NCBI RefSeq assembly: GCF_036924645.1
Contig: NZ_JAZHRX010000001.1
Coordinates: 7,082,352-7,146,351, forward strand
Direction of reading: 5' to 3'
Length of the DNA stretch: 64,000 nucleotides
From: Bradyrhizobium sp. AZCC 2176
GTDB taxonomy: Bacteria > Pseudomonadota > Alphaproteobacteria > Rhizobiales > Xanthobacteraceae
The translations under genes and the position numbers were made by a program. Of the stretch, positions 1 to 64,000 are shown one piece after another (the stretch's first letter is position 1; every line of letters begins with the position of its first letter). Below the pieces are notes generated by a model. The model was not told the origin of the DNA, ran no database searches, and worked only from the letters and a program-made list of their open reading frames with translations.

Positions 1-351
1 CATGCCGAACGGCGCGCCCGTCGCATAGGTAAGCGCCGGCTCCTTGCCGATGTAGAAATAGAGCGGCGTCTGCGCCATCTCGACGGTCGCGTTGCTCACG
101 GCATCGAGCGCCTGCAGGCCGGGCACGATCTCGCCTGCCGAAAAGGTCTGGATCTGAAACTTGTTGTCGGTGGCGTCAGCTACGTATTTCGCAAAGGTCT
201 GCGCGGTGCCGAAGATGGTATCGAGCGACTTTGGAAAGCTCGAACTCAGCCGCCACTTGATCTCAGGTGCTGCTTGCGCGATCGCAGGCGCCGCAACCAG
301 CGTCGTCGCGCCGACCACAGCGCCGCCTTTGAGGAACGTACGGCGTTTCAT
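1..351 (-). CDS. TRAP transporter substrate-binding protein, DctP type (3' part cut by window edge)
   Basis: Periplasmic solute-binding protein of a tripartite ATP-independent periplasmic transporter. It would capture a carboxylate-like substrate and hand it to the DctQM membrane pair. Only the first 117 residues are in the window. They begin MKRRTFLKGGAVVGATTLVA, a twin-arginine (Tat) signal, followed by an APAIAQA cleavage region. The mature start (WRLSSSFPKSLD) and the stretch through EIVPGLQALDAVSNATVEM are typical of the DctP family's large (about 360-residue) members. The ATG at 349-351 is preceded by GGGAG. The gene reads out of the window, so the permease genes, if linked, lie to the left. 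The substrate cannot be inferred. Confidence 0.85.
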   Translation of the reverse strand, partial: MKRRTFLKGGAVVGATTLVAAPAIAQAAPEIKWRLSSSFPKSLDTIFGTAQTFAKYVADATDNKFQIQTFSAGEIVPGLQALDAVSNATVEMAQTPLYFYIGKEPALTYATGAPFGM

Positions 352-510
352 GATGTGCTCACTCCCTTGGATGGCAGACCCGCATCATAACGAACTTCCG
401 GGCATGCGTGAAAGCGCTACGCTTGACCTAGCGGATATTTTGCGGCTGCCGCGCCGGTCGACGATCCCGTCGACCACTCCGTGCTCGGGCGAAAGTTGCG
501 CGGTGAGACA

Positions 511-1452
511 CTATGCCTTCGGTATCCGGGCCAGAACCCGGTGAACGCACGCGATAAACAGCTTCGCGACAGGGCTCGGTGTGCGATTTTTGAGGGTCAC
601 AATCCCGACCGGGCGGGGCTGTTTGGGCAAATTGATCGGCAGACGCTGGAGGGCCTGGTCATGGCCGCCAAAGCGCAGGATCGAGATCGGCAGTGTGGCG
701 ACGAACCGTCCACTTGCGACCAGCCTGCAGCACAAATGCATCGAGAGCGTCGTAACGGGCGCGCGCGGCATCTCGGCGCCGCCGGCGCGAAACAGTTCGA
801 CCGCGAGCGATCCGGGCATTGTATCTGATGGCGGCAGAATCCAGGGTTCACCGCTGAGATCGGCGAGCTTGACGTTGCGTGCACGCGCCCATTTGCTTTG
901 CCGCCCTGCCACTACAACGACCTCATCGTCATACACGACATCGGCTTCCAGATCGTCATCGGTGAACGGCGTCGGGATGCGGCCGATCAGAAGATCGATG
1001 CTCCGCTCGCGCAGCTCGCGATAGTGCAATGTGCTGATTACGGTTTGCGCCACGTCGAGGTGAACGCCGGGATAGTCACGCCAGAAGCGTTCGATAATGG
1101 CCGGCAGCATTCCGGCTGCGATACTCTCCGTACTGCCGATCCGCAGGCTTCCGACCGATGGATCGGCGAGAAATTCAAGCTCCTCCACGCCCTGCTTGAG
1201 TTCATCGAAGACGATCAAGCCGCGTTTTACCAGCGCGCGGCCATAGGCGGTCGGCTCGATGCCGTTTCGTCCGCGATCGAGCAGGCGAAGGCCGAGCGTC
1301 TGCTCCATGTCCGCGATTCCCTTCGACACCGCGGGTTGTGAGACCCCGAGCTCAGCCGCAGCCTTGGCCATGCTTCCCAGTTGCACGACAGTGATCAGCA
1401 GATGCAGGTCGCGCAACTTGAGGCGACGCCCGATTCGACCAGCCCACTCCAT
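511..1452 (-). CDS. LysR-family transcriptional regulator
   Basis: A 313-residue LysR-type regulator. The N-terminal winged helix-turn-helix spans about residues 10-70 (KLRDLHLLITVVQLGSMAKA, then AELGVSQPAVSKGIADMEQT), and an effector-binding domain follows (about 90-300). I chose the ATG at 1450-1452, with AGGTC eight bases upstream; a TTG at 1467 in the same frame would add five residues. It is divergent from the Bug/TctC-type binding-protein gene at 1556 across about 100 bases. This is the classic arrangement in which the LysR protein controls itself and the divergent gene. The inducer is unknown and is probably the ligand or a product of the neighbouring transporter and hydrolases. Confidence 0.9.
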   Translation of the reverse strand: MEWAGRIGRRLKLRDLHLLITVVQLGSMAKAAAELGVSQPAVSKGIADMEQTLGLRLLDRGRNGIEPTAYGRALVKRGLIVFDELKQGVEELEFLADPSVGSLRIGSTESIAAGMLPAIIERFWRDYPGVHLDVAQTVISTLHYRELRERSIDLLIGRIPTPFTDDDLEADVVYDDEVVVVAGRQSKWARARNVKLADLSGEPWILPPSDTMPGSLAVELFRAGGAEMPRAPVTTLSMHLCCRLVASGRFVATLPISILRFGGHDQALQRLPINLPKQPRPVGIVTLKNRTPSPVAKLFIACVHRVLARIPKA

Positions 1453-1470
1453 GGCTTGACCTATCAAAAT

Positions 1471-1483
1471 GGTTATGGAAACC
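1471..1483. promoter_or_regulatory. Candidate LysR operator between divergent genes
   Basis: A short dyad, GGTT-N5-AACC, lies in the roughly 100-base gap between the LysR gene and the divergent binding-protein gene. It is just upstream of an AT-rich patch (TAAGATAATA) that could be a promoter element. LysR proteins usually bind dyads of the T-N11-A kind. The assignment rests only on position and symmetry. Confidence 0.35.
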
Positions 1484-1555
1484 TAAGATAATAGCATTAG
1501 ACGGTCATGTCCCCGGGGTGCATGCTTCCCGTGACCTTTTTTAGAAGGAGGGCAC

Positions 1556-2560
1556 GTGACCGGATTGGCTACCATGCGGCGCACTTCGAAGCTTGCTGTC
1601 GCTGCCCTCGCGTTGACCGCTGGGCTCCTGCTTCCGACCCTGGCTGTCGCTCAGGCCTATCCGTCCAGGGTCGTTAAAATCATTGTCCCCTTCCCGGCCG
1701 GCGGCCCACTCGACGCCACGGCACGCCTGCTCGCAGACAAACTCGCGAGGAGTACGAAGCAGCCGTTCGTGGTGGAGAACCGGCCGGGCGGCGCCGGCAA
1801 TCTCGGGACCGATGCCGTCGCAAAGGCCGCGGCGGACGGATACACGCTGCTTCTCGTCCTTGATACGCCGCTCACGGTCAATCCGTGGCTCTACACCAAG
1901 CTCCCGTTCGACCCGGTGCGGGATTTCACGCCGATTTCGACGGTGGCCAGTTTTTCGCTCAGCCTGGTCGTGCATCCGTCGGTGCCGGTCAACTCGGTGG
2001 CGGAATTCGTCGCATACGCTAAAACACGCAAAGAGAAACCGCTGCTGTATGGCAGCGGCGGCGGACCCGGCAATCCGGGTCATCTCGCGATGGAGTACTT
2101 CCGCCTGCAGGCAGGTTTCGACGCCGTGCACGTGCCCTACAAAGGCAATGCCGAAGTCGTCATGGGCCTCGTGAGCGGACAGATTGAGGCCGGTTTCCTT
2201 GCGACCCCCGGCGTACTTCCCAGCGTGCGAGACGGTCGACTGAAGGCGCTTGCCGTCTCAAGTCCTCGACGGACCTCGATCGCACCTGACGTTCCGACGG
2301 TCGCGGAGAGCGGCTATTCCGGATTCGAGGTTGGGTTCTACCAGTTGATGCTTGCGCCTGCCGGCATTCCGGAGTCCGTCCGGTCCATGCTCGAGCGCGA
2401 GCTCCAGGACATCATGCAATCCGCCGAACTGCAGGAACGTCTCCGCGTGCAGGCACTGGAGCCGATCGCGAGCACAAGCGCAGAGACCGACGCTCTGCTC
2501 AAGCGCGTCAGCGCACAATGGCAGACTGTCATCAGGACGGCCGATATCCGGATCGAGTGA
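1556..2560 (+). CDS. Bug/TctC-family tripartite tricarboxylate transporter substrate-binding protein
   Basis: A 334-residue extracytoplasmic solute receptor. After a Sec signal (LAVAALALTAGLLLPTLAVA, cut near AQA-YPS) the mature protein shows Bug-family hallmarks: YPSRVVKIIVPFPAGGPLDA, the VVENRPGGAGN loop, LYGSGGGPGNPGHLAMEYF, VPYKGNAEVVMGLVSGQIE, and DVPTVAESGYSGFEVGFY. The start is GTG at 1556 because GAAGGAGG sits just upstream; the next in-frame ATG (1574) is too far from that site. No TctA/TctB membrane genes are nearby, as is usual for the many orphan Bug proteins of Bradyrhizobium. It is followed after four bases by a metallo-hydrolase and probably shares its mRNA. The ligand is unknown and is likely an organic acid. 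Confidence 0.9.
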   Translation: MTGLATMRRTSKLAVAALALTAGLLLPTLAVAQAYPSRVVKIIVPFPAGGPLDATARLLADKLARSTKQPFVVENRPGGAGNLGTDAVAKAAADGYTLLLVLDTPLTVNPWLYTKLPFDPVRDFTPISTVASFSLSLVVHPSVPVNSVAEFVAYAKTRKEKPLLYGSGGGPGNPGHLAMEYFRLQAGFDAVHVPYKGNAEVVMGLVSGQIEAGFLATPGVLPSVRDGRLKALAVSSPRRTSIAPDVPTVAESGYSGFEVGFYQLMLAPAGIPESVRSMLERELQDIMQSAELQERLRVQALEPIASTSAETDALLKRVSAQWQTVIRTADIRIE

Positions 2561-2564
2561 CGCG

Positions 2565-3458
2565 ATGAAGGCGAAGAAAAAGCATACGCGCGCACGACCG
2601 GCGCAGACGCAGATCGTCATGCTCGGAACCGGGACCCCGCGACCCGATCCCGAAAGGTCGGGCCCTGCGACGGCCATTGTGGTGAAAGGGAAACCCTATC
2701 TCGTCGACTTCGGGCCCGGTGTCATTCGCCGCGCCGCAGCCGCGTACAACAAGGGTATCACGGCATTCGGACCGGCCGCCGCCGCGCTCTCGACGGTCTT
2801 TCTCACCCACCTGCATGTCGACCATACCGCCGGCTATCCGGACCTGATCCTGACGCCATGGGTTCTCGGCCGCACAGAGCCGATCAGCGTTTACGGACCG
2901 CGCGGTCTCCGGGCCATGACAAAGCACGTGCTGGAAGCGTGGAAGGTCGATATCGACAACCGCACCAACGGCATCGACCGGTTGCCGCGCGCCGGTTGCC
3001 GCGTGAACGTGCATGAGATCGTGCCCGGCGTGATCTATTCAGACAGCAACATTCAAGTCACCGCCTTTCCGGTCCGGCACGGCGCGCTTGCACACGCATT
3101 CGGCTTTCGCTTCGAGACGCCCGACAGGATCATCGTCATTTCCGGCGATACGGCGCCGACACCCAGCCTCGCCAAGCATTGCGAGGGCTGCGATGTTCTG
3201 ATCCACGAAGCCTATTCGCTGCAAACGTATCGAAGCGTGCCGCGCAAGTGGCAGCATTACCGGCGAAAATACCACACCTCGTCACGCGAACTTGCCGCGC
3301 TTGCCGCGCGCGTAAAACCTCGCCTGCTGGTGCTCTATCATCGCGCGAACGCCGGTGGCGCCATGACGCTGGCGGACCCGGAAACGGCTCTATTGGACGA
3401 GGTCCGGAGTCGCTATGATGGGCGAGTTGTTACGGCTCATGATCTTGACGTGTTCTGA
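2565..3458 (+). CDS. Metallo-beta-lactamase-fold hydrolase (RNase Z / arylsulfatase-like group)
   Basis: A 297-residue cytoplasmic MBL-fold enzyme. It begins with a basic stretch and then QIVMLGTGTPRPDPERSGPA, the first strand typical of the RNase Z/ElaC and arylsulfatase-like MBLs. The metal site is HLHVDHTAG (HxHxDH) near residue 84. Further ligands are probably the His in FPVRHGALAHAFGFRFE, the Asp in VISGDTAPT and the His in VLYHRA. The start ATG is four bases after the binding-protein stop, so the two are very likely cotranscribed. Length and motif order fit small-ester or sulfate-ester hydrolases better than a true tRNase Z. With the hydrolase downstream, it suggests breakdown of the imported compound. 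Confidence 0.85.
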   Translation: MKAKKKHTRARPAQTQIVMLGTGTPRPDPERSGPATAIVVKGKPYLVDFGPGVIRRAAAAYNKGITAFGPAAAALSTVFLTHLHVDHTAGYPDLILTPWVLGRTEPISVYGPRGLRAMTKHVLEAWKVDIDNRTNGIDRLPRAGCRVNVHEIVPGVIYSDSNIQVTAFPVRHGALAHAFGFRFETPDRIIVISGDTAPTPSLAKHCEGCDVLIHEAYSLQTYRSVPRKWQHYRRKYHTSSRELAALAARVKPRLLVLYHRANAGGAMTLADPETALLDEVRSRYDGRVVTAHDLDVF

Positions 3459-3494
3459 ACGACGGGACCGAATTACATTCGACTGGAGGCTGGC

Positions 3495-4403
3495 ATGACG
3501 CATCGTAATTTTGCCCGTGCTGCAACCGTTGGAGCTCTGTTCGTTGCCGGAGCGATCGGCACCACGGCAGTCGCCGATGACGTCAAGCGGGTCTCCGCCA
3601 ACGGCACCGAACTTTCCTACGTGGAGGCCGGCCAGGGCGAACCGGTCATCTTCGTTCACGGCGGCCTTCAGGACTATCGGATGTGGGCCGGGCATCTGCC
3701 GAAATTCGCCGGCCGTTATCGCGCCATAGCGTATAGCCGCCGCAACCATTTTCCCAACGATGTGAGCCCCGACGGTTTGCCGGATGCTGCCGCTGATACG
3801 CATGGCGAGGATCTCGCCGCATTCGTGCGCGCGCTTGGTCTATCCAGGGTGCGGATCGTGGCGCATTCGTCGGGAGCGCACGCCGCGCTCTTCTTCGCGA
3901 CCAGGTACCCTGACATGCTCGTCAGTCTCGCGCTCAATGAGCCGCCGGCCACCGGGCTGTTGACTGGCGTGCTTGGTGTCGCAGACACGTTGAAGGAATG
4001 GGGCGGCAAGCAGGTGGCAGCAAGGGAGGCAGCCAAGGCCGGCGACACGCTGCGCGCCATACCTCTCTTCGTGGATGTCGTCGGCGGACCGGGCGCTTAT
4101 GAGCGTCGTTCCGATGCCGACAAGAAAATGAATCTGGATAACGTGGCTTCCTTTCAGGCCGACGCGACAACGAAACTTCCGCGGCCCGTCTTTACCTGCG
4201 AGATGGCCAAGGCGATCAGCGTCCCGACGCTAATGTCCAGCGGGGAACGGAGCCCAAAATTCTTTTATCTGATCATGGATCAACTGGAGGGTTGCCTGCC
4301 AAACCGCGAGCGTATCGTCATTGCCGGAAGTTCGCACACCGTTCCGTCGGAAAGCCCGGAGGCTTACGACCAGGCTGTCCTTGCGTTCCTGGACAAGCAT
4401 TGA
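3495..4403 (+). CDS. Exported alpha/beta hydrolase
   Basis: A 302-residue alpha/beta-hydrolase-fold protein with a probable N-terminal signal (about residues 1-27, ending near TTAVADD). It has the strand and oxyanion loop PVIFVHGGLQDYRMW. The nucleophile elbow is AHSSG with Ser125 (an Ala replaces the first Gly of GxSxG). The C-terminal catalytic His is in AGSSHTVPSESPEAY. A good ribosome site (CTGGAGG) precedes the ATG. It lies 36 bases after the MBL gene and probably ends that operon. The specific ester or amide substrate is unknown. The three-gene set (solute receptor, MBL hydrolase, serine hydrolase) under a LysR regulator looks like a small catabolic unit. Confidence 0.85.
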   Translation: MTHRNFARAATVGALFVAGAIGTTAVADDVKRVSANGTELSYVEAGQGEPVIFVHGGLQDYRMWAGHLPKFAGRYRAIAYSRRNHFPNDVSPDGLPDAAADTHGEDLAAFVRALGLSRVRIVAHSSGAHAALFFATRYPDMLVSLALNEPPATGLLTGVLGVADTLKEWGGKQVAAREAAKAGDTLRAIPLFVDVVGGPGAYERRSDADKKMNLDNVASFQADATTKLPRPVFTCEMAKAISVPTLMSSGERSPKFFYLIMDQLEGCLPNRERIVIAGSSHTVPSESPEAYDQAVLAFLDKH

Positions 4404-4423
4404 AATGGGCGTCAGGGCGGAGG

Positions 4424-4834
4424 CTAGCTGTGAAACTTCAGCCCGTCGACGATCTTGTCAATCACCTTGCGCTCGGCGCGCATTGCTAGCCCAACCAGCT
4501 TGAGTTCGGCGCGGATCACGGCCTTTACCACTTCGCGGTTGGCGGCGTCATGCGTGGTCTTGAACATGTCTTCGGTATAGACCGCGGGCGTAACGCCTCG
4601 TGCCAGCGCCCGTTCGAGCGCGCGGGAGAGCGCTGGCCGGTCGGCGCCGTAGATCAGGATCGGCTGGCCGATCAGCGAGAGATATTTCGTGCCGGATGCG
4701 TCGCCATGGGGCTCGCCGATACATTCGGGAAACGCCGCCGCAATGCCGCCGGCGAGGAAGGAAGCGACGTTGAGCTTCTGCCACGGTTCGAGATCGGTCC
4801 GGATCACGACCGCGATCTTGGTGTCGAATTGCAT
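4424..4834 (-). CDS. DUF2000 domain protein
   Basis: A 136-residue protein of the DUF2000 family, which has a peptidyl-tRNA hydrolase 2-like fold but no assigned reaction. Recognisable parts are FDTKIAVVIRTDLEPWQKLN at the N-terminus, the central KYLSLIGQPILIYGAD and the C-terminal AEERKVIDK-like helix. It starts at the ATG 4832-4834 behind GAGGCAA. It is convergent with the alpha/beta hydrolase, with only 20 bases between the stops, and has no obvious operon partner. The family call is firm; the function is not known. Confidence 0.8.
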   Translation of the reverse strand: MQFDTKIAVVIRTDLEPWQKLNVASFLAGGIAAAFPECIGEPHGDASGTKYLSLIGQPILIYGADRPALSRALERALARGVTPAVYTEDMFKTTHDAANREVVKAVIRAELKLVGLAMRAERKVIDKIVDGLKFHS

Positions 4835-5077
4835 TGAATTGCCTCAAGGATGTCATTCCGGCGTGCGTCGCCAGCAGCGAATAGGTCGAGCACAGATATG
4901 TCGCGCGATGAAAGCTGATCTATTCATCCCCGGGACGCCCCCGAAAAGCCCGCGTGCTGTCTCTCAACAGTCACGCAACAATCACAATGATTCATGAAAG
5001 CGCCATTTCAAAGGCCGTCAACGGGGTCGTCAATAGTGCAGGAGCTGGGGCCATACACTCTACAGGGAGGGTGAGCC

Positions 5078-6970
5078 ATGGCACTTCGTTTCCGTACCCT
5101 CGAATTCCGTACCATCGACGGCTCCAACAACAATCTTGCCGATCCCACTGTGAACCAAGCCAGCACCGACTTTGCTCGCGTGGGTCCGGCGAATTTCGCC
5201 GATGGGTTCAACGAAATGACTCCGGGGCCGAACCCCCGCGAGATCAGCAACATCGTTGTGGCGCAGGAGGACGCCGGAGAGGACGGCCCGCATTTGACTG
5301 ACGACAACGGTGTTGCGTTGTCAGGCATGATGTATGCGTGGGGCCAGTTCATCGATCACGATCTGGATCTGCAAAAGTCAGCCACCACCACCGATATCTC
5401 GATCACAGTCCCGGATGATGATCAGTTTCTGCCGCCCGGCAGCAGCATCCCATTGACGCGGGTAGCCATCGATCCTGCGACCGGCGTTCCCGGGCACCCC
5501 GCAACCGCCATCAATACGGTCACGGGTTGGCTGGATGGATCACAGATATACGGATCCGACGCGGCCACCGCCGCGAGCCTGCGGACCGCCGACGGTCATA
5601 TGAAGATGTCGGAAGGCGATAATCTGCCCATTATCGATACTCCTCAGGGCCCGGCCTTTGCGGCCGGCGACGTGCGGGCGCAGGAGAACCCCGACCTGAC
5701 GGCCTTGCAGGTCCTGTTTGTGCGCGAGCACAATTATCAGGTCGATCGACTGCATGAGGAGCATCCGAACTGGAGCGGCGACAGGCTGTACGAGACCGCC
5801 AAAGCCATCACCACGGCCGAGATGGTCAACATCACCTACAGCGAGTTCCTGCCGCATCTGTTGGGCGAGGACGCGATTAAACCGTACCACGGCTACGATC
5901 CTACGGTAGACCCGCGGATCACCGAAGAGTTTGCCGGCGCCGCCTACCGCTTCGGGCACTCCATCGTCTCCGACGAAATCAGCGCCATCAGCAATCTGGG
6001 TGCATTCACGTCGGAGCAGACGCTGGCGGAATCGTTCTTTGAGGATACGGCGACTTTCGCTGCGACGGGTGCAGATGGCCTGCTTCGGCATCTGTCGGGA
6101 GATCTGGCTAACCTGCTGGACGCCCACATTGTCGATGGCTTGCGGAATTTCCTGGTCGATCCTCCTGATGGCATGGATCTGGCGGCGATCAATATCCAGC
6201 GCGGCCATGATCTCGGGTTGGGTACGTTGAACCAGACCCGGGAGGCGCTGGGGCTTGCGCCATACACCAGCTTCGATCAGCTCAGCTCGGATCCGGAGAC
6301 GGCAGCCGCGTTCGAGAAAGCCTATGGTTCTATCGATGCCGTCGATTTGTGGGCTGGTGGATTGGCGGAGGACCATGCCGAGGGCGCCATCATCGGACCA
6401 ACCTTCGGCAAGATCATCGGCGATCAGTTCACCGCATTGCGCGACGGCGATCGGTACTATTTCGAGAACCAGAAGTTCGACAGGGAAACCATGAGGGAGA
6501 TCGAGAGCACCACCCTGTCGGACCTGATCCTGCGCGACACCGATACCACCGCCATGCAGAGCGATGCCTTCGTCGCCACTGAGCGGCACAGCGGCACCCT
6601 GGGAGGCGTAGATCCGACCGGAGAAGAGGCCGCCGACGGCATGGCGCAGCTCGTGGTCGGATCAGCAGGCAAGGATACCCTGACCGGTGGGGATCTGGAT
6701 GACACGCTGGTGGCGGCGCGCGGCCACATGACGATGACAGGTGGTGATGGCGCCGATACCTTCGTGATCGACCTTAATCAAATCGAGGGTCGACATAACA
6801 CCGTAACAATCACTGACTTCGATCCGAAGGAAGACAAGCTGCAATTCGGGACCGATGACCATGTCAGGAAATCATCTGACCATCACGGGGGAACATTGTT
6901 GCAGGTCGGCAACGAGACCATCGACTTGCAGGACGTAAAGCCGAATGAATTGCACCATTTCGACTGGTAG
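5078..6970 (+). CDS. Animal-type haem peroxidase with C-terminal RTX-like Ca-binding tail (peroxinectin-like)
   Basis: A 630-residue secreted haem peroxidase of the animal (myeloperoxidase/peroxidasin) superfamily. The distal His94 lies in WGQFIDHDLDL and the proximal His294 in AAYRFGHSIVSDE. The conserved WLDGSQIYGSD, LFVREHNYQVDRLHEEHP and NIQRGHDLGLGTLNQ segments are all present. No N-terminal signal is visible. Residues after about 530 carry glycine/aspartate-rich repeats (GSAGKDTLTGGDLDDTL, TGGDGADTFVID) and an ITDFDPKEDKLQFG end, the form of RTX proteins exported by type I secretion. The ATG follows GGGAGG. It is monocistronic and closed by a strong hairpin. The likely role is an extracellular oxidant or halogenating enzyme in defence or surface interactions; no T1SS genes are in the window. 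Confidence 0.9.
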   Translation: MALRFRTLEFRTIDGSNNNLADPTVNQASTDFARVGPANFADGFNEMTPGPNPREISNIVVAQEDAGEDGPHLTDDNGVALSGMMYAWGQFIDHDLDLQKSATTTDISITVPDDDQFLPPGSSIPLTRVAIDPATGVPGHPATAINTVTGWLDGSQIYGSDAATAASLRTADGHMKMSEGDNLPIIDTPQGPAFAAGDVRAQENPDLTALQVLFVREHNYQVDRLHEEHPNWSGDRLYETAKAITTAEMVNITYSEFLPHLLGEDAIKPYHGYDPTVDPRITEEFAGAAYRFGHSIVSDEISAISNLGAFTSEQTLAESFFEDTATFAATGADGLLRHLSGDLANLLDAHIVDGLRNFLVDPPDGMDLAAINIQRGHDLGLGTLNQTREALGLAPYTSFDQLSSDPETAAAFEKAYGSIDAVDLWAGGLAEDHAEGAIIGPTFGKIIGDQFTALRDGDRYYFENQKFDRETMREIESTTLSDLILRDTDTTAMQSDAFVATERHSGTLGGVDPTGEEAADGMAQLVVGSAGKDTLTGGDLDDTLVAARGHMTMTGGDGADTFVIDLNQIEGRHNTVTITDFDPKEDKLQFGTDDHVRKSSDHHGGTLLQVGNETIDLQDVKPNELHHFDW

Positions 6971-6980
6971 CAAGCCTAAG

Positions 6981-7016
6981 TGCTGCGTCGCTTAACTTAG
7001 AGTGAGCGACGCAGCA
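6981..7016 (+). terminator. Strong hairpin after the peroxidase gene
   Basis: A perfect 12-base-pair stem (TGCTGCGTCGCT / AGCGACGCAGCA) with a 12-base loop begins ten bases after the peroxidase stop. The following bases are TTCTC, so the U-tract is weak. It could be a terminator or an mRNA-stabilising 3' stem, and it could act in either direction between two convergent genes. Confidence 0.6.
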
Positions 7017-7081
7017 TTCTCACGTCGTCGGCTTTATGGGTGCATGCCCGTGACACTATCCTTTGACGCGGCCCCTTGGCG

Positions 7082-7474
7082 CTATCCCTTGGCGTCGCAG
7101 GCCCAGGCGCGAATGACGCATTCCTTGCCGCCGAATTCGTAACACTTCTTTGTCGCGGCGTTGAGCGAGCTGGAAATTTTGGGTTTCACGGCGTAGCCGT
7201 GGGGGCCGCAAGGGTTGGTCATGTCGACCGCGAGCGCGGCGCAGGCGCGTTTCATGGTGAGCGCGGTACAGTTGCCCTTGCATTGTTTCAGCGCCGCGGC
7301 ACGCGCGGCTTCCTCGGCGGGATAGTCATAGGCCTGGCCGTAGGCGCCGCACTTGCCGACGGCAAAGGCGCCGGCCGCCCAAGCCCTGGTGATATAGCCC
7401 GAGACGCCCAGGATCAGCGTCAGCGCAAGGACAAAGAGCGCGCGGCGTTGCGCCGCGACGGTCGAAACGATCAA
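7082..7474 (-). CDS. DUF4189 domain protein, exported
   Basis: A 130-residue protein with an N-terminal hydrophobic signal/anchor (ALFVLALTLILGVSGYITRA). A DUF4189-type domain follows: AFAVGKCGAYGQAYDYP, then AARAAALKQCKGNCTALTM, CAALAVD, and a C-terminal KCYEFGGKECVIRAWACDAKG. Eight cysteines after the signal suggest a disulfide-rich periplasmic protein. The family is widespread in rhizobia, often in several copies, and has no known activity. It sits alone between the peroxidase and the Mo-enzyme operon. Confidence 0.8.
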   Translation of the reverse strand: MIVSTVAAQRRALFVLALTLILGVSGYITRAWAAGAFAVGKCGAYGQAYDYPAEEAARAAALKQCKGNCTALTMKRACAALAVDMTNPCGPHGYAVKPKISSSLNAATKKCYEFGGKECVIRAWACDAKG

Positions 7475-7545
7475 GTGCCCCTCCCCCGAGGTAACGGGGA
7501 AGAATCTAGCCGCGGGGAGTTTTAAATTTGGTGAACGGAAGCTTC

Positions 7546-7633
7546 GTAGGGTGGATAAAGCGCAGCGTGCCCACCGCTTCCCTGCGATCGCGATAGGATG
7601 GTGGTGGGCACGCTGCGCTTTTGCCCACCCTAC
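7546..7633. repeat. Extragenic palindromic repeat, GTAGGGTGG type
   Basis: An imperfect palindrome of about 88 bases. The left arm begins GTAGGGTGGATAAAGCGCAG and the right arm ends CGCTTTTGCCCACCCTAC. The arms of about 30 bases can pair into a long hairpin. It lies between the DUF4189 gene and the MobA-like gene, both on the minus strand. This type of GTAGGGTGGGCAAAG...CCCACCCTAC element is common between Bradyrhizobium genes. Confidence 0.75.
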
Positions 7634-7636
7634 AAT

Positions 7637-9241
7637 CTACCCCCGCCGTGCCGCTTCCAGCGCCTGCGGGGTGTCGATGTCGAGGAAGGCACTCTCGCCA
7701 TCGACCGGGACTTCGGCGACGGCCTCGGTGTGCTTGGCGATCAGATGGCGGGCGCCGACGTCGCCGTCGAGCGTCATCAATTCTTTGAAGAAGCGGCGCG
7801 ACCACAGCACGGGGTTGCCGCGGCGGCCGTCGCTGACCGGCACCGCGATCAGATGGCCGCGGTCCGGCGCAAAAGTTTCGATCAACTGATCGATCAGTTT
7901 TGCTGATATCAGCGGCATGTCGCCGAGGCAGACGATGGCACCGTCGGCGTTTTCCGGCACCGCTGCGATGCCGGCCTTGACGGAGGACGCCAAGCCGCCG
8001 GCGAAATCCGGGTTGCGGACGAACTTTACGTTGAGGCCCGCCAGCGCCTGCTCGACGAGATCGGCCTGATGACCGGTGACGATGATGACGCCGGTTGCCC
8101 TGGAGACCAGCGCCTGTTCGGCCACGATCCGCACCAGCTTCCTGCCGTCGATTTCGGCCAAGAGCTTGTTGGGGCCGCCCATCCGGGTCGAGCGCCCGGC
8201 CGCGAGCACGATAGCCGTGACGTTGCGGTTGGCTTCGGTGTCGGCAACGGTGCGCGGCTGCGGCCGCGTCACGATTTCCATCAACAGGCCGCCAACGCCC
8301 ATGCCGGTCAGCTCTGCGCGCGTGACCTTCAGCCCGGCGAGAAGCCGCATCAACACCCAGTCAAAGCCGTTTTCGACCGGCGAGCGCGCGCAGCCCGGTG
8401 CGCCCAATACGGGCACGCCGCCAGCGCTGCCGATCAGGAGCAAATTGCCGGGATCGACCGGCATGCCGAAATGCTCGATCGCGCCGCCGATTTCGGTGAT
8501 TGCTGCCGGGATCACGTCGCGGCGGTCGGCGATCGCGGAGGCGCCGAACACGATCACGAGCTCGGCGCCGAGGCCGAGCAATTCCTTGATCGATGCCGCA
8601 AGATCAGCCTCATCGTGTGGTACGCGGCGCTCGGCAATGATGCCGGCGCCCGCGGGCGCCAGCCGTTCCGCCGTCACCCGCAGGGTCTTGTCGATCACCT
8701 TTGGCGAAAGCCCTGGCAGCAAGGTCGAAACCACGCCGACCTTCTTGATGACATAGGGGGCGATCCGCAGTGTGCCCTTGCCTGCGACTGCCACGGCCGC
8801 ATCGCGCAGCTTCGCCTCGACGCCGAACGGAATGAGTTTGACCGTCGCGATCATCTCGCCTTCGACCACCGGCTTGAAGGCCGAGAGGGTCGCGAAAGTT
8901 ATGGCTTCGTCGACGCCGTTGATGCGGTCGACCGCGGCGCGATCGACCACCAGCACGCCGGCCTGCGCCGCGAACAGGTTGGAGCGGCCGGTAAAGGCGC
9001 GCTCGACGGTGACGCCCTCGCCGGCAACGGCTTGCGCGATGCTGGCGGCGGCTTCGTCCTCGGAGACGTCGCCCGCCTCCAGCCGCACCACGACGATTTC
9101 TTTCACACCCGCCTTGTTGAGCGCCTCGACCTCGGCCGGGCCGATCGTGGTGCCTTTCTTGAGCACCAGCGAGCCTTGCCGCAGCGTATGCACGGTGACG
9201 CCGCCAATCGCGTTGGCCGGACTGGCGGGACCGAACTTCAT
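7637..9241 (-). CDS. Molybdopterin-binding / MobA-like nucleotidyltransferase fusion
   Basis: A 534-residue two-domain protein for molybdenum-cofactor processing. Residues about 1-330 resemble a MoeA/MoaB-type molybdopterin-binding domain (LLIGSAGGVPVLGAPGCARS around 270). Residues about 345-534 are a MobA/MocA-like nucleotidyltransferase, with the nucleotide loop VLAAGRSTRMGGPNKLL, GAIVCLGDMPLIS and PVSDGRRGNPVLW. MocA-type enzymes attach CMP to molybdopterin for xanthine-dehydrogenase-family hydroxylases, which fits the upstream cox-like genes. Its ATG overlaps the XdhC stop (ATGA), so translation is coupled. It is the last gene of the minus-strand operon. Confidence 0.85.
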   Translation of the reverse strand: MKFGPASPANAIGGVTVHTLRQGSLVLKKGTTIGPAEVEALNKAGVKEIVVVRLEAGDVSEDEAAASIAQAVAGEGVTVERAFTGRSNLFAAQAGVLVVDRAAVDRINGVDEAITFATLSAFKPVVEGEMIATVKLIPFGVEAKLRDAAVAVAGKGTLRIAPYVIKKVGVVSTLLPGLSPKVIDKTLRVTAERLAPAGAGIIAERRVPHDEADLAASIKELLGLGAELVIVFGASAIADRRDVIPAAITEIGGAIEHFGMPVDPGNLLLIGSAGGVPVLGAPGCARSPVENGFDWVLMRLLAGLKVTRAELTGMGVGGLLMEIVTRPQPRTVADTEANRNVTAIVLAAGRSTRMGGPNKLLAEIDGRKLVRIVAEQALVSRATGVIIVTGHQADLVEQALAGLNVKFVRNPDFAGGLASSVKAGIAAVPENADGAIVCLGDMPLISAKLIDQLIETFAPDRGHLIAVPVSDGRRGNPVLWSRRFFKELMTLDGDVGARHLIAKHTEAVAEVPVDGESAFLDIDTPQALEAARRG

Positions 9242-9954
9242 GCCGCCTGCACCTTCGCGGTTTCCTTCGCGCCCTCCCTGGGCAGCCGCAATTCAGCGGT
9301 GATCTCGGCCATGATCGCGACCGCGATCTCCGACGGCGACACCGCGCCGATCGAAAGCCCGATCGGCGCATGGATGCGCGCGATGTCGGCATCACCAGCG
9401 CCCTGCGCCTTCAGCCGCTCGCCACGCTTGGCGTGGGTCTTTCGCGATCCCAGCGCGCCGATATAGAAGCAGTCGCGTTCGAACGCATGCAGCAGCGCCG
9501 GATCGTCGATCTTCGGATCATGGGTCAGCGCGACGAACGCCGTGTAATGATCGATATTGAGCGGCGGCAGCGCCACGTCGGGCCACTCCGCGATCAGCGG
9601 CACGTCAGGGAAGCGCTCGGGACTGGCAAAGGCCGTGCGCGGATCGACCACCGTCACGTCATAGTCGAGCGAACGTGCTAGCGGCGCCAACGCCTGGCTG
9701 ATATGGACCGCGCCGACGATCACGAGGCGTGCGGTCGGCGCATAGACATTGAGGAATAGTTTCTTGCCGCCGGACTCGATCATGCCGCTCTTGCCCATGC
9801 GGAGCTGCTTTGAAAGTTCGGCGCCCAGCGGATCGCCGGCGATGTCCTTGGCCTTCACCAGCCGCTGCTCGCCATTGGTGGTATCGGTAATCACGATCAC
9901 CGGACGGCGCGCGGCGCGCTCGACGTTTACCTGTGTTAGCGTTTCGAGTTTCAC
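9238..9954 (-). CDS. XdhC family protein, C-terminal (Rossmann) half
   Basis: A 238-residue XdhC/CoxF-type maturation factor. XdhC proteins bind the molybdenum cofactor and help insert its sulfurated form into xanthine-dehydrogenase-family enzymes. The Rossmann-like core is visible as ARLVIVGAVHISQALAPLAR, VTVVDPRTAFASPERFP and FYIGALGSRKTHAKRGERL, ending HAPIGLSIGAVSPSEIAVAI, the family's C-terminal signature. The start is a GTG overlapping the preceding XdhC-N stop. Here the XdhC N- and C-terminal domains are encoded by two consecutive genes, where some genomes have a single gene. Confidence 0.88.
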   Translation of the reverse strand: MKLETLTQVNVERAARRPVIVITDTTNGEQRLVKAKDIAGDPLGAELSKQLRMGKSGMIESGGKKLFLNVYAPTARLVIVGAVHISQALAPLARSLDYDVTVVDPRTAFASPERFPDVPLIAEWPDVALPPLNIDHYTAFVALTHDPKIDDPALLHAFERDCFYIGALGSRKTHAKRGERLKAQGAGDADIARIHAPIGLSIGAVSPSEIAVAIMAEITAELRLPREGAKETAKVQAA

Positions 9955-10280
9955 GACTGGCCCACCTTCTCGACGAACACGCGGATGGTACCGCCGCAGG
10001 ACAGGCCGACATTCCAGGCGGTCTCGTCGGCGACGCCGAATTCCAGCATTTTTGGCTTGCCGCTGGCGATCACGTCCAGCGCCTCGGTGACGACGGCGCC
10101 CTCGACACAGCCGCCGGAGACCGAGCCCAGAAACGTGCCGTCATCGTTGATGACGAGGCTGGAGCCGGCCGGTCGTGGGGCCGAGCCCCAGGTCTCGACC
10201 ACGGTCGCGAGTGCAACCCCGTGTCCCGCCTTCTGCCAGTTCTCGGCAGCCTGCAGAATGTCTTCGTCGCGGTTGAGCAT
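9951..10280 (-). CDS. XdhC/CoxI N-terminal domain protein
   Basis: A 109-residue protein matching only the N-terminal XdhC_CoxI domain: GHGVALATVVETWGSAPRPAGSS-like, VSGGCVEGAV and VGLSCGGTIRVFVE. The conserved Cys in SGGCVEG and in LSCGG is retained. I place the start at the ATG 10278-10280 behind AAAGGGC; an upstream TTG would add five residues. It lies 11 bases after the CoxE-like stop and overlaps the next XdhC gene by four bases. It is presumed to act with that gene in Mo-cofactor maturation. Confidence 0.88.
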   Translation of the reverse strand: MLNRDEDILQAAENWQKAGHGVALATVVETWGSAPRPAGSSLVINDDGTFLGSVSGGCVEGAVVTEALDVIASGKPKMLEFGVADETAWNVGLSCGGTIRVFVEKVGQS

Positions 10281-10291
10281 ATCGGGCCCTT

Positions 10292-11497
10292 TCAAGCTGC
10301 TGAACGGATGCGGCTCATGTGGTGCGGCGGGGGCGGCGCCGAAAGCGCCGCGATCAGCCCTTCCATCGATGTCAAGTTATGCACCGGGCGGAATTCGTCA
10401 ACGTGCGGCAGCATCATTTTGATACCCTGGGCCTTGGCCTCGAAGGCGCTGTAGCGCAGCAGGGGATTGAGCCAGATCAGGCGGCGGCAAGACCTATGCA
10501 GCCGGTCCATCTCGAAGGCCAGCTTGGCGTCGGCCTCGCGTTCCAGCCCGTCCGATATCAGCAGCACGATAGCGCCCTGCCCAAGCACGCGCCGGCCCCA
10601 CAATTTGTTGAAGCTGTGCAGCGAGGTGGCGATGCGGGTGCCGCCGGCCCAATCCTCCACCGACGACGAACAGCTCGCCAGCGCTTCGTCCGGATCGCGC
10701 GCCCGCAGCGCCCGCGTCACGTTGGTAAGCCTCGTGCCGAACAGGAACACCGACACGCGCTTGCGGGCGTCGGTGATGGCATGGAGAAAATGCAGGAACA
10801 GGCGGGTGTATTCGCTCATCGATCCCGATATATCGAGCAGCGCCACGATCGGCGCCGGCTTCTCGATCCGGCCGAGCTTTCTGATGTCGATGATCTCGCC
10901 GCCGGTGCGCAAGGAACTGCGCAGGGTGCGGCGCATGTCGAGCCGCAGCCCCTTCGCGTCGGGTTGGTGACGGCGCGTGCGCAGTTCGGCCTGCGGCAGT
11001 TTCATATTGGCGATGGCGCGGGTGACCTCGGCGATCTCGGCTGCGCTCATCTGCGCAAAATCCTTTTTCTGCAGGATCTCCTTGTCGGAGACCGACAGCC
11101 GCAGCTCCTGTTCCTGGATTTGCGGCGCCTCGTCGCGCATCGAGGGCTGCGCCATGGCCTCCTGCACCCGGCGCGACGCCGGCGGCGGTTTCTTCCTGGC
11201 GTGGTCCGGCAACGGCACCGAATCCAGCATGTGCTTCCAGTCTTCGGCGGCGCGGAAGAACAGGTCGAACGCCTGCGCGAAGATCAGCATGTGTTCATGG
11301 CGCTTGACGAAGATCGCCTCCAGCGTGGCGTAGACATCGGCGCGGTTGCCGATCTCGATCGCCTGCAGCGCGTTGAGCGCATCGATGACCGCGCCGGGGC
11401 CGACGGGAATCCCGGCCGCGCGGAGCGCGCGCGCGAAGCCGACGACGTTGTCGGCCATGTGGCCGGTGGGCGGGTTGAGGTGATCGATGGTTGTCAT
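10292..11497 (-). CDS. CoxE-like von Willebrand A domain protein
   Basis: A 401-residue protein of the CoxE/VWA-containing family found with MoxR ATPases in carbon monoxide dehydrogenase-like loci. The N-terminal region (about 1-200) has FARALRAAGIPVGPGAVIDAL and the charged FAQMSAAEIAEVTRAI. The C-terminal VWA domain carries the MIDAS motif DISGSMS near residue 225 and later ISDGLEREAD. In the characterised Oligotropha system, CoxD (MoxR-type) and CoxE take part in building the Cu/S-Mo site. The start at 11495-11497 is set by GGAGG seven bases upstream; the longer frame runs into a repeat and is rejected. Confidence 0.88.
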   Translation of the reverse strand: MTTIDHLNPPTGHMADNVVGFARALRAAGIPVGPGAVIDALNALQAIEIGNRADVYATLEAIFVKRHEHMLIFAQAFDLFFRAAEDWKHMLDSVPLPDHARKKPPPASRRVQEAMAQPSMRDEAPQIQEQELRLSVSDKEILQKKDFAQMSAAEIAEVTRAIANMKLPQAELRTRRHQPDAKGLRLDMRRTLRSSLRTGGEIIDIRKLGRIEKPAPIVALLDISGSMSEYTRLFLHFLHAITDARKRVSVFLFGTRLTNVTRALRARDPDEALASCSSSVEDWAGGTRIATSLHSFNKLWGRRVLGQGAIVLLISDGLEREADAKLAFEMDRLHRSCRRLIWLNPLLRYSAFEAKAQGIKMMLPHVDEFRPVHNLTSMEGLIAALSAPPPPHHMSRIRSAA

Positions 11498-11510
11498 GGT
11501 AGCCTCCGCC

Positions 11511-11589
11511 GTCATTCCGGGGCACGCGAAGCGTGAACCCGGAATCTCGAGATTCCGGGTTCGATGCTGACGCATCGCCCCGGAATGAC
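11511..11589. repeat. 79-base palindromic repeat, copy A
   Basis: It begins GTCATTCCGGGGC and ends GCCCCGGAATGAC, the exact reverse complement, with a perfect inner palindrome around GGAATCTCGAGATTCC. The same element recurs at 16914-16993 and 57834-57912. Here it separates the CoxE-like and MoxR genes of one operon, so it would be transcribed and fold as a long cruciform-like hairpin. Confidence 0.9.
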
Positions 11590-11604
11590 GGGCGACGCTG
11601 TGGC

Positions 11605-12513
11605 CTAATCCTCGCTCGTCGCTTCCTTCAAAACCTTCTGCAGCGTGTCGCCCTGCATCCGCGCGATGTCGTCCTGGTACTTCAACAGCGCGCCCAGGGT
11701 GTCGCCGACCATCTGCGGCGTCAGCGAGCGGGCATCGAGCTCAGTCAGCGCGGTGGCCCAATCGATAGTCTCGGCGACGCCGGGCGACTTGTAGAAGTCC
11801 TGGTCGCGCAGCGCCTGCACGAAGCGGACGACCTGCTGCGACAGCTTTGCGGAAATATCAGGCACGCGCGACTTGACGATCGCAAGCTCGCGCTCGGGCT
11901 CGGGATAGTCCACCCAGTGATAAAGGCAGCGCCGCTTCAGCGCGTCATGAATCTCGCGGGTGCGGTTCGAGGTGATAATGACGATCGGCGGCTGTGGCGC
12001 CCTGATGGTACCGAATTCGGGGATCGTCACCTGGAAATCGCTGAGGATTTCCAAAAGATACGCCTCGAACGCCTCGTCGGCGCGGTCGAGTTCGTCGATC
12101 AAAAGCACCGGCGCGCCGGCAACATCCGGCTCCAGCGCCTGCAACAGCGGACGCTTGATCAGAAAGCGCTCGGCAAAGATGTCCGATGACAATTGCTCGC
12201 GGTCGGTATCGCCGGCGGCTTCCGCCAGGCGGATCGCGATCATCTGCGCCGCGCTGCTCCACTCGTAGACGGCGGAAGCGACGTCCAGCCCCTCGTAGCA
12301 CTGCAGGCGGATCAGCTTGCGCCCGAGGGCCGCCGACAACACTTTTGCGATTTCGGTCTTGCCGACGCCGGCCTCGCCTTCGAGAAACAGCGGCCGTCCC
12401 ATGCGCAGCGACAGGTAGGCGACCGTCGCCAGCGACCGCTCGGCCAGATAGCCGCGCGATGTCAGGAGCTCCAGCATCGCATCGACGGATTTGGGTAGCG
12501 CCGATGCACTCAT
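11605..12513 (-). CDS. MoxR-family AAA+ ATPase (CoxD-like)
   Basis: A 302-residue AAA+ ATPase of the MoxR class. Walker A is LEGEAGVGKTE (about residue 45). Walker B is VLLIDELDRADEAFE, followed by sensor residues in VIITSNRTREIHDALKRRC. MoxR proteins act with VWA proteins as chaperones for cofactor insertion; this one sits just before the CoxE-like VWA gene. The start is uncertain. I use the ATG 12511-12513, which has no clear ribosome site; an in-frame TTG at 12537 would add eight residues. It is part of the operon running from coxG to the MobA-like gene. Confidence 0.88.
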   Translation of the reverse strand: MSASALPKSVDAMLELLTSRGYLAERSLATVAYLSLRMGRPLFLEGEAGVGKTEIAKVLSAALGRKLIRLQCYEGLDVASAVYEWSSAAQMIAIRLAEAAGDTDREQLSSDIFAERFLIKRPLLQALEPDVAGAPVLLIDELDRADEAFEAYLLEILSDFQVTIPEFGTIRAPQPPIVIITSNRTREIHDALKRRCLYHWVDYPEPERELAIVKSRVPDISAKLSQQVVRFVQALRDQDFYKSPGVAETIDWATALTELDARSLTPQMVGDTLGALLKYQDDIARMQGDTLQKVLKEATSED

Positions 12514-12562
12514 GGGATAGCCAATCTTGATACGCAAGGAGTCGGCAAACTAATCGGCAAAC

Positions 12563-13366
12563 TTACTTCGCCGTCGCGGCTTCGACGGCGCGGCGCGTCA
12601 AGACGCCGATCAGATGCGCGCGATATTCGGCGCTGCCGTGCAGGTCGCTGTTCAGCCCATCGGCCGACGCCGAAATGCCATCGAGCACCTTGTGCGAAAA
12701 ACGCTTCTTCAGCGCTTCCTCGAACGCGGTGGCGCGGAACACGCCGTCCGAGCCGGCGCCGGTGACGGCGACGCGCACATCCGACGGACGTTTGGCGACG
12801 AACACGCCGACCAGCGCGTAACGCGAGGCCTGGTTGCGGAACTTGATGTAGGCTGCCCTCTTCGGCAGCGGGAACATCACCTTGGTGATGATCTCGTCGC
12901 TCTCGAGTGCGGTGGTGAACAGGCCCTGAAAGAACTCTTCGGCCTTGAGGCGGCGCTTGTTGGTGACGATGGTGGCGCCGAGCGCGAGAACCGCTGCGGG
13001 ATAATCCGCGGTCGGATCGTTGTTGGCGAGCGAGCCGCCGATCGTGCCTTTATGGCGCACCGCAGGATCGCCGATTCCGCCGGCGAGCTCGGCCAGCGCC
13101 GGAATCGCTTCGCCCACGATCGACGACGCCGCGACGGCCGCATGGCTGGCGGTCGCGCCGATCACCAGCGAACGGCCCTTCATCTCGATGGCGTCGAGCC
13201 CTTCGATGTGGGAGAGGTCGACCAGATGCGGCGGGCTGGCGAGCCGCTGCTTCATGACCGGCACCAGCGTATGGCCGCCGGCGATCACCTTGGCGTCTTC
13301 GTTCTTCACCAGGAGATTGGCGGCCTGCCGCACGGTTGCCGGACGATGATATTTGAATTCGTACAT
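12563..13366 (-). CDS. Mo-hydroxylase FAD-binding medium subunit (CoxM-like)
   Basis: A 267-residue medium subunit of the xanthine dehydrogenase/CO dehydrogenase family. It binds FAD and passes electrons from the [2Fe-2S] subunit to the acceptor. Seen are the start YEFKYHRPATVRQAANLL, the FAD pyrophosphate loop VIAGGHTLVPVMKQRLA (residues about 29-45), GGIGDPAVRHKGTIGGSLAN and DYPAAVLALGATIV. The ATG 13364-13366 is preceded by AGGAAG. It follows coxS after only 36 bases. In most such operons the large molybdopterin subunit lies between or next to these two genes; here it does not. Confidence 0.92.
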   Translation of the reverse strand: MYEFKYHRPATVRQAANLLVKNEDAKVIAGGHTLVPVMKQRLASPPHLVDLSHIEGLDAIEMKGRSLVIGATASHAAVAASSIVGEAIPALAELAGGIGDPAVRHKGTIGGSLANNDPTADYPAAVLALGATIVTNKRRLKAEEFFQGLFTTALESDEIITKVMFPLPKRAAYIKFRNQASRYALVGVFVAKRPSDVRVAVTGAGSDGVFRATAFEEALKKRFSHKVLDGISASADGLNSDLHGSAEYRAHLIGVLTRRAVEAATAK

Positions 13367-13402
13367 TTGAGAACTTCCTGATCGCGGATGCGATGAAATC
13401 AA

Positions 13403-13888
13403 TTAAGCGAGATCGGATTTGGCCATCGCCTTGGCGCCGGCGGCGATCGACTGGACGATGTTCTGATAGCCGGTGCAGCGGCACAGATTGCCTTCGAGCT
13501 CTTCGCGAATGACGTGCTCGGAGAGGTCATGGCCCTTGCGATGCACCATATCGACCGCGGTCATGATCATGCCGGGGGTGCAGAAGCCGCATTGCAGGCC
13601 ATGATGCTCGCGGAAGGCTTCCTGCATCGGATGCAGCGGCGCTCCGTCCGCGGCCAGGCCCTCGATGGTCTTGACGTCGTGGCCATCGGCCATGACCGCG
13701 AGCGTGGTGCAGGACTTCACCGCCTTGCCGTCGAGATGGACGACGCAGGCGCCGCACTGCGAGGTATCGCAGCCGACATGGGTGCCCGTCAGGCGCAGAT
13801 TTTCCCGCAGAAACTGGACCAGCAGGGTACGGGGATCGACATTGGCGTTTACGGGATTACCGTTCACGATCAGGGAAATCTTGGCCAT
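13403..13888 (-). CDS. Mo-hydroxylase [2Fe-2S] small subunit (CoxS-like)
   Basis: A 161-residue small subunit carrying two [2Fe-2S] clusters. The N-terminal plant-ferredoxin-type cluster is seen as [16 protein letters not shown] with a later Cys in KSCTT. The C-terminal helical cluster is [12 protein letters not shown] and [12 protein letters not shown]. These match CoxS/NicA/QorS-type subunits of molybdenum hydroxylases. The ATG at 13886-13888 follows AAGAGAG; a GTG six bases earlier is possible. It is the first structural gene after coxG. All cluster cysteines are present, so the subunit should be functional if a large subunit is supplied from elsewhere. Confidence 0.93.
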
Positions 13889-14070
13889 CACCACTCTCTT
13901 GGGCTGCGCCGCCGACGGATCTGCCGGCAGCGCAGGCGTTTATAGTCATTCCAAAGCCCATAATATGGGCCATCCCGGTAATGAGCAACCTCAGGAGCCC
14001 TCGCGAGCCCCTCTCCTGGGGCATGGCATGAGTGACTTGACGGCCTGTTCGACCGGGGTGGCCGCGCAGA

Positions 14071-14148
14071 ATCAGCCTTGATCAGTCTTGCCTAATCAGT
14101 CTTGCTTAAATCAGCCTTGCCTGGTCAGCCTTGCCTGGTCAGCCTTGC
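14071..14148. repeat. Short tandem repeat at the 3' end of coxG
   Basis: Six imperfect copies of a 14-15 base unit with core TCAG(C/T)CTTGC(C/T)T run through the last codons and 3' flank of the coxG-like gene. The stop codon of coxG is itself one of the TCA trinucleotides of the array read on the minus strand. Slippage here could change the C-terminus or the stop position. It lies in the 250-base gap before coxS, which otherwise shows nothing recognisable. Confidence 0.7.
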
Positions 14149-14585
14149 ACGGCCTTGCCGAAATTGGCGAAGAATTCGTCGGCCAGCTTCTTGGCCGCAC
14201 CATTGATCAGCCGCTGTCCGAGCTGGGCCAGCTTGCCGCCGATCTGCGCCTCGACATTATAGCTCAGCAGCGTGCCGCCATCCTTTTCGGACAGCGCCAC
14301 CGTGGCGCCGCCCTTGGCGAAGCCGGCGACGCCGCCCTCGCCTTCGCCCGAGATCTTGTAGCCGTTGGGCGGGTCGAGATCGCTCAGCATGACCTTGCCC
14401 TTGAAGCGGGCGGAGACCGGCCCGACCTTCATCTTGGCGGTGGCGCGGAAGCCGTTATCCTCGGTCTTTTCCAGCTCCTCGCAGCCGGGGATGCAGGCCT
14501 TCAGCACCTCCGGATCGTTCAGCTTGGCCCACACAGCCTCACGCGACGCCGCAAGCTGGACTTCGCCGTTCATCGTCATCGCCAT
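14139..14585 (-). CDS. CoxG-family SRPBCC protein
   Basis: A 148-residue carbon monoxide dehydrogenase subunit G-like (CoxG) protein of the START/SRPBCC fold. Characteristic parts are MNGEVQLAASREAVWAKLND, VLKACIPGCEELEK, GPVSARFKGKVMLSDLDPP, GEGGVAGFAKGGATVAL and NVEAQIGGKLAQLGQRLI. CoxG in Oligotropha is thought to anchor CO dehydrogenase to the membrane; homologues accompany many other Mo hydroxylases. The ATG at 14583-14585 has AGGAGG seven bases upstream, while the longer frame has no such site. It is the first gene of the minus-strand operon and divergent from pcaB across 166 bases. Confidence 0.9.
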   Translation of the reverse strand: MAMTMNGEVQLAASREAVWAKLNDPEVLKACIPGCEELEKTEDNGFRATAKMKVGPVSARFKGKVMLSDLDPPNGYKISGEGEGGVAGFAKGGATVALSEKDGGTLLSYNVEAQIGGKLAQLGQRLINGAAKKLADEFFANFGKAVQG

Positions 14586-14751
14586 GGGGGGAGCCTCCTG
14601 GATCGCTTCAACCTGATCTTCCCCAAGTAAAGCACGGCTGGGCCAAAAGGAAGACCGCCCGGCACCGTGAGCGATGCATATTCGCAATTGCAGCAGAGCC
14701 CGGCCGACAAGGGCATTGGCAGCGGCAGGCCGGAGTGGTTAGGTCGCGCAG

Positions 14752-16104
14752 ATGAGCACGTCCCTTTCCCCCCTGCTGGCCCCGATGCTGTCGAGCGCCG
14801 CGATGCGCACGGTTTGCGACAATGTCGCGGCCCTGCAAAACATGCTGGATTTCGAGGCGGCGCTGGCGCGCGCCGAGGCCGCAGCCGGGGTGATTCCGGC
14901 AAGCGCGGCCGGCCCGATCACGAATGCGTGCCACGCCGAATCATTCGATCTCGCCGCGCTGGCCGACGCCGCCACCCGCTCCGGCAACCTCGCCATCCCG
15001 CTCGTCAAGGCACTGACCGCCAACGTCGCCAAGGTGGATGCCGAGGCCGCGCGTTATGTCCATTGGGGCGCGACCAGCCAGGACGTCATCGATACCGGCG
15101 CCATGCTCGGCCTTCGCGCCGGCATCGATGCGCTGCTCGCCGACACCAACCGCGCCATTGCCGGCTTTGCCGGACTGGCGCGTCAGCACCGCCACACCCC
15201 GGTAGTCGCCCGCACCTGGCTGCAGCATGCGCTGCCGATGCCGTTCGGGCTGAAGCTGGCAGAATATGCCGCGGCGCTGCACCGCTCGAAGCTGCGGCTG
15301 CAGCGCCTGCGCAGCGAGACGCTTGCGCTGCAATTCGGCGGCGCGGCCGGCACGCTCGCCGCCCTCGGCGATAAGGGTTTGCCGGTCGCGGAACGGCTGG
15401 CGCTCGAGCTGAAGCTGCCGCTGCCCGACGCACCCTGGCACACCCACCGCGACCGCATCGCGGAAGCGGCCTCGGTGTTCGCTATCATCGCCGGCACCTG
15501 CGGCAAGATCGCGCGCGATGTCTCGCTGATGATGCAGACCGATGTCGGCGAAGCGTTCGAGCCCTCCGGCGAAGGCCGCGGCGGCTCCTCCACCATGCCG
15601 CACAAGCGCAATCCTGTCGCCGCGGCCAGCGCGCTGGCGGCCGCCACCATGGCCCCAAATCTGGCGGCGACGATCTTTGCGGCGCAGGTGCAGGACCACG
15701 AACGCAGCGCCGGTCCCTGGCACGCCGAATGGCCGACGCTGCCGACCTTGATGCTGGTCACCTCGGGCGCGCTGGCCGCCGTTGTGGATATCGCGGAAGG
15801 CCTGGAAGTTGACGTCGTGCGCATGCGCAGCAATCTCGACGCGACCGGCGGCTTGATCATGGCGGAAGCCGTGACGATGGCGCTGGCCGAAAAGGTCGGC
15901 AAGAGCGACGCGCATCATCTGGTCGAGGCGGCCAGCAAGAGGGCGGTCAAGGACAACAAACATCTGCGCGATGTCTTGACGGCGGATGCCAAGATCACCG
16001 CGCAGCTCAGCGCCGATAAAATCGCTGCGTTGTTCGAGCCGATGGCCTATCAGGGCGCCTCGCAGGCCCTGATCGACCGCCTGCTCGCTTCGCTGAACGA
16101 ATAA
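14752..16104 (+). CDS. pcaB: 3-carboxy-cis,cis-muconate cycloisomerase
   Basis: A 450-residue enzyme converting beta-carboxy-cis,cis-muconate to gamma-carboxymuconolactone in the protocatechuate branch of the beta-ketoadipate pathway. It belongs to the fumarase/aspartase superfamily, with the signature GSSTMPHKRNPVAAA (about residues 280-294), the HWGATSQDVIDTG loop near 105 and RTWLQHALPMPFGLK. Length is typical of PcaB. It starts the cluster pcaB-pcaD-pcaC; pcaGH and the usual regulator pcaQ are not in the window. The divergent neighbour is the coxG operon. Confidence 0.95.
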   Translation: MSTSLSPLLAPMLSSAAMRTVCDNVAALQNMLDFEAALARAEAAAGVIPASAAGPITNACHAESFDLAALADAATRSGNLAIPLVKALTANVAKVDAEAARYVHWGATSQDVIDTGAMLGLRAGIDALLADTNRAIAGFAGLARQHRHTPVVARTWLQHALPMPFGLKLAEYAAALHRSKLRLQRLRSETLALQFGGAAGTLAALGDKGLPVAERLALELKLPLPDAPWHTHRDRIAEAASVFAIIAGTCGKIARDVSLMMQTDVGEAFEPSGEGRGGSSTMPHKRNPVAAASALAAATMAPNLAATIFAAQVQDHERSAGPWHAEWPTLPTLMLVTSGALAAVVDIAEGLEVDVVRMRSNLDATGGLIMAEAVTMALAEKVGKSDAHHLVEAASKRAVKDNKHLRDVLTADAKITAQLSADKIAALFEPMAYQGASQALIDRLLASLNE

Positions 16105-16121
16105 GAAGCCGGAGAACTGCC

Positions 16122-16904
16122 ATGCCGATGATCGACGCCGACGGGTGCCTGCTCAACGTATCCGTCGAAGGCCGCGACGGCGGACCGACGCTGATGCTGT
16201 CGAATTCGCTGGGCTCAACCATGCAGATGTGGGAGCCGCAGATGAAGGCGCTGACGCAGGTGTTCCGCGTCATCCGCTACGACCGGCGCGGCCACGGCAA
16301 ATCGAACGTGCCGCCCGGGCCCTATTCGCTGGAACGCTTCGGCCGCGACGTGCTGGCGATCCTCGACGACCTCAATATCGCGAAAGCCCATTGGTGCGGC
16401 CTGTCGATGGGCGGTATGGTCGGGCAATGGCTGGGCGCCAATGCTCCCGACCGATTCGGCAAGATCGTGCTCGCCAACACTACCTGCCACTACCCGGACC
16501 CGACGCGCTGGAACGATCGCATCAAGGCGGTCAAGGAAGGCGGCATCGCCGCGGTCGCCGACGCCGTGATGGCGGGCTGGCTGACGGCGGATTTCCGCGA
16601 ACGCGAGCCGCAGATCGCGGCCAACATGAAGGCGATGATGCTGACCACGCCGGTCGAGGGCTACATCGCCTGCTGCGAGGCGCTGTCGACGCTCGACCAG
16701 CGCGAGCTGCTGCCCAGGATCAAGAGCCCGACGCTCATCATTGCCGGCCGCCACGACATGTCGACGACAATCGCGGACGCCGAATTCATGCGCAGCCGGA
16801 TTCCCGGCGCGAGCATGACCATCCTCGATGCGGCGCACATTTCCAACGTCGAGCAACCGCACGCGTTCACGGATGCGGTGATCGGGTTCTTGACGCAACG
16901 ATAG
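16122..16904 (+). CDS. pcaD: 3-oxoadipate enol-lactonase
   Basis: A 260-residue alpha/beta hydrolase that opens beta-ketoadipate enol-lactone to beta-ketoadipate. The nucleophile elbow is CGLSMGGMVGQWLG; the acid is probably in AGRHDMSTT and the His in AAHISNVEQPHAF. The oxyanion region is LSNSLGSTMQMW. It starts 17 bases after pcaB behind GGAGAA, so the two are cotranscribed. A 79-base palindromic repeat separates it from pcaC. The assignment is supported by the adjacent pcaB and pcaC. Confidence 0.95.
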   Translation: MPMIDADGCLLNVSVEGRDGGPTLMLSNSLGSTMQMWEPQMKALTQVFRVIRYDRRGHGKSNVPPGPYSLERFGRDVLAILDDLNIAKAHWCGLSMGGMVGQWLGANAPDRFGKIVLANTTCHYPDPTRWNDRIKAVKEGGIAAVADAVMAGWLTADFREREPQIAANMKAMMLTTPVEGYIACCEALSTLDQRELLPRIKSPTLIIAGRHDMSTTIADAEFMRSRIPGASMTILDAAHISNVEQPHAFTDAVIGFLTQR

Positions 16905-16913
16905 ACGTGCGTC

Positions 16914-16993
16914 GTCATTCCGGGGCGCCTCGAAGAGGCGAACCCGGAATCTCGAGATTCCGGGTTCGATGCTTCGCATCGCCCCGGAATGAC
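16914..16993. repeat. Palindromic repeat, copy B, between pcaD and pcaC
   Basis: Same element as 11511-11589: outer arms GTCATTCCGGGGC / GCCCCGGAATGAC, inner palindrome GGAATCTCGAGATTCC, with small differences in the loop arms (CCTCGAAGAGG replaces CACGCGAAGCGTG). It starts ten bases after the pcaD stop and ends just before the pcaC ribosome site. The pca mRNA must therefore carry a large hairpin there. Confidence 0.9.
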
Positions 16994-17012
16994 GGCTCTG
17001 GAGGAGACACTG

Positions 17013-17405
17013 ATGGACGACAACCAACGCCGCGACGAAGGCATGGCGCAGCGCCGCAAGGTGCTCGGCAATGAATGGGTCGACAAGTCGATCAAAAACC
17101 GCAACGCGTTCAACACCGACTTCCAGGACCTGATCACCCGCTATGCCTGGGGCGAGATCTGGACCCGGCCGCATTTCGATCACCGCACCCGCCGCGTGCT
17201 GGTGATCGGCACCATGGTCGCGCTCGGACAATGGGATGAATTCCGCCTGCATGTGCGCGCGGCGCTGGCCGAAGGCGGCTTCACGCCCGACGACATCAAG
17301 GAAATATTGCTGCAGCAGGCGATCTATTGCGGCGTGCCGGCGGCCAATCACGCCGTCAAGGAAGCGGGCGCGATCATCGCCGAACTAGGCTTGCTGAAGG
17401 GATAG
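17013..17405 (+). CDS. pcaC: 4-carboxymuconolactone decarboxylase
   Basis: A 130-residue CMD-family decarboxylase that turns gamma-carboxymuconolactone into the enol-lactone used by PcaD. It is the right size for a stand-alone PcaC. Visible motifs are GMAQRRKVLGNEWVDKS at the start, the core TRYAWGEIWTRPHFDHRTRR and the C-terminal EILLQQAIYCGVPAANHAVK, with the conserved Cys and His. I use the ATG at 17013 because GGAGGAG sits six bases upstream; the in-frame ATG at 16989 lies inside the repeat. It ends the pca cluster and is followed by a bidirectional terminator. Confidence 0.95.
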   Translation: MDDNQRRDEGMAQRRKVLGNEWVDKSIKNRNAFNTDFQDLITRYAWGEIWTRPHFDHRTRRVLVIGTMVALGQWDEFRLHVRAALAEGGFTPDDIKEILLQQAIYCGVPAANHAVKEAGAIIAELGLLKG

Positions 17406-17534
17406 CTCTTTCCGCGCACGCAGCTTGTCGTATCCCGGACCGTCGCACCGCCAAGAGGCGCTGCGCCCCGTCCGGGACACGAATGGGATGCTGGTCCGAT
17501 CGGCTACGACGGTAGTGGGCGGAGCGCGCACAAG

Positions 17535-17564
17535 AAAATCCCGCCTTTCGGCGGGATCTTTTTT
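17535..17564. terminator. Bidirectional intrinsic terminator
   Basis: Stem ATCCCGC / GCGGGAT around a CTTTCG loop, preceded by AAAA and followed by a run of six T on the plus strand. It can terminate pcaC transcripts on the plus strand and the small minus-strand gene whose stop codon abuts it. Confidence 0.85.
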
Positions 17565-17723
17565 CTACTCTGGCATCTGCCGTGGATCCTGGCTGGGCTT
17601 CTGTCCCTTACGGCCGGGATCCTGCTGCTGCTGGCCCGGCTTTTGGCCGCCACCCTGTTGCTGCTGACCGGGCTTCTGACCCGGGTTCTGGTTCTGCTGA
17701 CCCGGGTTGTTCTGATTGGTCAT
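17565..17723 (-). CDS. Small Gln/Pro/Gly/Asn-rich protein
   Basis: A 52-residue low-complexity protein, MTNQNNPGQQNQNPGQKPGQ then QQQQGGGQKPGQQQQ, ending in a basic RKGQKPSQDPRQMPE tail. There is no signal or membrane segment. The start at 17721-17723 has GGAG eight bases upstream; a longer frame exists but lacks support. The repeat unit (PGQ-x-NQN / GQKPGQQQQ) suggests an intrinsically disordered protein. Similar short NQPGQ-rich proteins occur in rhizobia with no known role. A terminator directly follows the stop, which favours a real transcription unit. Confidence 0.55.
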   Translation of the reverse strand: MTNQNNPGQQNQNPGQKPGQQQQGGGQKPGQQQQDPGRKGQKPSQDPRQMPE

Positions 17724-17988
17724 TGGGGGATCTCCGTTGTTGACCATAGCCCCAATAAACGGAGAGGCATGGCATTCGTTGCAAGGGAACGCCGGTTCCG
17801 CCGCGATCATTCCGCGGCAAGGCCGTGTCCGGACTGTGGCACCGGGAACCGCTGCGCAAAAACTAGCTCTGTACAAGCCAATTAAGCCGCAGCCGGCGCT
17901 GTTGCCGCCCTTGGTTCCCACTGTTAGAAACCGACACGACGCGTCGCATCGGGCTGCCGGAGCTCTCGCCGCGTCGCTGGCTCTTCAT

Positions 17989-18075
17989 AGCGTTTTCAAG
18001 CGAAGTGGGTACCGGTTCGCGTGAAGAAGGCGCGTCAAAAGGAAAACCAGAGCCTGTTCAGTCCCGAACAGGCTC
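17989..18075. repeat. Repeat with GTGGGTACCGGTT core and a perfect hairpin before livH
   Basis: Contains AGCGTTTTCAAGCGAAGTGG, then GTACCGGTTCGCGTGAAGAA, a repeat core seen widely in Bradyrhizobium. It ends in a perfect inverted repeat GAGCCTGTTC-N6-GAACAGGCTC at 18050-18075, twelve bases before the livH start. The hairpin could shade the livH ribosome site or be a terminator-like part of the repeat. The rest of the 364-base gap 17724-18087 holds the promoter of the minus-strand small gene and nothing else I recognise. Confidence 0.65.
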
Positions 18076-18087
18076 GAGCGGCAGCGC

Positions 18088-19005
18088 ATGGATTATTTCG
18101 CCCAGCAACTGATCAACGGCCTCGTGCTCGGCTCGATCTACGGCCTGATCGCCATCGGCTACACCATGGTCTACGGCATCGTCGGCATGATCAACTTCGC
18201 CCATGGCGATATTTTCATGATCGGCGGCTTCATTGCCCTGATCACGTTCCTGATCCTGGTCTCGTTCGGCCTGACCGCCATCCCCCTCATCCTGCTGGTC
18301 GTATTGCTGGTGTCGATGGCGATCACGGCGCTTTATGGCTGGACGGTGGAGCGCATCGCCTACCGGCCGCTGCGGCACTCGTTCCGTCTGGCCCCGATGC
18401 TCTCCGCGATCGGTATGTCATTCGTGCTGACCAATTATTCGCAAGTCGCCCAGGGCGCCCGCGTCAAACCGGTGCCGCCGATCATCACCGGCGGCTACAC
18501 CCTGCACGAGGGCGCGGGCGGCTTCGTGGTGCAGCTTTCCAACGTCCAGATCATCGTCGTCATCACCACGATCGTGCTGCTGGCGCTGTTCACCTGGCTG
18601 GTATCGAGCACGCGGTTGGGGCGCGATATGCGCGCCTGCGAGCAGGACCAGACCATGGCCTCGCTGCTCGGCGTCGACGTCGATCGCACCATCTCGATGA
18701 CCTTCGTGATCGGGGCGGCGCTGGCCGCCGTCGCCGGCATGATGTACCTGCTCTATTACGGGCTGGTCGATTTCTTCATGGGCTTCGTCGCCGGCATCAA
18801 GGCGTTCACCGCCGCGGTGCTCGGCGGCATCGGCTCGCTGCCCGGCGCGATGCTGGGCGGGCTACTGATCGGCCTGATCGAGACGCTGTGGTCGGCCTAC
18901 TTCTCCGTCGAGTACAAGGACGTCGCCGCGTTCTCGATCCTGATCGTGGTCCTGATCTTCCTTCCGACCGGCCTGCTCGGCCGGCCTGAAGTCGAAAAAG
19001 TCTGA
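18088..19005 (+). CDS. livH: Branched-chain amino acid-type ABC transporter permease
   Basis: A 305-residue inner-membrane permease of the HAAT (LivH) family, first of five transporter genes. It opens DYFAQQLINGLVLGSIYGLI and continues with GYTMVYGIVGMINFAHGDIF, the conserved LivH motif. About eight hydrophobic segments follow, including FTAAVLGGIGSLPGAMLGG near the C-terminus. It pairs with LivM to form the channel. Systems of this type import branched-chain amino acids but often also aromatic acids or amides. The location after the pca genes leaves an aromatic ligand possible, not shown. Confidence 0.92.
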   Translation: MDYFAQQLINGLVLGSIYGLIAIGYTMVYGIVGMINFAHGDIFMIGGFIALITFLILVSFGLTAIPLILLVVLLVSMAITALYGWTVERIAYRPLRHSFRLAPMLSAIGMSFVLTNYSQVAQGARVKPVPPIITGGYTLHEGAGGFVVQLSNVQIIVVITTIVLLALFTWLVSSTRLGRDMRACEQDQTMASLLGVDVDRTISMTFVIGAALAAVAGMMYLLYYGLVDFFMGFVAGIKAFTAAVLGGIGSLPGAMLGGLLIGLIETLWSAYFSVEYKDVAAFSILIVVLIFLPTGLLGRPEVEKV

Positions 19006-19016
19006 CGGACGGCAGC

Positions 19017-20336
19017 GTGAACGCAACCCCCGCCGCCCAAACCTCGCGCGCTCCGGGCGCAGCCTTCATCTTCAAGAAAGCGCTGATCAGCGCGCTCGTG
19101 GCGCTGGTGCTGTTTTCGCTGATGATCGGCGTACGCACCGAAGCGGGTCCCCAAGGACAATTGATCTACTGGACGCGGTTCGGCGACCTCGCCGTCATGG
19201 TCGCGGGCGTGTTCGGCGGCAGCATCATCGTCGAATTGCTGCGGCAATGGTGGGGACCCGTCGGCACCGTCAGGATCGTGCCACCTTCCGTGCAAACCAC
19301 CCTCGCCGTCGCGCGCCGCGGCATCGCGCCGGTGCTGCTGGTGTTCACGTTCCTGGTGCCGGTCATCTTCTACGACGAGCGCTACATTCTCGACCTCGGC
19401 ATCCTCGTCCTGACCTACGTGATGCTCGGATGGGGGCTGAACGTGGTGGTCGGCCTCGCCGGCCTGCTCGACCTTGGCTATGTCGCATTCTACGCCGTCG
19501 GCGCCTACTCCTATGCGCTGCTGGCGACCAATTTCGGATTGTCGTTCTGGGTCTGCCTGCCGCTCGCCGGCATCCTCGCCGCGTTCTGGGGCGTGCTGCT
19601 CGGCTTTCCCGTGCTGCGGCTGCGCGGCGATTATCTCGCCATCGTCACGCTGGCCTTCGGCGAGATCATCCGCCTCGTCATCATCAACTGGCAGAGCTTG
19701 ACCGGCGGGCCGAACGGCGTCACCGGCATTCCCCGGCCAACCCTGTTCGGCATTCCGCTCACACCGGCCGATGACGGACTCGCGGCCCTGCTCGGCATCG
19801 AATTCTCGCCGACCCACCGCATCGTATTTCTGTTCTATTTGATCCTGGCACTGGCGCTGCTCACCAACTGGGTCACGATCCGGCTGCGGCGGCTGCCGAT
19901 CGGCCGCGCCTGGGAAGCGCTGCGCGAGGACGAGGTCGCCTGCCGCGCGCTCGGCATCAACACCACCACGACCAAGCTGACGGCGTTTGCAACGGGGGCG
20001 ATGTTCGGTGGTTTTGCCGGCGCGTTCTTCGCGACGCGGCAGGGCTTCATCAGCCCGGAATCCTTCACCTTCCATGAATCGGCGCTGGTGCTCGCGATCG
20101 TCGTGCTCGGCGGCATGGGCTCGCAGCTCGGCGTGGCGCTCGCCGCGCTCGCCATGATCGGCGGCTTCGAGCTGTTCCGCGGGCTCGATCAGTACCGCAT
20201 GCTGGTGTTCGGCATGGCGATGGTGCTGTTGATGATCTGGCGGCCGCGCGGCCTGATCGGCCATCGCGCGCCGACCGTGTTCTTAAAGCACAGCCAGGCG
20301 ATCTCATCCGACCTCGTCAAGGAGGGGCACGGATGA
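19017..20336 (+). CDS. livM: Branched-chain amino acid-type ABC transporter permease
   Basis: A 439-residue LivM permease. The first 110 residues form an N-terminal extension with two hydrophobic segments, as in E. coli LivM. The core then shows YVMLGWGLNVVVGLAGLLDL, GYVAFYAVGAYSYALLA, RLRGDYLAIVTLAFGEIIR and the cytoplasmic loop IGRAWEALREDEVACRALGI that contacts the ATPases. The start is a GTG eleven bases after livH. Its stop overlaps livG by four bases, indicating translational coupling. Confidence 0.92.
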   Translation: MNATPAAQTSRAPGAAFIFKKALISALVALVLFSLMIGVRTEAGPQGQLIYWTRFGDLAVMVAGVFGGSIIVELLRQWWGPVGTVRIVPPSVQTTLAVARRGIAPVLLVFTFLVPVIFYDERYILDLGILVLTYVMLGWGLNVVVGLAGLLDLGYVAFYAVGAYSYALLATNFGLSFWVCLPLAGILAAFWGVLLGFPVLRLRGDYLAIVTLAFGEIIRLVIINWQSLTGGPNGVTGIPRPTLFGIPLTPADDGLAALLGIEFSPTHRIVFLFYLILALALLTNWVTIRLRRLPIGRAWEALREDEVACRALGINTTTTKLTAFATGAMFGGFAGAFFATRQGFISPESFTFHESALVLAIVVLGGMGSQLGVALAALAMIGGFELFRGLDQYRMLVFGMAMVLLMIWRPRGLIGHRAPTVFLKHSQAISSDLVKEGHG

Positions 20337-21166
20337 GCGGCGATCCCATCCTGTCGGTCGATCGGCTGTCGATGCGCTTCGGCGGCATCGTCGCCGTCAA
20401 CGAACTCTCCTTCAATGCCGAGCGACGCAAGATCACCGCACTGATCGGGCCGAACGGCGCCGGCAAGACCACGGTGTTCAACTGCATCACCGGCTTCTAC
20501 AAGCCGACCTCGGGCGCCATGCGGCTGGCGCACGACAACGGCCACACCATCCGGCTCGAGCGGCTGAACGACTTCCGAATTTCAAAACAGGCCAAAGTCG
20601 CCCGCACCTTCCAGAACATCCGGCTGTTTCCCGGCATGACGGTGCTGGAAAACCTGATGGTGGCCCAGCACAACGCGCTGATGCGCGCCTCCGGGCTGAC
20701 GTTTCTCGGCCTGATCGGCATGCCGTCCTGGCGCCATGCCGAACAGGCCGCGATCGACCTGGCGCAGACCTGGCTCGACCGCATCGGGCTATTGGACCGC
20801 GCCGACGATGCCGCCGGCAATTTGCCCTATGGCGACCAGCGGCGTCTGGAGATCGCGCGTGCGATGTGCACCCTGCCCGCGCTGCTCTGCCTCGACGAGC
20901 CCGCAGCCGGACTGAACGCGCGCGAAAGCGCCGCTTTAAGCGAATTGCTGCTCTCGATCCGCGCGGATCACGGCACCTCGATCCTGCTGATCGAGCACGA
21001 CATGAGCGTGGTGATGGAAATCTCCGACCACATCGTCGTGATGGATCACGGGCTGAAGATCGCCGAAGGCACGCCGCGCGAGATCCGCGACGATCCCAAG
21101 GTGATCGCGGCCTATCTCGGCACGGATGAAGAGGAAGCCATCGCCGTGATGGAGAGCGGAACGTGA
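20333..21166 (+). CDS. livG: ABC transporter ATP-binding protein
   Basis: A 277-residue ATPase with Walker A GPNGAGKTTVFNCITGF (about residues 40-56) and the family's insertion RTFQNIRLFPGMTVLENLMV. The signature region is degenerate (NLPYGDQRRLEIARAM instead of LSGGQ), as is usual for LivG. Walker B is LLCLDEPAAGLNARE, and the His switch is in LLIEHDMSVVMEISD. It couples ATP hydrolysis to transport with LivF. A palindromic repeat, not a gene, follows. Confidence 0.93.
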   Translation: MSGDPILSVDRLSMRFGGIVAVNELSFNAERRKITALIGPNGAGKTTVFNCITGFYKPTSGAMRLAHDNGHTIRLERLNDFRISKQAKVARTFQNIRLFPGMTVLENLMVAQHNALMRASGLTFLGLIGMPSWRHAEQAAIDLAQTWLDRIGLLDRADDAAGNLPYGDQRRLEIARAMCTLPALLCLDEPAAGLNARESAALSELLLSIRADHGTSILLIEHDMSVVMEISDHIVVMDHGLKIAEGTPREIRDDPKVIAAYLGTDEEEAIAVMESGT

Positions 21167-21183
21167 CGGCGTTACACATATCT

Positions 21184-21311
21184 CCGTCATGGCCGGGCAA
21201 AGCGGTCCGAAGGACGGCGTCGCTTCCGCTCGCCTATGCCCGGCCATCCACGTCCTTGCGGTCGTCAAGGAAGAAAGACGTGGATGGCCGGGACAAGCCC
21301 GGCCATGACGG
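21184..21311. repeat. Palindromic repeat, CCGTCATGGCCGGGC type, between livG and livF
   Basis: Outer arms CCGTCATGGCCGGGC / GCCCGGCCATGACGG enclose a second pair, GGCCATCCACGTC / GACGTGGATGGCC. The 128-base element can form a long branched hairpin. It fills nearly the whole gap between two genes that must be expressed together, so transcription passes through it. Confidence 0.8.
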
Positions 21312-21326
21312 CTGTGAGGTCATGCG

Positions 21327-22070
21327 ATGATCTCAACTCCATCACCCCTGCTCGCGATCCGCGCCCTGCGCGCGGCCTACGGCAAGATCGAGGCGCTGAA
21401 GGGCGTCGATCTCGACATCAACGCCGGCGAAATCGTCGCGCTGATCGGCGCCAACGGCGCCGGCAAATCGACGCTGATGATGACGATCTTCGGCCGGCCC
21501 CGCGCCCGTTCCGGCCGGATTGAATTCGACGGCCAGGACATCACCGACGTGCCGACGCACGAGATCGCACGGCTGCGCATCGCCCAATCCCCGGAGGGCC
21601 GCCGCATCTTCCCGCGCATGAGCGTGGCGGAAAACCTTCAGATGGGCGCCGATGCGACCGATAGCAGCGAGGCCGACCGGGCAGGCGCCCTGGAACGCGT
21701 CTTCGCGCTGTTCCCGCGGCTGAAGGAACGCATGACCCAGCGCGGCGGCACGCTGTCCGGCGGCGAGCAGCAGATGCTGGCGATCGGCCGGGCCCTGATG
21801 AGCCGGCCGCGCCTGCTGATGCTGGACGAGCCGTCGCTGGGGCTGGCCCCCCTGATCGCGCGACAGATTTTCGACGCGATCCGGACCCTGAACCGGCAGG
21901 ACGGCCTGACCGTCCTGATCGTCGAACAGAACGCCAACCACGCGCTGAAACTGGCGCATCGTGGCTATGTCATGGTCAACGGCCTGATCACCCTGTCCGG
22001 AACCGGCAACGAATTGCTGCAGCGCCCGGAAATCCGCGCTGCCTATCTGGAGGGCGGCCGGCGGGAGTAG
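21327..22070 (+). CDS. livF: ABC transporter ATP-binding protein
   Basis: A 247-residue LivF ATPase with Walker A GANGAGKSTLMMTIFG, Q-loop region LRIAQSPEGRRIFPRMSVAE, a full signature TLSGGEQQMLAIGRALM, Walker B RLLMLDEPSLGLAPLI and switch VEQNANHALKLAHRGYVM. It is the partner of LivG in the transporter. The ATG at 21327 follows GAGGT; it lies just beyond the repeat that separates it from livG. Confidence 0.93.
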   Translation: MISTPSPLLAIRALRAAYGKIEALKGVDLDINAGEIVALIGANGAGKSTLMMTIFGRPRARSGRIEFDGQDITDVPTHEIARLRIAQSPEGRRIFPRMSVAENLQMGADATDSSEADRAGALERVFALFPRLKERMTQRGGTLSGGEQQMLAIGRALMSRPRLLMLDEPSLGLAPLIARQIFDAIRTLNRQDGLTVLIVEQNANHALKLAHRGYVMVNGLITLSGTGNELLQRPEIRAAYLEGGRRE

Positions 22071-22202
22071 CGGCGCTTCCGACTGCCTCCCACCTTGCCC
22101 TGGTGCTTGCTGCGGCAAGATGCTGCGAACCGACCGTGGATTTGCCCGAAATTTGCCGATGACTTCGCCGTAAAATCAGCCGACAATGGGTGTGATTTTC
22201 GT

Positions 22203-22218
22203 ACCCGGCATGCCGGGT
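22203..22218. promoter_or_regulatory. 16-base perfect palindrome before livK
   Basis: ACCCGGCATGCCGGGT, 35 bases before the livK start, inside the 182-base gap after livF. It could be an operator for separate control of the binding-protein gene or a small processing/stabilising hairpin in the operon mRNA, which would explain the higher binding-protein level such operons need. Confidence 0.4.
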
Positions 22219-22252
22219 GCTTCCCGAAATCGACTGACTGCGAGGATATCTC

Positions 22253-23371
22253 ATGAAATCACTGAAACTCATCGGCCTGGCATTGGGCGCATCGTTGGCG
22301 CTGTCGACAACCGCACTGGCGCAGGACATCTCCATCGCAGTGGTGGGCCCGATGACGGGCGGCGAATCCGCGTTCGGCCGGCAGATGAAGAACGGCGCCG
22401 AACAATTCGTAGCTGACTTCAACGCCGGTGGCGGCGTGCTCGGCAAGAAGCTCGCGCTGCAGGTCGGTGACGATGCCTGCGATCCCAAGCAGGCGCGCTC
22501 GGTGGCGGAAAAGCTCGCCAGCTCCAAGATCCCGTTCGTTGCCGGTCACTTCTGCTCGTCGTCGTCGATCCCGGCGTCGGAAGCCTACGCCGACGGCAAC
22601 GTGCTGCAGATTACCCCGGCCTCGACCAACCCGCTGTTCACCGAGCGCAAGCTCTGGAACGTGGCGCGCGTCTGCGGCCGCGACGACCAGCAGGGCCTGG
22701 TTGCCGCCGACTACATCGCCAAGAACTACAAGGGCAAGAACGTCGCCATCCTCAACGACAAGACCACCTATGGCAAAGGCCTTGCCGACGAAACCAAGAA
22801 GGCGCTCAACAAGGCCGGCTTCACCGAGAAGATGTTCGAATCCTACAACAAGGGCGACAAGGACTTTAACTCGATCGTGTCGCGGCTGAAGCGCGACAAT
22901 ATCGATCTGGTCTTTGTCGGCGGCTACCATCAGGAAGCCGGCCTGATCCTGCGCCAGATGCGCGACCAGGGCCTCAAGACGGTGTTGATGGCGGGTGACG
23001 CCATGAACGACAAGGAATTCGCCTCGATCACCGGTCCGGCCGCCGAAGGCACGCTGTTCACCTTCGGTCCCGACCCGCGCAACAAGGCGACTGCCAAGGC
23101 GATCGTGGAGAAGTTCAAGGCCAAGAACATCGATCCCGAAGGCTACACCCTCTACACCTATGCCGCGATGCAGGTCTGGACGCAGGCGGTGGCGAAGGCC
23201 AAGACCACCGATCCGAAGAAGGTCATGGAAACCATCAAGGCCGCCGACTGGGACACCGTGCTCGGCAAGCTGGGCTTCGACGCCAAGGGCGACATCAAGG
23301 TCATCGACTACGTCGTCTACAAGTGGGACGCCAAGGGCAACTACGCCGAGATCAATCCGAAGGGGTCATAG
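22253..23371 (+). CDS. livK: Branched-chain amino acid-type ABC transporter substrate-binding protein
   Basis: A 372-residue periplasmic receptor with a Sec signal (KLIGLALGASLALSTTALA, cut before QDISIAVVGPMTGG). The fold markers are GPMTGGESAFGRQMKNGAEQ, VGDDACDPKQARSVAEKL, VAGHFCSSSSIPASEAYA and ITPASTNPLFTERK-like, the last lining the alpha-amino/carboxylate pocket. LIVBP-type proteins often have two Cys near these positions, as here (Cys in DDAC and HFC). The ATG follows GAGGA. It ends the liv operon and has a strong terminator after it. Confidence 0.93.
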   Translation: MKSLKLIGLALGASLALSTTALAQDISIAVVGPMTGGESAFGRQMKNGAEQFVADFNAGGGVLGKKLALQVGDDACDPKQARSVAEKLASSKIPFVAGHFCSSSSIPASEAYADGNVLQITPASTNPLFTERKLWNVARVCGRDDQQGLVAADYIAKNYKGKNVAILNDKTTYGKGLADETKKALNKAGFTEKMFESYNKGDKDFNSIVSRLKRDNIDLVFVGGYHQEAGLILRQMRDQGLKTVLMAGDAMNDKEFASITGPAAEGTLFTFGPDPRNKATAKAIVEKFKAKNIDPEGYTLYTYAAMQVWTQAVAKAKTTDPKKVMETIKAADWDTVLGKLGFDAKGDIKVIDYVVYKWDAKGNYAEINPKGS

Positions 23372-23392
23372 GCCCTCGTCGATCAGAACTTC

Positions 23393-23419
23393 AAACGCCC
23401 CGGCTTGCCGGGGCGTTTT
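23393..23419 (+). terminator. Intrinsic terminator after livK
   Basis: AAACGCCCCGG / CCGGGGCGTTTT with a four-base CTTG loop, 21 bases after the livK stop, followed by TTTTCATTTT. It is a classic GC stem plus U-tract. Confidence 0.9.
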
Positions 23420-23621
23420 CATTTTGGGTTCCAGATAATTTTCCGATCGCTGGAACAATTGGGTTCCCGCTGCATTAAGCCGCGTTGGGCTGAGTTCCAT
23501 GTCATTGATTTCTCGACCTTAACCGTTATTCCAACTTGATCTGCCGGTGGGGCAGCGGTTCTATCTGTGAAATCGCATTTCAGCCCAAGTGATTTGCGCG
23601 CGAACTGGCCGAGGAAACACC

Positions 23622-26600
23622 ATGAGTGATCTTTCCCCTGGAGCATCACCCTCCGTTCGCCGGGTCGCCAAATCCCAACCAGCCACCACCAACGGCACGT
23701 CCGATCCGATGCAGGATCTGCTGCACGCCTTGCAGGCGATGCGCGCCGGCGATTTCTCGGTACGCATGACCGGCGATCACCTCGGCATCGAAGGCAAGAT
23801 CGCCGATACCTTCAACGAAATCGTCGCCGCCAACCAGCGCATGGCGCAGCAGCTTGAACACGTCGGCCAGGTCGTCGGCCGCGAGGGCAAGACCCGGCAG
23901 CGTGTCAAGTTCGACCTCTCGAGCGGCTCGTGGGCGGACATGGAAGGCTCCGTCAACACACTGATCGACGACCTGCTGTGGCCGACCCGCGAAGTCACGC
24001 GCGCGGTCGCCGCCGTCGCGCAGGGCGACCTTCTGCAAACCGTGAAACTCGACGTCGACGGCCGCCCGCTGGGCGGCGAATTTTTGCAGTCGGCCAATAT
24101 CGTCAACACGATGATCAAGCAGCTTGGCGTGTTCACCTCGGAAGTGACGCGCGTGGCGCGCGAGGTCGGCACCGAAGGCAAGCTCGGCGGCCAGGCCCAG
24201 GTGCCGGAGGTGACCGGCGTCTGGAAGGACCTGACCGAGAGCGTCAACTCGATGGCCAACAACCTGACCGGCCAGGTCCGCAACATCGCCGAGGTCACCA
24301 TCGCGGTGGCCAACGGCGACCTGTCGAAAAAGATCACGGTCGACGTCCGCGGCGAGATCCTGCAGCTCAAGGAAGCCATCAATACGATGGTGGACCAGCT
24401 TCGATCCTTTGCCTCCGAAGTGACCCGTGTGGCACGCGAAGTCGGCACCGACGGCAAGCTCGGCGGCCAGGCCATCGTCCCCGGCGTCGCCGGCACCTGG
24501 AAGGATCTGACCGACTCCGTCAACGCGATGTGCGGCAACCTCACAGCCCAGGTCCGCAACATCGCCAACGTCACCACCGCGGTCGCCCGCGGCGACCTCT
24601 CGCGCAAGATCACGGTCGACGTCCGCGGCGAAATCCTGGAGCTGAAGGACACCATCAACACGATGGTCGACCAGCTCAACTCGTTCGCGTCGGAAGTGAC
24701 CCGCGTCGCCCGCGAAGTCGGCACCGAAGGCAAGCTCGGCGGTCAGGCCCAGGTTCCCGGCGTTGCCGGCACCTGGAAGGACCTCACCGACAACGTCAAC
24801 TTCATGGCCTCCAACCTGACGGCGCAGGTCCGCAACATCGCCGACGTCGCGACCGCCATCGCCGGCGGCGACCTTTCCAAGAAGATCACCGTGAACGTGT
24901 CGGGCGAAATCCTTCAGTTGAAGGAAACGCTCAATACGATGGTCGACCAGCTCAACGCCTTTGCCGGTGAAGTGACGCGCGTGGCGCGCGAAGTCGGCAC
25001 CGAGGGACGGCTCGGCGGTCAGGCCAATGTGCTCGGCGTCGCCGGCACCTGGAAGGACCTCACCGAGAGCGTCAACTCGATGGCTTCCAACCTGACGGCG
25101 CAGGTCCGCAACATCGCCGAGGTGACGACTGCGGTCGCCAATGGCGACCTGTCGAAGAAGATCACGGTGGACGTCCGCGGCGAAATTCTGGAGCTGAAGG
25201 ACACCATCAACACGATGGTGGACCAGCTCAACGCGTTTGCCGGCGAAGTGACGCGCGTGGCGCGCGAGGTCGGCACCGAAGGCAAGCTCGGCGGCCAGGC
25301 CAACGTGCGCGGCGTCGCCGGCACCTGGAAGGACCTCACCGACAACGTCAATTCGATGGCCGGCAACCTCACCGCTCAGGTCCGCAACATCGCCGAAGTC
25401 GCGACCGCCGTCGCCAAGGGCGACCTGTCGAAAAAGATCACCGTCAACGTGTCAGGCGAAATCCTTCAGTTGAAGGAAACGCTCAATACGATGGTCGACC
25501 AGCTCAACGCTTTTGCGAGCGAAGTGACCCGTGTGGCGCGCGAGGTCGGCACCGACGGCAAACTCGGCGGCCAGGCCCAGGTGACCGGCGTCGCCGGCAC
25601 CTGGAAGGATTTGACCGACAGCGTGAACTCGATGGCCGGCAATCTGACCGCGCAGGTCCGCAACATCGCCGAGGTCGCCACCGCGATCGCCGGCGGCGAC
25701 CTGTCGCGCAAGATCACGGTCGACGTGCGCGGCGAGATCCTGCAGCTCAAGGAAACGCTCAACACGATGGTCGACCAGCTCAACCGCTTTGCCGGCGAAG
25801 TGACCCGCGTGGCGCGCGAGGTCGGCACCGAGGGGCGATTGGGCGGTCAGGCCAACGTGCCCGGCGTCGCCGGCACCTGGAAGGACCTCACCGACAACGT
25901 CAACTCGATGGCCGGCAATCTGACCGGCCAGGTCCGCAACATCGCCGAAGTGACCACGGCGGTGGCCAAGGGCGACCTGTCGAAGAAGATCACGGTCGAC
26001 GTCAAGGGCGAGATTCTCGAGCTGAAGAACACCGTCAACACGATGGTGGACCAGCTCAACGCGTTTGCGTCGGAAGTCACGCGCGTGGCGCGCGAGGTCG
26101 GCACCGAAGGCAAGCTCGGCGGCCAGGCCCAGGTGCCCGAAGTGGCCGGCACCTGGAAGGACCTCACCGACAACGTCAACTTCATGGCCTCGAACCTGAC
26201 CGCGCAGGTCCGCAACATCGCCGAGGTCGCCACCGCCATCGCCGGCGGCGACCTGTCGAAGAAGATCACGGTCGACGTCCGCGGTGAAATCCTGCTGCTG
26301 AAAGACACCCTCAATACGATGGTCGAGCAGCTTCGCTCGTTTGCCGCCGAAGTGACGCGCGTGGCACGCGAGGTCGGCACCGAGGGCCGGCTCGGCGGTC
26401 AGGCCGTGGTGCCCGGCGTCGGCGGCACCTGGAAGGATCTCACCGACAACGTCAACCTCCTGGCGGCCAACCTCACCACCCAGGTCCGCAACATCGCCGA
26501 AGTCACCACCGCCGTGGCGCGCGGCGACCTGTCGCGCAAGATCACGGTGGACGTGAAGGGCGAAATCCTCGAACTGAAGAACACCATCAACACGATGGTC

Positions 26601-29600
26601 GACCAGCTCAACGCCTTTGCCGGCGAAGTGACGCGCGTCGCGCGCGAAGTCGGCACCGAGGGCAAGCTCGGCGGTCAGGCGCAGGTCCCGGGCGTCGCCG
26701 GCACCTGGAAGGACCTGACCGACACCGTCAACTTCATGGCGGCCAATCTGACCGAACAGGTGCGCGGCATCGTCAAGGTCGTGACCGCGGTCGCCGACGG
26801 CGACCTGAAGCAGAACCTGACGGTGAAATCGAAGGGCGAAGTCGCAGCGCTTGCCGACACCATCAACAACATGACGGAGACGCTCGCCACCTTCGCCGAC
26901 CAGGTCACCAGCGTGGCGCGCGAAGTCGGCGTCGAGGGACGGCTCGGCGGCCAGGCCAACGTGCCCGGTGCCGCCGGCACCTGGAAGGACCTCACCGGCA
27001 ACGTCAACCTGCTCGCCGCCAACCTGACCTCGCAGGTGCGCGCGATCGCCGAGGTCGCGACCGCCGTGACCAAGGGCGACCTGACCCGCTCGATCCAGGT
27101 CGACGCCCGCGGCGAAGTCGCCGAACTCAAAGACAACATCAACACGATGATCGGCAATCTCCGCCTCACCACCCAGGTGAACACCGAGCAGGACTGGCTC
27201 AAGACCAACCTCGCCAAATTCACCAACATGCTGCAGGGGCAGCGCGACCTCTCCACCGTCGGCCGGCTGCTGCTGACCGAACTGGCGCCGCTGATCAACG
27301 CACATATGGGCGTGATCTATCAGACCGAGAATGCCGACAGCCCGCAGTTGCGCCTGCTCTCGGCCTATGCCGGCGATGGCGCCAATCCGCATCCGCTCGT
27401 CGTGCAGTTCGGCGAAGGGTTGATCGGCCAGTGTGCCATGGACAAGCGTCAGCGGCTGGTGGCGGACATCCCGGGCGACACGGCGCCGATCAATTCGGCG
27501 CTGTTGCGCGTGATCCCGAAGAATATCGTCGTGCTTCCGGTGCTGTTCGAGAACCAGGTGAAGGCCGTCATCGAGCTTTCCTCGATCTCTTCGTTCACCA
27601 CCTCGCAGATGACGTTCCTCGAACAATTGACCGACAGCATCGGCATCGTGCTCAACTCCATCGAGGCCACGATGCAGACCGAGGGCCTGCTGAAGCAATC
27701 CCAGCAACTCGCCGGCGAGTTGCAAACCCAGCAGAAGGAGTTGCAGCAGACCAACGAGCAGCTCGAACAGAAGGCCCAGCAACTCGCCGAGCGCAATGTC
27801 GAGGTGGAACGAAAGAACCAGGAAATCGAACAGGCGCGGCGCGCGCTCGAGGAAAAGGCGACCGAGCTTTCGCTGACCTCGAAGTACAAGTCCGAATTCC
27901 TCGCCAACATGTCGCATGAGCTGCGCACGCCGCTCAACAGCATCCTGATCCTCGGCCAGCAGCTCACCGAAAATCCGGACGGCAATCTGTCGGCCAAGCA
28001 GGTCGAATTCGCCCGCACCATTCACGGCGCCGGCACCGACCTGCTCAACCTGATCAGCGATATTCTCGATCTGTCCAAGATCGAATCCGGCACCGTCACC
28101 GTCGACGCCGAGGAGATCCTGACATCGAACCTCCTGGAAACCGTCGGGCGGCCGTTCAAGCACGAGGCCGAGAACCGCCATCTCTCGTTCAACATCAATG
28201 TCGACGAGAACCTCGCCCGCAGCATGGTAACCGACTCCAAACGCCTGCAGCAGGTTCTGAAGAACCTGCTGTCTAACGCGTTCAAGTTTACCGCGGAGGG
28301 CGGCGTGAAGCTGAACGTCTCGGCCGCCGTCGGCGGCTGGAGCGCCGAACACCCGATCCTCAATCACGCGCCCGCCGTGGTCGCCTTCGAAGTGACCGAC
28401 ACCGGCATCGGCATTCCGCTGGAAAAGCAGAAGCTGATCTTCGAGGCGTTCCAGCAGGCGGACGCCGGCACCAGCCGCAAATACGGCGGCACCGGCCTTG
28501 GCCTTGCCATCAGCCGCGAGCTCGCGGGCCTGCTCGGCGGCGAGATTCATCTGCGCAGCGCGCCCGGCAAGGGCTCTACCTTCGTGCTTTATCTGCCGCT
28601 GAAATATGCCGGTCCCACCGTTGCGCCGCGCTCCCCTGCCCCGTTCACGCCCGCGCCCGCGGTTCAGGTCGCGGCGACGCAGGAGCGGGTCATCGAGCAA
28701 TTGCCCGACGACCGCCTCGACCTCGCGCCGGGAGATACCATCCTGCTGATCGTCGAGGACGATCCGCATTATGCGCGGGTACTGATCGATCTGGCGCGCG
28801 ACAAGGGCTTCAAGGTGCTGGTCGCCAGCCGCGGCGCCGAGGCACTCGAACTCGCCAAGCAATTTCAGCCGGCCGCGGTTTCGCTCGACGTATTCCTCCC
28901 GGATATGCTGGGCTGGACCGTGCTGAGCCAGCTCAAGCACAATCCGCTGACGCGGCACATTCCGGTGCAGATCATCACGCTCGACGAAGACCGTCAGCAT
29001 GCGCTGGCGCGCGGCGCATTTTCCTTCGTCAACAAGCCGACGACGACGGAAGGCGTCAGCGCGGCGCTGTCGCAGATCAAGGAATATGCAAAGCCCCGCC
29101 GCAAGCGGCTTCTGATCGTGGAGGACAACGTCGCCGAGCAGATGAGCATCACCGAATTGCTCGGGCACGACGACATCGAGATCCTCACGTCAGATACCGG
29201 CGCCGATGCGCTGTCGACGCTGCGGAACCAACCGTGCGATTGCGTCGTGCTGGATCTGCGGCTGCCGGACATGAGCGGCTTCGAGGTGCTTGACCGCATC
29301 CGCAATGACGAAGCGCTGTCGAACGTGCCGGTCGTGGTGTTCACGGGACGGGAACTTTCCGTCGAGGAGGATGCGGAACTTCACACCATGGCGAGAAGCA
29401 TCGTGGTGAAAGGCGTCGAGTCGCCGGAACGCCTGCTCGACGAAACGTCGCTGTTTTTGCACCGTGTGATCACGGAATTGCCAGTCGAGAAGCAAAGAAT
29501 GCTCGAAAAGCTCAATAGCTCCGATGAGGATCTCGTTGGCAAAACCGCACTTCTGGTGGACGATGACGCCCGGAACATCTTTGCGCTGTCGAGCGTATTA

Positions 29601-29906
29601 GAACGGCGCGGCATGAAGGTCCTGACCGCGACGACAGGCCATGAGGCCATCGCGCTTGTCGAATCCAATCCGAATATCGCAATCGTGCTGATGGATATCA
29701 TGATGCCGCAAATGGACGGATATCAGACCATCGGCGTTATCCGGCAAAACTCGTCTTTCGGTCGTCTCCCGATCATCGCGCTGACCGCCAAGGCGATGAA
29801 GGGCGACCGCGAGAAATGTCTCGAAGCCGGCGCTTCGGACTATCTCGCCAAGCCCGTCAATACCGAGCAGTTGCTGCTCGCCATCCGAATGTGGTTACAC
29901 CGCTGA
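23622..29906 (+). CDS. Soluble poly-HAMP hybrid histidine kinase with GAF and three receiver domains
   Basis: A 2,094-residue cytoplasmic sensor kinase with no membrane segment. Residues 1-170 hold two divergent HAMP-like units ([20 protein letters not shown]). Eleven 92-residue repeats follow (about 173-1184), each with [26 protein letters not shown] and a HAMP unit [19 protein letters not shown] domain spans about 1208-1347, then a coiled coil. HisKA has His1432 in MSHELRTPL, and an HATPase (GTGLGLAIS) follows. The three receivers carry phosphoacceptors Asp1756, Asp1878 and Asp2025. The plan resembles fungal group III (Nik1/Os1) osmosensing kinases. The ATG has GAGGAAA upstream. It may send signals to the REC-HWE kinase that starts 14 bases downstream. 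Confidence 0.9.
24138..27173 (+). repeat. Eleven tandem 276-base coding repeats
   Basis: In-frame tandem array inside the poly-HAMP kinase gene, exact period 276 bases (92 codons), measured from the codon before [10 protein letters not shown] in unit 1 (24138) to the matching codon in unit 11 (26898). Units 1-9 are very alike at DNA level; 10 and 11 are more diverged ([18 protein letters not shown]). Such an array is prone to unequal recombination, so copy number may vary between strains and may be misassembled from short reads. Confidence 0.92.
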
Positions 29907-29919
29907 CCGGCGTAAACAG

Positions 29920-31416
29920 ATGATGGATCAAGAGAAAGTAAATATTCTTCTGGTTGACGATCAGCCGGCGAAGCTGCTCGCCTATGAAGTCATCCTGAAG
30001 GAGCTCGGCGAGAACCTGGTCAAGGCTTCGTCCGGGCGCGAAGCGCTCGAGTTCCTGCTCCGAAACGACGTCGCCATCATCCTGGTCGACGTCTGCATGC
30101 CGGAACTGGATGGGTTCGAACTCGCGGCCATGATCCGCGAACATCCCCGCTTCCAGAAGACCGCGATGATATTCATCTCCGCGATCCAGGTCAGCGACAT
30201 CGACCGGCTACGCGGCTACGAGATGGGCGCGGTCGACTACGTTCCGGTGCCGGTGGTGCCGGAAGTGTTGCGCGCCAAGATCAAGGTGTTCGCCGAACTC
30301 TATCGCAAGACGCGCCAGCTCGAGCGCCTCAACAGCGAACTCGAAGATCGCGTGCGCGCCCGCACCGCCGAGCTTGAGGAATCGCACGCCAGGCTTCTGG
30401 AAAGCGAGCAGCGCCGCAGTCTGGCGATCGCGGCCGGCAAGATGGGATCCTGGGACTGGGACTGGGTCAACGGCGACTGGATGTGGGACGAAGGCCAGTA
30501 TCAGATACTCGGCCTCGATCCCCGCAAGTTCGAGCTGACACCCGCCAATATCCAGGCGCTGTTTCATCCCGACGACGTTCATGAATTGCACGAGGCCTGG
30601 GCGAGCTTCGCGCGAGGCGCGAAATCATATGAAGCGGAATTCCGCATCATCCGGCCGAATGGCGAGGTGCGCTGGTGCGCCGGAACGGCGGCGGCGAGCG
30701 CCGACAAGGGCGGCCGCGTCATCCGCGTCAGCGGCGTCACCGTCGATATTACCGAGCGCAAGCAGGCCGAGGAGCGGCAAAACCTGCTGGCGCGAGAGGT
30801 CGATCATCGCGCCAAGAACGCGCTGGCGCTGGCGCAATCCATCGTCCGGTTGACGCGCGGCGAAAACGTGAAGAGCTACGTCCGGTCGGTCGAAGGACGG
30901 ATCAACGCGCTTGCACGCGTACACACCGTGCTTTCGCTGTCGAGCTGGCAAGGCGCCGAAATTAGGAAGCTGATCTCCGAGGAACTGGCGCCCTATTCCA
31001 CCGGCGAACAGATCGACCTGTCCGGTCCGGAGGTCCAGCTCGAGCCGGCGACGGCTCAGACGGTGGCGCTGGCGCTGCACGAACTCGTCACCAACTCGGC
31101 AAAGTACGGCGCCCTGTCGGCGCTGTCGGGCCGGCTGTCGGTGAGTTGGGAAGACCAGGCGGGCCTTCTCAAGATCCTATGGGTGGAGGCCGGCGGGCCG
31201 CCGGTCGAGAAACCGGTATCGCGCGGGTTCGGAACCAGAAGCGTGATCGCCAGCATCGAGTCGCAGCTCGGCGGCCACGCGGAATTCGATTGGCGCCCGG
31301 AAGGCCTGGTTTGTGGCCTCTCGGTCCCCTTGCCGCATCGGCAGTTTGCCGCCGATCCGGTTTCACTCCTTGAGGCCGCCGCCGACGGCAACGCCCTGCG
31401 GCGCGCGGAGCGGTGA
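29920..31416 (+). CDS. Response regulator-PAS-HWE family histidine kinase
   Basis: A 498-residue soluble protein. The receiver is residues 5-120 with phosphoacceptor Asp57 in ILVDVCMPELDGF. A coiled coil (about 125-160) and a PAS domain with PAC (about 165-285, MGSWDWDWVNGDWMWDEGQY) follow. The HWE/HisKA_2 kinase has His296 in REVDHRAKNALALAQS and a C-terminal ATPase (LALHELVTNSAKYGALS, GFGTRSVI). In the receiver the conserved Lys of the KP motif is replaced (DYVPVPVVPEVL), which may lock or alter output. It starts 14 bases after the poly-HAMP kinase, so the pair is probably a phosphorelay operon. It is related to kinases with a receiver input in alphaproteobacterial general stress response, but EcfG/PhyR are not nearby. 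Confidence 0.88.
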   Translation: MMDQEKVNILLVDDQPAKLLAYEVILKELGENLVKASSGREALEFLLRNDVAIILVDVCMPELDGFELAAMIREHPRFQKTAMIFISAIQVSDIDRLRGYEMGAVDYVPVPVVPEVLRAKIKVFAELYRKTRQLERLNSELEDRVRARTAELEESHARLLESEQRRSLAIAAGKMGSWDWDWVNGDWMWDEGQYQILGLDPRKFELTPANIQALFHPDDVHELHEAWASFARGAKSYEAEFRIIRPNGEVRWCAGTAAASADKGGRVIRVSGVTVDITERKQAEERQNLLAREVDHRAKNALALAQSIVRLTRGENVKSYVRSVEGRINALARVHTVLSLSSWQGAEIRKLISEELAPYSTGEQIDLSGPEVQLEPATAQTVALALHELVTNSAKYGALSALSGRLSVSWEDQAGLLKILWVEAGGPPVEKPVSRGFGTRSVIASIESQLGGHAEFDWRPEGLVCGLSVPLPHRQFAADPVSLLEAAADGNALRRAER

Positions 31417-31734
31417 CGTGGTCAGCAATGAAACCTATCGCACCGCTGCTGCGGCGGCCCCAGTCGGCTGCCGGAGCGAACCCTGCGCCGCTTCGATCGC
31501 GCGCATCAGGTCCGGCGCGCTCGTCGCGTTTTCCTCCAGGTATCGTCCGGTAATATGGAACCTTGAGTTGATTCCCGCCGAGGTGTCGTTAGCGTAACCT
31601 CTGGGTGCGATTCCAGGGGCGTCGATTTCAGCGGCGTCCAACTATCGGCTGGGTGTCCGCGTCGAATGCGTTATTTTTCGCGCGTTTGAAGCTATTGTCA
31701 TGGCGCGTTCGCTGCCAGTTTGCCGGAGACGACA
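31417..31734. other. 318-base gap between two kinase genes
   Basis: I see no supported gene. A 68-codon minus-strand frame (31435-31641) has only a TTG start and no ribosome site. The gap presumably holds the promoter of the next kinase; an AT-rich TTATTTTTCGCG lies about 65 bases before its start, but no clear -35/-10 pair is evident. Confidence 0.5.
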
Positions 31735-34509
31735 ATGGGTAACGAGCGCAACATCTTTCTTTCGACCATGCCGGCGACCCGTGGCGATCGCATTCCCGCG
31801 CTCGCCGTCGTCGGCGTCTCGACAGTGCTGTTCGTCTGCGCGGTGCCGTTTGCCGGCGTGCCGCTCACCCCGATCCCGGCCTTCGTTGCAAGCAATCAGT
31901 CCGCATTGGCCATCAATGGCCTGATCACCGCCGTTCTTTTGTTTTCGCAGTTCGGGGTTTCCCGCTCGCGGGCGCTGCTGCTGCTCGCGAACGGATATTT
32001 GTTCACGGCCATGGCGGCAGTCGTCCACGCCCTGACCTTTCCCGGCCTGTTCGCGCCCGGCGGGCTGCTCGGTGCGGGAACGCAGACCACCGTCTGGCTC
32101 TACATGATCTGGCACGGCGGGTTTCCGCTGCTCGTCCTCTGCTATGCGCTGCTAAAAGCAAGGGACAACGAGCCGAAGATACGGGGCTCGACGCGCGCAG
32201 CAGTCGTTACGAGCATCGTTGCAGTCGGTGTCGCGATCGCCGCGTTCACCTGGGTCGTAACCGCCCAACACGACCGTCTGCCGATCCTTCTGAGCGGCGG
32301 CCATTACACCCCCATCATGCTCGCCGTGGTTTCGACCGTATGGTGCCTCAGCTTCGCGGCATTGGCGGCGCTATGTCTTCGCAGGCCGCACTTCGTCCTC
32401 GACGTCTGGCTGATGGTGGTGATGTGCGCCTGGCTGTTCGACATCGCCCTGTCGGCGATCCTGAACGTGGCGCGATTCGACGTCGGCTTCTATCTCGGCC
32501 GCATCTACAGCCTCTGCGCCGCGAGCTTCGTGCTCGCCGTCCTGCTTGTCGACAATGTCGGCCTGCAGGCGAAGCTGGCGCGCCTATTCGGATCATTGCG
32601 CCTGCAAGCCGCCTCTGAAAGAGACCTTCGCACCGAGCGCGACAGCCTTTTTAGCGCTGTCGTGGAATCGTCCAACGACGCCATCATCACCAAACTGCTG
32701 GACGGCACCATCACGAGTTGGAACGGAGCCGCTGAACGCCTGTTCGGCTTCACGGCGGCCGAAGCGTTGGGCAAGAGCATCAACATTATCGTCCCGCCGG
32801 AGCGGCACGACGAGGTACGCAATATCGTCGAACGGATCGGCCGAGGCGAGCCGATTGCACATTACGAGACGTCGCGCATGCGCAAGGATGGCAGCACTGT
32901 CGACGTTTCGCTGAGCATCTCTCCCATCCGCACCGCGTCCGGCAAGATTGTCGGCGTTTCCAAAGCTGCCCACGACATCACCGAGAGCAAGCGGACACAG
33001 CAAGCGCTCAGCCAGGAAATCGAGGAGCGGAGGCGCATCTTCGATTCCTCGAACGACCTGATCTTCGTCACCGACTCTGCCGGCAACTTCATCCAGGTCA
33101 GCCCGAGCGTCACCGCGATACTCGGCTATCAGCCCTCCGACATGGTCGGACGCAGCGCGATCGAATTCATCCACCCCGACGATCTCGAACACACTCGCAG
33201 GGAAATGCGGGCGGGGCGACGGGGGCAGAGCAAGCGCAATTTCGAGACGCGCTATGTCAACAAGGAAGGCAAGGCCGTCGCGCTGAACTGGACCGGAAAC
33301 TGGTCGGAGCCGGTCCGCCGCCACTTCTTCATCGGCCGGGACCTGACCGAAAAACAAGCCGCGGAAGCCCAATTGCGGCATGCGCAGAAAATGGATGCAG
33401 TCGGCCAGCTCACGGGCGGCGTCGCGCACGACTTCAACAACATCCTGACCGTGATCACCGGCACCATCGGCATTCTGGAAGAAGCCGTCGCCGATCAGCC
33501 CCAGCTCGCCGCCATCGCCAAGCTGATCGACGAAGCCGCCGAACGCGGGGCCAACCTGACCAGGCATCTGCTCGCCTTTGCCCGCAAGCAGCCGCTGCAG
33601 CCGGTTGAAGTCGACGTCAATGCGCTGGTGCTGGAAGCCGCCAAGCTGCTGCATCCTACACTTGGCGAACATATCGAAATCACGCCGCTTCTGGCCGAGG
33701 ACGCGTGGACTGCGCTGGCCGATCCGAACCAGCTCGCCACGGCCGTTCTCAATCTGGCAATCAACGCGCGCGATGCCATGCCCAATGGCGGCAAGCTCGC
33801 ACTCGAGACCGGCAACGTCTATCTCGACGAGAACTATGCCGGCATGCACAGCGAGGTCACACCTGGCCACTATGTCATGATCGCCGTCAGCGATACCGGC
33901 ACCGGCATCCCCGCCGCGCTGCTTGAACGGGTGTTCGAACCCTTTTTCACCACCAAGGAGGTCGGCAGAGGCACCGGCCTTGGCCTCAGCATGGTGTTCG
34001 GCTTCGTCAAGCAGTCGGGCGGTCATATCAAGATCTACAGCGAGGAAGGCCACGGCACATCCGTCAAGATCTACCTGCCGCGGGCGACGGGACTGCAGCA
34101 GACCGCCGCGGAAGCAAAGGTCTCGGCGAATATTGAAGGCGGCAGCGAAACGATCCTCGTCGTCGAGGACGATTCGCTGGTGCGGCGCTATGTCATGACC
34201 CAGATCGAGAGCCTGGGCTACACCACGATCGAGGCGGCCAACGCTTCCGACGCCCTGCGCATCATCGACGACGTCGCCACCATCGACCTGCTTTTCACCG
34301 ACGTGATCATGCCCGGCACCATGAACGGCCGCCAGCTCGTCGACGAGGCGCTGAAGCGGCGGCCGGGCCTCAAGACCCTGTTCACATCAGGGTATACCGA
34401 GAACGCCATCGTCCATCATGGCCGGCTGGATTCCGGCGTGCTGCTGCTCGCCAAACCCTATCGCAAATCAGAACTCGCCAGGATGATCAGACTGGCGCTT
34501 GGCAGTTGA
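31735..34509 (+). CDS. MASE4-like membrane PAS hybrid histidine kinase
   Basis: A 924-residue hybrid kinase. The N-terminal about 275 residues hold some seven to eight membrane helices and resemble a MASE4 sensor (ALAVVGVSTVLFVCAVPFAG; LWMVVMCAWLFD-like; YLGRIYSLCAASFVLAVLLV). Two PAS domains follow (about 300-425: SSNDAIITKLLDGTITSWNG; and 430-550: SSNDLIFVTDSAGNFIQVSP). HisKA has His565 in GGVAHDFNNILT, the ATPase has DTGTGIPAALLERVFEPFFT, and a receiver (about 805-920) has Asp856 in LFTDVIMPGTMNGRQL. The start is the ATG with GGAG eight bases upstream; a TTG 15 bases earlier is less likely. The ligand is unknown. Confidence 0.9.
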   Translation: MGNERNIFLSTMPATRGDRIPALAVVGVSTVLFVCAVPFAGVPLTPIPAFVASNQSALAINGLITAVLLFSQFGVSRSRALLLLANGYLFTAMAAVVHALTFPGLFAPGGLLGAGTQTTVWLYMIWHGGFPLLVLCYALLKARDNEPKIRGSTRAAVVTSIVAVGVAIAAFTWVVTAQHDRLPILLSGGHYTPIMLAVVSTVWCLSFAALAALCLRRPHFVLDVWLMVVMCAWLFDIALSAILNVARFDVGFYLGRIYSLCAASFVLAVLLVDNVGLQAKLARLFGSLRLQAASERDLRTERDSLFSAVVESSNDAIITKLLDGTITSWNGAAERLFGFTAAEALGKSINIIVPPERHDEVRNIVERIGRGEPIAHYETSRMRKDGSTVDVSLSISPIRTASGKIVGVSKAAHDITESKRTQQALSQEIEERRRIFDSSNDLIFVTDSAGNFIQVSPSVTAILGYQPSDMVGRSAIEFIHPDDLEHTRREMRAGRRGQSKRNFETRYVNKEGKAVALNWTGNWSEPVRRHFFIGRDLTEKQAAEAQLRHAQKMDAVGQLTGGVAHDFNNILTVITGTIGILEEAVADQPQLAAIAKLIDEAAERGANLTRHLLAFARKQPLQPVEVDVNALVLEAAKLLHPTLGEHIEITPLLAEDAWTALADPNQLATAVLNLAINARDAMPNGGKLALETGNVYLDENYAGMHSEVTPGHYVMIAVSDTGTGIPAALLERVFEPFFTTKEVGRGTGLGLSMVFGFVKQSGGHIKIYSEEGHGTSVKIYLPRATGLQQTAAEAKVSANIEGGSETILVVEDDSLVRRYVMTQIESLGYTTIEAANASDALRIIDDVATIDLLFTDVIMPGTMNGRQLVDEALKRRPGLKTLFTSGYTENAIVHHGRLDSGVLLLAKPYRKSELARMIRLALGS

Positions 34510-34534
34510 AGCATTCCCGGCGGCTGATATATCC

Positions 34535-35563
34535 GTGGATGGAACTGCAGCCCCACGGATCGGCTCTTTGAAAAATCTGCTCACCGACATATCCGGCGTT
34601 CACGTCGGCCACGCCCACGATGCAGCGGTCGCCTCCGGCGTCACCGCGATCCTGTTCGATTCCCCTGCGGTGGCCTCGATCGATGTACGCGGCGGTGGTC
34701 CGGGCACCCGCGAGGATGCCCTGCTGAAGCCGGAAAGCACTGTGGAGGCGATCGACGGCATCGCGCTTTCCGGCGGCTCGGCGCTCGGCCTGGATGCCGC
34801 GAGCGGCGTGCAGGCCTGGCTTGCCGAACAGGGCCGCGGTTTAAGAATCCGCGAAGCGGTCATCCCGATCGTTCCGGGCGCGATCTGTTTCGATCTGCTC
34901 AACGGCGGCAACAAGGCATGGGGCCGTTTCCCGCCCTATCGCGATCTCGGTTACGCCGCAGCGTGTGCGGCGAGCGCCGATTTCGCGCTGGGCAGCGTCG
35001 GCGCCGGGCTCGGCGCGACGACAGCGAATTTCAAGGGCGGGCTTGGCTCGGCTTCCGCGCAGACCGAAGGCGGCGTCGCCGTCGGCGCGCTCGCGGTGGT
35101 CAATGCGGTTGGCACTGTGACCATCGGCGACGGCCCGTGGTTCTGGGCGGCGCCGTTCGAGACAGGCAATGAGTTTGGCGGGCGCGGACTGCCGCCCTCG
35201 TTCACGCCGGATATGCTGCGGGCGCGCCTGAAGGGCGGACTGGCGGTAACGGCTGCGGAGAGCACCACGCTGGTGGTCGTGGTCACCGACGCCGTGCTGA
35301 CAAAGCCGCAGGCCAAACGGCTGGCGATGATCGCGCACACCGGCATGGCGCGCGCCATCTATCCCGTCCATGCAACGACGGATGGCGACGTGGTGTTTGC
35401 CGCCGCGACCGGCAAGAAGCCGGTCGATCCGCTGTTCGGCCTCACCGAACTCGGCATGGTGGCGGCCAACACGGTCGCCCGCGCGATCGCGCGCGGCGTC
35501 CATCGTGCGACCGCGCTACCCTTTCCGGGTGCGCTACCGGCGTGGAGCGATCGCTTCGGTTAG
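34535..35563 (+). CDS. P1-family (DmpA-like) aminopeptidase/esterase
   Basis: About 342 residues, an Ntn-type autoprocessing hydrolase of the peptidase S58/P1 family (DmpA, L-aminopeptidase/D-esterase group). Family landmarks are LLTDISGVHVGHAHDAAVAS at the N-terminus, ILFDSPAVASIDVRGGGPGT, GIALSGGSALGLDAASGVQA, NFKGGLGSASAQTEGGVAVG, and the self-cleavage/nucleophile region AAESTTLVVVVTDAVLT. The start is uncertain. I use GTG 34535; a TTG at 34499, overlapping the kinase stop, and a TTG near 34567 are alternatives, none with a strong ribosome site. The substrate is probably a small N-terminal peptide or beta-peptide; no clear partner gene. Confidence 0.82.
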   Translation: MDGTAAPRIGSLKNLLTDISGVHVGHAHDAAVASGVTAILFDSPAVASIDVRGGGPGTREDALLKPESTVEAIDGIALSGGSALGLDAASGVQAWLAEQGRGLRIREAVIPIVPGAICFDLLNGGNKAWGRFPPYRDLGYAAACAASADFALGSVGAGLGATTANFKGGLGSASAQTEGGVAVGALAVVNAVGTVTIGDGPWFWAAPFETGNEFGGRGLPPSFTPDMLRARLKGGLAVTAAESTTLVVVVTDAVLTKPQAKRLAMIAHTGMARAIYPVHATTDGDVVFAAATGKKPVDPLFGLTELGMVAANTVARAIARGVHRATALPFPGALPAWSDRFG

Positions 35564-35569
35564 AAGCCT

Positions 35570-35612
35570 GATCCGGAAAAGTGGGTACCGGTTTTCCGAA
35601 GAGATCATGCTC
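35570..35612. repeat. Short palindromic element GATCCGGAAAAGTGG...GATCATGCTC
   Basis: Begins GATCCGGAAAAGTGGGTACC, continues GGTTTTCCGAAGAGATCATG and ends with CTC. It shares its AAAGTGGGTACCGG core with 17989-18075 and its GATCATGCTC end with 37954-38029. It lies between the convergent P1 peptidase and EF-hand genes, a typical site for such elements. Confidence 0.65.
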
Positions 35613-35659
35613 CAAAAAGAAGCGACCGCAGTCCGAAGGGATCCCGCCGGGTCTCGTGC

Positions 35660-36403
35660 TCAGGCGCTGACCGAGAGCGATGCGGTGGCGCCCGATGAAA
35701 TTGCATGAGCCTGACGCTGAATCATCTGCTCGATGAAATTGTAGGACGATGTCGCTGACGCGGACGAGCTCCCGCTCGCGGCCGATGTCATCGTTACCTT
35801 CGATCCGTCCGCATAGGTCAGCGACGTCGTCACCGAACCGTCGCTGTTGGTGACGGACGTGGTGGAAGCGCCCTGCAGGGCCTGCGAGAATGGATCGGAA
35901 CCTGCGCCGCCACCGCCCGCCTCGTCGCGATCGCTGTGATGGCCCTTGCCGCCCTTCAGCGCCGACGCCAGCTCCTTGAGGCTGATCGAACCGTCGCCAT
36001 CCGTATCGAGCTTGCCGAAAGCATTGCCGGCTTGGGCGGCCTTGTTGGCGTCGGCGCCGAGCGCCTCGAACTCCGATTTGCTGATCTTGCCATCACCGTC
36101 GCTGTCGACCTTGGCGAACCATTCCTTCAACGACTTTGAGCGCATCGACAGCGACGATACATTCGAGCTGGACTGGCTCTGTGCATCAAGCAGCGCGCTC
36201 ATGGTCTGCGGCGATATCTGCGAACCGCCGCCGCCGGAACCCGAGCCCGAGCCGACCGAAGCCGACGAACCCGAGGACATGAGATCGAACGGGCTCTTGG
36301 CGTCCTGGCTGAGGCCGGTGGATTGCGCGGACGACGACTTCGACGACGTCAGCGCCTTGAGGGCATCGATCGCCGACGACGCGGCGCCCAAAGCAAAGAA
36401 CAT
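35660..36403 (-). CDS. EF-hand calcium-binding protein
   Basis: A 247-residue Ser/Gly-rich protein with two canonical EF-hand loops, DSDGDGKISKSE and DTDGDGSISLKE (about residues 99-110 and 132-143). They are separated by an Ala-rich helix and together would form one calcium-binding EF-hand pair. The flanks are low-complexity: a serine-rich N-terminus, GSGSGSGGGG before the EF-hands, and a serine/alanine C-terminus. No clear signal peptide is seen. The ATG at 36401-36403 has GGAG eight bases upstream. EF-hand proteins of this pattern are common in Bradyrhizobium; the role is unknown and may be calcium sensing or buffering. Confidence 0.85.
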   Translation of the reverse strand: MFFALGAASSAIDALKALTSSKSSSAQSTGLSQDAKSPFDLMSSGSSASVGSGSGSGGGGSQISPQTMSALLDAQSQSSSNVSSLSMRSKSLKEWFAKVDSDGDGKISKSEFEALGADANKAAQAGNAFGKLDTDGDGSISLKELASALKGGKGHHSDRDEAGGGGAGSDPFSQALQGASTTSVTNSDGSVTTSLTYADGSKVTMTSAASGSSSASATSSYNFIEQMIQRQAHAISSGATASLSVSA

Positions 36404-36659
36404 GGCAAAACTCCAACAACGCCGCGCCGGTCGCGGCCGATAGCTCGTGCATGTTCTTCAGCAAGCGCCGTGCCAGGATGAAAAACCCAATAAAACCGGG
36501 CTTTCCCGCATCCGTTTCGATCCGGCAAACCCGGCAATAGATGCCCGCTCCGGCAGATTTTTCCCGCCCACAGGACAGCTTGGCGGTCGCATTGCCCCCG
36601 GCCGCGCTGCATGTTACGCGGAGCCATCCTGCCCCTCGAAGAGATCTGGGAAAGCGCAC

Positions 36660-37361
36660 ATGTCTCAGCAATTTGCGTCGCGTCCCCTCGTCATCGCGCC
36701 GTCGATCCTGGCGGCGGATTTCGCCAAGCTGGGCGAAGAAGTCCGCGCCGTGGACGCGGCCGGCGCCGACTGGATCCATCTCGACGTGATGGACGGGCAT
36801 TTCGTGCCCAACATTTCCTACGGTCCCGACGTCATCAAGGCGATGCGCCCGCACACCAAGAAGATCTTCGACGCGCATCTGATGATCTCGCCGTGCGATC
36901 CCTATCTCGAAGCGTTTGCAAAAGCAGGCTGCGATCACATCACCGTCCATGCCGAGGCCGGCCCGCATCTGCATCGCTCGCTGCAGGCGATCCGCGCGCT
37001 CGGCAAGAAGGCCGGCGTCTCGCTCAACCCGGGCACGCCGGCCAGCGCGATCGAATATGTCATCGACCTGATCGATCTGGTGCTGGTCATGTCGGTCAAT
37101 CCCGGCTTCGGCGGCCAGGCTTTCATCAAGTCAGCGCTCGGCAAGGTCAGCGACATCAGGGCGATGACCGCGGGACGTGCGATCGATATCGAGGTCGATG
37201 GCGGCGTGGCCCCTGACGTGGCCGGCCAGTTGGCCGCCGCCGGCGCCAATGCGCTGGTCGCGGGCTCGGCGGTATTCAAGGGCGGCACATTAGAGGCCTA
37301 CAAGGCCAATATTTCCGCGATCCGTCACGCGGCGGCGCTGGCGCGCGGCGAAGCGGTCTGA
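36660..37361 (+). CDS. rpe: Ribulose-phosphate 3-epimerase
   Basis: A 233-residue TIM-barrel enzyme that interconverts ribulose-5-phosphate and xylulose-5-phosphate in the pentose phosphate and Calvin pathways. Seen are the N-terminal [17 protein letters not shown], the metal/catalytic [48 protein letters not shown] and the phosphate-binding [12 protein letters not shown] with [14 protein letters not shown]. The length is standard. The start is the ATG at 36660; an upstream frame extends into non-coding sequence. It is chromosomal and monocistronic, with no cbb genes adjacent, so it is likely the housekeeping copy. Confidence 0.95.
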
Positions 37362-37509
37362 CGAAAAACGCAGCGAGCCGGCAAGAAAGCCACAACAGGC
37401 GCGCAGCGAGCCATGGAACCGGAAAGCTCCATGCTGCGGCCACAAAGCGTCACGCATCTCGCCATAAAGGCGGATCAACATTGCGGCCTTTCATGGATGG
37501 GACGCGAAT

Positions 37510-37881
37510 ATGATCAAGGCCTACACCACCACCGCCGCCATGCTCCTGCTACTCGCGCCCTCCGCCGCGCTCGCGCAACGCGCAGGTGACGCCGCACTAG
37601 GCGCGGTGGCCGGTGCCGTCGTGCTGGGCCCCGTCGGGGCCGTCGCCGGAGCGTTCGTCGGTTATACGGCCGGACCTTCGATATCGCGGTCGTGGGGACT
37701 GGAAGGCTCGCGGTCGTCGCGGCACCGCAGGCAGTCTTCAAGGGACAGCGTGCGCGGCGCCAGGGCGGAAGCCGCAAGCCCCGCCGGTCAGGCCGAACAG
37801 AGCGGCCGCATCGCCAGTCGCCCCGTGCCGAACCCGCCGCGTTCAGCCAGCAAGCTGCCGCCCGTCCAGACCCTCGACTGA
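37510..37881 (+). CDS. Small exported protein with glycine-zipper-like segment
   Basis: A 123-residue protein with a clear Sec signal (TTTAAMLLLLAPSAALA-QR). A Gly/Ala-rich hydrophobic stretch AALGAVAGAVVLGPVGAVAG follows, continuing AFVGYTAGPSIS, as in glycine-zipper envelope proteins. The remainder is basic, Ser/Arg/Pro-rich and low-complexity, ending NPPRSASKLPPVQTLD. It starts at the ATG 37510. It is probably periplasmic or inserted in a membrane. I know of no function; the long positively charged tail could contact cell-wall polymer or nucleic acid. Confidence 0.65.
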   Translation: MIKAYTTTAAMLLLLAPSAALAQRAGDAALGAVAGAVVLGPVGAVAGAFVGYTAGPSISRSWGLEGSRSSRHRRQSSRDSVRGARAEAASPAGQAEQSGRIASRPVPNPPRSASKLPPVQTLD

Positions 37882-37953
37882 GCGCACGCGCCGCCTGATC
37901 CGATGCTGGATCATGACGCGATAGAATCGCATCGTGATCTCATCTCTTTGTTT

Positions 37954-38029
37954 GAGCATGATCTCCGCGCAAACGCGTTCCGCGTTTGTCGCGAGGGAAA
38001 ACCGGAATCCACTTTTCCGGATCATGCTC
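37954..38029. repeat. Palindromic element GAGCATGATC...GATCATGCTC
   Basis: Ten-base perfect outer arms (GAGCATGATC / GATCATGCTC) enclose a GC-rich inner hairpin CGCGCAAACGCG-TTC-CGCGTTTGTCGCG and a CCGGAATCCACTTTTCCGG stretch. It lies between the small exported gene and the convergent kinase-USP gene and touches the latter's stop codon. It is related to the elements at 35570 and 17989. Confidence 0.7.
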
Positions 38030-39453
38030 TAGCCACCTTCCTGCACCGGCGCAGACGCCGACCGCGGCGGCCGCACCACCGTCACGGTGCAGGCGGCCTC
38101 GGCCGCGACCTTGGCTGACACGCTGCCGAGCAGCGTGCGCAGCATCGAATTCTGCCGCGCCCCGATCACGATGTGATCGACATGATTGACCCTGGTAAAT
38201 TCCAGGATCGCGGCCGCGGGATCGATTGCCTCCAGCACATGCACCGTGAGCCGGCTTTCGTCGAGTTGCAGCGGCTGCGCCCAGTGCCGCAGCGCGACCA
38301 TGCGGTCGATATGCTTGTTGTTGCCCTGCTCGTCGAGCGTCCTGTCGATGGTGATGCGCCCGAGCTTGAGCACGTTCAGGCAGGCGAGCCGCGCCGACGG
38401 CAATGTCTGGAGTAGCTGCGCAGCGGTGCGGCGCAGGCATTCATTGAGCGCGATCGACCCCTCCTCGGTATCGACCGCAACGACCACGATCGATCCCGAA
38501 GCAAGCTGGGCCGCGACGTCGGATTTCGGTTGCGGCAGCGTCACGCCGCGATTGAAGCGGCGGCGCCACACCGTGGAGAGCGGGTCGCGCTGCAGCCGTT
38601 CTGAGCGCGCCGTCAGCTTGACTTGCTCAGGGTGCGCCAGTTCGAACGCCAGTTGGGATGCCGTCGGATGCCGCCACACCGGTTCGATCTCCAGGCAGCG
38701 CAGCACGATTTCCTGCAGCCATGGCGGATAATCGCCCGTTAGCCTGCGCGGCGGATAGGGATCGCGCCACAGCCGCCGGCGCATGCCGCGCAGCGTTTCG
38801 CTCTCGCCGAACGGCCGCTCGCCGGTGGTAAAGAAATACAAAAGCACGCCCAGCGAAAACAGATCGCTGCGCGGATCGTCGCGGACGCCGAGCAGGCGCT
38901 CGGGTGCCATATAGGGCGCGGTGCCGTAGGGCAGACGAAATTCTTCCTGCAGCAGGTCCGGCAACTGGTTGTGATGCGACAGGCCGAAATCGATCAGCAC
39001 GCATTCGCCGGAGGTGCGAAACATCATGCTGCTCGGCTTGATGTCGTGGTGAATGACGTTCTGCCGGTGCAGGTCCGCCAGCGCGGTCGCGATCTTGCCC
39101 CCGATCACCCTCGCCTCTTCGTAAGGAAGCGGCAATTCGCCGATCCGGCTATACAGCGTCTTGCCGGGGATGCGCTCCATGACGACGTAGGGCCGCCGGT
39201 CGAAATCGCCGGTGCCGAAACAACCCGGCACGTGCGGGCCCGCCAGCCGCGGCAGGATCATCTGCTCCATCTCGAAGCTGACGATCGCCGCCGGGTCCTC
39301 GCCTTCGGCAACCCGCGGGACCTTCATCAATAGCGGCACCGTGATGCCGGGATGGGTCACCGTCCATAGCGTCGCCATGCCGCCCTGGTGGACGCACTCG
39401 CCGATCGTGAAGCCGTCGAGTTCGGCGCCAGGTCCGATTGCAGGCTTTGCCAC
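38029..39453 (-). CDS. Ser/Thr protein kinase fused to universal stress protein domain
   Basis: A 474-residue bifunctional protein. Residues about 15-280 are a Hanks-type kinase: glycine-loop region CVHQGGMATLW, ATP Lys44 (LLMKV), catalytic HHDIKPSS with Asp137 (HHD replaces HRD), metal DFG with Asp155, and YMAPERLLG. Residues about 325-470 are a universal stress protein domain (SIVVVAVDTEEGSIALNECL, VDHIVIGARQNSMLRTLLGS, AACTVTVVRPP). There is no membrane segment. The GTG start has GGGAGGTGAGGG before it and lies four bases after the metallophosphoesterase stop, so the two are cotranscribed. A FixK/FNR-type box lies before the operon, which suggests induction at low oxygen. Confidence 0.9.
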   Translation of the reverse strand: MAKPAIGPGAELDGFTIGECVHQGGMATLWTVTHPGITVPLLMKVPRVAEGEDPAAIVSFEMEQMILPRLAGPHVPGCFGTGDFDRRPYVVMERIPGKTLYSRIGELPLPYEEARVIGGKIATALADLHRQNVIHHDIKPSSMMFRTSGECVLIDFGLSHHNQLPDLLQEEFRLPYGTAPYMAPERLLGVRDDPRSDLFSLGVLLYFFTTGERPFGESETLRGMRRRLWRDPYPPRRLTGDYPPWLQEIVLRCLEIEPVWRHPTASQLAFELAHPEQVKLTARSERLQRDPLSTVWRRRFNRGVTLPQPKSDVAAQLASGSIVVVAVDTEEGSIALNECLRRTAAQLLQTLPSARLACLNVLKLGRITIDRTLDEQGNNKHIDRMVALRHWAQPLQLDESRLTVHVLEAIDPAAAILEFTRVNHVDHIVIGARQNSMLRTLLGSVSAKVAAEAACTVTVVRPPRSASAPVQEGG

Positions 39454-39457
39454 CCCC

Positions 39458-40198
39458 TCACCTCCCGATCAGCAGACGATCGGCCAGCCAATGCGGCAGG
39501 CCATTGGCGCGGATGCGTTCGGCAGCGGTTTCCACATCGTAAGGCACGCGGCAATAGGTGATCTCGCGAGACGTCGTATCGAGCATCGCGAACGACGCCG
39601 CTGGGTCGCCGTCCCGCGGCTGCCCGACCGAGCCGAGCACGGCGAGCCAGCGCCGGCCGCCGAGCAATTGCACCGGCACATCGGTGGTCGGAACAAAACT
39701 CGTCATCTTCGCCGCCGATGACATCGAATAGAGCGCCGGCCGGTGGATGTGCCCGCAGAACGTGACATGGGCGTCGGTGGCCGCGATGCTGCGTGCGGCA
39801 TCCGACGTATCGCGCACATAGTGCCATCGCGACGGGTGCGATGCGTCCGAATGCACATAGAGGCGATCATCTTCGCGCCGGGTCAGCGGCAGCTCTGCCA
39901 AAAAGCGCCGTTGCGGCGCACTGAGCCGGCCGCGGGTCCATTCGATCGCAGCCTGGGCCTCAGCGTTCATCGTCTCCGAAGCGGTGCTGATCGCGTGATC
40001 GTGGTTGCCGATCACGGCGATGGCGCCGTCCGCAACGAGGTCCATCACCGTATCGACCGCCCATTCCGGATCGGCGCCATAGCCGACCACATCGCCGAGA
40101 CAGACGATCCGCTCCGCGCCGCGAGCGCGCGCGAACTCGAGACACGCGCTGAACGCCTGCCGGTTGGCGTGGATATCGGCAAAGACGGCAAGCCGCAC
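39458..40198 (-). CDS. Metallophosphoesterase family protein (YfcE/PP-like)
   Basis: A 246-residue calcineurin-like phosphoesterase. The metal ligands are all visible: DIHAN (Asp8, His10), CLGDVVGYGADPEW, IGNHDHAIS, and two C-terminal His groups in YVHSDASHP and VTFCGHIHRPALY. The last pattern GHxH is typical of phosphodiesterases and PPP-like phosphatases acting on nucleotides or phosphoproteins. The GTG start follows a strong GGGAGGAAAC. It is the first gene of a two-gene operon with the Ser/Thr kinase-USP, a natural kinase/phosphatase pair, although its substrate is not shown. Confidence 0.88.
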   Translation of the reverse strand: MRLAVFADIHANRQAFSACLEFARARGAERIVCLGDVVGYGADPEWAVDTVMDLVADGAIAVIGNHDHAISTASETMNAEAQAAIEWTRGRLSAPQRRFLAELPLTRREDDRLYVHSDASHPSRWHYVRDTSDAARSIAATDAHVTFCGHIHRPALYSMSSAAKMTSFVPTTDVPVQLLGGRRWLAVLGSVGQPRDGDPAASFAMLDTTSREITYCRVPYDVETAAERIRANGLPHWLADRLLIGR

Positions 40199-40240
40199 GT
40201 TTCCTCCCTATCCATCATCGCGCCCATACTTGCGCGCGCC

Positions 40241-40254
40241 TTGATGGATATCAA
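40241..40254 (-). promoter_or_regulatory. FixK/FNR-type box, TTGAT-N4-ATCAA
   Basis: TTGATGGATATCAA is a perfect match to the FNR consensus and to the FixK2 pattern TTG(A/C)-N6-(T/G)CAA. It is centred about 50 bases upstream of the metallophosphoesterase GTG, a spacing that fits class II activation (box near -40) with a short leader. Universal-stress genes are frequent members of low-oxygen regulons in rhizobia. The palindrome and position are seen; binding is inferred. Confidence 0.75.
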
Positions 40255-40596
40255 ACAACAGGCCGCCTGCGGCGTGCAATCGGTCCGGGTGCGCCTGCAG
40301 TCTGTTAGGTTGATCAGATCTACCGGCGGACGATAGTGGCACAACCGCGCTCATGCGCCGCCGCAATTACCGCTTTGGGGACCCAAGCCAACGTTCATCC
40401 GCGCCGGCCCAGGCCTCCGCCCGCCGTGCGCCTGAACGTCGTCTGCCGCACGACGTATTGAATCCGCCTGCCAAAACAGGTCTTGAGGGGTTGTTGTCGA
40501 TACACCGCGAATCCAAGAAGTCCAGCGAGTCGTACGCCTCGGCAGCGGGGGACGCGATGTCAGCTTTTACTGCCCCGTTACCTCCTTTGGTCGTGA
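40255..40596. other. Gap with no supported gene
   Basis: About 340 bases between the FixK box and the 3' end of the IucA/IucC-like gene. Frames here (for example 40353-40628 plus, which overlaps the synthetase gene) have no ribosome site or family features. It may be the left junction of the accessory region; I see no repeat, tRNA or integrase trace. Confidence 0.5.
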
Positions 40597-42291
40597 TCAG
40601 CGGAACGTCGTGTGCTCCGCCCTCATGATGCGGCGCCATAGGATGGCCCCGACGGTGTCCGCCTGCTGGCGCAAGTCGCACACGCGCTTCCGGCACGCTG
40701 CCGACGGCGCTTGGGCGACCAGCTCGTCCCACGTCTCTTCCACCGCAATACTCAACTTGGCTAGATCGGCCTGCGCGGCTCGGGCCAGATAGGACATCAC
40801 CTCGCCGAGGTGCCCATACATCATGGCGTGAGCCAGTCGCCGACCACCATAGTCCGGCATGTGCTTCCAAGTTCCGCGTGCAAGCCGCACCCCGTTCGCC
40901 TGCGCTACTGGGCGGATCCGGAGAGGATCGAGGATTGTGCTGTCGAGATCGCGCAGGATCATGCGCGACGGCATGCCGTTACGCAGTACGACGTACACGT
41001 TCTGCAGGTGCGGCTCGAACGCCATGCCCCGTCGCGCATAGAAGTCGACCATACCGTGCATGAGCACACGGCAGTAGACGCGGAAGAATGCGTAGGCGTG
41101 CTCTCGCTCGCGGAAGTCCAACATCGTGCGCGCCCGCTGCGGCCCGCACCAGAGATTTAGCGCCGGGACCACAATCTCCGAGGCATCCGCCAATACCGGC
41201 GCCCGGACGATCATGGCGAGATGCATGCCGATAAATGGATCGGCATGGGCAACTGAGGCCACGTCGTACTGGAAGTCTACATAGCTTTCTCCGCTCTGCC
41301 GCAAAAGGATGCGGGCGAGCGATGAGAAAGCGGTCGCATTCGCGCGATTCAAGGGATAGAGCAGCCGATCTTCCCCCGTCAGTATGACGTCCATCGGCAG
41401 CTTAACGTCGAAGCCGGACCGCAAAATGCGGCACGTCCGCTGCGATGCGAGGGGAATTGCCTCGAGGCGAGTGTCGAGGACCGCAATCCATCGCCGTTTC
41501 AAGAGCTCGCGGATTACTGGCGAGAGCTCGACTTGCCACGGGTGCAGCGGGATCACGACGTCGACGTTTCGAGGAAGGGGAATGCCGGCCCAGGCGCGAA
41601 AGCACGTTCGATAATCCGCGAACGCGCTGGAATCGAACAGGCACGGCCGAGCGGCGACCAACGTCAGATCGATCGCCTTCCGGCAGAGATTCGAGCACTC
41701 AGCCACCTGTCGGGGCGACGGTCCGAGCCGGAGCGCCGGAAACGGATAGTAATGATGGCCCTCATATGCGGGCTCGATGGCCTGCGCACCGGCATCGAGC
41801 CCCTCGGCGATGAGACGGTTCATCACCAGATTGGCGAAGCTGTTGTCGAAATCCGCGATGAGCCGATCGAAATGCTGGGCGAGTTCCGAGGGCTCCACGC
41901 AGAGGCGAAGGGCGTTCAGGAAGGCCCGGGTGCTGCGTAGCGCGCGCCGTCTGCCGGCGACAATCTTCCATGGAAATCCGTTCAGTTCGAGCCGTCGGAA
42001 GGGCAGCGGGCCACCCACCGGCGCCCGCAGCATCGGCTCGTGGCCGAGATCGAGAAACCACTTGCCAGCCTCGCTTTGCCACAGCCGCGCGTGAGGCGCG
42101 TGGCCCTCCCGGAATATCCCCTGGAGCAGCCGCGACACGGCGACGAAAAGCGCGGCCTCGTAGGCGCGCGCTAGCCGCGCCCCGCCGATCCGGCGCTCGC
42201 GGGCCCACTGTCTCACAGCGTGAAGCGTCATGCCACGCCGGAGGCGGCGATGATCAGAGAGGCTCGAAGGCGCCTCTTCCAAGCTCTTCAT
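40597..42291 (-). CDS. IucA/IucC-type (NIS) synthetase-like protein
   Basis: A 564-residue protein of the NRPS-independent siderophore synthetase family, enzymes that adenylate a carboxylate and join it to an amine or alcohol. Family landmarks are EGHHYYPFPALRLGPS (residues 177-192, matching the GH..HP..K.R.G phosphate-binding motif but with Tyr and Ala changes), VVIPLHPWQVEL (246-257), VKLPMDVILTGEDRLLYPLN, and FEPHLQNVYVVL with RDLDSTI. The start at 42291 overlaps the upstream gene by 38 bases; an ATG at 42231 would avoid the overlap, and neither has a strong ribosome site. It is last in a cassette with a diiron enzyme and a small basic protein. No citrate-type siderophore transport genes are nearby, so its product is uncertain. 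Confidence 0.82.
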   Translation of the reverse strand: MKSLEEAPSSLSDHRRLRRGMTLHAVRQWARERRIGGARLARAYEAALFVAVSRLLQGIFREGHAPHARLWQSEAGKWFLDLGHEPMLRAPVGGPLPFRRLELNGFPWKIVAGRRRALRSTRAFLNALRLCVEPSELAQHFDRLIADFDNSFANLVMNRLIAEGLDAGAQAIEPAYEGHHYYPFPALRLGPSPRQVAECSNLCRKAIDLTLVAARPCLFDSSAFADYRTCFRAWAGIPLPRNVDVVIPLHPWQVELSPVIRELLKRRWIAVLDTRLEAIPLASQRTCRILRSGFDVKLPMDVILTGEDRLLYPLNRANATAFSSLARILLRQSGESYVDFQYDVASVAHADPFIGMHLAMIVRAPVLADASEIVVPALNLWCGPQRARTMLDFREREHAYAFFRVYCRVLMHGMVDFYARRGMAFEPHLQNVYVVLRNGMPSRMILRDLDSTILDPLRIRPVAQANGVRLARGTWKHMPDYGGRRLAHAMMYGHLGEVMSYLARAAQADLAKLSIAVEETWDELVAQAPSAACRKRVCDLRQQADTVGAILWRRIMRAEHTTFR

Positions 42292-43003
42292 TCGTGATCG
42301 CGTTGAAGTCGCTCATCCGCTCTTGCATGAGCCGCTTCACCGCGTCGGCCTTGCCCCGCTGCGCAAATTCCTCGATCAGCGCGGCGGTGTATCCGATATG
42401 GCGGGCCTCGTCGACCCGCAGGCGGTCGTGCAGAAGGGCCAAGCGACGCCGCCGCTCGGGCGCGCAGTATGCCAGCAGCATCGGCCGTTGAATGATGTGG
42501 TGCACCAGGGTGCGGATCTCGGCGATGTTCATCTGGATGAGATCGTCGAGCGTGACCGCGCTCGCGTACGGAGAGCCCGCGTGGGCCTCGATCGGGCTTC
42601 GCTGCGTGTAGCCGGGGGACAGCGAAACAAGCCGGGCATGGGACTCGTTGTCGACGATGTCCGGAAAAGTGAGATCCAGCATCGCGACATAGGCTTTGGC
42701 GTGTCTGGACTCGTCGATCGCGTGCGCTTTGACCTGGGCGGCCACGTGGGGATCCGGAGTGGAGGCCGCGAGGTCCCACAGGTGCGCGGAGCCTTCGCCT
42801 TCCCCTTGCGCATTCTGGATGAGCGACAGCGTCATCCAGTTCGGGTCCCTGGCGACGTCGCGGTAGATCTTTTCGTAGTTCTTGGTCCCAAACGGCGGCG
42901 GTGCCTTGCGGCAGGCGGTGACCAGCGCGTCGCGATAATAAGGTCCCGCTGCCCGGTAGTGCGAGCGAAGAGATTTCAGGGTGAGCTCGGCGGCGATGTT
43001 CAC
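42254..43003 (-). CDS. Ferritin-like diiron (AurF/R2-like) protein
   Basis: A 249-residue all-helical protein with a full set of diiron ligands: a Glu in GEGEGSAHLW (68 or 70), Glu98-His101 in DESRHAKAY, Glu162 in AEIRTLVHH and Glu199-His202 in DEARHIGY. This E, ExxH, E, ExxH order fits the ferritin/ribonucleotide-reductase R2/AurF N-oxygenase superfamily. It may hydroxylate an amine (as a siderophore hydroxamate would need) or oxidise a peptide. The start is a GTG behind a strong AGGAGGG. It follows the small basic protein after 25 bases and overlaps the synthetase gene. The substrate is not known. Confidence 0.78.
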   Translation of the reverse strand: MNIAAELTLKSLRSHYRAAGPYYRDALVTACRKAPPPFGTKNYEKIYRDVARDPNWMTLSLIQNAQGEGEGSAHLWDLAASTPDPHVAAQVKAHAIDESRHAKAYVAMLDLTFPDIVDNESHARLVSLSPGYTQRSPIEAHAGSPYASAVTLDDLIQMNIAEIRTLVHHIIQRPMLLAYCAPERRRRLALLHDRLRVDEARHIGYTAALIEEFAQRGKADAVKRLMQERMSDFNAITNEELGRGAFEPL

Positions 43004-43028
43004 AAACCGGCCCTCCTAGCGTGGACGT

Positions 43029-43253
43029 CTAGCCCGGAAGGATTGCCGATCGCCTCTTGAACGGCGCATTTCGCGCTACGAATTTGACCTTTGCAAAGCG
43101 CGCACTTTTCAACGTCTTTTTAAATCTTTCGAGGAGCTTGAAGTCGATTTCAGGGATGCCATCCTTGCTCAACTTACCGAACTCTTGCTCGGGTACCGGC
43201 ACCGCCTTCTTGGCCTTCGCTTTTCTTGCTTTGGACTTCGGACTTTTCGCCAT
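43029..43253 (-). CDS. Small lysine-rich protein, possible substrate or carrier of the cassette
   Basis: A 74-residue basic protein I do not recognise. It has a Lys/Ala tail (AKSPKSKARKAKAKKAVPVP), then an acidic-amphipathic segment EQEFGKLSKDGIPEIDFKLL, and a C-terminal part with ERFKKTLKSARFAKVKFVAR and NAPFKRRSAILPG. It contains no Cys or Trp. The ATG at 43251-43253 has GAGGAGG about nine bases upstream. It heads a tight minus-strand unit with the diiron enzyme (25 bases away) and the IucA/IucC-like synthetase. Size, charge and position are compatible with a modified-peptide precursor or a protein partner, but this is inference. Two CATATG palindromes 18 bases apart (43294, 43312) lie just upstream. 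Confidence 0.6.
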   Translation of the reverse strand: MAKSPKSKARKAKAKKAVPVPEQEFGKLSKDGIPEIDFKLLERFKKTLKSARFAKVKFVARNAPFKRRSAILPG

Positions 43254-43343
43254 CGGTGAATCCTCCTCGAGGGGCACATCAACGATTGCGCGCCATATGT
43301 CAGGCGCCGAGCATATGCAGCCTATGGTCGCTACAAGGTAGTG

Positions 43344-46300
43344 TCAACGGCGAGAGAGCGAAAAGGCACCAGGGGTGGCCATGGCGACCTCAAGCGCCTG
43401 CATCTCGGCCTCGACCTTATCTAGCCAGAACCCCATTCCCATCTCGCGAAATAGGTTCATGGCCGTCGTGAGATGTTCTATCGCACGCCAATCGCCTGCC
43501 CGCCCGAGGAGCTTGCCGACGCTGAAGTGACAATGAGCGACAAGCGGTCGCATACCGAGCTCCGAGGCCAAAGCCGTGGCGGTACCATAGTGAGCTTCGG
43601 CTGCAGCAACGTCCGGGCAGTCACGATGTGACGCCGTCTCGCCGAGGAGCAGGTGGGCCCACGCTTCGTGACCGCGTTCTCCGCACTCGCGGGCAAGCAC
43701 CACGGCTCGGGTGCCAAACTCCCACGCCTCCTCCACCCGATCTGCGAGGAGATGCGCCTCGCCGAGCTGCAGGGTGCTCATCGAGTGCAGGTATCCGATC
43801 CCCGCGGATGCATAGCCGGCCAAGCCTTGCCGCAGCCAGGAGACGCCTTCCTCGACGCGTCCCGAGCGCGCGTAGACGTGCCCCAGAGCCGCCTGCGCGA
43901 TCGGAGTCAAGTAGGCGATATCCCACTCCTGGGACAGAGCGACCGCACGCTCGAGCGGCATGATCGCCTGGATGAAATCTCCGCGTAGGCTTTCGAGGCG
44001 TCCGAGATTCAAGGAGGCCCAGATGAGGCTGAAGGGGTGATCGAGCACTTCAGCGAGCCGGACAGCCTCCTGTCCATGGTTGCGTCCCTCGTCGAACACT
44101 CCGAGTTCAGCGAGGGCGCGCGCCAGGAAGGCGCGCGCCACCACCGCCGGATACGCAACGAGTCCAAGACGCTTGCGAGACAGATCGCCGGGCAGCGCCT
44201 CTATCAACGTCCGGCAGAGGCGTTCGGTTTCGCGATAGTCGCCCGAGCGATTCCCCAGCCAGATGCGGTAGTACCGGCCGGCAACCTGGAGCGGGACATC
44301 ATGGAGAGACGCGCCGATGGCCTCGGCCTCTTCGGCGAACGCGCGCACGTCGCTCGCGCGACCACCCGTGTTCAGGTGAAGGCCGCTCATGTAGCCCGAC
44401 ACCGATGCCAGTCGGCGCCGATCATTCAATTTCTTGGCGAGAGCTTCAGCTTCCCCGAGATACTCTTTGATCTTTCCCCATTCCACCAGCGGGAGCAGAG
44501 CGTTTCGAAGGTCGAAGCGAAGATCGATCCCCTGCTCCAGGCTCTCGCGAGTCACGGGTAGGTGGGTCAACGCCATCAGTGCTTCCTCGAAGCACCTGAC
44601 GGCTTCCCGGTGGACCGAGCGAGCGAGGGCCTTGGCACCGGCTTGCTGAAGGTAGGTGACCGCCTTCGCCCAATCCTGGCCCAGAAACGCATGATGGGAC
44701 AGCCGGTCGACATATTCGGCCAACCGGGCCGGATAGGTTCGCTCGATGGTTTCCACGATTCGCACGTGGAGGGCGCGCCGCCGGTCCTGGAGCAGGCTGC
44801 CATAGGCAACTTCGTGCGTCAGCGCATGCGCGAAGGCGTACTCCATATCCGGCAAGAAGCCGGCCTCGTAGAGGAATCCCGCCGCCTGGAGGCGTCCGAT
44901 CGCGGCACGCAACTCATCTTCGGCGACCTTGGCAATACCTTGCAGCAAGCCAAGCGGCACGTCCTTCCCGAGCACCGAAGCGGTCTGCAGGAGCGTCTTA
45001 TCGGTGGCGGAGAGCCGGTCGATGCGGGCGGCGATCACGGTTTGGACCGTCGCGGGGACCTGGATGGATGGCTGCGGCTGCGCCAACCGGTAGGCCCCAC
45101 GCTCGCCGAGTAGGGCCCTGGTCTCCGCGAGCGACCGCACGCTCTCCTCCAGGAAGAACGGATTGCCCCCCGTCCGCTCGATCAGCGTGTCCTTAAGCGG
45201 TTCGAGACTGGCATCGGGCCCGAGGAGGACGCCGAGAAGCTGCTCAGCGGTGTCCGACGGCAGAGGATCCAGCCGGAGCCGCGTGTAACAGGTGCGGTTG
45301 CCCCAACGGTGCTGATACTCTGGGCGGTAGTTAACAAGCAGCAGCAGTCGGGCAGCCGGCAGGCTCTCGATGAGAACATCGAGCAGTGCTTGGGTCTCGG
45401 AGTCGATCCAGTGGAGGTCTTCGAAGACGACCAGCAGGGGCTGTTTGTGGCTTTCACGCAGCAGCAACCGCTTCAGCGCGTCCAATGTTCGGCGGCGGCG
45501 CTGGGGTGGATCGAGCTTGTCCCATTGCGCATCATCGGCTGGCACGTTCAGCAAAGATAACAGCGCTGGCAAACTGCCGTCCTGCGCGCAATTCTGTGTC
45601 GAGAGCTTCTCTCGCACGGTCTGCGGGTCGTCGCTGTCCACGATCGCGAAGTAGCTCTTAAGGAGGTCGATCACAGGCAAATAACTCGTTCGTTTGCCGT
45701 ACGAGACCGAGGCGCTCTCGAGGACCCGCCAGCCCAGCAAGTGATGCGAGTGGGTGAACTCGTAGAGCAGGCGCGACTTGCCGACCCCTGCTTCGCCGAC
45801 GATCGCCGCGACCTGCCCGTGTCCGGCGGCGGCGAGTAGCAGCGCGCGGCGGAGTTGCTCCAACTCAGCGTCGCGGCCGACGAACCGCGTGAGCCCCCTG
45901 CGTGCGCTCGCTTGCAATCTGTTCCGCGCTGGCCCCGCCTCCGTCACCTCGCAGACCTCGACCAGGTTGGCGAGCCCCTTCACTGGCACGGGACCGAGGG
46001 GCTTCACGCCGACATAGCCTTCCGCCAACCGAAGGGTATCGGCCGTTGCGAGCACGGAGCCGGGATTTGCCATCTGCTCCATGCGAGCCGCCAAGTGTAC
46101 GCTCTGGCCCACGACGGTGTAATGCGTGTGGAGGTCGTTGCCGATGTCGCAGACAACAATCTCCCCTGAGTTCAGTCCGACGCGGATTGTGATGGACAGT
46201 CCGTGAGTGCGCTGGAGAGTTTCTGCATACCGTTTGACGGTCTCTTGCATCCTGAGCGCCGCATGACACGCGCGCACAGCATGATCCTCGTGAGCGAGCG

Positions 46301-46736
46301 GTGCACCGAAGAGGGCCATGATGCCGTCGCCCATCACCCTGTTCACGGTACCTTCGTAGTGGTGCACAGCCTCAATCATGCATTCGAGCACCGGGTCGAT
46401 GAGTTTCTGTGCGTCCTCCGGATCGCGGTCGGCAATCAACTTCGTCGAACCCGTGATATCAGCGAAGAGAACTGTGACCTGCTTGCGCTCGCCATCTAGG
46501 CTTGCCTTGGCCGCGATAATCCTGTTGGCGAGATGCTGCGGCGTGTAATCCTTGGGCGAGGCAAAGCGAGGTTCGCCCGCGACCGGCATCAGGGGATGGG
46601 CGCATTCCGGGCAGAATTTGGCTGTGGCGGAAACCCGGCTCCCACAATTGGGACAGCCTATTATTAGACGTGCCGCGCACTCCTCACAGAACGTAGCTGT
46701 GGCGGGGTTTTCGTGCTGGCACTTCGGACACTTCAT
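43344..46736 (-). CDS. Zinc-ribbon, adenylate/guanylate cyclase, AAA ATPase and TPR protein
   Basis: A 1,130-residue multidomain regulator. Two CxxC zinc ribbons lie at 1-50 (CPKC...CEEC; CPNC...CPEC). A class III cyclase (about 85-260) has the metal Asp in VTVLFADITGSTKLI and VNRVMGDGIMALFG. An NTPase has Walker A VGEAGVGKSRLL (about 310) and Walker B LLVVFEDLHWIDSETQ. A long TPR-like helical half covers about 650-1130. Such proteins resemble the cyclase-linked STAND ATPases common in Bradyrhizobium. I take the ATG at 46734-46736 (GAGGG six bases upstream) over a GTG one codon earlier. It ends 90 bases before the small lysine-rich gene on the same strand, so read-through into that cassette is possible. 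Signal and product are unknown. Confidence 0.88.
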   Translation of the reverse strand: MKCPKCQHENPATATFCEECAARLIIGCPNCGSRVSATAKFCPECAHPLMPVAGEPRFASPKDYTPQHLANRIIAAKASLDGERKQVTVLFADITGSTKLIADRDPEDAQKLIDPVLECMIEAVHHYEGTVNRVMGDGIMALFGAPLAHEDHAVRACHAALRMQETVKRYAETLQRTHGLSITIRVGLNSGEIVVCDIGNDLHTHYTVVGQSVHLAARMEQMANPGSVLATADTLRLAEGYVGVKPLGPVPVKGLANLVEVCEVTEAGPARNRLQASARRGLTRFVGRDAELEQLRRALLLAAAGHGQVAAIVGEAGVGKSRLLYEFTHSHHLLGWRVLESASVSYGKRTSYLPVIDLLKSYFAIVDSDDPQTVREKLSTQNCAQDGSLPALLSLLNVPADDAQWDKLDPPQRRRRTLDALKRLLLRESHKQPLLVVFEDLHWIDSETQALLDVLIESLPAARLLLLVNYRPEYQHRWGNRTCYTRLRLDPLPSDTAEQLLGVLLGPDASLEPLKDTLIERTGGNPFFLEESVRSLAETRALLGERGAYRLAQPQPSIQVPATVQTVIAARIDRLSATDKTLLQTASVLGKDVPLGLLQGIAKVAEDELRAAIGRLQAAGFLYEAGFLPDMEYAFAHALTHEVAYGSLLQDRRRALHVRIVETIERTYPARLAEYVDRLSHHAFLGQDWAKAVTYLQQAGAKALARSVHREAVRCFEEALMALTHLPVTRESLEQGIDLRFDLRNALLPLVEWGKIKEYLGEAEALAKKLNDRRRLASVSGYMSGLHLNTGGRASDVRAFAEEAEAIGASLHDVPLQVAGRYYRIWLGNRSGDYRETERLCRTLIEALPGDLSRKRLGLVAYPAVVARAFLARALAELGVFDEGRNHGQEAVRLAEVLDHPFSLIWASLNLGRLESLRGDFIQAIMPLERAVALSQEWDIAYLTPIAQAALGHVYARSGRVEEGVSWLRQGLAGYASAGIGYLHSMSTLQLGEAHLLADRVEEAWEFGTRAVVLARECGERGHEAWAHLLLGETASHRDCPDVAAAEAHYGTATALASELGMRPLVAHCHFSVGKLLGRAGDWRAIEHLTTAMNLFREMGMGFWLDKVEAEMQALEVAMATPGAFSLSRR

Positions 46737-47112
46737 CACCGGCCCTCAGCGGGCATAGGCTGGAAGCGGAGGGTACAAACGCAGCCATATTGCCGTTAGC
46801 AGCAAGGCACGTAGCGCTCTCCGGTCCTGGATATGCCGTCAACTGAACTTACTGGAAGCGCCTCGGTCGCGATAGTCGAGTGTGAAAGCTTTCATTGGCA
46901 GTTCTCTAGGGAATCGCCAGTCGCGGCAGTTTCTCACATCTGCTTCTTGATCTTTCGGGGTCAGGAGCGTCCGGCGACCGTCCTCCACCGATCGGCAACG
47001 CCCAAGGCTCCACTTCCGCTTTGGGTTAACGTGAGACCTCGGCACTTGATTTTGGCGTGGCCGCTTCGTGGGAAAAGGGCTTGGCCTTACAGTTCGGATT
47101 ACAGAACAATCG
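46737..47112. other. 376-base gap, lower GC, no supported gene
   Basis: It lies between the cyclase/ATPase gene and the TetR gene. Frames of 60-100 codons exist but none has a start with ribosome site or recognisable family. The base composition appears lower in GC than the flanks, as is often seen at island edges. It includes TCCGCTTTGGGTTAACGTGA, which resembles a degenerate part of a common Bradyrhizobium intergenic sequence. Nothing more can be said. Confidence 0.5.
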
Positions 47113-47709
47113 TCAGCCCTTCCGCGGCGCTTCCAACCCCCTGAGCAGCAGCGTCAGCAGCGCATCGATCCGAGCCGGGGCACCCGGCTCGTTCCATTCT
47201 TCGGCGTGTGCGGGATGGTGGAAACGGCTGGTGGCATCGAAAATGGCGCGCGCCGTCACCTTGATGTCGGCGACCTCGAACGCGCCCTGCTTCACGCCGT
47301 CGGACAGGATCAGGGCAATCTGGTCGACCAGGCAGTCCTTGTGGCAGCTCACGGATTTGCAGGCCTCGCGGGCCAGCGCCAGATAGGTCGCAAACATCTC
47401 GGGATCGTCACTAAGCCGCTTGTGCTTGATCGAAAACATCGTGCGCAGCCACTTCTCGAGCCGGGCCGGCGCCGGGCCGGAGCTTTCCGCGATCTTCAGG
47501 AGAGGTGCGCTGAGACGGTCGAGCCAGCGCTTGGCCACCGCCTCGCGCAGCGAGGCCTTGCTGGGGAAATGGCGGTAGACGCTGCCGTGGCTGACATCGA
47601 GGGCGCGGGCGACATCCACCACGGTGGCCTTGGCGAGCCCATAGCGGCGCAAAACGTCCTCGGTCACCTCCAGAATTCGTTCGGGGGTCAGAACCACGAC
47701 TTCGTTCAT
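47113..47709 (-). CDS. TetR-family transcriptional regulator
   Basis: A 198-residue repressor. The N-terminal helix-turn-helix is visible as RILEVTEDVLRRYGLAKATV, VDVARALDVSHGSVYRHFPS and KASLREAVAKRWLD. The C-terminal ligand domain ends DALLTLLLRGLEAPRKG. The start is the ATG 47707-47709 with AGGTG upstream; a GTG two codons earlier is possible. A short ORF precedes it, and a 24-base palindrome covers the promoter of that unit (47977-48015), consistent with autoregulation. The inducer and other targets are unknown. Confidence 0.9.
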   Translation of the reverse strand: MNEVVVLTPERILEVTEDVLRRYGLAKATVVDVARALDVSHGSVYRHFPSKASLREAVAKRWLDRLSAPLLKIAESSGPAPARLEKWLRTMFSIKHKRLSDDPEMFATYLALAREACKSVSCHKDCLVDQIALILSDGVKQGAFEVADIKVTARAIFDATSRFHHPAHAEEWNEPGAPARIDALLTLLLRGLEAPRKG

Positions 47710-47784
47710 GCGCACACCTGCGAAACGATGGGACGGGTGGTCATTTAATCCCCCTTGTAATTCCGTGTAATCCCCTAGGGCGGG

Positions 47785-47898
47785 TTAATGTTTCACGATC
47801 GGTTCCAGCCGCTCGGCCTGGGCGGCCAGATGACGGGCGACGCTCTGGTTGAGCCAGCGCTGGATCTGGGCGGTCAGATGAATGAGATGGGCAGTCAT
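47785..47898 (-). CDS. Short leader ORF before tetR
   Basis: A 37-codon frame, MTAHLIHLTAQIQRWLNQSV then ARHLAAQAERLEPIVKH, predicted to form one amphipathic helix. The ATG 47896-47898 has AAAGGA eight bases upstream. It is about 75 bases before the TetR start and about 70 bases inside the predicted mRNA. It may be a real small protein cotranscribed with tetR or a regulatory leader peptide; I know of no family. Confidence 0.4.
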   Translation of the reverse strand: MTAHLIHLTAQIQRWLNQSVARHLAAQAERLEPIVKH

Positions 47899-47976
47899 TA
47901 GCGTAGTCCTTTGCAAGTACCCGGGCTCCAAAACCTTAAGAGCCGGGTGACGCCCTAACACCGGCGTCGGCAATGG

Positions 47977-48015
47977 ATATAGCATGTCCCGCTGACAGAT
48001 TTCAATATCTGTCAG
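47977..48015 (-). promoter_or_regulatory. Palindromic operator overlapping the tetR promoter
   Basis: CTGACAGAT-N6-ATCTGTCAG at 47992-48015 is a perfect nine-base-pair inverted repeat. On the minus strand a -35 (TTGAAA, 48005-48000) sits at the centre of this palindrome and a -10 (CTATAT, 47982-47977) lies 17 bases downstream. A TetR dimer bound there would block the promoter of the short ORF and tetR. The sequence features are seen; that this TetR binds it is inferred from position. Confidence 0.7.
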
Positions 48016-48074
48016 TCAATAAACCGTGATTGTTGGGGCCGGCCGGGCGCTACACCATCCTCATCGCCGGAAGC

Positions 48075-48683
48075 CTATGGCTCGTCCTTCGGCGGCATCC
48101 GCGGCGGCAATAGCGGCGTAAACGCCACCCCATCGCCATCGCGAGGCGCCGCAACCAATCCGCCGCCCGTCGAGGGATCGCCGCCCGAGGTGTCCAGGAT
48201 CATGCCGGGCGTGATGTATTCGCGGGCGGCCTGGAGCAGGCTGCCGCCGCCATCGCCAAAATCGGCGGCACGACCGCCCTGCGGGCGGCCGGCGGCGATC
48301 TCGCCAGCGGCCTTGTCGGTCTTTTCCGCAAGCCTGTCGCTGTAGGGAATGCGAAACGCCCGCGGGACGCCGCTTGGCCGGTTGCCGTCGTCGAGCGCCT
48401 CGACCCAGAGATAGATCGCGCCCGGATCGCCCTCCAGCGAGTGCGGCTCGACGATCCGGGCCTGCAACAGCTTGAAGCTTGCGGGCAGCCTGTCGACGCT
48501 GGCCCAGCCCAGCAATCCGCGCACGCCGACAAAGCTTGCGATGTAGAACGCGCTCGTCACCACCACGGCAACCGCCTTGGCCGACCACGGCACGCGCGCA
48601 TAGACCAGAACGATCAGCAGCAGCGCGCCGATCAGCGCGTAGCTGATGGAGAGCGTGAGGACGACCGATTGCAGGCTATTCAC
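48075..48683 (-). CDS. Membrane protein, third gene of an ExbB/TolQ-like operon
   Basis: A 202-residue protein with two predicted membrane helices near the N-terminus (VVLTLSISYALIGALLLIVL and AVAVVVTSAFYIASFVGVRG). A soluble domain follows (FKLLQARIVEPHSLEGDPGA, IYLWVEALDDGNRPSGVPRA) and a Gly/Pro-rich C-terminus. The start is a GTG that overlaps the TolR-like stop by eight bases, so translation is coupled. I recognise no known family. With the two upstream genes it forms a compact unit that looks like an ion-powered envelope machine. Confidence 0.7.
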   Translation of the reverse strand: MNSLQSVVLTLSISYALIGALLLIVLVYARVPWSAKAVAVVVTSAFYIASFVGVRGLLGWASVDRLPASFKLLQARIVEPHSLEGDPGAIYLWVEALDDGNRPSGVPRAFRIPYSDRLAEKTDKAAGEIAAGRPQGGRAADFGDGGGSLLQAAREYITPGMILDTSGGDPSTGGGLVAAPRDGDGVAFTPLLPPRMPPKDEP

Positions 48684-49350
48684 GGCGCGGCATCCTGACG
48701 CCGGTTTTCGGGTCCAGGTCCGCACCGTTGGCGCGGACGTTGCGGAACGTCTCCATCAGCGACTTCTGCCGCTGCTGGACGTCGACCACCTTGCCTTCGG
48801 CATCGAGCCAGAAGCGCAATGCGGTCTTTTCCTCGCCGGTGTGGTCGAGCGTCAGCTTGTTGTCGAAGATCACCTGCGCGGTCGGATTGAGCTTCTGCAC
48901 TTTTACGCTCACCGCGACGGGCTGCCCGGTGGTGGCCTGAAAATGCGAGACGTTGACGGTGTATTCGCCGGGCACGATGCCGCGCACGGTGACGATTTCC
49001 TCCCGGACCGGCGACAGAATCTTTTTGCCGCTGACGATGATGAAATCGTTCGCGCCGCCGCGATCGTCGCGATCGAGGGTGAGGAAACCGGCCTCGCGCC
49101 GGCGGTACCAGGCGATGTTGCCGGCGGGGTCCTGCACGAACAGATCGAAGTCGTCGGGATGATTGTCCGGCCAGTCCATGGTGATGAGGAATTCGGCCTT
49201 GGAATCGATCTTGCCGTCCTTGGCGTCCGGCGAGACCGCCAGCAGCGCCAGGAAGAACAGGAACGCGATCACCTGCAGCGCCTTGAACAGCATCACGCCG
49301 AGCGGGTCGAACGGCTCCTCGCGCGGATAGAGCCCGAAATCATCCATCAT
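48676..49350 (-). CDS. TolR/ExbD-like single-span protein
   Basis: A 224-residue protein with one N-terminal membrane helix, REEPFDPLGVMLFKALQVIA followed by FLFFLALLAVSP. Asp15 in PFDPLGVML sits where ExbD/TolR have their proton-carrying Asp (compare PLVDVML). The rest is a periplasmic-type beta domain (EFLITMDWPDNHPDDFDLFV, DPAGNIAWYRRREAGFLTLD, GEYTVNVSHF) unlike ExbD's. It overlaps the ExbB-like gene by eleven bases. It is proposed to couple proton flow through the ExbB-like channel to an unknown periplasmic job. The function is inferred from arrangement. Confidence 0.7.
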   Translation of the reverse strand: MMDDFGLYPREEPFDPLGVMLFKALQVIAFLFFLALLAVSPDAKDGKIDSKAEFLITMDWPDNHPDDFDLFVQDPAGNIAWYRRREAGFLTLDRDDRGGANDFIIVSGKKILSPVREEIVTVRGIVPGEYTVNVSHFQATTGQPVAVSVKVQKLNPTAQVIFDNKLTLDHTGEEKTALRFWLDAEGKVVDVQQRQKSLMETFRNVRANGADLDPKTGVRMPRRE

Positions 49351-50104
49351 GGTGGCGTTCCAGAACCGGCGTGACGTGCGTCTCGGTCAGCATGACGGCG
49401 TCGGAAAACACCCGCTGGGTCGCGGCATCGAGCATGTAATATTGAATGCGGACGAGGATGGAGCCGACCAGGCCGGCCAGCGTCGTGTACATGGCCACCG
49501 CCATGCCATCGCTCATCAGGCCCATCGAGGATTTCATCGCGGCCTTGTCGGCCGCATCGAGGGTGGCGATCGGCGCCAGCATGATGATGAAGCCGATGAT
49601 GGTGCCGAGCAGCCCGAGCTTCATCAGCGTGTCGGACACGAATGCGCCGAACCCGTTGGAGCCGCGCAAACGGTCGGCAAGCGACCGCAGCAGCAGCGTC
49701 TGGTCGATACGCCCCGCGGCTTGCGCCTTGGCCTTCTTCACCAGGTTGCGGATGTGATCCGGCACCAGGCCGCCCGGCAGGGCGCGCGCGTCATCAAGTC
49801 CCCTCGCCCCGCCGGGCGCCGACAGGATGGCGCGGCAGCGGCGCGTAATCTCGCCCTCGCGCGCGATCGCGCGCGTCCGCCAGAAGCAATGGAAGCAGGT
49901 GACGAAATAAAGCACGGCAATGACGCTCGAAATGTAGGTGCGGTCGGAACTGACCATCAGATGGAGCAGTCCGTATCGCCACAACAGCACGACGGCGAAG
50001 ATCGACAGCCCGGTGAAGATCATCCACAACAGGAGGACGCTGCGCTCGGACGTGTCCGTGTCAGTGGCGGAGGGCGCGGTCTCGGCGCTGGCCGTGGCAC
50101 TCAT
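49340..50104 (-). CDS. MotA/TolQ/ExbB proton channel family protein
   Basis: A 254-residue membrane protein with four predicted helices (about 23-42, 59-75, 161-183, 198-226). It has the family core TLMKLGLLGTIIGFIIMLAP and GLMSDGMAVAMYTTLAGLVG followed by SILVRIQYY. The large cytoplasmic loop between helices 2 and 3 (about 85 residues) is typical of TolQ/ExbB. It starts the three-gene minus-strand operon with the TolR-like and third membrane gene. No tolB, tonB or pal is adjacent, so it is probably neither the Tol-Pal nor a TonB energiser. Confidence 0.85.
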   Translation of the reverse strand: MSATASAETAPSATDTDTSERSVLLLWMIFTGLSIFAVVLLWRYGLLHLMVSSDRTYISSVIAVLYFVTCFHCFWRTRAIAREGEITRRCRAILSAPGGARGLDDARALPGGLVPDHIRNLVKKAKAQAAGRIDQTLLLRSLADRLRGSNGFGAFVSDTLMKLGLLGTIIGFIIMLAPIATLDAADKAAMKSSMGLMSDGMAVAMYTTLAGLVGSILVRIQYYMLDAATQRVFSDAVMLTETHVTPVLERHHDG

Positions 50105-50318
50105 GCTGCGTCGGCTCCCTGGCTGGGAAGAGCGGTTCCGTGCAGGCCGGCCCGCGACGAAAATCCGTGCGTTTGGTTAGATCAGCGGACCACGGCCGCG
50201 TCCAAAGACATATGCCCAGTGTTGGTTGGGAAAATTTCCCGAGTGACGCCTCGCCGGCTTGCTTTTGGCGTGAATTAGCGGTGCTGTTGCACTCATCCGC
50301 ACGTTGGGGAGTGATCGC

Positions 50319-51695
50319 ATGCGCCTCGTCCTTCAGCTTGTCGGCCGCCTGTTTGTCATCGTCATCCTGTGCCTGGGAGCGGCCACCGTCTGGGCGACGA
50401 TCGATGCCCATCGCAGCGTCGATCGCGCCACGGCCGCTTCCGCCGAGCGGGTCTCGGTCGCGCTGGAAGCGCTCTACTGGCGCGAATTGCTGTTGCGCAG
50501 CAACAGAATGCGCGAGCAACTGCTGCCGGCGCCGCAATGGCGCACCATCGAAACGATGGGGCTGATCTCGCCGGGCATCTGCGTCCAGATCGTGCCCGCC
50601 GGCGCGTTCGAAAACCCGCTCTGCGGCCAAAGCAAGGGAATCGGCCAAGTTCCGCCGCGCTGGTTTGCGGCCGCTGCGCAGACCCTGCTTGGAGACCACG
50701 CCGCGGTCGTGCGACCGATCAGCGCGCGCGCCGCGAGCGCGGGCAGTGTCTCGGCCACCCCCGATCCGAATGCCGCCATCGCGCTGGCCTGGCAGCACAT
50801 CCTCGACAACATCCACCTCGCTCTGCTGATGGCGGTGGCGATCGCGATGCTCGCATCGCTGGCGATTGCGCATACGCTTGCACCCGCACAGCAGATCGTT
50901 GCCGCCCTGCAGCGCATGGCACGCGGCCAATACCGAACCTCGCTGCCGCGCTTCCGGTCAATGGACCTTGCCATGATCGGACAGGCAGTCGGCGAGCTCG
51001 GCGACCGTCTGTCGCAAGCCATGGAAGAACGTGCCGCGCTGACCCGGCGCCTATTGGAAATCCGCAGCGACGAGCGGCGCGCGCTTGCCCGCGAATTGCA
51101 CGACGAGTTCGGACAGAACCTGGCCGCGATCCTTGCCTTTGCCAACACCATCGAAGCCGCCAGCGCGCGAGAGCAGGACCAGAGCAGATGCGAGGTCGCC
51201 CAGGACGCGCGGATGATCTCGCAAGCCACCCATCGCATCATGGCCTGCCTTCGGGATACCCTGAAGCGATTGCGCCATCCGCCCGCCGAAGAGCTCGGAC
51301 TGGAGGCCTGCCTTGTCGATCTCGTCGACAATTGGCGGTCAGCGAATGCAACGCAGCCGATGATCCAGCTCGATCTCAAGGGCGATCTCGCCGACGTCCG
51401 CGGTGCCGTCGCCGCGACCGCCTACCGGATGGTCCAGGAATGCCTGACCAACTCGCTGCGGCACAGTTCGGCGCGCGGGATCGTACTGCGGATCGAGCGG
51501 CGCACGGGGGCCGAAAACGCCCTGCTGGTCCATGTCGAGGACGATGGCGGCGGCGATGCGGCCAAGGTGGCCGCGTCCACCGGCTTCGGGCTGACAGGCA
51601 TTCGCGAGAGGGTCGCCGCCCTTGGCGGCTCGCTGTCGATCGCGGATGCCAATCGCGGGGTGAGCGTCGCCGCCACGATCCCGCTTGCGGCGTGA
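50319..51695 (+). CDS. NarL-type membrane histidine kinase
   Basis: A 458-residue sensor kinase. Two membrane helices (about 5-27 and 165-188) flank a periplasmic domain of about 135 residues with a conserved-looking Cys pair (SPGICVQIVPAGAFENPLCG). A HAMP region (RMARGQYRTSLPRF) follows. HisKA_3 has His261 in LARELHDEFGQNLAAIL, and the ATPase has QECLTNSLRHSS and GFGLTGIRERVAALGG. The start is the ATG with GGGGAG eight bases upstream. The stop overlaps the regulator start (TGATG), so they form a two-component pair. The Cys pair may sense periplasmic redox or metal. Confidence 0.9.
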   Translation: MRLVLQLVGRLFVIVILCLGAATVWATIDAHRSVDRATAASAERVSVALEALYWRELLLRSNRMREQLLPAPQWRTIETMGLISPGICVQIVPAGAFENPLCGQSKGIGQVPPRWFAAAAQTLLGDHAAVVRPISARAASAGSVSATPDPNAAIALAWQHILDNIHLALLMAVAIAMLASLAIAHTLAPAQQIVAALQRMARGQYRTSLPRFRSMDLAMIGQAVGELGDRLSQAMEERAALTRRLLEIRSDERRALARELHDEFGQNLAAILAFANTIEAASAREQDQSRCEVAQDARMISQATHRIMACLRDTLKRLRHPPAEELGLEACLVDLVDNWRSANATQPMIQLDLKGDLADVRGAVAATAYRMVQECLTNSLRHSSARGIVLRIERRTGAENALLVHVEDDGGGDAAKVAASTGFGLTGIRERVAALGGSLSIADANRGVSVAATIPLAA

Positions 51696-52348
51696 TGACC
51701 GCGCCGCAGACCCCAGGCATCTCGATCCTGCTCGTTGACGACCATCCCGTTGTCCGGCAAGGCTACCGGCGCGTCCTCGAACATCAGGACGATTTCCAGG
51801 TGGTGGCCGAGGCCGACAATGCGGCCGACGCCTACCGCGCCTTCAAGGCGCACGCCCCCGACGTCGTGGTGATGGACATCCTGATGCCGGGCGCCAGCGG
51901 CCTCGAGGCTGTCAGGAACATCCGCTCGCGCAGTTCCGCTGCGCGCATTCTCGTCTTCAGCATGCACTGCGAGGCGGCGCAGGTGAAGGCTGCCTTCAAT
52001 GCCGGGGCGAACGGCTATGTGACGAAGGGCTCCGCCCCTTCCGAACTGATCCGGGCGATCCGTTCGCTGGTCCGCGGCGAGCCGGCGATCAGCGATGACA
52101 TCGCCCACGTTCTGGCGATGGAAAGCCTCTCCCCTTCGGGATCGGTGCTTGACCAGCTCGGCGAGCGGGAAATCGAGATCCTCAGGCAACTGGCAGCCGG
52201 CGCGACCACGGAGCAGATCGCCTCAAACCTCAATCTCAGCATCAAGACCGTGCAAAACTACCACTACCTGATCAAGACCAAGACCGGCATGCGGACGGAC
52301 GCGCAGCTTGTCCGCCTGGCCGTGGAGTGTGGGCTGGCCAGCCTCTAA
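51695..52348 (+). CDS. NarL/LuxR-family response regulator
   Basis: A 217-residue regulator. The receiver is residues 8-125 with the phosphorylatable Asp61 in VVVMDILMPGASGLEA and Lys in GYVTKGSAPSEL. The C-terminal LuxR helix-turn-helix is GEREIEILRQLAAGATTEQI, ASNLNLSIKTVQNYHYLIKT. Its ATG overlaps the kinase stop by one base. It is the cognate partner of the kinase. Targets are unknown; the divergent ExbB/TolR-like operon (214 bases before the kinase) is a plausible candidate. Confidence 0.92.
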   Translation: MTAPQTPGISILLVDDHPVVRQGYRRVLEHQDDFQVVAEADNAADAYRAFKAHAPDVVVMDILMPGASGLEAVRNIRSRSSAARILVFSMHCEAAQVKAAFNAGANGYVTKGSAPSELIRAIRSLVRGEPAISDDIAHVLAMESLSPSGSVLDQLGEREIEILRQLAAGATTEQIASNLNLSIKTVQNYHYLIKTKTGMRTDAQLVRLAVECGLASL

Positions 52349-52507
52349 CGACGGCGCGCGCCCCGTCTCGAGCCGGTTTCTGCCCGGTTTTCCTGCCTCT
52401 GCGCCCCCGTATGGGTGGCCTCGCCCGGCACGATTTGCTAAAGCGCGGCGTAAAAACAAATCGGCCGGGATCGCCTCGTGTCCCGCCCTGCTGGTCCGGA
52501 GTTTTCG

Positions 52508-53815
52508 ATGATCCCCCGCTATACCCGCCCGGAAATGGCCTCCATCTGGGAGCCGCAGACCCGCTTCAAGATCTGGTTCGAGATCGAGGCGCATGCGGCT
52601 GATGCGCTGGCGGAAATCGGCACAATCCCCAAGGAAGCCGCGAAGACGATCTGGGCCAAGGCCAGGGATGCCAGTTTCGACGTCGCCCGGATCGACGAGA
52701 TCGAGCGCGAGACCAAGCACGACGTCATCGCCTTCCTGACCCATCTGGCCGAAATCGTCGGCCCCGAGGCGCGCTTCGTCCACCAGGGCATGACCTCCTC
52801 CGACGTGCTCGACACCTGCCTCAACGTGCAGCTCACCCGTGCCGCCGACCTGCTGATTGCCGATATCGACAAGGTTCTGGCCGCGCTGAAAAAGCGCGCC
52901 TTCGAGCACAAGCTGACGCCGACCATCGGCCGCTCCCACGGCATCCACGCCGAGCCGGTGACGTTCGGGCTCAAGCTCGCCTACGCCTATGCGGAATTTT
53001 CCCGCGCCCGCGAGCGGCTGGTCGCCGCCCGCAAGGAAGTCGCGACCTGCGCGATCTCAGGCGCCGTCGGCACCTTTGCCCAGATCGATCCGCGCGTCGA
53101 AGAACATGTCGCCAAGGCGATGGGGTTGGTCCCGGAGCCGATCTCCACGCAAGTGATCCCCCGCGACCGCCACGCGATGTATTTTGCAACGCTCGGCGTG
53201 ATCGCCTCCTCCGTCGAGCGGCTGTCGATCGAAATCCGCCATCTGCAGCGCACCGAAGTGCTGGAAGCGGAAGAATTCTTCTCCGAGGGCCAGAAGGGCT
53301 CGTCGGCGATGCCGCACAAGCGCAACCCGGTGCTGTCGGAAAATCTCACCGGCCTGTCGCGCATGGTGCGCGCCTATGCGATGCCGGCGATGGAAAACGT
53401 GGCGCTCTGGCACGAGCGCGACATCTCGCATTCCTCGGCTGAACGCATGATCGGGCCCGACGCCACCGTGACGCTCGATTTTGCGCTGATGCGCCTCGCC
53501 GGACTGATCGAGAAGCTTTTGATCTATCCCGCCAACATGCAGAAGAACCTCGACCGTCTCGGCGGCCTCGTGCATTCGCAGCGGCTTCTGATCGCGCTGA
53601 CGCAAAAGGGCGCCAGCCGCGAGGACGCCTACAAATACGTCCAGCGCAACGCCATGCCGGTCTGGCGCGGCGAAGGCGACTTCCAGACGCTGCTCAAGAA
53701 AGATGCTGACGTGAAGAAGCATCTGAGCGATGCCGACATCGAGGAGCAGTTCGACCTCGGCTATCACTTCAAGCACGTCGACACGATCTTCAAGCGGGTG
53801 TTCGGCGAGAGCTGA
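52508..53815 (+). CDS. purB: Adenylosuccinate lyase
   Basis: A 435-residue fumarase-superfamily lyase that acts twice in purine synthesis (SAICAR to AICAR and adenylosuccinate to AMP). The signature GQKGSSAMPHKRNPVLSENL is at about residues 260-279. It starts MIPRYTRPEMASIWEPQTRF, the usual PurB N-terminus, and has GMTSSDVLDTCLNVQL and the basic TIGRSHGIHAEPVTFGLK. Length is normal for bacterial PurB. The ATG at 52508 has GGAG eight bases upstream. It is a housekeeping single-gene unit. Confidence 0.96.
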   Translation: MIPRYTRPEMASIWEPQTRFKIWFEIEAHAADALAEIGTIPKEAAKTIWAKARDASFDVARIDEIERETKHDVIAFLTHLAEIVGPEARFVHQGMTSSDVLDTCLNVQLTRAADLLIADIDKVLAALKKRAFEHKLTPTIGRSHGIHAEPVTFGLKLAYAYAEFSRARERLVAARKEVATCAISGAVGTFAQIDPRVEEHVAKAMGLVPEPISTQVIPRDRHAMYFATLGVIASSVERLSIEIRHLQRTEVLEAEEFFSEGQKGSSAMPHKRNPVLSENLTGLSRMVRAYAMPAMENVALWHERDISHSSAERMIGPDATVTLDFALMRLAGLIEKLLIYPANMQKNLDRLGGLVHSQRLLIALTQKGASREDAYKYVQRNAMPVWRGEGDFQTLLKKDADVKKHLSDADIEEQFDLGYHFKHVDTIFKRVFGES

Positions 53816-54077
53816 CCATTCCGCCGGCGCGAAGGGTCTTCCAAGCGGCGCAACCGCTTGGCGGGACTTCCGTTTTGCATTTCAGCGGCTCTGCCCCATG
53901 GGTGTCTGGGTGGTGTCCTGGGTGGTACCTTGGACGGCCGCCCCAGCAGTTTTCCGGGCCTTGCCAAACCGACTTAGATCAATCCAAATTGTCCCTATCG
54001 CCGCCGACAACCTCCGTGACCCCGCCGGCACCTTGAAAGCAACCCAACGGTAACCGCAGATCGGCTAAGGTCGCAGC

Positions 54078-54866
54078 GTGTCAGCCCCGCCCACCATCCT
54101 CGTCTTCGACTCCGGCCTTGGCGGCCTCACGGTCCTGCGCGAGATCGTCCGCGCGCGGCCCGACGCGCACTACGTCTATGTCGCCGACGACGCGTTCTTT
54201 CCCTATGGCCATCACGGCGAGGAAGAGATCATCGCCCGCGTGGTGCCGCTGATCGGCGAGTTGATCGCCCGCCACGCCCCCGCTTTGGTGGTTGTTGCCT
54301 GCAACACCGCGTCCACGCTCGTGATGTCGCATCTGCGCGGCGCCTATAGCGTGCCGTTCGTCGGCACCGTGCCTGCGATCAAACCGGCCTGCGCCAGCTC
54401 AAAGACCAAACGCGTGTCGGTGCTCGGCACCAGGGGCACCGTCAAGCGCGAATACACCAAGCGCCTGATCCAGGATTTCGCGCAAGGCTGCGAAGTCACG
54501 CTGGTGGGATCGGCGGAACTCGCCTCGCTCGCCGAATCCGCGCTCAGCGGCAACGACGTGCGCGACGAGGATATTGCAGCGGAGCTTGCCCCCTGCTTCG
54601 TCGCAAACGGCGAGAATCGCACCGACACCGTCGTGCTGGCCTGCACCCACTATCCGCTGCTGCTCGACCGCCTGACGAGGCTCGCGCCGTGGCCGGTCGA
54701 CTGGATCGATCCAGCGCCCGCTATCGCCCGGCGCGTGTCCGACCTGCTCGGATCTCCGGACCGGGAAAGCGATCAGGCCAGGGCCGAGATCATCTTCACG
54801 TCGAGGCGGCCGCACACGCTGAGCCGAGCCCTGATGCCGTTTTTCGGCGGGCGCGTGCCGGCGTAA
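54078..54866 (+). CDS. murI: Glutamate racemase
   Basis: A 262-residue racemase that supplies D-glutamate for peptidoglycan. The two catalytic cysteines are present: Cys75 in VVVACNTASTLVM and Cys189 in VVLACTHYPLLLDRL. The N-terminus ILVFDSGLGGLTVLREI and the PAIKPA loop are typical. The start is GTG at 54078. It stands alone between purB and a minus-strand acyltransferase gene; the 262-base gap after purB shows no gene. Lengths and motifs argue for a working enzyme. Confidence 0.95.
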   Translation: MSAPPTILVFDSGLGGLTVLREIVRARPDAHYVYVADDAFFPYGHHGEEEIIARVVPLIGELIARHAPALVVVACNTASTLVMSHLRGAYSVPFVGTVPAIKPACASSKTKRVSVLGTRGTVKREYTKRLIQDFAQGCEVTLVGSAELASLAESALSGNDVRDEDIAAELAPCFVANGENRTDTVVLACTHYPLLLDRLTRLAPWPVDWIDPAPAIARRVSDLLGSPDRESDQARAEIIFTSRRPHTLSRALMPFFGGRVPA

Positions 54867-54890
54867 ACTGCCGGGCATTGATGAACCCGC

Positions 54891-55931
54891 TCAGGGCTTC
54901 TGAAGATCGCGCACGCCAGCGAAGGTAAGCGGGACTTCGGCGCCCCTGCGCGTCAGGCGGAGCTTGCGACCCCAATTGAGCGTCGGCGCTTCGACCAGCA
55001 GGTGCAAGCCCGCCGCGAGGCCGATCGAAAGCAAAATGCTGGCGATGATGACGCCGGCCGAAGAAATCTGCCACAGCTCGGGGAAGTTCGCGATCCATTT
55101 GATCAGCAAATAATGTGAGATGTAGAGCGAATAGGAGATGTTGCCGAACCATTGCAGGATGCGCGAAAAGGAAGCGCCGTGGAATTCGGCCGAGACGACG
55201 GTATAGATGAGGAGTGCCGCACCGAGACCATAGGTCGGCACACGTGCGAGTTGAGGATTGCTCGATCCGTGGACGAAAATCCAGTACCAGCCCGCGGCGA
55301 ATAAGGCTGCGGAGATAGCCGTGCTGTATGGCAAAACAGGCAGCGTTCCATTCATCCGGACAAGGTAGGCGATAAAGACGCCGGCGCCGAATTCCAGAAT
55401 TAGGGGATGCGAATAGAGCCCGAGAGGCAGCTTAAAAACGATCGCGACTACCGCAACGCCGAGCGCCGCAAACAAGAGCTCGAAAAGGCGGTGCGGCGCA
55501 ATGGCAAGTATCACCGCGACAACAGCGTAGAAGTGCATTTCAAACGCGATCGACCAGGCGGGTGGGATATACCAGTTCGGAAAACCCCACGCGAAGACGT
55601 GGCCGAGGTCCAGTGCGGATCGATCTCCCGCCGAGAGTGCGATCCAGTACGAACTGACAAACGCCCCAAGCAATACAAGCCAATACATCGGATAGATTCG
55701 AATGGCCCTTCTGAAAGCGAAATTCAGCGCGTCTGTTTGCGACGCGGCCGTCGTCGCAATGATGAACCCGGAAATGACAAAGAAGATGTCGACGCCGCTC
55801 GCCAGGATCGTGTGCGCCGCTTCGGCGGCATTTTGCGTCGCCGAATCAGAGCGAGCGATTACCGCGTGCCCGCAGACGACAGCCAGCGCCGCGACGCCGC
55901 GCATGGCTTGCACACCATAGAATGTCCGCAT
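54891..55931 (-). CDS. Acyltransferase 3 family (OafA/NodX-like) membrane protein
   Basis: A 346-residue integral membrane O-acyltransferase with about ten hydrophobic helices. Its N-terminal motif MRTFYGVQAMRGVAALAVVC-GHAVI contains the conserved R-G-x-A and His of the family. GVDIFFVISGFIIATTAAS is the second hallmark. It transfers acetyl or other acyl groups to sugars of surface polysaccharide or Nod-factor-like molecules; the acceptor is unknown. It is divergent from the HpcH aldolase gene and convergent with murI (24 bases between stops). Confidence 0.88.
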   Translation of the reverse strand: MRTFYGVQAMRGVAALAVVCGHAVIARSDSATQNAAEAAHTILASGVDIFFVISGFIIATTAASQTDALNFAFRRAIRIYPMYWLVLLGAFVSSYWIALSAGDRSALDLGHVFAWGFPNWYIPPAWSIAFEMHFYAVVAVILAIAPHRLFELLFAALGVAVVAIVFKLPLGLYSHPLILEFGAGVFIAYLVRMNGTLPVLPYSTAISAALFAAGWYWIFVHGSSNPQLARVPTYGLGAALLIYTVVSAEFHGASFSRILQWFGNISYSLYISHYLLIKWIANFPELWQISSAGVIIASILLSIGLAAGLHLLVEAPTLNWGRKLRLTRRGAEVPLTFAGVRDLQKP

Positions 55932-56041
55932 AACGCCCCGGCAGGTTCATTATGCGCACCATCCTTGCGGGCAAGATATTAACATATAGTTGTGCGGTTG
56001 ACGCATGTTCGAATCGATCATTTGATGAGGGAGTTTCCGCC

Positions 56042-56821
56042 TTGACCTCCGCGAAGCATGCGCCGCTCAATCGCCTGCGCCAGCTCTGGCAAGAAGGACG
56101 CCCGACCTTCGGCGCGATCGCGACCATCCCCTCTATCCAGACCGTGCAGATCATGGCCCGTTCCGGGATCGACTGGATCATCGTTGATCTCGAACACGGC
56201 CCGATCGATCTCGGCTCGGCGCATGCGATGATCACGGCCACCTCAGGCACGCCGTGCGTACCGATGGTGCGGATTGCCGCCAACGAGCCGTGGCTTGCCA
56301 AGGCACCGATGGACCTCGGCGCGCTCGGCATCAACTTTCCGATGATCTGCAGCCGCGAAGACGCCGAGAAAGCCGTGCGCAGCGTGCGCTATCCGCCGAA
56401 AGGCGACCGGCTGTGGGGCCCGTTCCACGCGCCATTCCGCTGGGGCGTGTCGATGACGGATTACATGGCGACCGCGGATGACGACATGATCTGCATGATC
56501 ACCATCGAGCATGTCGAGGCGGTCGAGCGCATCGACGAGATCATGGCAACACCAGGCATCGACCTCGCGGTGATCGGCCCCGGCGACCTCGCCACATCCA
56601 TCAACAAGCGCGGCCTGCCCGACGATCCCCAGGTGCTGGAACTGATGGCGCGCGCCGAGGCCGGCATCCTCAAGAGCGGTGTGCCGATCGGCGGTGTCGC
56701 GCGCACGGCCGAACAGGCCAACAAGATGATCGACCGCGGCTATGTCGCGCTGGCGCTCGGCTTCGACTGGTCGCTGTTCCAGCGCGGCATCGCGGCGAGT
56801 TTTGACGGGATCAAGCGATAG
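56042..56821 (+). CDS. HpcH/HpaI-family aldolase
   Basis: A 259-residue class II (metal-dependent) aldolase of the HpcH/HpaI/citramalyl-lyase barrel family, likely cleaving a 2-keto-3-deoxy or 4-hydroxy-2-oxo acid. Landmarks are GRPTFGAIATIPSIQTVQIM, SGIDWIIVDLEHGPID (metal/base region), ALGINFPMICSREDAEK, GDRLWGPFHA and MITIEHVEAVERIDEI with the metal Glu, then GPGDLATSINKRG. I use a TTG at 56042 because GAGGGAG lies eight bases upstream; an ATG at 55952 would add 30 residues not typical of the family. The exact substrate cannot be given. Confidence 0.85.
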   Translation: MTSAKHAPLNRLRQLWQEGRPTFGAIATIPSIQTVQIMARSGIDWIIVDLEHGPIDLGSAHAMITATSGTPCVPMVRIAANEPWLAKAPMDLGALGINFPMICSREDAEKAVRSVRYPPKGDRLWGPFHAPFRWGVSMTDYMATADDDMICMITIEHVEAVERIDEIMATPGIDLAVIGPGDLATSINKRGLPDDPQVLELMARAEAGILKSGVPIGGVARTAEQANKMIDRGYVALALGFDWSLFQRGIAASFDGIKR

Positions 56822-57020
56822 GTGCCGAGACGGCGGCAAGCCCTTCAAAGTCCTTGGGCTTTATATCGCCCCCGGAGCACGTGCCGCCGCCGGGCCGGGC
56901 GACCTCGGATGCGAACCTTCTGGCGTCAAAACGCCTTGTTCGTGCTAGATGAGGTGCTGGCAGGTTGCCGCAGCCGCCTGCGGCTTTCTGATTTGTCTAT
57001 TGCGGAACTCGAGCGGAGCG

Positions 57021-57800
57021 ATGCGCGGAACGGTTCGAAAAATCACACTGCCGCGCCGCCTGGTCGCCGACCTCATGCACGCGTCGGTCCGCGTGCCCTT
57101 TGTTTCGCTCACACGTCCGCTGCATATCCGCACCCTGCAGGAGGCCCGTGGGCAGGCCGTCCAGCGGCCCGGCTGGGCTGCGATCTTCGTCAAGGCGTTC
57201 GCGCTGGTGGCGAAGGAGCAGCCGGTGCTGCGCACCCTCTACGTCAAATGGCCGATGCCTGCGTTTTACGAACTGCCCCGCAGCGTCGCGATGGTGGCGA
57301 TCGCCCGGCTCGAGGACGGCCAGGATTGCGTGCTGCCGCAAAAGGTCGCCGCGCCGGATGAAATGTCGCTCGCCGAGGTCGATGCGCTGATCCGGCACGC
57401 CAAGCAGGCTCCGATCAACGAGGTGCCGGCGTTCCGCAAGATCCTGCGCACTACCCGGCTGCCGCTGCCGCTGCGCCGCCTGTTCTGGGCGGTCGGGCTC
57501 AATTTCGGCCGCCAGCGGGCCAATTATTTCGGCAGTTTTGGCGTAACCTCGGTGGCCGCCTACGGCGCCGGCCAGCTCCATGCCATCAGCCCCGGGCCGT
57601 TTGTCCTGAGCTATGGGGTGGAGAAGCCCGACCAGACCATCGATGTGGTGCTGCGCTGGGATCACCGGATTACCGACGCCGCTCCGATGGCCAAGGCGCT
57701 GAATCGGCTGGAACAGGTGCTGAACGGTGAAATTGCCGCCGAATTGCGCTCAAATCGACAGCAAAGCGAGCCCAAACCGGTCCGGGCGGTCGCGACCTGA
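57021..57800 (+). CDS. Stand-alone E2-like (2-oxoacid dehydrogenase) acyltransferase domain
   Basis: A 259-residue protein matching only the catalytic, chloramphenicol-acetyltransferase-like domain of E2 proteins. It lacks lipoyl and subunit-binding domains. The active-site motif is WDHRITDAAPMAKALNRLE: the His and Asp of HxxxD are kept but the following Gly is Ala. Other matches are FVSLTRPLHIRT, AIFVKAFALVAKEQPVLRTL and FGVTSVAAYGAG. No E1 or E3 genes are nearby, so it probably acts in its own acyl transfer. The start is the ATG 57021, not an upstream in-frame ATG. A short cysteine- and hydrophobic-rich stretch would precede it if that were used. Confidence 0.75.
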   Translation: MRGTVRKITLPRRLVADLMHASVRVPFVSLTRPLHIRTLQEARGQAVQRPGWAAIFVKAFALVAKEQPVLRTLYVKWPMPAFYELPRSVAMVAIARLEDGQDCVLPQKVAAPDEMSLAEVDALIRHAKQAPINEVPAFRKILRTTRLPLPLRRLFWAVGLNFGRQRANYFGSFGVTSVAAYGAGQLHAISPGPFVLSYGVEKPDQTIDVVLRWDHRITDAAPMAKALNRLEQVLNGEIAAELRSNRQQSEPKPVRAVAT

Positions 57801-57833
57801 CCGCCTCTCGGCGGTCATTCCGGACTTTTGGCA

Positions 57834-57912
57834 GTCATTCCGGGGCGTACGAAGTGCGAACCCGGAATCTCGAGATTCCGGGTTCGATGCTAACGCATCG
57901 CCCCGGAATGAC
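57834..57912. repeat. Palindromic repeat, copy C
   Basis: Third copy of the GTCATTCCGGGGC...GCCCCGGAATGAC element (see 11511 and 16914), again with central GGAATCTCGAGATTCC. The variable inner arm here reads GTACGAAGTGC. It follows the E2-like gene and precedes the rpsD leader. Confidence 0.9.
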
Positions 57913-57974
57913 GGAGCCAAACTGGCCCGTTTTCATTGACAGAACGGCGGTTTCTCCTTAAGAACCCGCTTGCT

Positions 57975-57996
57975 CGCGGGCCGGTTTCGGCCCGCG
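57975..57996 (+). promoter_or_regulatory. GC-rich hairpin in the rpsD leader region
   Basis: CGCGGGCC-GGTTTC-GGCCCGCG, an eight-base perfect stem, 119 bases before the rpsD start and without a U-tract. It could be a structured 5' leader for S4 autoregulation, as S4 represses its own operon elsewhere, or a remnant terminator of the preceding gene. The remainder of the 315-base gap 57801-58115 (apart from repeat copy C) shows nothing more. Confidence 0.4.
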
Positions 57997-58115
57997 ATGC
58001 GTTTCGCGACCCGTGGTCTTCCCCGAGCTTTCGAGGCGGACCTGTCGGCCCCGGCCCCGCCGGTGCACAGGAGGGCGCGTTTCCTCAATACTCAAACTCT
58101 TAAGCAGAGGACGCG

Positions 58116-58734
58116 ATGACAAAGCGCAGTGAGGCGAAATACAAGATCGATCGCCGTATGGGCCAGAATATCTGGGGCCGCCCCAAGAGTCCCGTGAACC
58201 GCCGTGAATATGGTCCCGGCCAGCACGGCCAGCGCCGCAAGGGCAAGCTGTCCGACTTCGGCGTCCAGCTCCGCGCCAAGCAGAAGCTCAAGGGCTACTA
58301 CGCCAACATTTCCGAGCGACAGTTCCACGGCATCTATGTCGAGGCCGGCCGGATGAAGGGCGACACCGGTGAAAACCTGATCGGCCTGCTCGAGCGCCGT
58401 CTCGACACCGTGGTCTATCGCGCCAAGTTCGTGGCGACGATGTTCGCCGCCCGCCAGTTCATCAACCACGGCCACATCAAGGTGAACGGCCGCCGCGTCA
58501 ACATTTCGAGCTACAAGCTCAAGCCCGGCGACCTCGTCGAGATCAAGGAATCCTCCAAGCAACTCACCCCGGTGCTGGAAGCCAGCCAGCTCGGCGAACG
58601 CGACGTGCCCGACTTCATCGAAGCCGATCACTCCAAGATGACCGCGAAGTTCACCCGGCATTCCTGCACTGTCGGACGTGCCGTTCGCGGTGCAGATGGA
58701 GCCGCATCTGATCGTCGAATTCTATTCGCGCTGA
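58116..58734 (+). CDS. rpsD: 30S ribosomal protein S4, with apparent +1 frameshift near residue 181
   Basis: Small-subunit protein S4, an early rRNA-binding protein. Residues 1-181 read normally ([40 protein letters not shown], then the S4 RNA-binding domain with [20 protein letters not shown]). After [12 protein letters not shown] the frame goes wrong. One extra C at about 58659 shifts the reading; skipping it restores the normal C-terminus [24 protein letters not shown] and a TGA at 58732-58734. Uncorrected, the frame runs to 58835 through the terminator. S4 is essential, so a sequencing error is likely. The coordinates given assume the corrected gene (205 residues). The start follows AGAGGA. 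Confidence 0.9.
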
Positions 58735-58757
58735 TCGGTTTTCAGTTCCGAGATATC

Positions 58758-58788
58758 AAAGGCCCCGGTTTTGCCGGGGCCTTTTTTT
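58758..58788 (+). terminator. Intrinsic terminator of rpsD
   Basis: AAAGGCCCCGG / CCGGGGCCTTT stem with a TTTTG loop followed by seven T. It lies 23 bases after the corrected rpsD stop, which supports that stop as the true one. Confidence 0.92.
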
Positions 58789-58895
58789 ATCCGCAGTTTG
58801 CAATGCGCATGGTTCAAATGACGGCTTGCAAGTAGGATTCAGCCGAAGGTTCAGCCAAGGGGGCGGCATGGTGCGAACCGGTGCCGGGGGACAAC

Positions 58896-60041
58896 ATGCG
58901 TTTGAGCGACTGCTACAACTTCCATGATTTCCGCAAGCTGGCGCAACGACGGTTGCCCGGCCCGATCTTCAACTACATCGACGGCGCCGCCGACGACGAG
59001 GCAACGCTTCGCCAGAATACCGCAAGCTTCGAGCGCTGCGATCTGGTGCCCAACGTCCTGCGCGGCGTCGAAACCATCGACATGTCGGTGACCGTCATGG
59101 GCCAGAAACTGGCGATGCCGCTTTATTGTTCGCCGACCGCGCTGCAGCGCCTGTTCCACCATACCGGCGAACGCGCGGTGGCCGCCGCGGCCGCGAAATA
59201 CGGCACTATGTTCGGCGTATCCTCGCTCGGCACCGTGAGCCTCGAGGAACTGCGCAAGGCATACGATACGCCGCAAGTCTATCAGTTCTATTTTCACCGG
59301 GATCGCGGGCTAAACCGCGCCATGATGCAGCGGGCGAAGGAAGCCGGCGTCAACGTCATGATGCTGACCGTGGACAGCATCACCGGCGGCAACCGCGAAC
59401 GCGACCTGCGTACCGGCTTCTCAATTCCCTTCAGGCTGACGCTTGCCGGCATGGCGCAGTTTGCGGTCAAACCGATGTGGGGCATCAACTACCTCGCCCA
59501 TGAGGGTTTCAAACTGCCTCAACTCGACGAGCACGTCGATATGAGCGGCGGCACGATGTCGATCGGTCGCTACTTCACCGAAATGCTCGACCCGGCCATG
59601 ACCTGGGACGACGTCGCGGAAATGGTGAAGCTATGGAACGGGCAATTCTGCCTGAAGGGCGTCATGTCGGTGGCCGACGCCAAACGTGCCGTTGAAATCG
59701 GCTGCACCGGCATCGTGCTTTCCAACCATGGCGGCCGGCAACTCGACGGCTCGCGGGCGGCATTCGATCAATTGGCTGAAATCGTGGATGCCGTGGGCGA
59801 CCAGATCGACGTGATCATGGATGGCGGAGTCCAGCGCGGAACCCACGTCCTGAAAGCGCTGTCGCTGGGAGCCAAGGCTGTTGGCGTTGGACGCTTCTAT
59901 CTTTATCCTCTCGCCGCGGCCGGTCAGGCCGGCGTTGAACGCGCCCTCGGCCTGATGCGGGCCGAGATCGAGCGAGGAATGAAGCTGATGGGATGCAGAT
60001 CGATCGACCAGCTCTCACGCGAAAATCTGCGCTTCAGATAA
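58896..60041 (+). CDS. FMN-dependent alpha-hydroxy-acid oxidase/dehydrogenase (LldD-like)
   Basis: A 381-residue TIM-barrel flavoenzyme oxidising an alpha-hydroxy acid such as L-lactate. Seen are YNFHDFRKLAQRRLPGPIFN with IDGAADDEAT, PLYCSPTALQRLFHHTGERA, MLTVDSITGGNRERDLRTGF, and the catalytic base His278 in IVLSNHGGRQLDGSRAAFDQ. The phosphate region DVIMDGGVQRGTHVLKALSL and VGVGRFYLYPLAAAG follow. The start is the ATG at 58896 with GGGGGA upstream; a GTG five codons earlier is possible. Residues match LldD/Lct-type dehydrogenases in length; substrate specificity is not shown. Followed by the threonine aldolase gene 39 bases on. Confidence 0.9.
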   Translation: MRLSDCYNFHDFRKLAQRRLPGPIFNYIDGAADDEATLRQNTASFERCDLVPNVLRGVETIDMSVTVMGQKLAMPLYCSPTALQRLFHHTGERAVAAAAAKYGTMFGVSSLGTVSLEELRKAYDTPQVYQFYFHRDRGLNRAMMQRAKEAGVNVMMLTVDSITGGNRERDLRTGFSIPFRLTLAGMAQFAVKPMWGINYLAHEGFKLPQLDEHVDMSGGTMSIGRYFTEMLDPAMTWDDVAEMVKLWNGQFCLKGVMSVADAKRAVEIGCTGIVLSNHGGRQLDGSRAAFDQLAEIVDAVGDQIDVIMDGGVQRGTHVLKALSLGAKAVGVGRFYLYPLAAAGQAGVERALGLMRAEIERGMKLMGCRSIDQLSRENLRFR

Positions 60042-60080
60042 TTCCTCCCCTCTCACGTTGCAAAATATCGAGAATCCCCC

Positions 60081-61148
60081 ATGCACTACACCCCTGCCCC
60101 TCGCGATCCCAAGGCTGACCCCATCCGCATCAACCTGCTGTCGGACACGCAGACCCGGCCGACGCCTGCGATGCGCGAGGCGATGGCGCGCGCCGAGGTC
60201 GGCGATGAACAGATCGGGGATGACCCGACGGTGAATCTGCTGTGCGAGCGCGTCGCAGACCTGCTCGGCAAGGAAGCGGCCGTGTTCATGCCGTCGGGCA
60301 CGATGTGCAACGTCGCGGCGACACTGGCCCATTGCCGGCCGGGCGATGAAATTCTCGCCCATGCCAGCGCGCATATCATTGCGCGCGAAGGCGGCGCGCA
60401 TGCCGCGCTTGGCGGCTTCCAGATCACGCCGCTGCCGGGCGATGACGGGCAGTTCGCGCCCGAAACATTTCGTGCCGCGCTGCATCCGCGCTCGCGTTAC
60501 CAGCCGCCACAGACTGTCGTCAGCGTCGAGCAGACCGCCAATATCGGCGGCGGCACCATCTGGAAGAAGGCAGCCCTCGATGAAGTCGTAGCGATCGCCA
60601 AGGCGAATGGGCTCATCACCCACATGGACGGCGCGCGGCTCTTGAACGCCTGCATAGCTACCGGAATATCGGCGCGCGATATGGCCGCGGGCTGGGATTC
60701 GGCCTGGATCGATTTCTCAAAAGGCCTCGGTGCGCCGATCGGCGGCGTCATTGCCGGCTCGCGCGCCTTCATCGACGACGTGTGGCGCTGGAAGCAGCGG
60801 CTCGGCGGATCGATGCGGCAGGCCGGCGTCTGCGCCGCGGCCTGCGTCTACGCGCTCGACCATCACGTCGACCGTCTCGCCGACGATCACGCCAACGCGC
60901 GTGCGCTCGCGCGGGGACTGTCGCAGATCGACGGCATCAAGGTGCAGCAGCCCGAGACCAATCTGGTGTTCTTCAGGCCTGACGGCGCGGGCGTTGCCGG
61001 CGACAAGATGGTCGAGGCCTTGCGCAAACGCGGCGTCCTGCTCGCGATGATGGATGGGCGCATTCGCGCCTGCACGCATCTCGACGTCAGCGCTGCGATG
61101 ATCGAGGAGACGGTCGGCATCGTGCGCGAGATCGTGCGCGGCGCGTGA
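60081..61148 (+). CDS. ltaE: Low-specificity threonine aldolase
   Basis: A 355-residue PLP-dependent fold-type I enzyme that cleaves threonine or allo-threonine to glycine and acetaldehyde. It shows INLLSDTQTRPTPAMREAMA, AEVGDEQIGDDPTVN, AAVFMPSGTMCNVAA and HMDGARLLNACIATG. The PLP Lys214 is in WIDFSKGLGAPIGGVIAGSR. The length is normal. It begins 39 bases after the LldD-like gene and is likely cotranscribed. The gene symbol is given for the family; D- or L-allo preference is not determined. Confidence 0.88.
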   Translation: MHYTPAPRDPKADPIRINLLSDTQTRPTPAMREAMARAEVGDEQIGDDPTVNLLCERVADLLGKEAAVFMPSGTMCNVAATLAHCRPGDEILAHASAHIIAREGGAHAALGGFQITPLPGDDGQFAPETFRAALHPRSRYQPPQTVVSVEQTANIGGGTIWKKAALDEVVAIAKANGLITHMDGARLLNACIATGISARDMAAGWDSAWIDFSKGLGAPIGGVIAGSRAFIDDVWRWKQRLGGSMRQAGVCAAACVYALDHHVDRLADDHANARALARGLSQIDGIKVQQPETNLVFFRPDGAGVAGDKMVEALRKRGVLLAMMDGRIRACTHLDVSAAMIEETVGIVREIVRGA

Positions 61149-61154
61149 GCGAAC

Positions 61155-62783
61155 TCAGGCAATAGCAGCAATGCGCGCCCGCCATAGCGCACTGCCGAGC
61201 AGGACATACACCGCCCCGGTCCATAGCGCCTGCCAGTTCTCGAACCCTTCGTTGAAGACGACATAGACCGCGGCCATGGCGAAGAGACCGGCAAACACGG
61301 CTTCCGAGAGCGGCCTCTCGCCGGATTTCGAACCGTTGAGGAATGCCAATGTCCAGAACGGCACCACGGCCATGGTCAGGGCGGCGAACGGGAAATCGCG
61401 CCAGCGCGCGTCGAATATCAGGCTGAGCGCAGTTTGTGCGGCAATGAGCGTCGTCACGATCAGCGAGATGCCCAGCATATTGGCCATGAAGAATGGGGTC
61501 AGGCCCTTTGATGGCCCCAACACTTCAAGAAAAGCCGGAAGCCCGCGCCCCGACATCAGCGCGTAGGTCGACAGCAGCGGCGCCGTCACAGCCGCCACCA
61601 GCAGAAAGCCCTGCACCAGCCAACCGCCGGCCCCATAGCTTTCGTGGAGCATCTTGTCGGCGCTCACGCCCAGCAGGATTCCGCCTGTTGTCGCGGACAT
61701 CGCGACCGCGAGCCACGATGCCAATGGCGTCGGCGACGGCCGGCGCTTGAGGGTGAACAGGGCTACGCCGAATACCCCGATGCAAAGAAATAGCCCGCCC
61801 GCCATCTGCAACTTCCAGAACGGATAATTGCTGATGGCCACGCCCGCCGGATATTTCAGCTTGCGTTCGGCACCGTCGAACAGCCCCCAATAGCCGCCGA
61901 CCGTTCCTTCCCAGCGGCGCTTCCACGGCTCGTCATAAGCCTCGAAGAAATTAACGCGAAAATTGTCCTGTCGCGCCCGCTCGAGAATCTGGGAAATGAA
62001 ACGCGCCTGATTGACGCGGGAAGCCAGCGCACCGTCGCGCATCCGCCCGTGGCTCGGCCAGCCGGTTTCGCCGATCAAAATCTCCTTGCCGGGAAACGCT
62101 GCCGCCACCTGCTTTCTGATATCATCGACATGCGCAGCCGCTTCTTCGGCACGCGGCGGATCGTCTTCCCAATAGGGCAGGAAATGGGCAGTGACGAAAT
62201 CGACATCCTCGCCCACTTCGCGATAGCGAAGCCAGAATTCCCAGACATCGGCATAGGTCACCGGTACATTCACGCGCGGCTTGACCGAGCGGATGATCTG
62301 CCTCAGGTCGGCAACGGTCATCTCTCCGCGCAGCAGCACTTCGCTGCCGACGATGACCGCGGTGACCGTGCCGGGATGATCCTTCACCAGCGAGACCGCA
62401 ATGTCGGCGAGTTGGGCGTTCTTTGCGCGATCGCGTCCGATCCATACGCCGAGCAGAACCTTCAATCCGACCCTGGATGCAAGCTCGGGCACCTTGTCGA
62501 GCCCGTTGTCGATGGAATAGGTGCGGATGCATTTGGAGACCTTGGCCAATTCGGCCAGATCCTCCGCGATCTGCTCCGGACTGACGATCAGCGTCGGATC
62601 ATGCGGCGTCTGATCGTTGCGGAATGGCGCATAGGAAACGCACTCCAGCTTCGCCGCCGCATCGATCGGCGCGCGCGTCAACGCTACCGGCGTGGCCAGC
62701 CACCACCACACCGCGGCAACCATGCCCAGCGATACGAATAAAAGCGCCAGCGGCGTCCGAAAGCCGATTGGTCCTGCTCCCAA
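61155..62783 (-). CDS. GH17-like membrane glucan enzyme (NdvC-related)
   Basis: A 542-residue protein. A signal/first helix is followed by a GH17-type (beta-1,3-glucanase/transglucosylase) domain (about 45-315). It has two probable catalytic Glu, in VTAVIVGSEVLLRGE and in ILIGETGWPSHGR, and WEGTVGGYWGLFDG. Then come about eight membrane helices (330-542). Bradyrhizobium NdvC, needed for beta-(1,6)-linked cyclic glucans, has the same plan of GH17-like domain plus helices. This gene may be NdvC or a paralogue; no ndvB is in the window. The start is a TTG at 62783, uncertain. It is divergent from a GH1 glucosidase gene. Confidence 0.8.
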   Translation of the reverse strand: MGAGPIGFRTPLALLFVSLGMVAAVWWWLATPVALTRAPIDAAAKLECVSYAPFRNDQTPHDPTLIVSPEQIAEDLAELAKVSKCIRTYSIDNGLDKVPELASRVGLKVLLGVWIGRDRAKNAQLADIAVSLVKDHPGTVTAVIVGSEVLLRGEMTVADLRQIIRSVKPRVNVPVTYADVWEFWLRYREVGEDVDFVTAHFLPYWEDDPPRAEEAAAHVDDIRKQVAAAFPGKEILIGETGWPSHGRMRDGALASRVNQARFISQILERARQDNFRVNFFEAYDEPWKRRWEGTVGGYWGLFDGAERKLKYPAGVAISNYPFWKLQMAGGLFLCIGVFGVALFTLKRRPSPTPLASWLAVAMSATTGGILLGVSADKMLHESYGAGGWLVQGFLLVAAVTAPLLSTYALMSGRGLPAFLEVLGPSKGLTPFFMANMLGISLIVTTLIAAQTALSLIFDARWRDFPFAALTMAVVPFWTLAFLNGSKSGERPLSEAVFAGLFAMAAVYVVFNEGFENWQALWTGAVYVLLGSALWRARIAAIA

Positions 62784-62957
62784 TGGGTGAATGTATCAGC
62801 CTATTTAGCGGCGCACGGCAGTCCTGTCGACCCGCTGATGGCGCTTGCACAATTGCACCGGAACACGGAAGCGGTGATATTGAGGTGCTTCAAACATGAA
62901 GTATCAAGAGTGCGCCTTGTTTTGCTCAATATTGATCCCGGCGCGGCGAGTGAAGTG

Positions 62958-64000
62958 ATGCCATTCAAGAGATTTTCAAGGCGCCAGTTTGGCAGGATTG
63001 CGGGCTGGTCGGCGCTTGGCATGTCGATGCTGTCAGCCAGGTCCGGACTGGCCGAATCGGAGCAGGACAACGGAACGCGGAATCGAGCAACCTCTTCCGG
63101 TTTCCCGAGCGGCTTTCTGTGGGGTACGGCGACCTCGGCCTATCAGATCGAAGGAGCGGTGAACGAAGACGGCCGCGGTCCGTCGATCTGGGACCGCTTT
63201 GCCCACACGCGCGGGACGATCGCCGATCACAGCAACGGCGACACCGCGACCGACCATTATCGCCTGTACAAGGAAGACATCCGGTTGATGAAGGCGCTCG
63301 GCGCAAAGGCCTATCGATTCTCGATTGCATGGCCGCGCATCTTTCCGGACGGCGCCGGCGCGCCAAACCCAAAGGGCCTCGATTTCTACAACCGCCTTGT
63401 CGACGAGTTGTTGGCGAACGGCATCCAGCCGTTTGCGACCCTGTATCACTGGGACCTGCCGCAGGCGCTGCAGGACCGTTTCGGCGGCTGGACCTCGCGC
63501 GACACCTCAAAGGCCTTTGCGGATTACGCAGGCCATGTTGCGGCGCGTTTGAGCGACCGCGTGACGCATTTCTTCACAATCAACGAATGCTCCCGGCTCG
63601 TTCATCTCGGCCACGGCATGGGCGCCGATGCGCCGGGCCTCAAACTATCCGAATCGGGATTGAAGCAGGTCCGTCATCACGTCGCGCTCGGCCACGGCCT
63701 TTCGGTTCAGGCGATCAGGGCCCACGGGCGCACTGGGACCAAGGTTGGTCCGGCGGAAAATGCCGTGAGCTGCATCCCTGCCGTCGAAACGCCTGCCAAC
63801 ATCCGCGCCGCCGAGATCGCGACGCGAGAGCTCAATGCCGGCTATTTGACTGTGATGATGGAGGGAAAATATACCGATGCATACCTCGCGCAGGCCGGCA
63901 ACGACGCGCCGAAATTCACGCCTGAGGATTTGCGCATCATTTCGTCGCCGATCGATTTCGTCGGACTGAATGTCTACACGCCCGACCATTATGTCGTGGC
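62958..64000 (+). CDS. GH1 family beta-glucosidase, Tat-exported (3' end outside window)
   Basis: At least 347 residues, truncated by the window end. It has a twin-arginine signal (KRFSRRQFGRIAGWSALGMS). The GH1 start is GFPSGFLWGTATSAYQIEGA, then EDGRGPSIWDRFAHT, ATDHYRLYKEDIRLMKALGA, YRFSIAWPRIFPDG and YHWDLPQALQD. The acid/base Glu is in FTINECSRL, where Pro of the usual NEP is Cys. It ends PIDFVGLNVYTPDHYVV, so the nucleophile ENG motif is beyond the window. Substrates are probably beta-glucosides. It is divergent from the GH17 gene, perhaps a glucan-handling pair. Confidence 0.85.
   Translation, partial: MPFKRFSRRQFGRIAGWSALGMSMLSARSGLAESEQDNGTRNRATSSGFPSGFLWGTATSAYQIEGAVNEDGRGPSIWDRFAHTRGTIADHSNGDTATDHYRLYKEDIRLMKALGAKAYRFSIAWPRIFPDGAGAPNPKGLDFYNRLVDELLANGIQPFATLYHWDLPQALQDRFGGWTSRDTSKAFADYAGHVAARLSDRVTHFFTINECSRLVHLGHGMGADAPGLKLSESGLKQVRHHVALGHGLSVQAIRAHGRTGTKVGPAENAVSCIPAVETPANIRAAEIATRELNAGYLTVMMEGKYTDAYLAQAGNDAPKFTPEDLRIISSPIDFVGLNVYTPDHYVV

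Follow-up and report, generated by a model that had tools for sequence, protein, structure and literature searches.

Several described systems come close to the locus reported here. In the MNIO/DUF692 RiPP pathways (methanobactin, nitrilobacillin), a small precursor gene lies beside an O2-using multi-iron enzyme; nitrilobacillin is reported to use MNIO and 2-oxoglutarate enzymes with an asparagine-synthetase-like ligase (PMC13060819). AurF-type ferritin-like diiron oxygenases carry an E/ExxH/E/ExxH ligand pattern, and NIS synthetases (AcsD, AsbB, IucA/IucC) are characterised by a domain pair and an EPHLQN active-site stretch. Some lasso peptides are reported to be phosphorylated and glycosylated by an HPr-kinase homologue together with a nucleotidyltransferase (PMC8498205).

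The cassette described here, found in a 64-kb stretch of Bradyrhizobium DNA (the window), shares something with each. It resembles the MNIO pathways in having a small candidate precursor gene next to a predicted O2-using multi-iron enzyme, but differs in the absence of an MNIO match, in its ferritin-like ligand pattern and in its NIS-type ligase. The ligand pattern is that of AurF, whereas all AurF matches fall below the gathering score, no PDB sequence relative was found and the diiron gene here adjoins a peptide gene. The synthetase has the NIS domain pair and the EPHLQN stretch, yet is 564 residues or less in length, is distant (E 5e-7 to AsbB) and has no siderophore genes seen nearby. Likeness to the phosphoglycosylated lasso peptides comes from two related loci (L008, L009), in which HPr-kinase-like and nucleotidyltransferase-like genes lie near the peptide–diiron pair; neither domain reaches its cut-off, a lasso protease was not seen and the genes are absent from the window cassette. 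Finally, a cyclase protein recalls the TOMM kinase/cyclase and Pycsar systems through its TIGR03903 layout and PycC domain match, but no TOMM enzyme or Pycsar effector lies in the cassette. A limited literature search, in sources available in part, found neither a ferritin-like diiron enzyme nor a NIS synthetase in a RiPP pathway, nor a pathway like the one proposed here.

We consider it reasonably likely that the cassette encodes a RiPP pathway in which the diiron enzyme would oxidise an FVAxNAPF core, the NIS synthetase would ligate a carboxylate and the cyclase protein would regulate. If true, this would be a new way to build a peptide natural product.

Layout and conservation of the cassette

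The initial annotation had described a small Lys-rich protein, a diiron enzyme and an IucA/IucC-type synthetase encoded together on one strand. The sequence bears this out, with the three ORFs all on the minus strand. A fourth gene, encoding a cyclase/AAA/TPR protein upstream, belongs to the cassette; this gene, the apparent mobility of the cassette and the C-terminal FVAxNAPF motif had been missed. The features, in window coordinates, are as follows.

43029..43253, minus strand: small basic Lys-rich ORF of 74 aa with an ATG start, the proposed RiPP precursor
43059..43082, minus strand: codons for FVARNAPF (residues 58-65), the proposed core; F[VI]AxN[AGS]P is present in 9/11 diiron loci
42254..43003, minus strand: ferritin-like diiron ORF of no named family, 249 aa with a GTG start; six ligand residues invariant
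40597..42291, minus strand: NIS (IucA/IucC-type) synthetase, both PF04183 and PF06276 above their cut-offs; likelier start, 42231
43344..46739, minus strand: zinc-ribbon/nucleotide cyclase/AAA/TPR protein (Pfam domains), probable regulator; same position in L017, L007 and L002
40382..47020, no strand: block common to the window and L017 at 93% identity (blastn of window 36000-50000 against L017)
40370..40379, minus strand: CCCAAAGCGG, direct repeat at one block end; two copies in the window against 0.21 expected
47016..47025, minus strand: CCCAAAGCGG, direct repeat at the other block end, same counts; sought after the block ends were seen

Shine-Dalgarno-like stretches precede the small ORF (GAGGAGG, 43262-43268) and the diiron ORF (AGGAGGG, 43011-43017), and the gap between these two ORFs is 25 nt, as originally described. 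The tight packing of the genes stands, but the overlap claimed for the diiron and synthetase genes is doubtful. It requires the ATG at 42291, whereas an in-frame ATG at 42231 leaves a 22-nt gap instead; the latter start is likelier because the synthetase relatives in L002 and L007 begin past their own diiron stop. Among the 16 window ORFs scanned with Pfam, no siderophore receptor, exporter or flavin hydroxylase was seen, in agreement with the initial annotation. Neither a protease nor an exporter lies inside the cassette, and Pfam gave no PqqD match (a leader-binding domain, PqqD/RRE) there.

Conservation of the genes together in other genomes had been named beforehand as the test of the original proposal. 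The order cyclase, peptide, diiron enzyme, NIS synthetase is kept in all four subtype-1 loci, which span two phyla: the window, L017 (same genus), L002 (a Candidatus Rokuibacteriota MAG, whose cyclase is truncated where the contig ends and was read in two pieces) and L007 (from the phylum of L002). Beyond subtype 1, the peptide and diiron genes recur together. Seven further loci (L008 to L012, L018 and L019, fetched as 17-20 kb) contain no synthetase or cyclase relative at E<=1e-3 and carry other modification genes. Since these make up 7 of the 11 diiron loci, the constant unit is the peptide with the diiron enzyme, and the synthetase is an added module; the same count suggests that the diiron enzyme works in connection with the peptide rather than in making a siderophore. 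The 11 loci amount to 10 independent ones, as L009 and L012 are identical at all but 3 of the 8,500 positions compared.

The diiron family is rare among the genomes searched. A set of 60 genomes yielded it in the Bradyrhizobium genome itself only. It was found in at least 2/397 genomes of the order (narrow profile A2, 27 chosen rows), at least 1/385 of the class (among the candidates scored, the own genome only) and at least 4/265 and at least 4/257 of the genus (two profiles), these three levels being lower bounds with 5 to 9 first-look candidates scored per genome. The phylum of L002 gave 2/95 genomes (2/94 in a second search), the family of genome G366 gave 1/87, and plasmids gave 4 of 72,556 records.

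The diiron enzyme and its peptide partner

The complete E/ExxH/E/ExxH diiron site read from the original sequence is confirmed: E68, E98xxH101, E162 and E199xxH202 are invariant in all 30 chosen rows of alignment A3, and the equivalent residues in all 8 chosen rows of the more diverse A6. Neither Pfam nor NCBIfam matches the window protein at E<=1, and the PDB sequence search returned a single, irrelevant match (E 0.27). Homologues number 362 at E<=0.001; of the best 120, three have ncbi as their source and nearly all others jgi, lgn or ena. The one Rokubacteria relative found in a genome contig scan is 74% identical. The more distant member in L008 has 424 homologues at E<=0.001, the best 120 of which include Longimicrobium terrae, Rhizobium grahamii, R. 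ruizarguesonis, Bradyrhizobium sp., Tardiphaga sp. and an actinobacterium. Because the family is sizeable, corresponds as far as we could find to nothing in Pfam, NCBIfam or PDB and is encoded beside a candidate peptide substrate, co-expression could reveal new enzyme chemistry.

Three described enzyme types were considered and set aside. AurF (PF11583) does not match the window protein, and the weak matches elsewhere (3 of the 30 A3 members, plus L018 and L019) lie below the 29.6-bit gathering score. MNIO (DUF692) has no Pfam match in the window protein or the A3 members. Haem-oxygenase-like diiron oxygenases have a three-histidine/three-carboxylate ligand set (PMC13108848); the ligands here, four Glu with two His, do not fit it. 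Many subtype-2 diiron proteins in A3 (for example P0147, L009) end in a CxxxCCxxxxxC tail, possibly a metal or disulfide site; the window subtype is without it.

Of 29 candidate homologues of the small protein, 26 pass E<=0.1, and Pfam, NCBIfam and PDB sequence searches returned no family for it. V56, F58, A60, N62, A63, P64, F65 and R67 are invariant in 27/27 peptide rows. All 11 loci have a small ORF ahead of the diiron gene, and F[VI]AxN[AGS]P is absent only from L019 and L011. The mere presence of such an ORF is weak evidence: among 104 long ORFs in nine fetched loci, 42 have a same-strand ORF of 50-200 aa ending within 100 nt upstream. It is the sequence evidence that counts. When 950 small ORFs from eight other loci were searched with the subtype-1 peptide profile, four scored E<=1, and all four adjoin the diiron gene (L002, L007, L008, L010). 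The L009 peptide, which fell outside that set by length (longest reading 179 aa), scores E 0.0029 with the same profile. Thus for subtypes 1 and 2 a short ORF for a candidate precursor with a conserved core lies next to a putative modifying enzyme. With a joint peptide profile, the L018 and L019 peptides ranked behind unrelated ORFs (E 9.9 and 8.4) and so were not recovered; they resemble the others in position and to the eye. The peptide of L011 is unrelated by profile (E 48). For these reasons the pairing is only suggested for subtype 3.

Comparison of the window with L017 gives the peptide a dN/dS of 0.63 (32 nonsynonymous and 14 synonymous differences), a weak constraint; the three larger genes range from 0.18 to 0.30. 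The dS of the peptide gene (0.34) exceeds that of the larger genes (0.08 to 0.14). Together with an 11-residue difference in length between the window gene (43029-43253) and its counterpart (L017:7126-7383), the higher dS looks as if the peptide gene had been swapped between cassettes.

In pearlin pathways a small molecule is built at the C-terminus of a peptide and then cut off. A scaffold role of this kind would suit the position of the conserved motif close to the C-terminus, NAP being followed by 3 to 10 residues in the nine motif-bearing loci. We regard it as very improbable here: the terminal residues vary, and Pfam showed no aminoacyl-tRNA ligase or protease in the cassette.

The partners of the diiron relatives are of peptide- and amino-acid-modifying types, which we count in favour of the RiPP reading. 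L008 carries, on the same strand, nucleotidyltransferase-like and HPr-kinase-like genes (both under cut-off) and an aldo/keto reductase; a second HPr-kinase-like protein, a radical SAM/SPASM protein and PqqD genes are on the other strand. L009 (L009:3840-16010, NZ_CP090100.1) and L012 are Rhizobium leguminosarum conjugative plasmids in which the peptide–diiron pair is accompanied by PEP mutase, phosphonopyruvate decarboxylase, a cytidylyltransferase, asnB, TauD and a methyltransferase. They also encode an HPr-kinase-like protein, which scores under cut-off, and a nucleotidyltransferase-like protein sharing 34% identity with its L008 counterpart. L018 contains JmjC/cupin and PCMT genes, and L019 a 2OG-Fe oxygenase and a methyltransferase. 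The JmjC, 2OG oxygenase and PCMT matches exceed their own cut-offs; those of the HPr-kinase-like and nucleotidyltransferase-like proteins do not. We read these loci as a peptide core that would be served by swappable tailoring genes.

Some of these loci invite separate remarks. The pathway of L009 and L012 could possibly yield a phosphonate-bearing peptide. At L018:8557-11700, the peptide ends in FIACNGPMET and is found with the diiron gene, the JmjC/cupin gene and a protein-isoaspartate methyltransferase-like protein; the Gly after the conserved Asn would suit PCMT chemistry. A Dolichospermum plasmid (L011:7486-9971) pairs a diiron relative with JmjC, and its 71-aa peptide, with a GG stretch, shows a weak likeness, below cut-off at E 0.005, to the leader of class I lanthipeptides.

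Constant adjacency to the diiron gene would be expected of an accessory or regulatory subunit as much as of a substrate, and the Lys-rich N-terminus is well conserved within subtype 1. The small protein could therefore resemble the small components of diiron monooxygenases, with a free small molecule as the true substrate that the synthetase would then join to a carboxylate. We think this unlikely, since between subtypes the N-terminus changes completely and the short C-terminal motif stays; the lanthipeptide-leader likeness of the L011 peptide, sub-threshold as it is, also speaks against a subunit.

The synthetase and the proposed pathway

Assignment of the third protein as an IucA/IucC-type synthetase was correct: PF04183 scores 62.6 bits (curated cut-off 25) and PF06276 scores 59.3 bits (curated cut-off 25.2). 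It is the sole IucA/IucC match in the host genome. For AcsD, E442 is the proposed general base, and H444, R305, R501 and K563 are also named (PMC3323832). The EPHLQN stretch is shared with AcsD, and E426, H428 and R485 of the window protein align with E442, H444 and R501; R309 aligns with R305 in a stretch scoring an insignificant -0.9 bits, and K563 lies outside the alignment. The synthetase is probably active, and citrate is a possible donor. A search of the genus with the NIS profile A4, which includes the two genus sequences recovered at full length, found full-length relatives in at least 2/257 genomes, both with the subtype-1 cassette; nine other genomes gave partial matches of E 1e-9 or weaker.

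Alignment with AcsD and AsbB, retention of most catalytic residues and the lack of another IucA/IucC gene in the genome would all suit a plain NIS siderophore or metallophore pathway in which the small ORF is incidental. We judge this distinctly unlikely, given that no receptor or exporter was found among the 16 scanned ORFs, that the peptide is kept in 4/4 subtype-1 loci and that the peptide–diiron pair occurs without the synthetase. The initial annotation had offered a modified peptide or a small metallophore in which the diiron enzyme replaces the usual hydroxylase. The conserved order and the recurring pair support the first half of that proposal; the second found no direct support.

From the pairing of peptide and diiron enzyme we infer the following chemistry for the favoured RiPP pathway. 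The small ORF would encode a precursor composed of a leader, with a G-x-hydrophobic...G element, and the C-terminal core FVAxNAPF. The ferritin-like enzyme would bind this peptide and use O2 to oxidise a core residue, most likely by C-H hydroxylation or a related two-electron oxidation. In subtype 1, the NIS synthetase would activate a carboxylate, perhaps citrate, with ATP and couple it to the modified peptide through an amine or hydroxyl. Expression is probably under the control of the cyclase/AAA/TPR protein. Several points count against this pathway: the cassette contains no protease or exporter, the tail past NAPF is variable and presents the synthetase with no constant nucleophile, the peptide gene is under weak constraint, small upstream ORFs are common by chance, and the subtype-3 peptides do not join the others by profile. 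A bolder version, which we put forward tentatively and with considerable doubt, is that a diiron oxygenase acting on the FVAxNAPF core defines a RiPP class, of which one mobile branch recruited a NIS synthetase to attach citrate or another carboxylate; this would unite a peptide encoded by a gene with the chemistry of siderophores, the product possibly being a metallophore.

Apparent mobility and the cyclase protein

The window and L017 share a block of ~6.6 kb (47020 to 40382; 93% identity over 6,685 alignment columns by blastn), and nothing else is common to the compared stretches. The 10-bp direct repeat CCCAAAGCGG is found at both ends of this block and nowhere else in the 64 kb, and two or more matches occurred in 1 of 100 shuffles. 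As the block ends at this repeat, the cassette looks mobile. An ORF ~0.3 kb past the block end in L017 is presumably an IS110-type transposase. Composition shows no clear step at the cassette, no tRNA lies within the window, and a repeat search inside the cassette gave nothing usable.

The cyclase/AAA/TPR layout matches TIGR03903 (TOMM kinase/cyclase) at 323 bits, short of the 705.75 cut-off, so that identity was rejected. The cyclase domain also matches the PycC models of PADLOC (best 1.1e-25). That match, with the apparent mobility of the block, would fit a cassette for anti-phage defence centred on the cyclase, a reading to which we give almost no credence: PADLOC matches only this widespread domain and none of the other three cassette proteins, and the host genome holds seven long cyclase paralogues at 29-34% identity. 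A Pycsar system was likewise dismissed, with the domain alone matching and no effector in the cassette by PADLOC.

Just outside the mobile block, window 38029-39453 encodes a fusion of protein kinase and universal stress protein domains, and an adjoining gene (39458-40198) encodes a calcineurin-like phosphoesterase.
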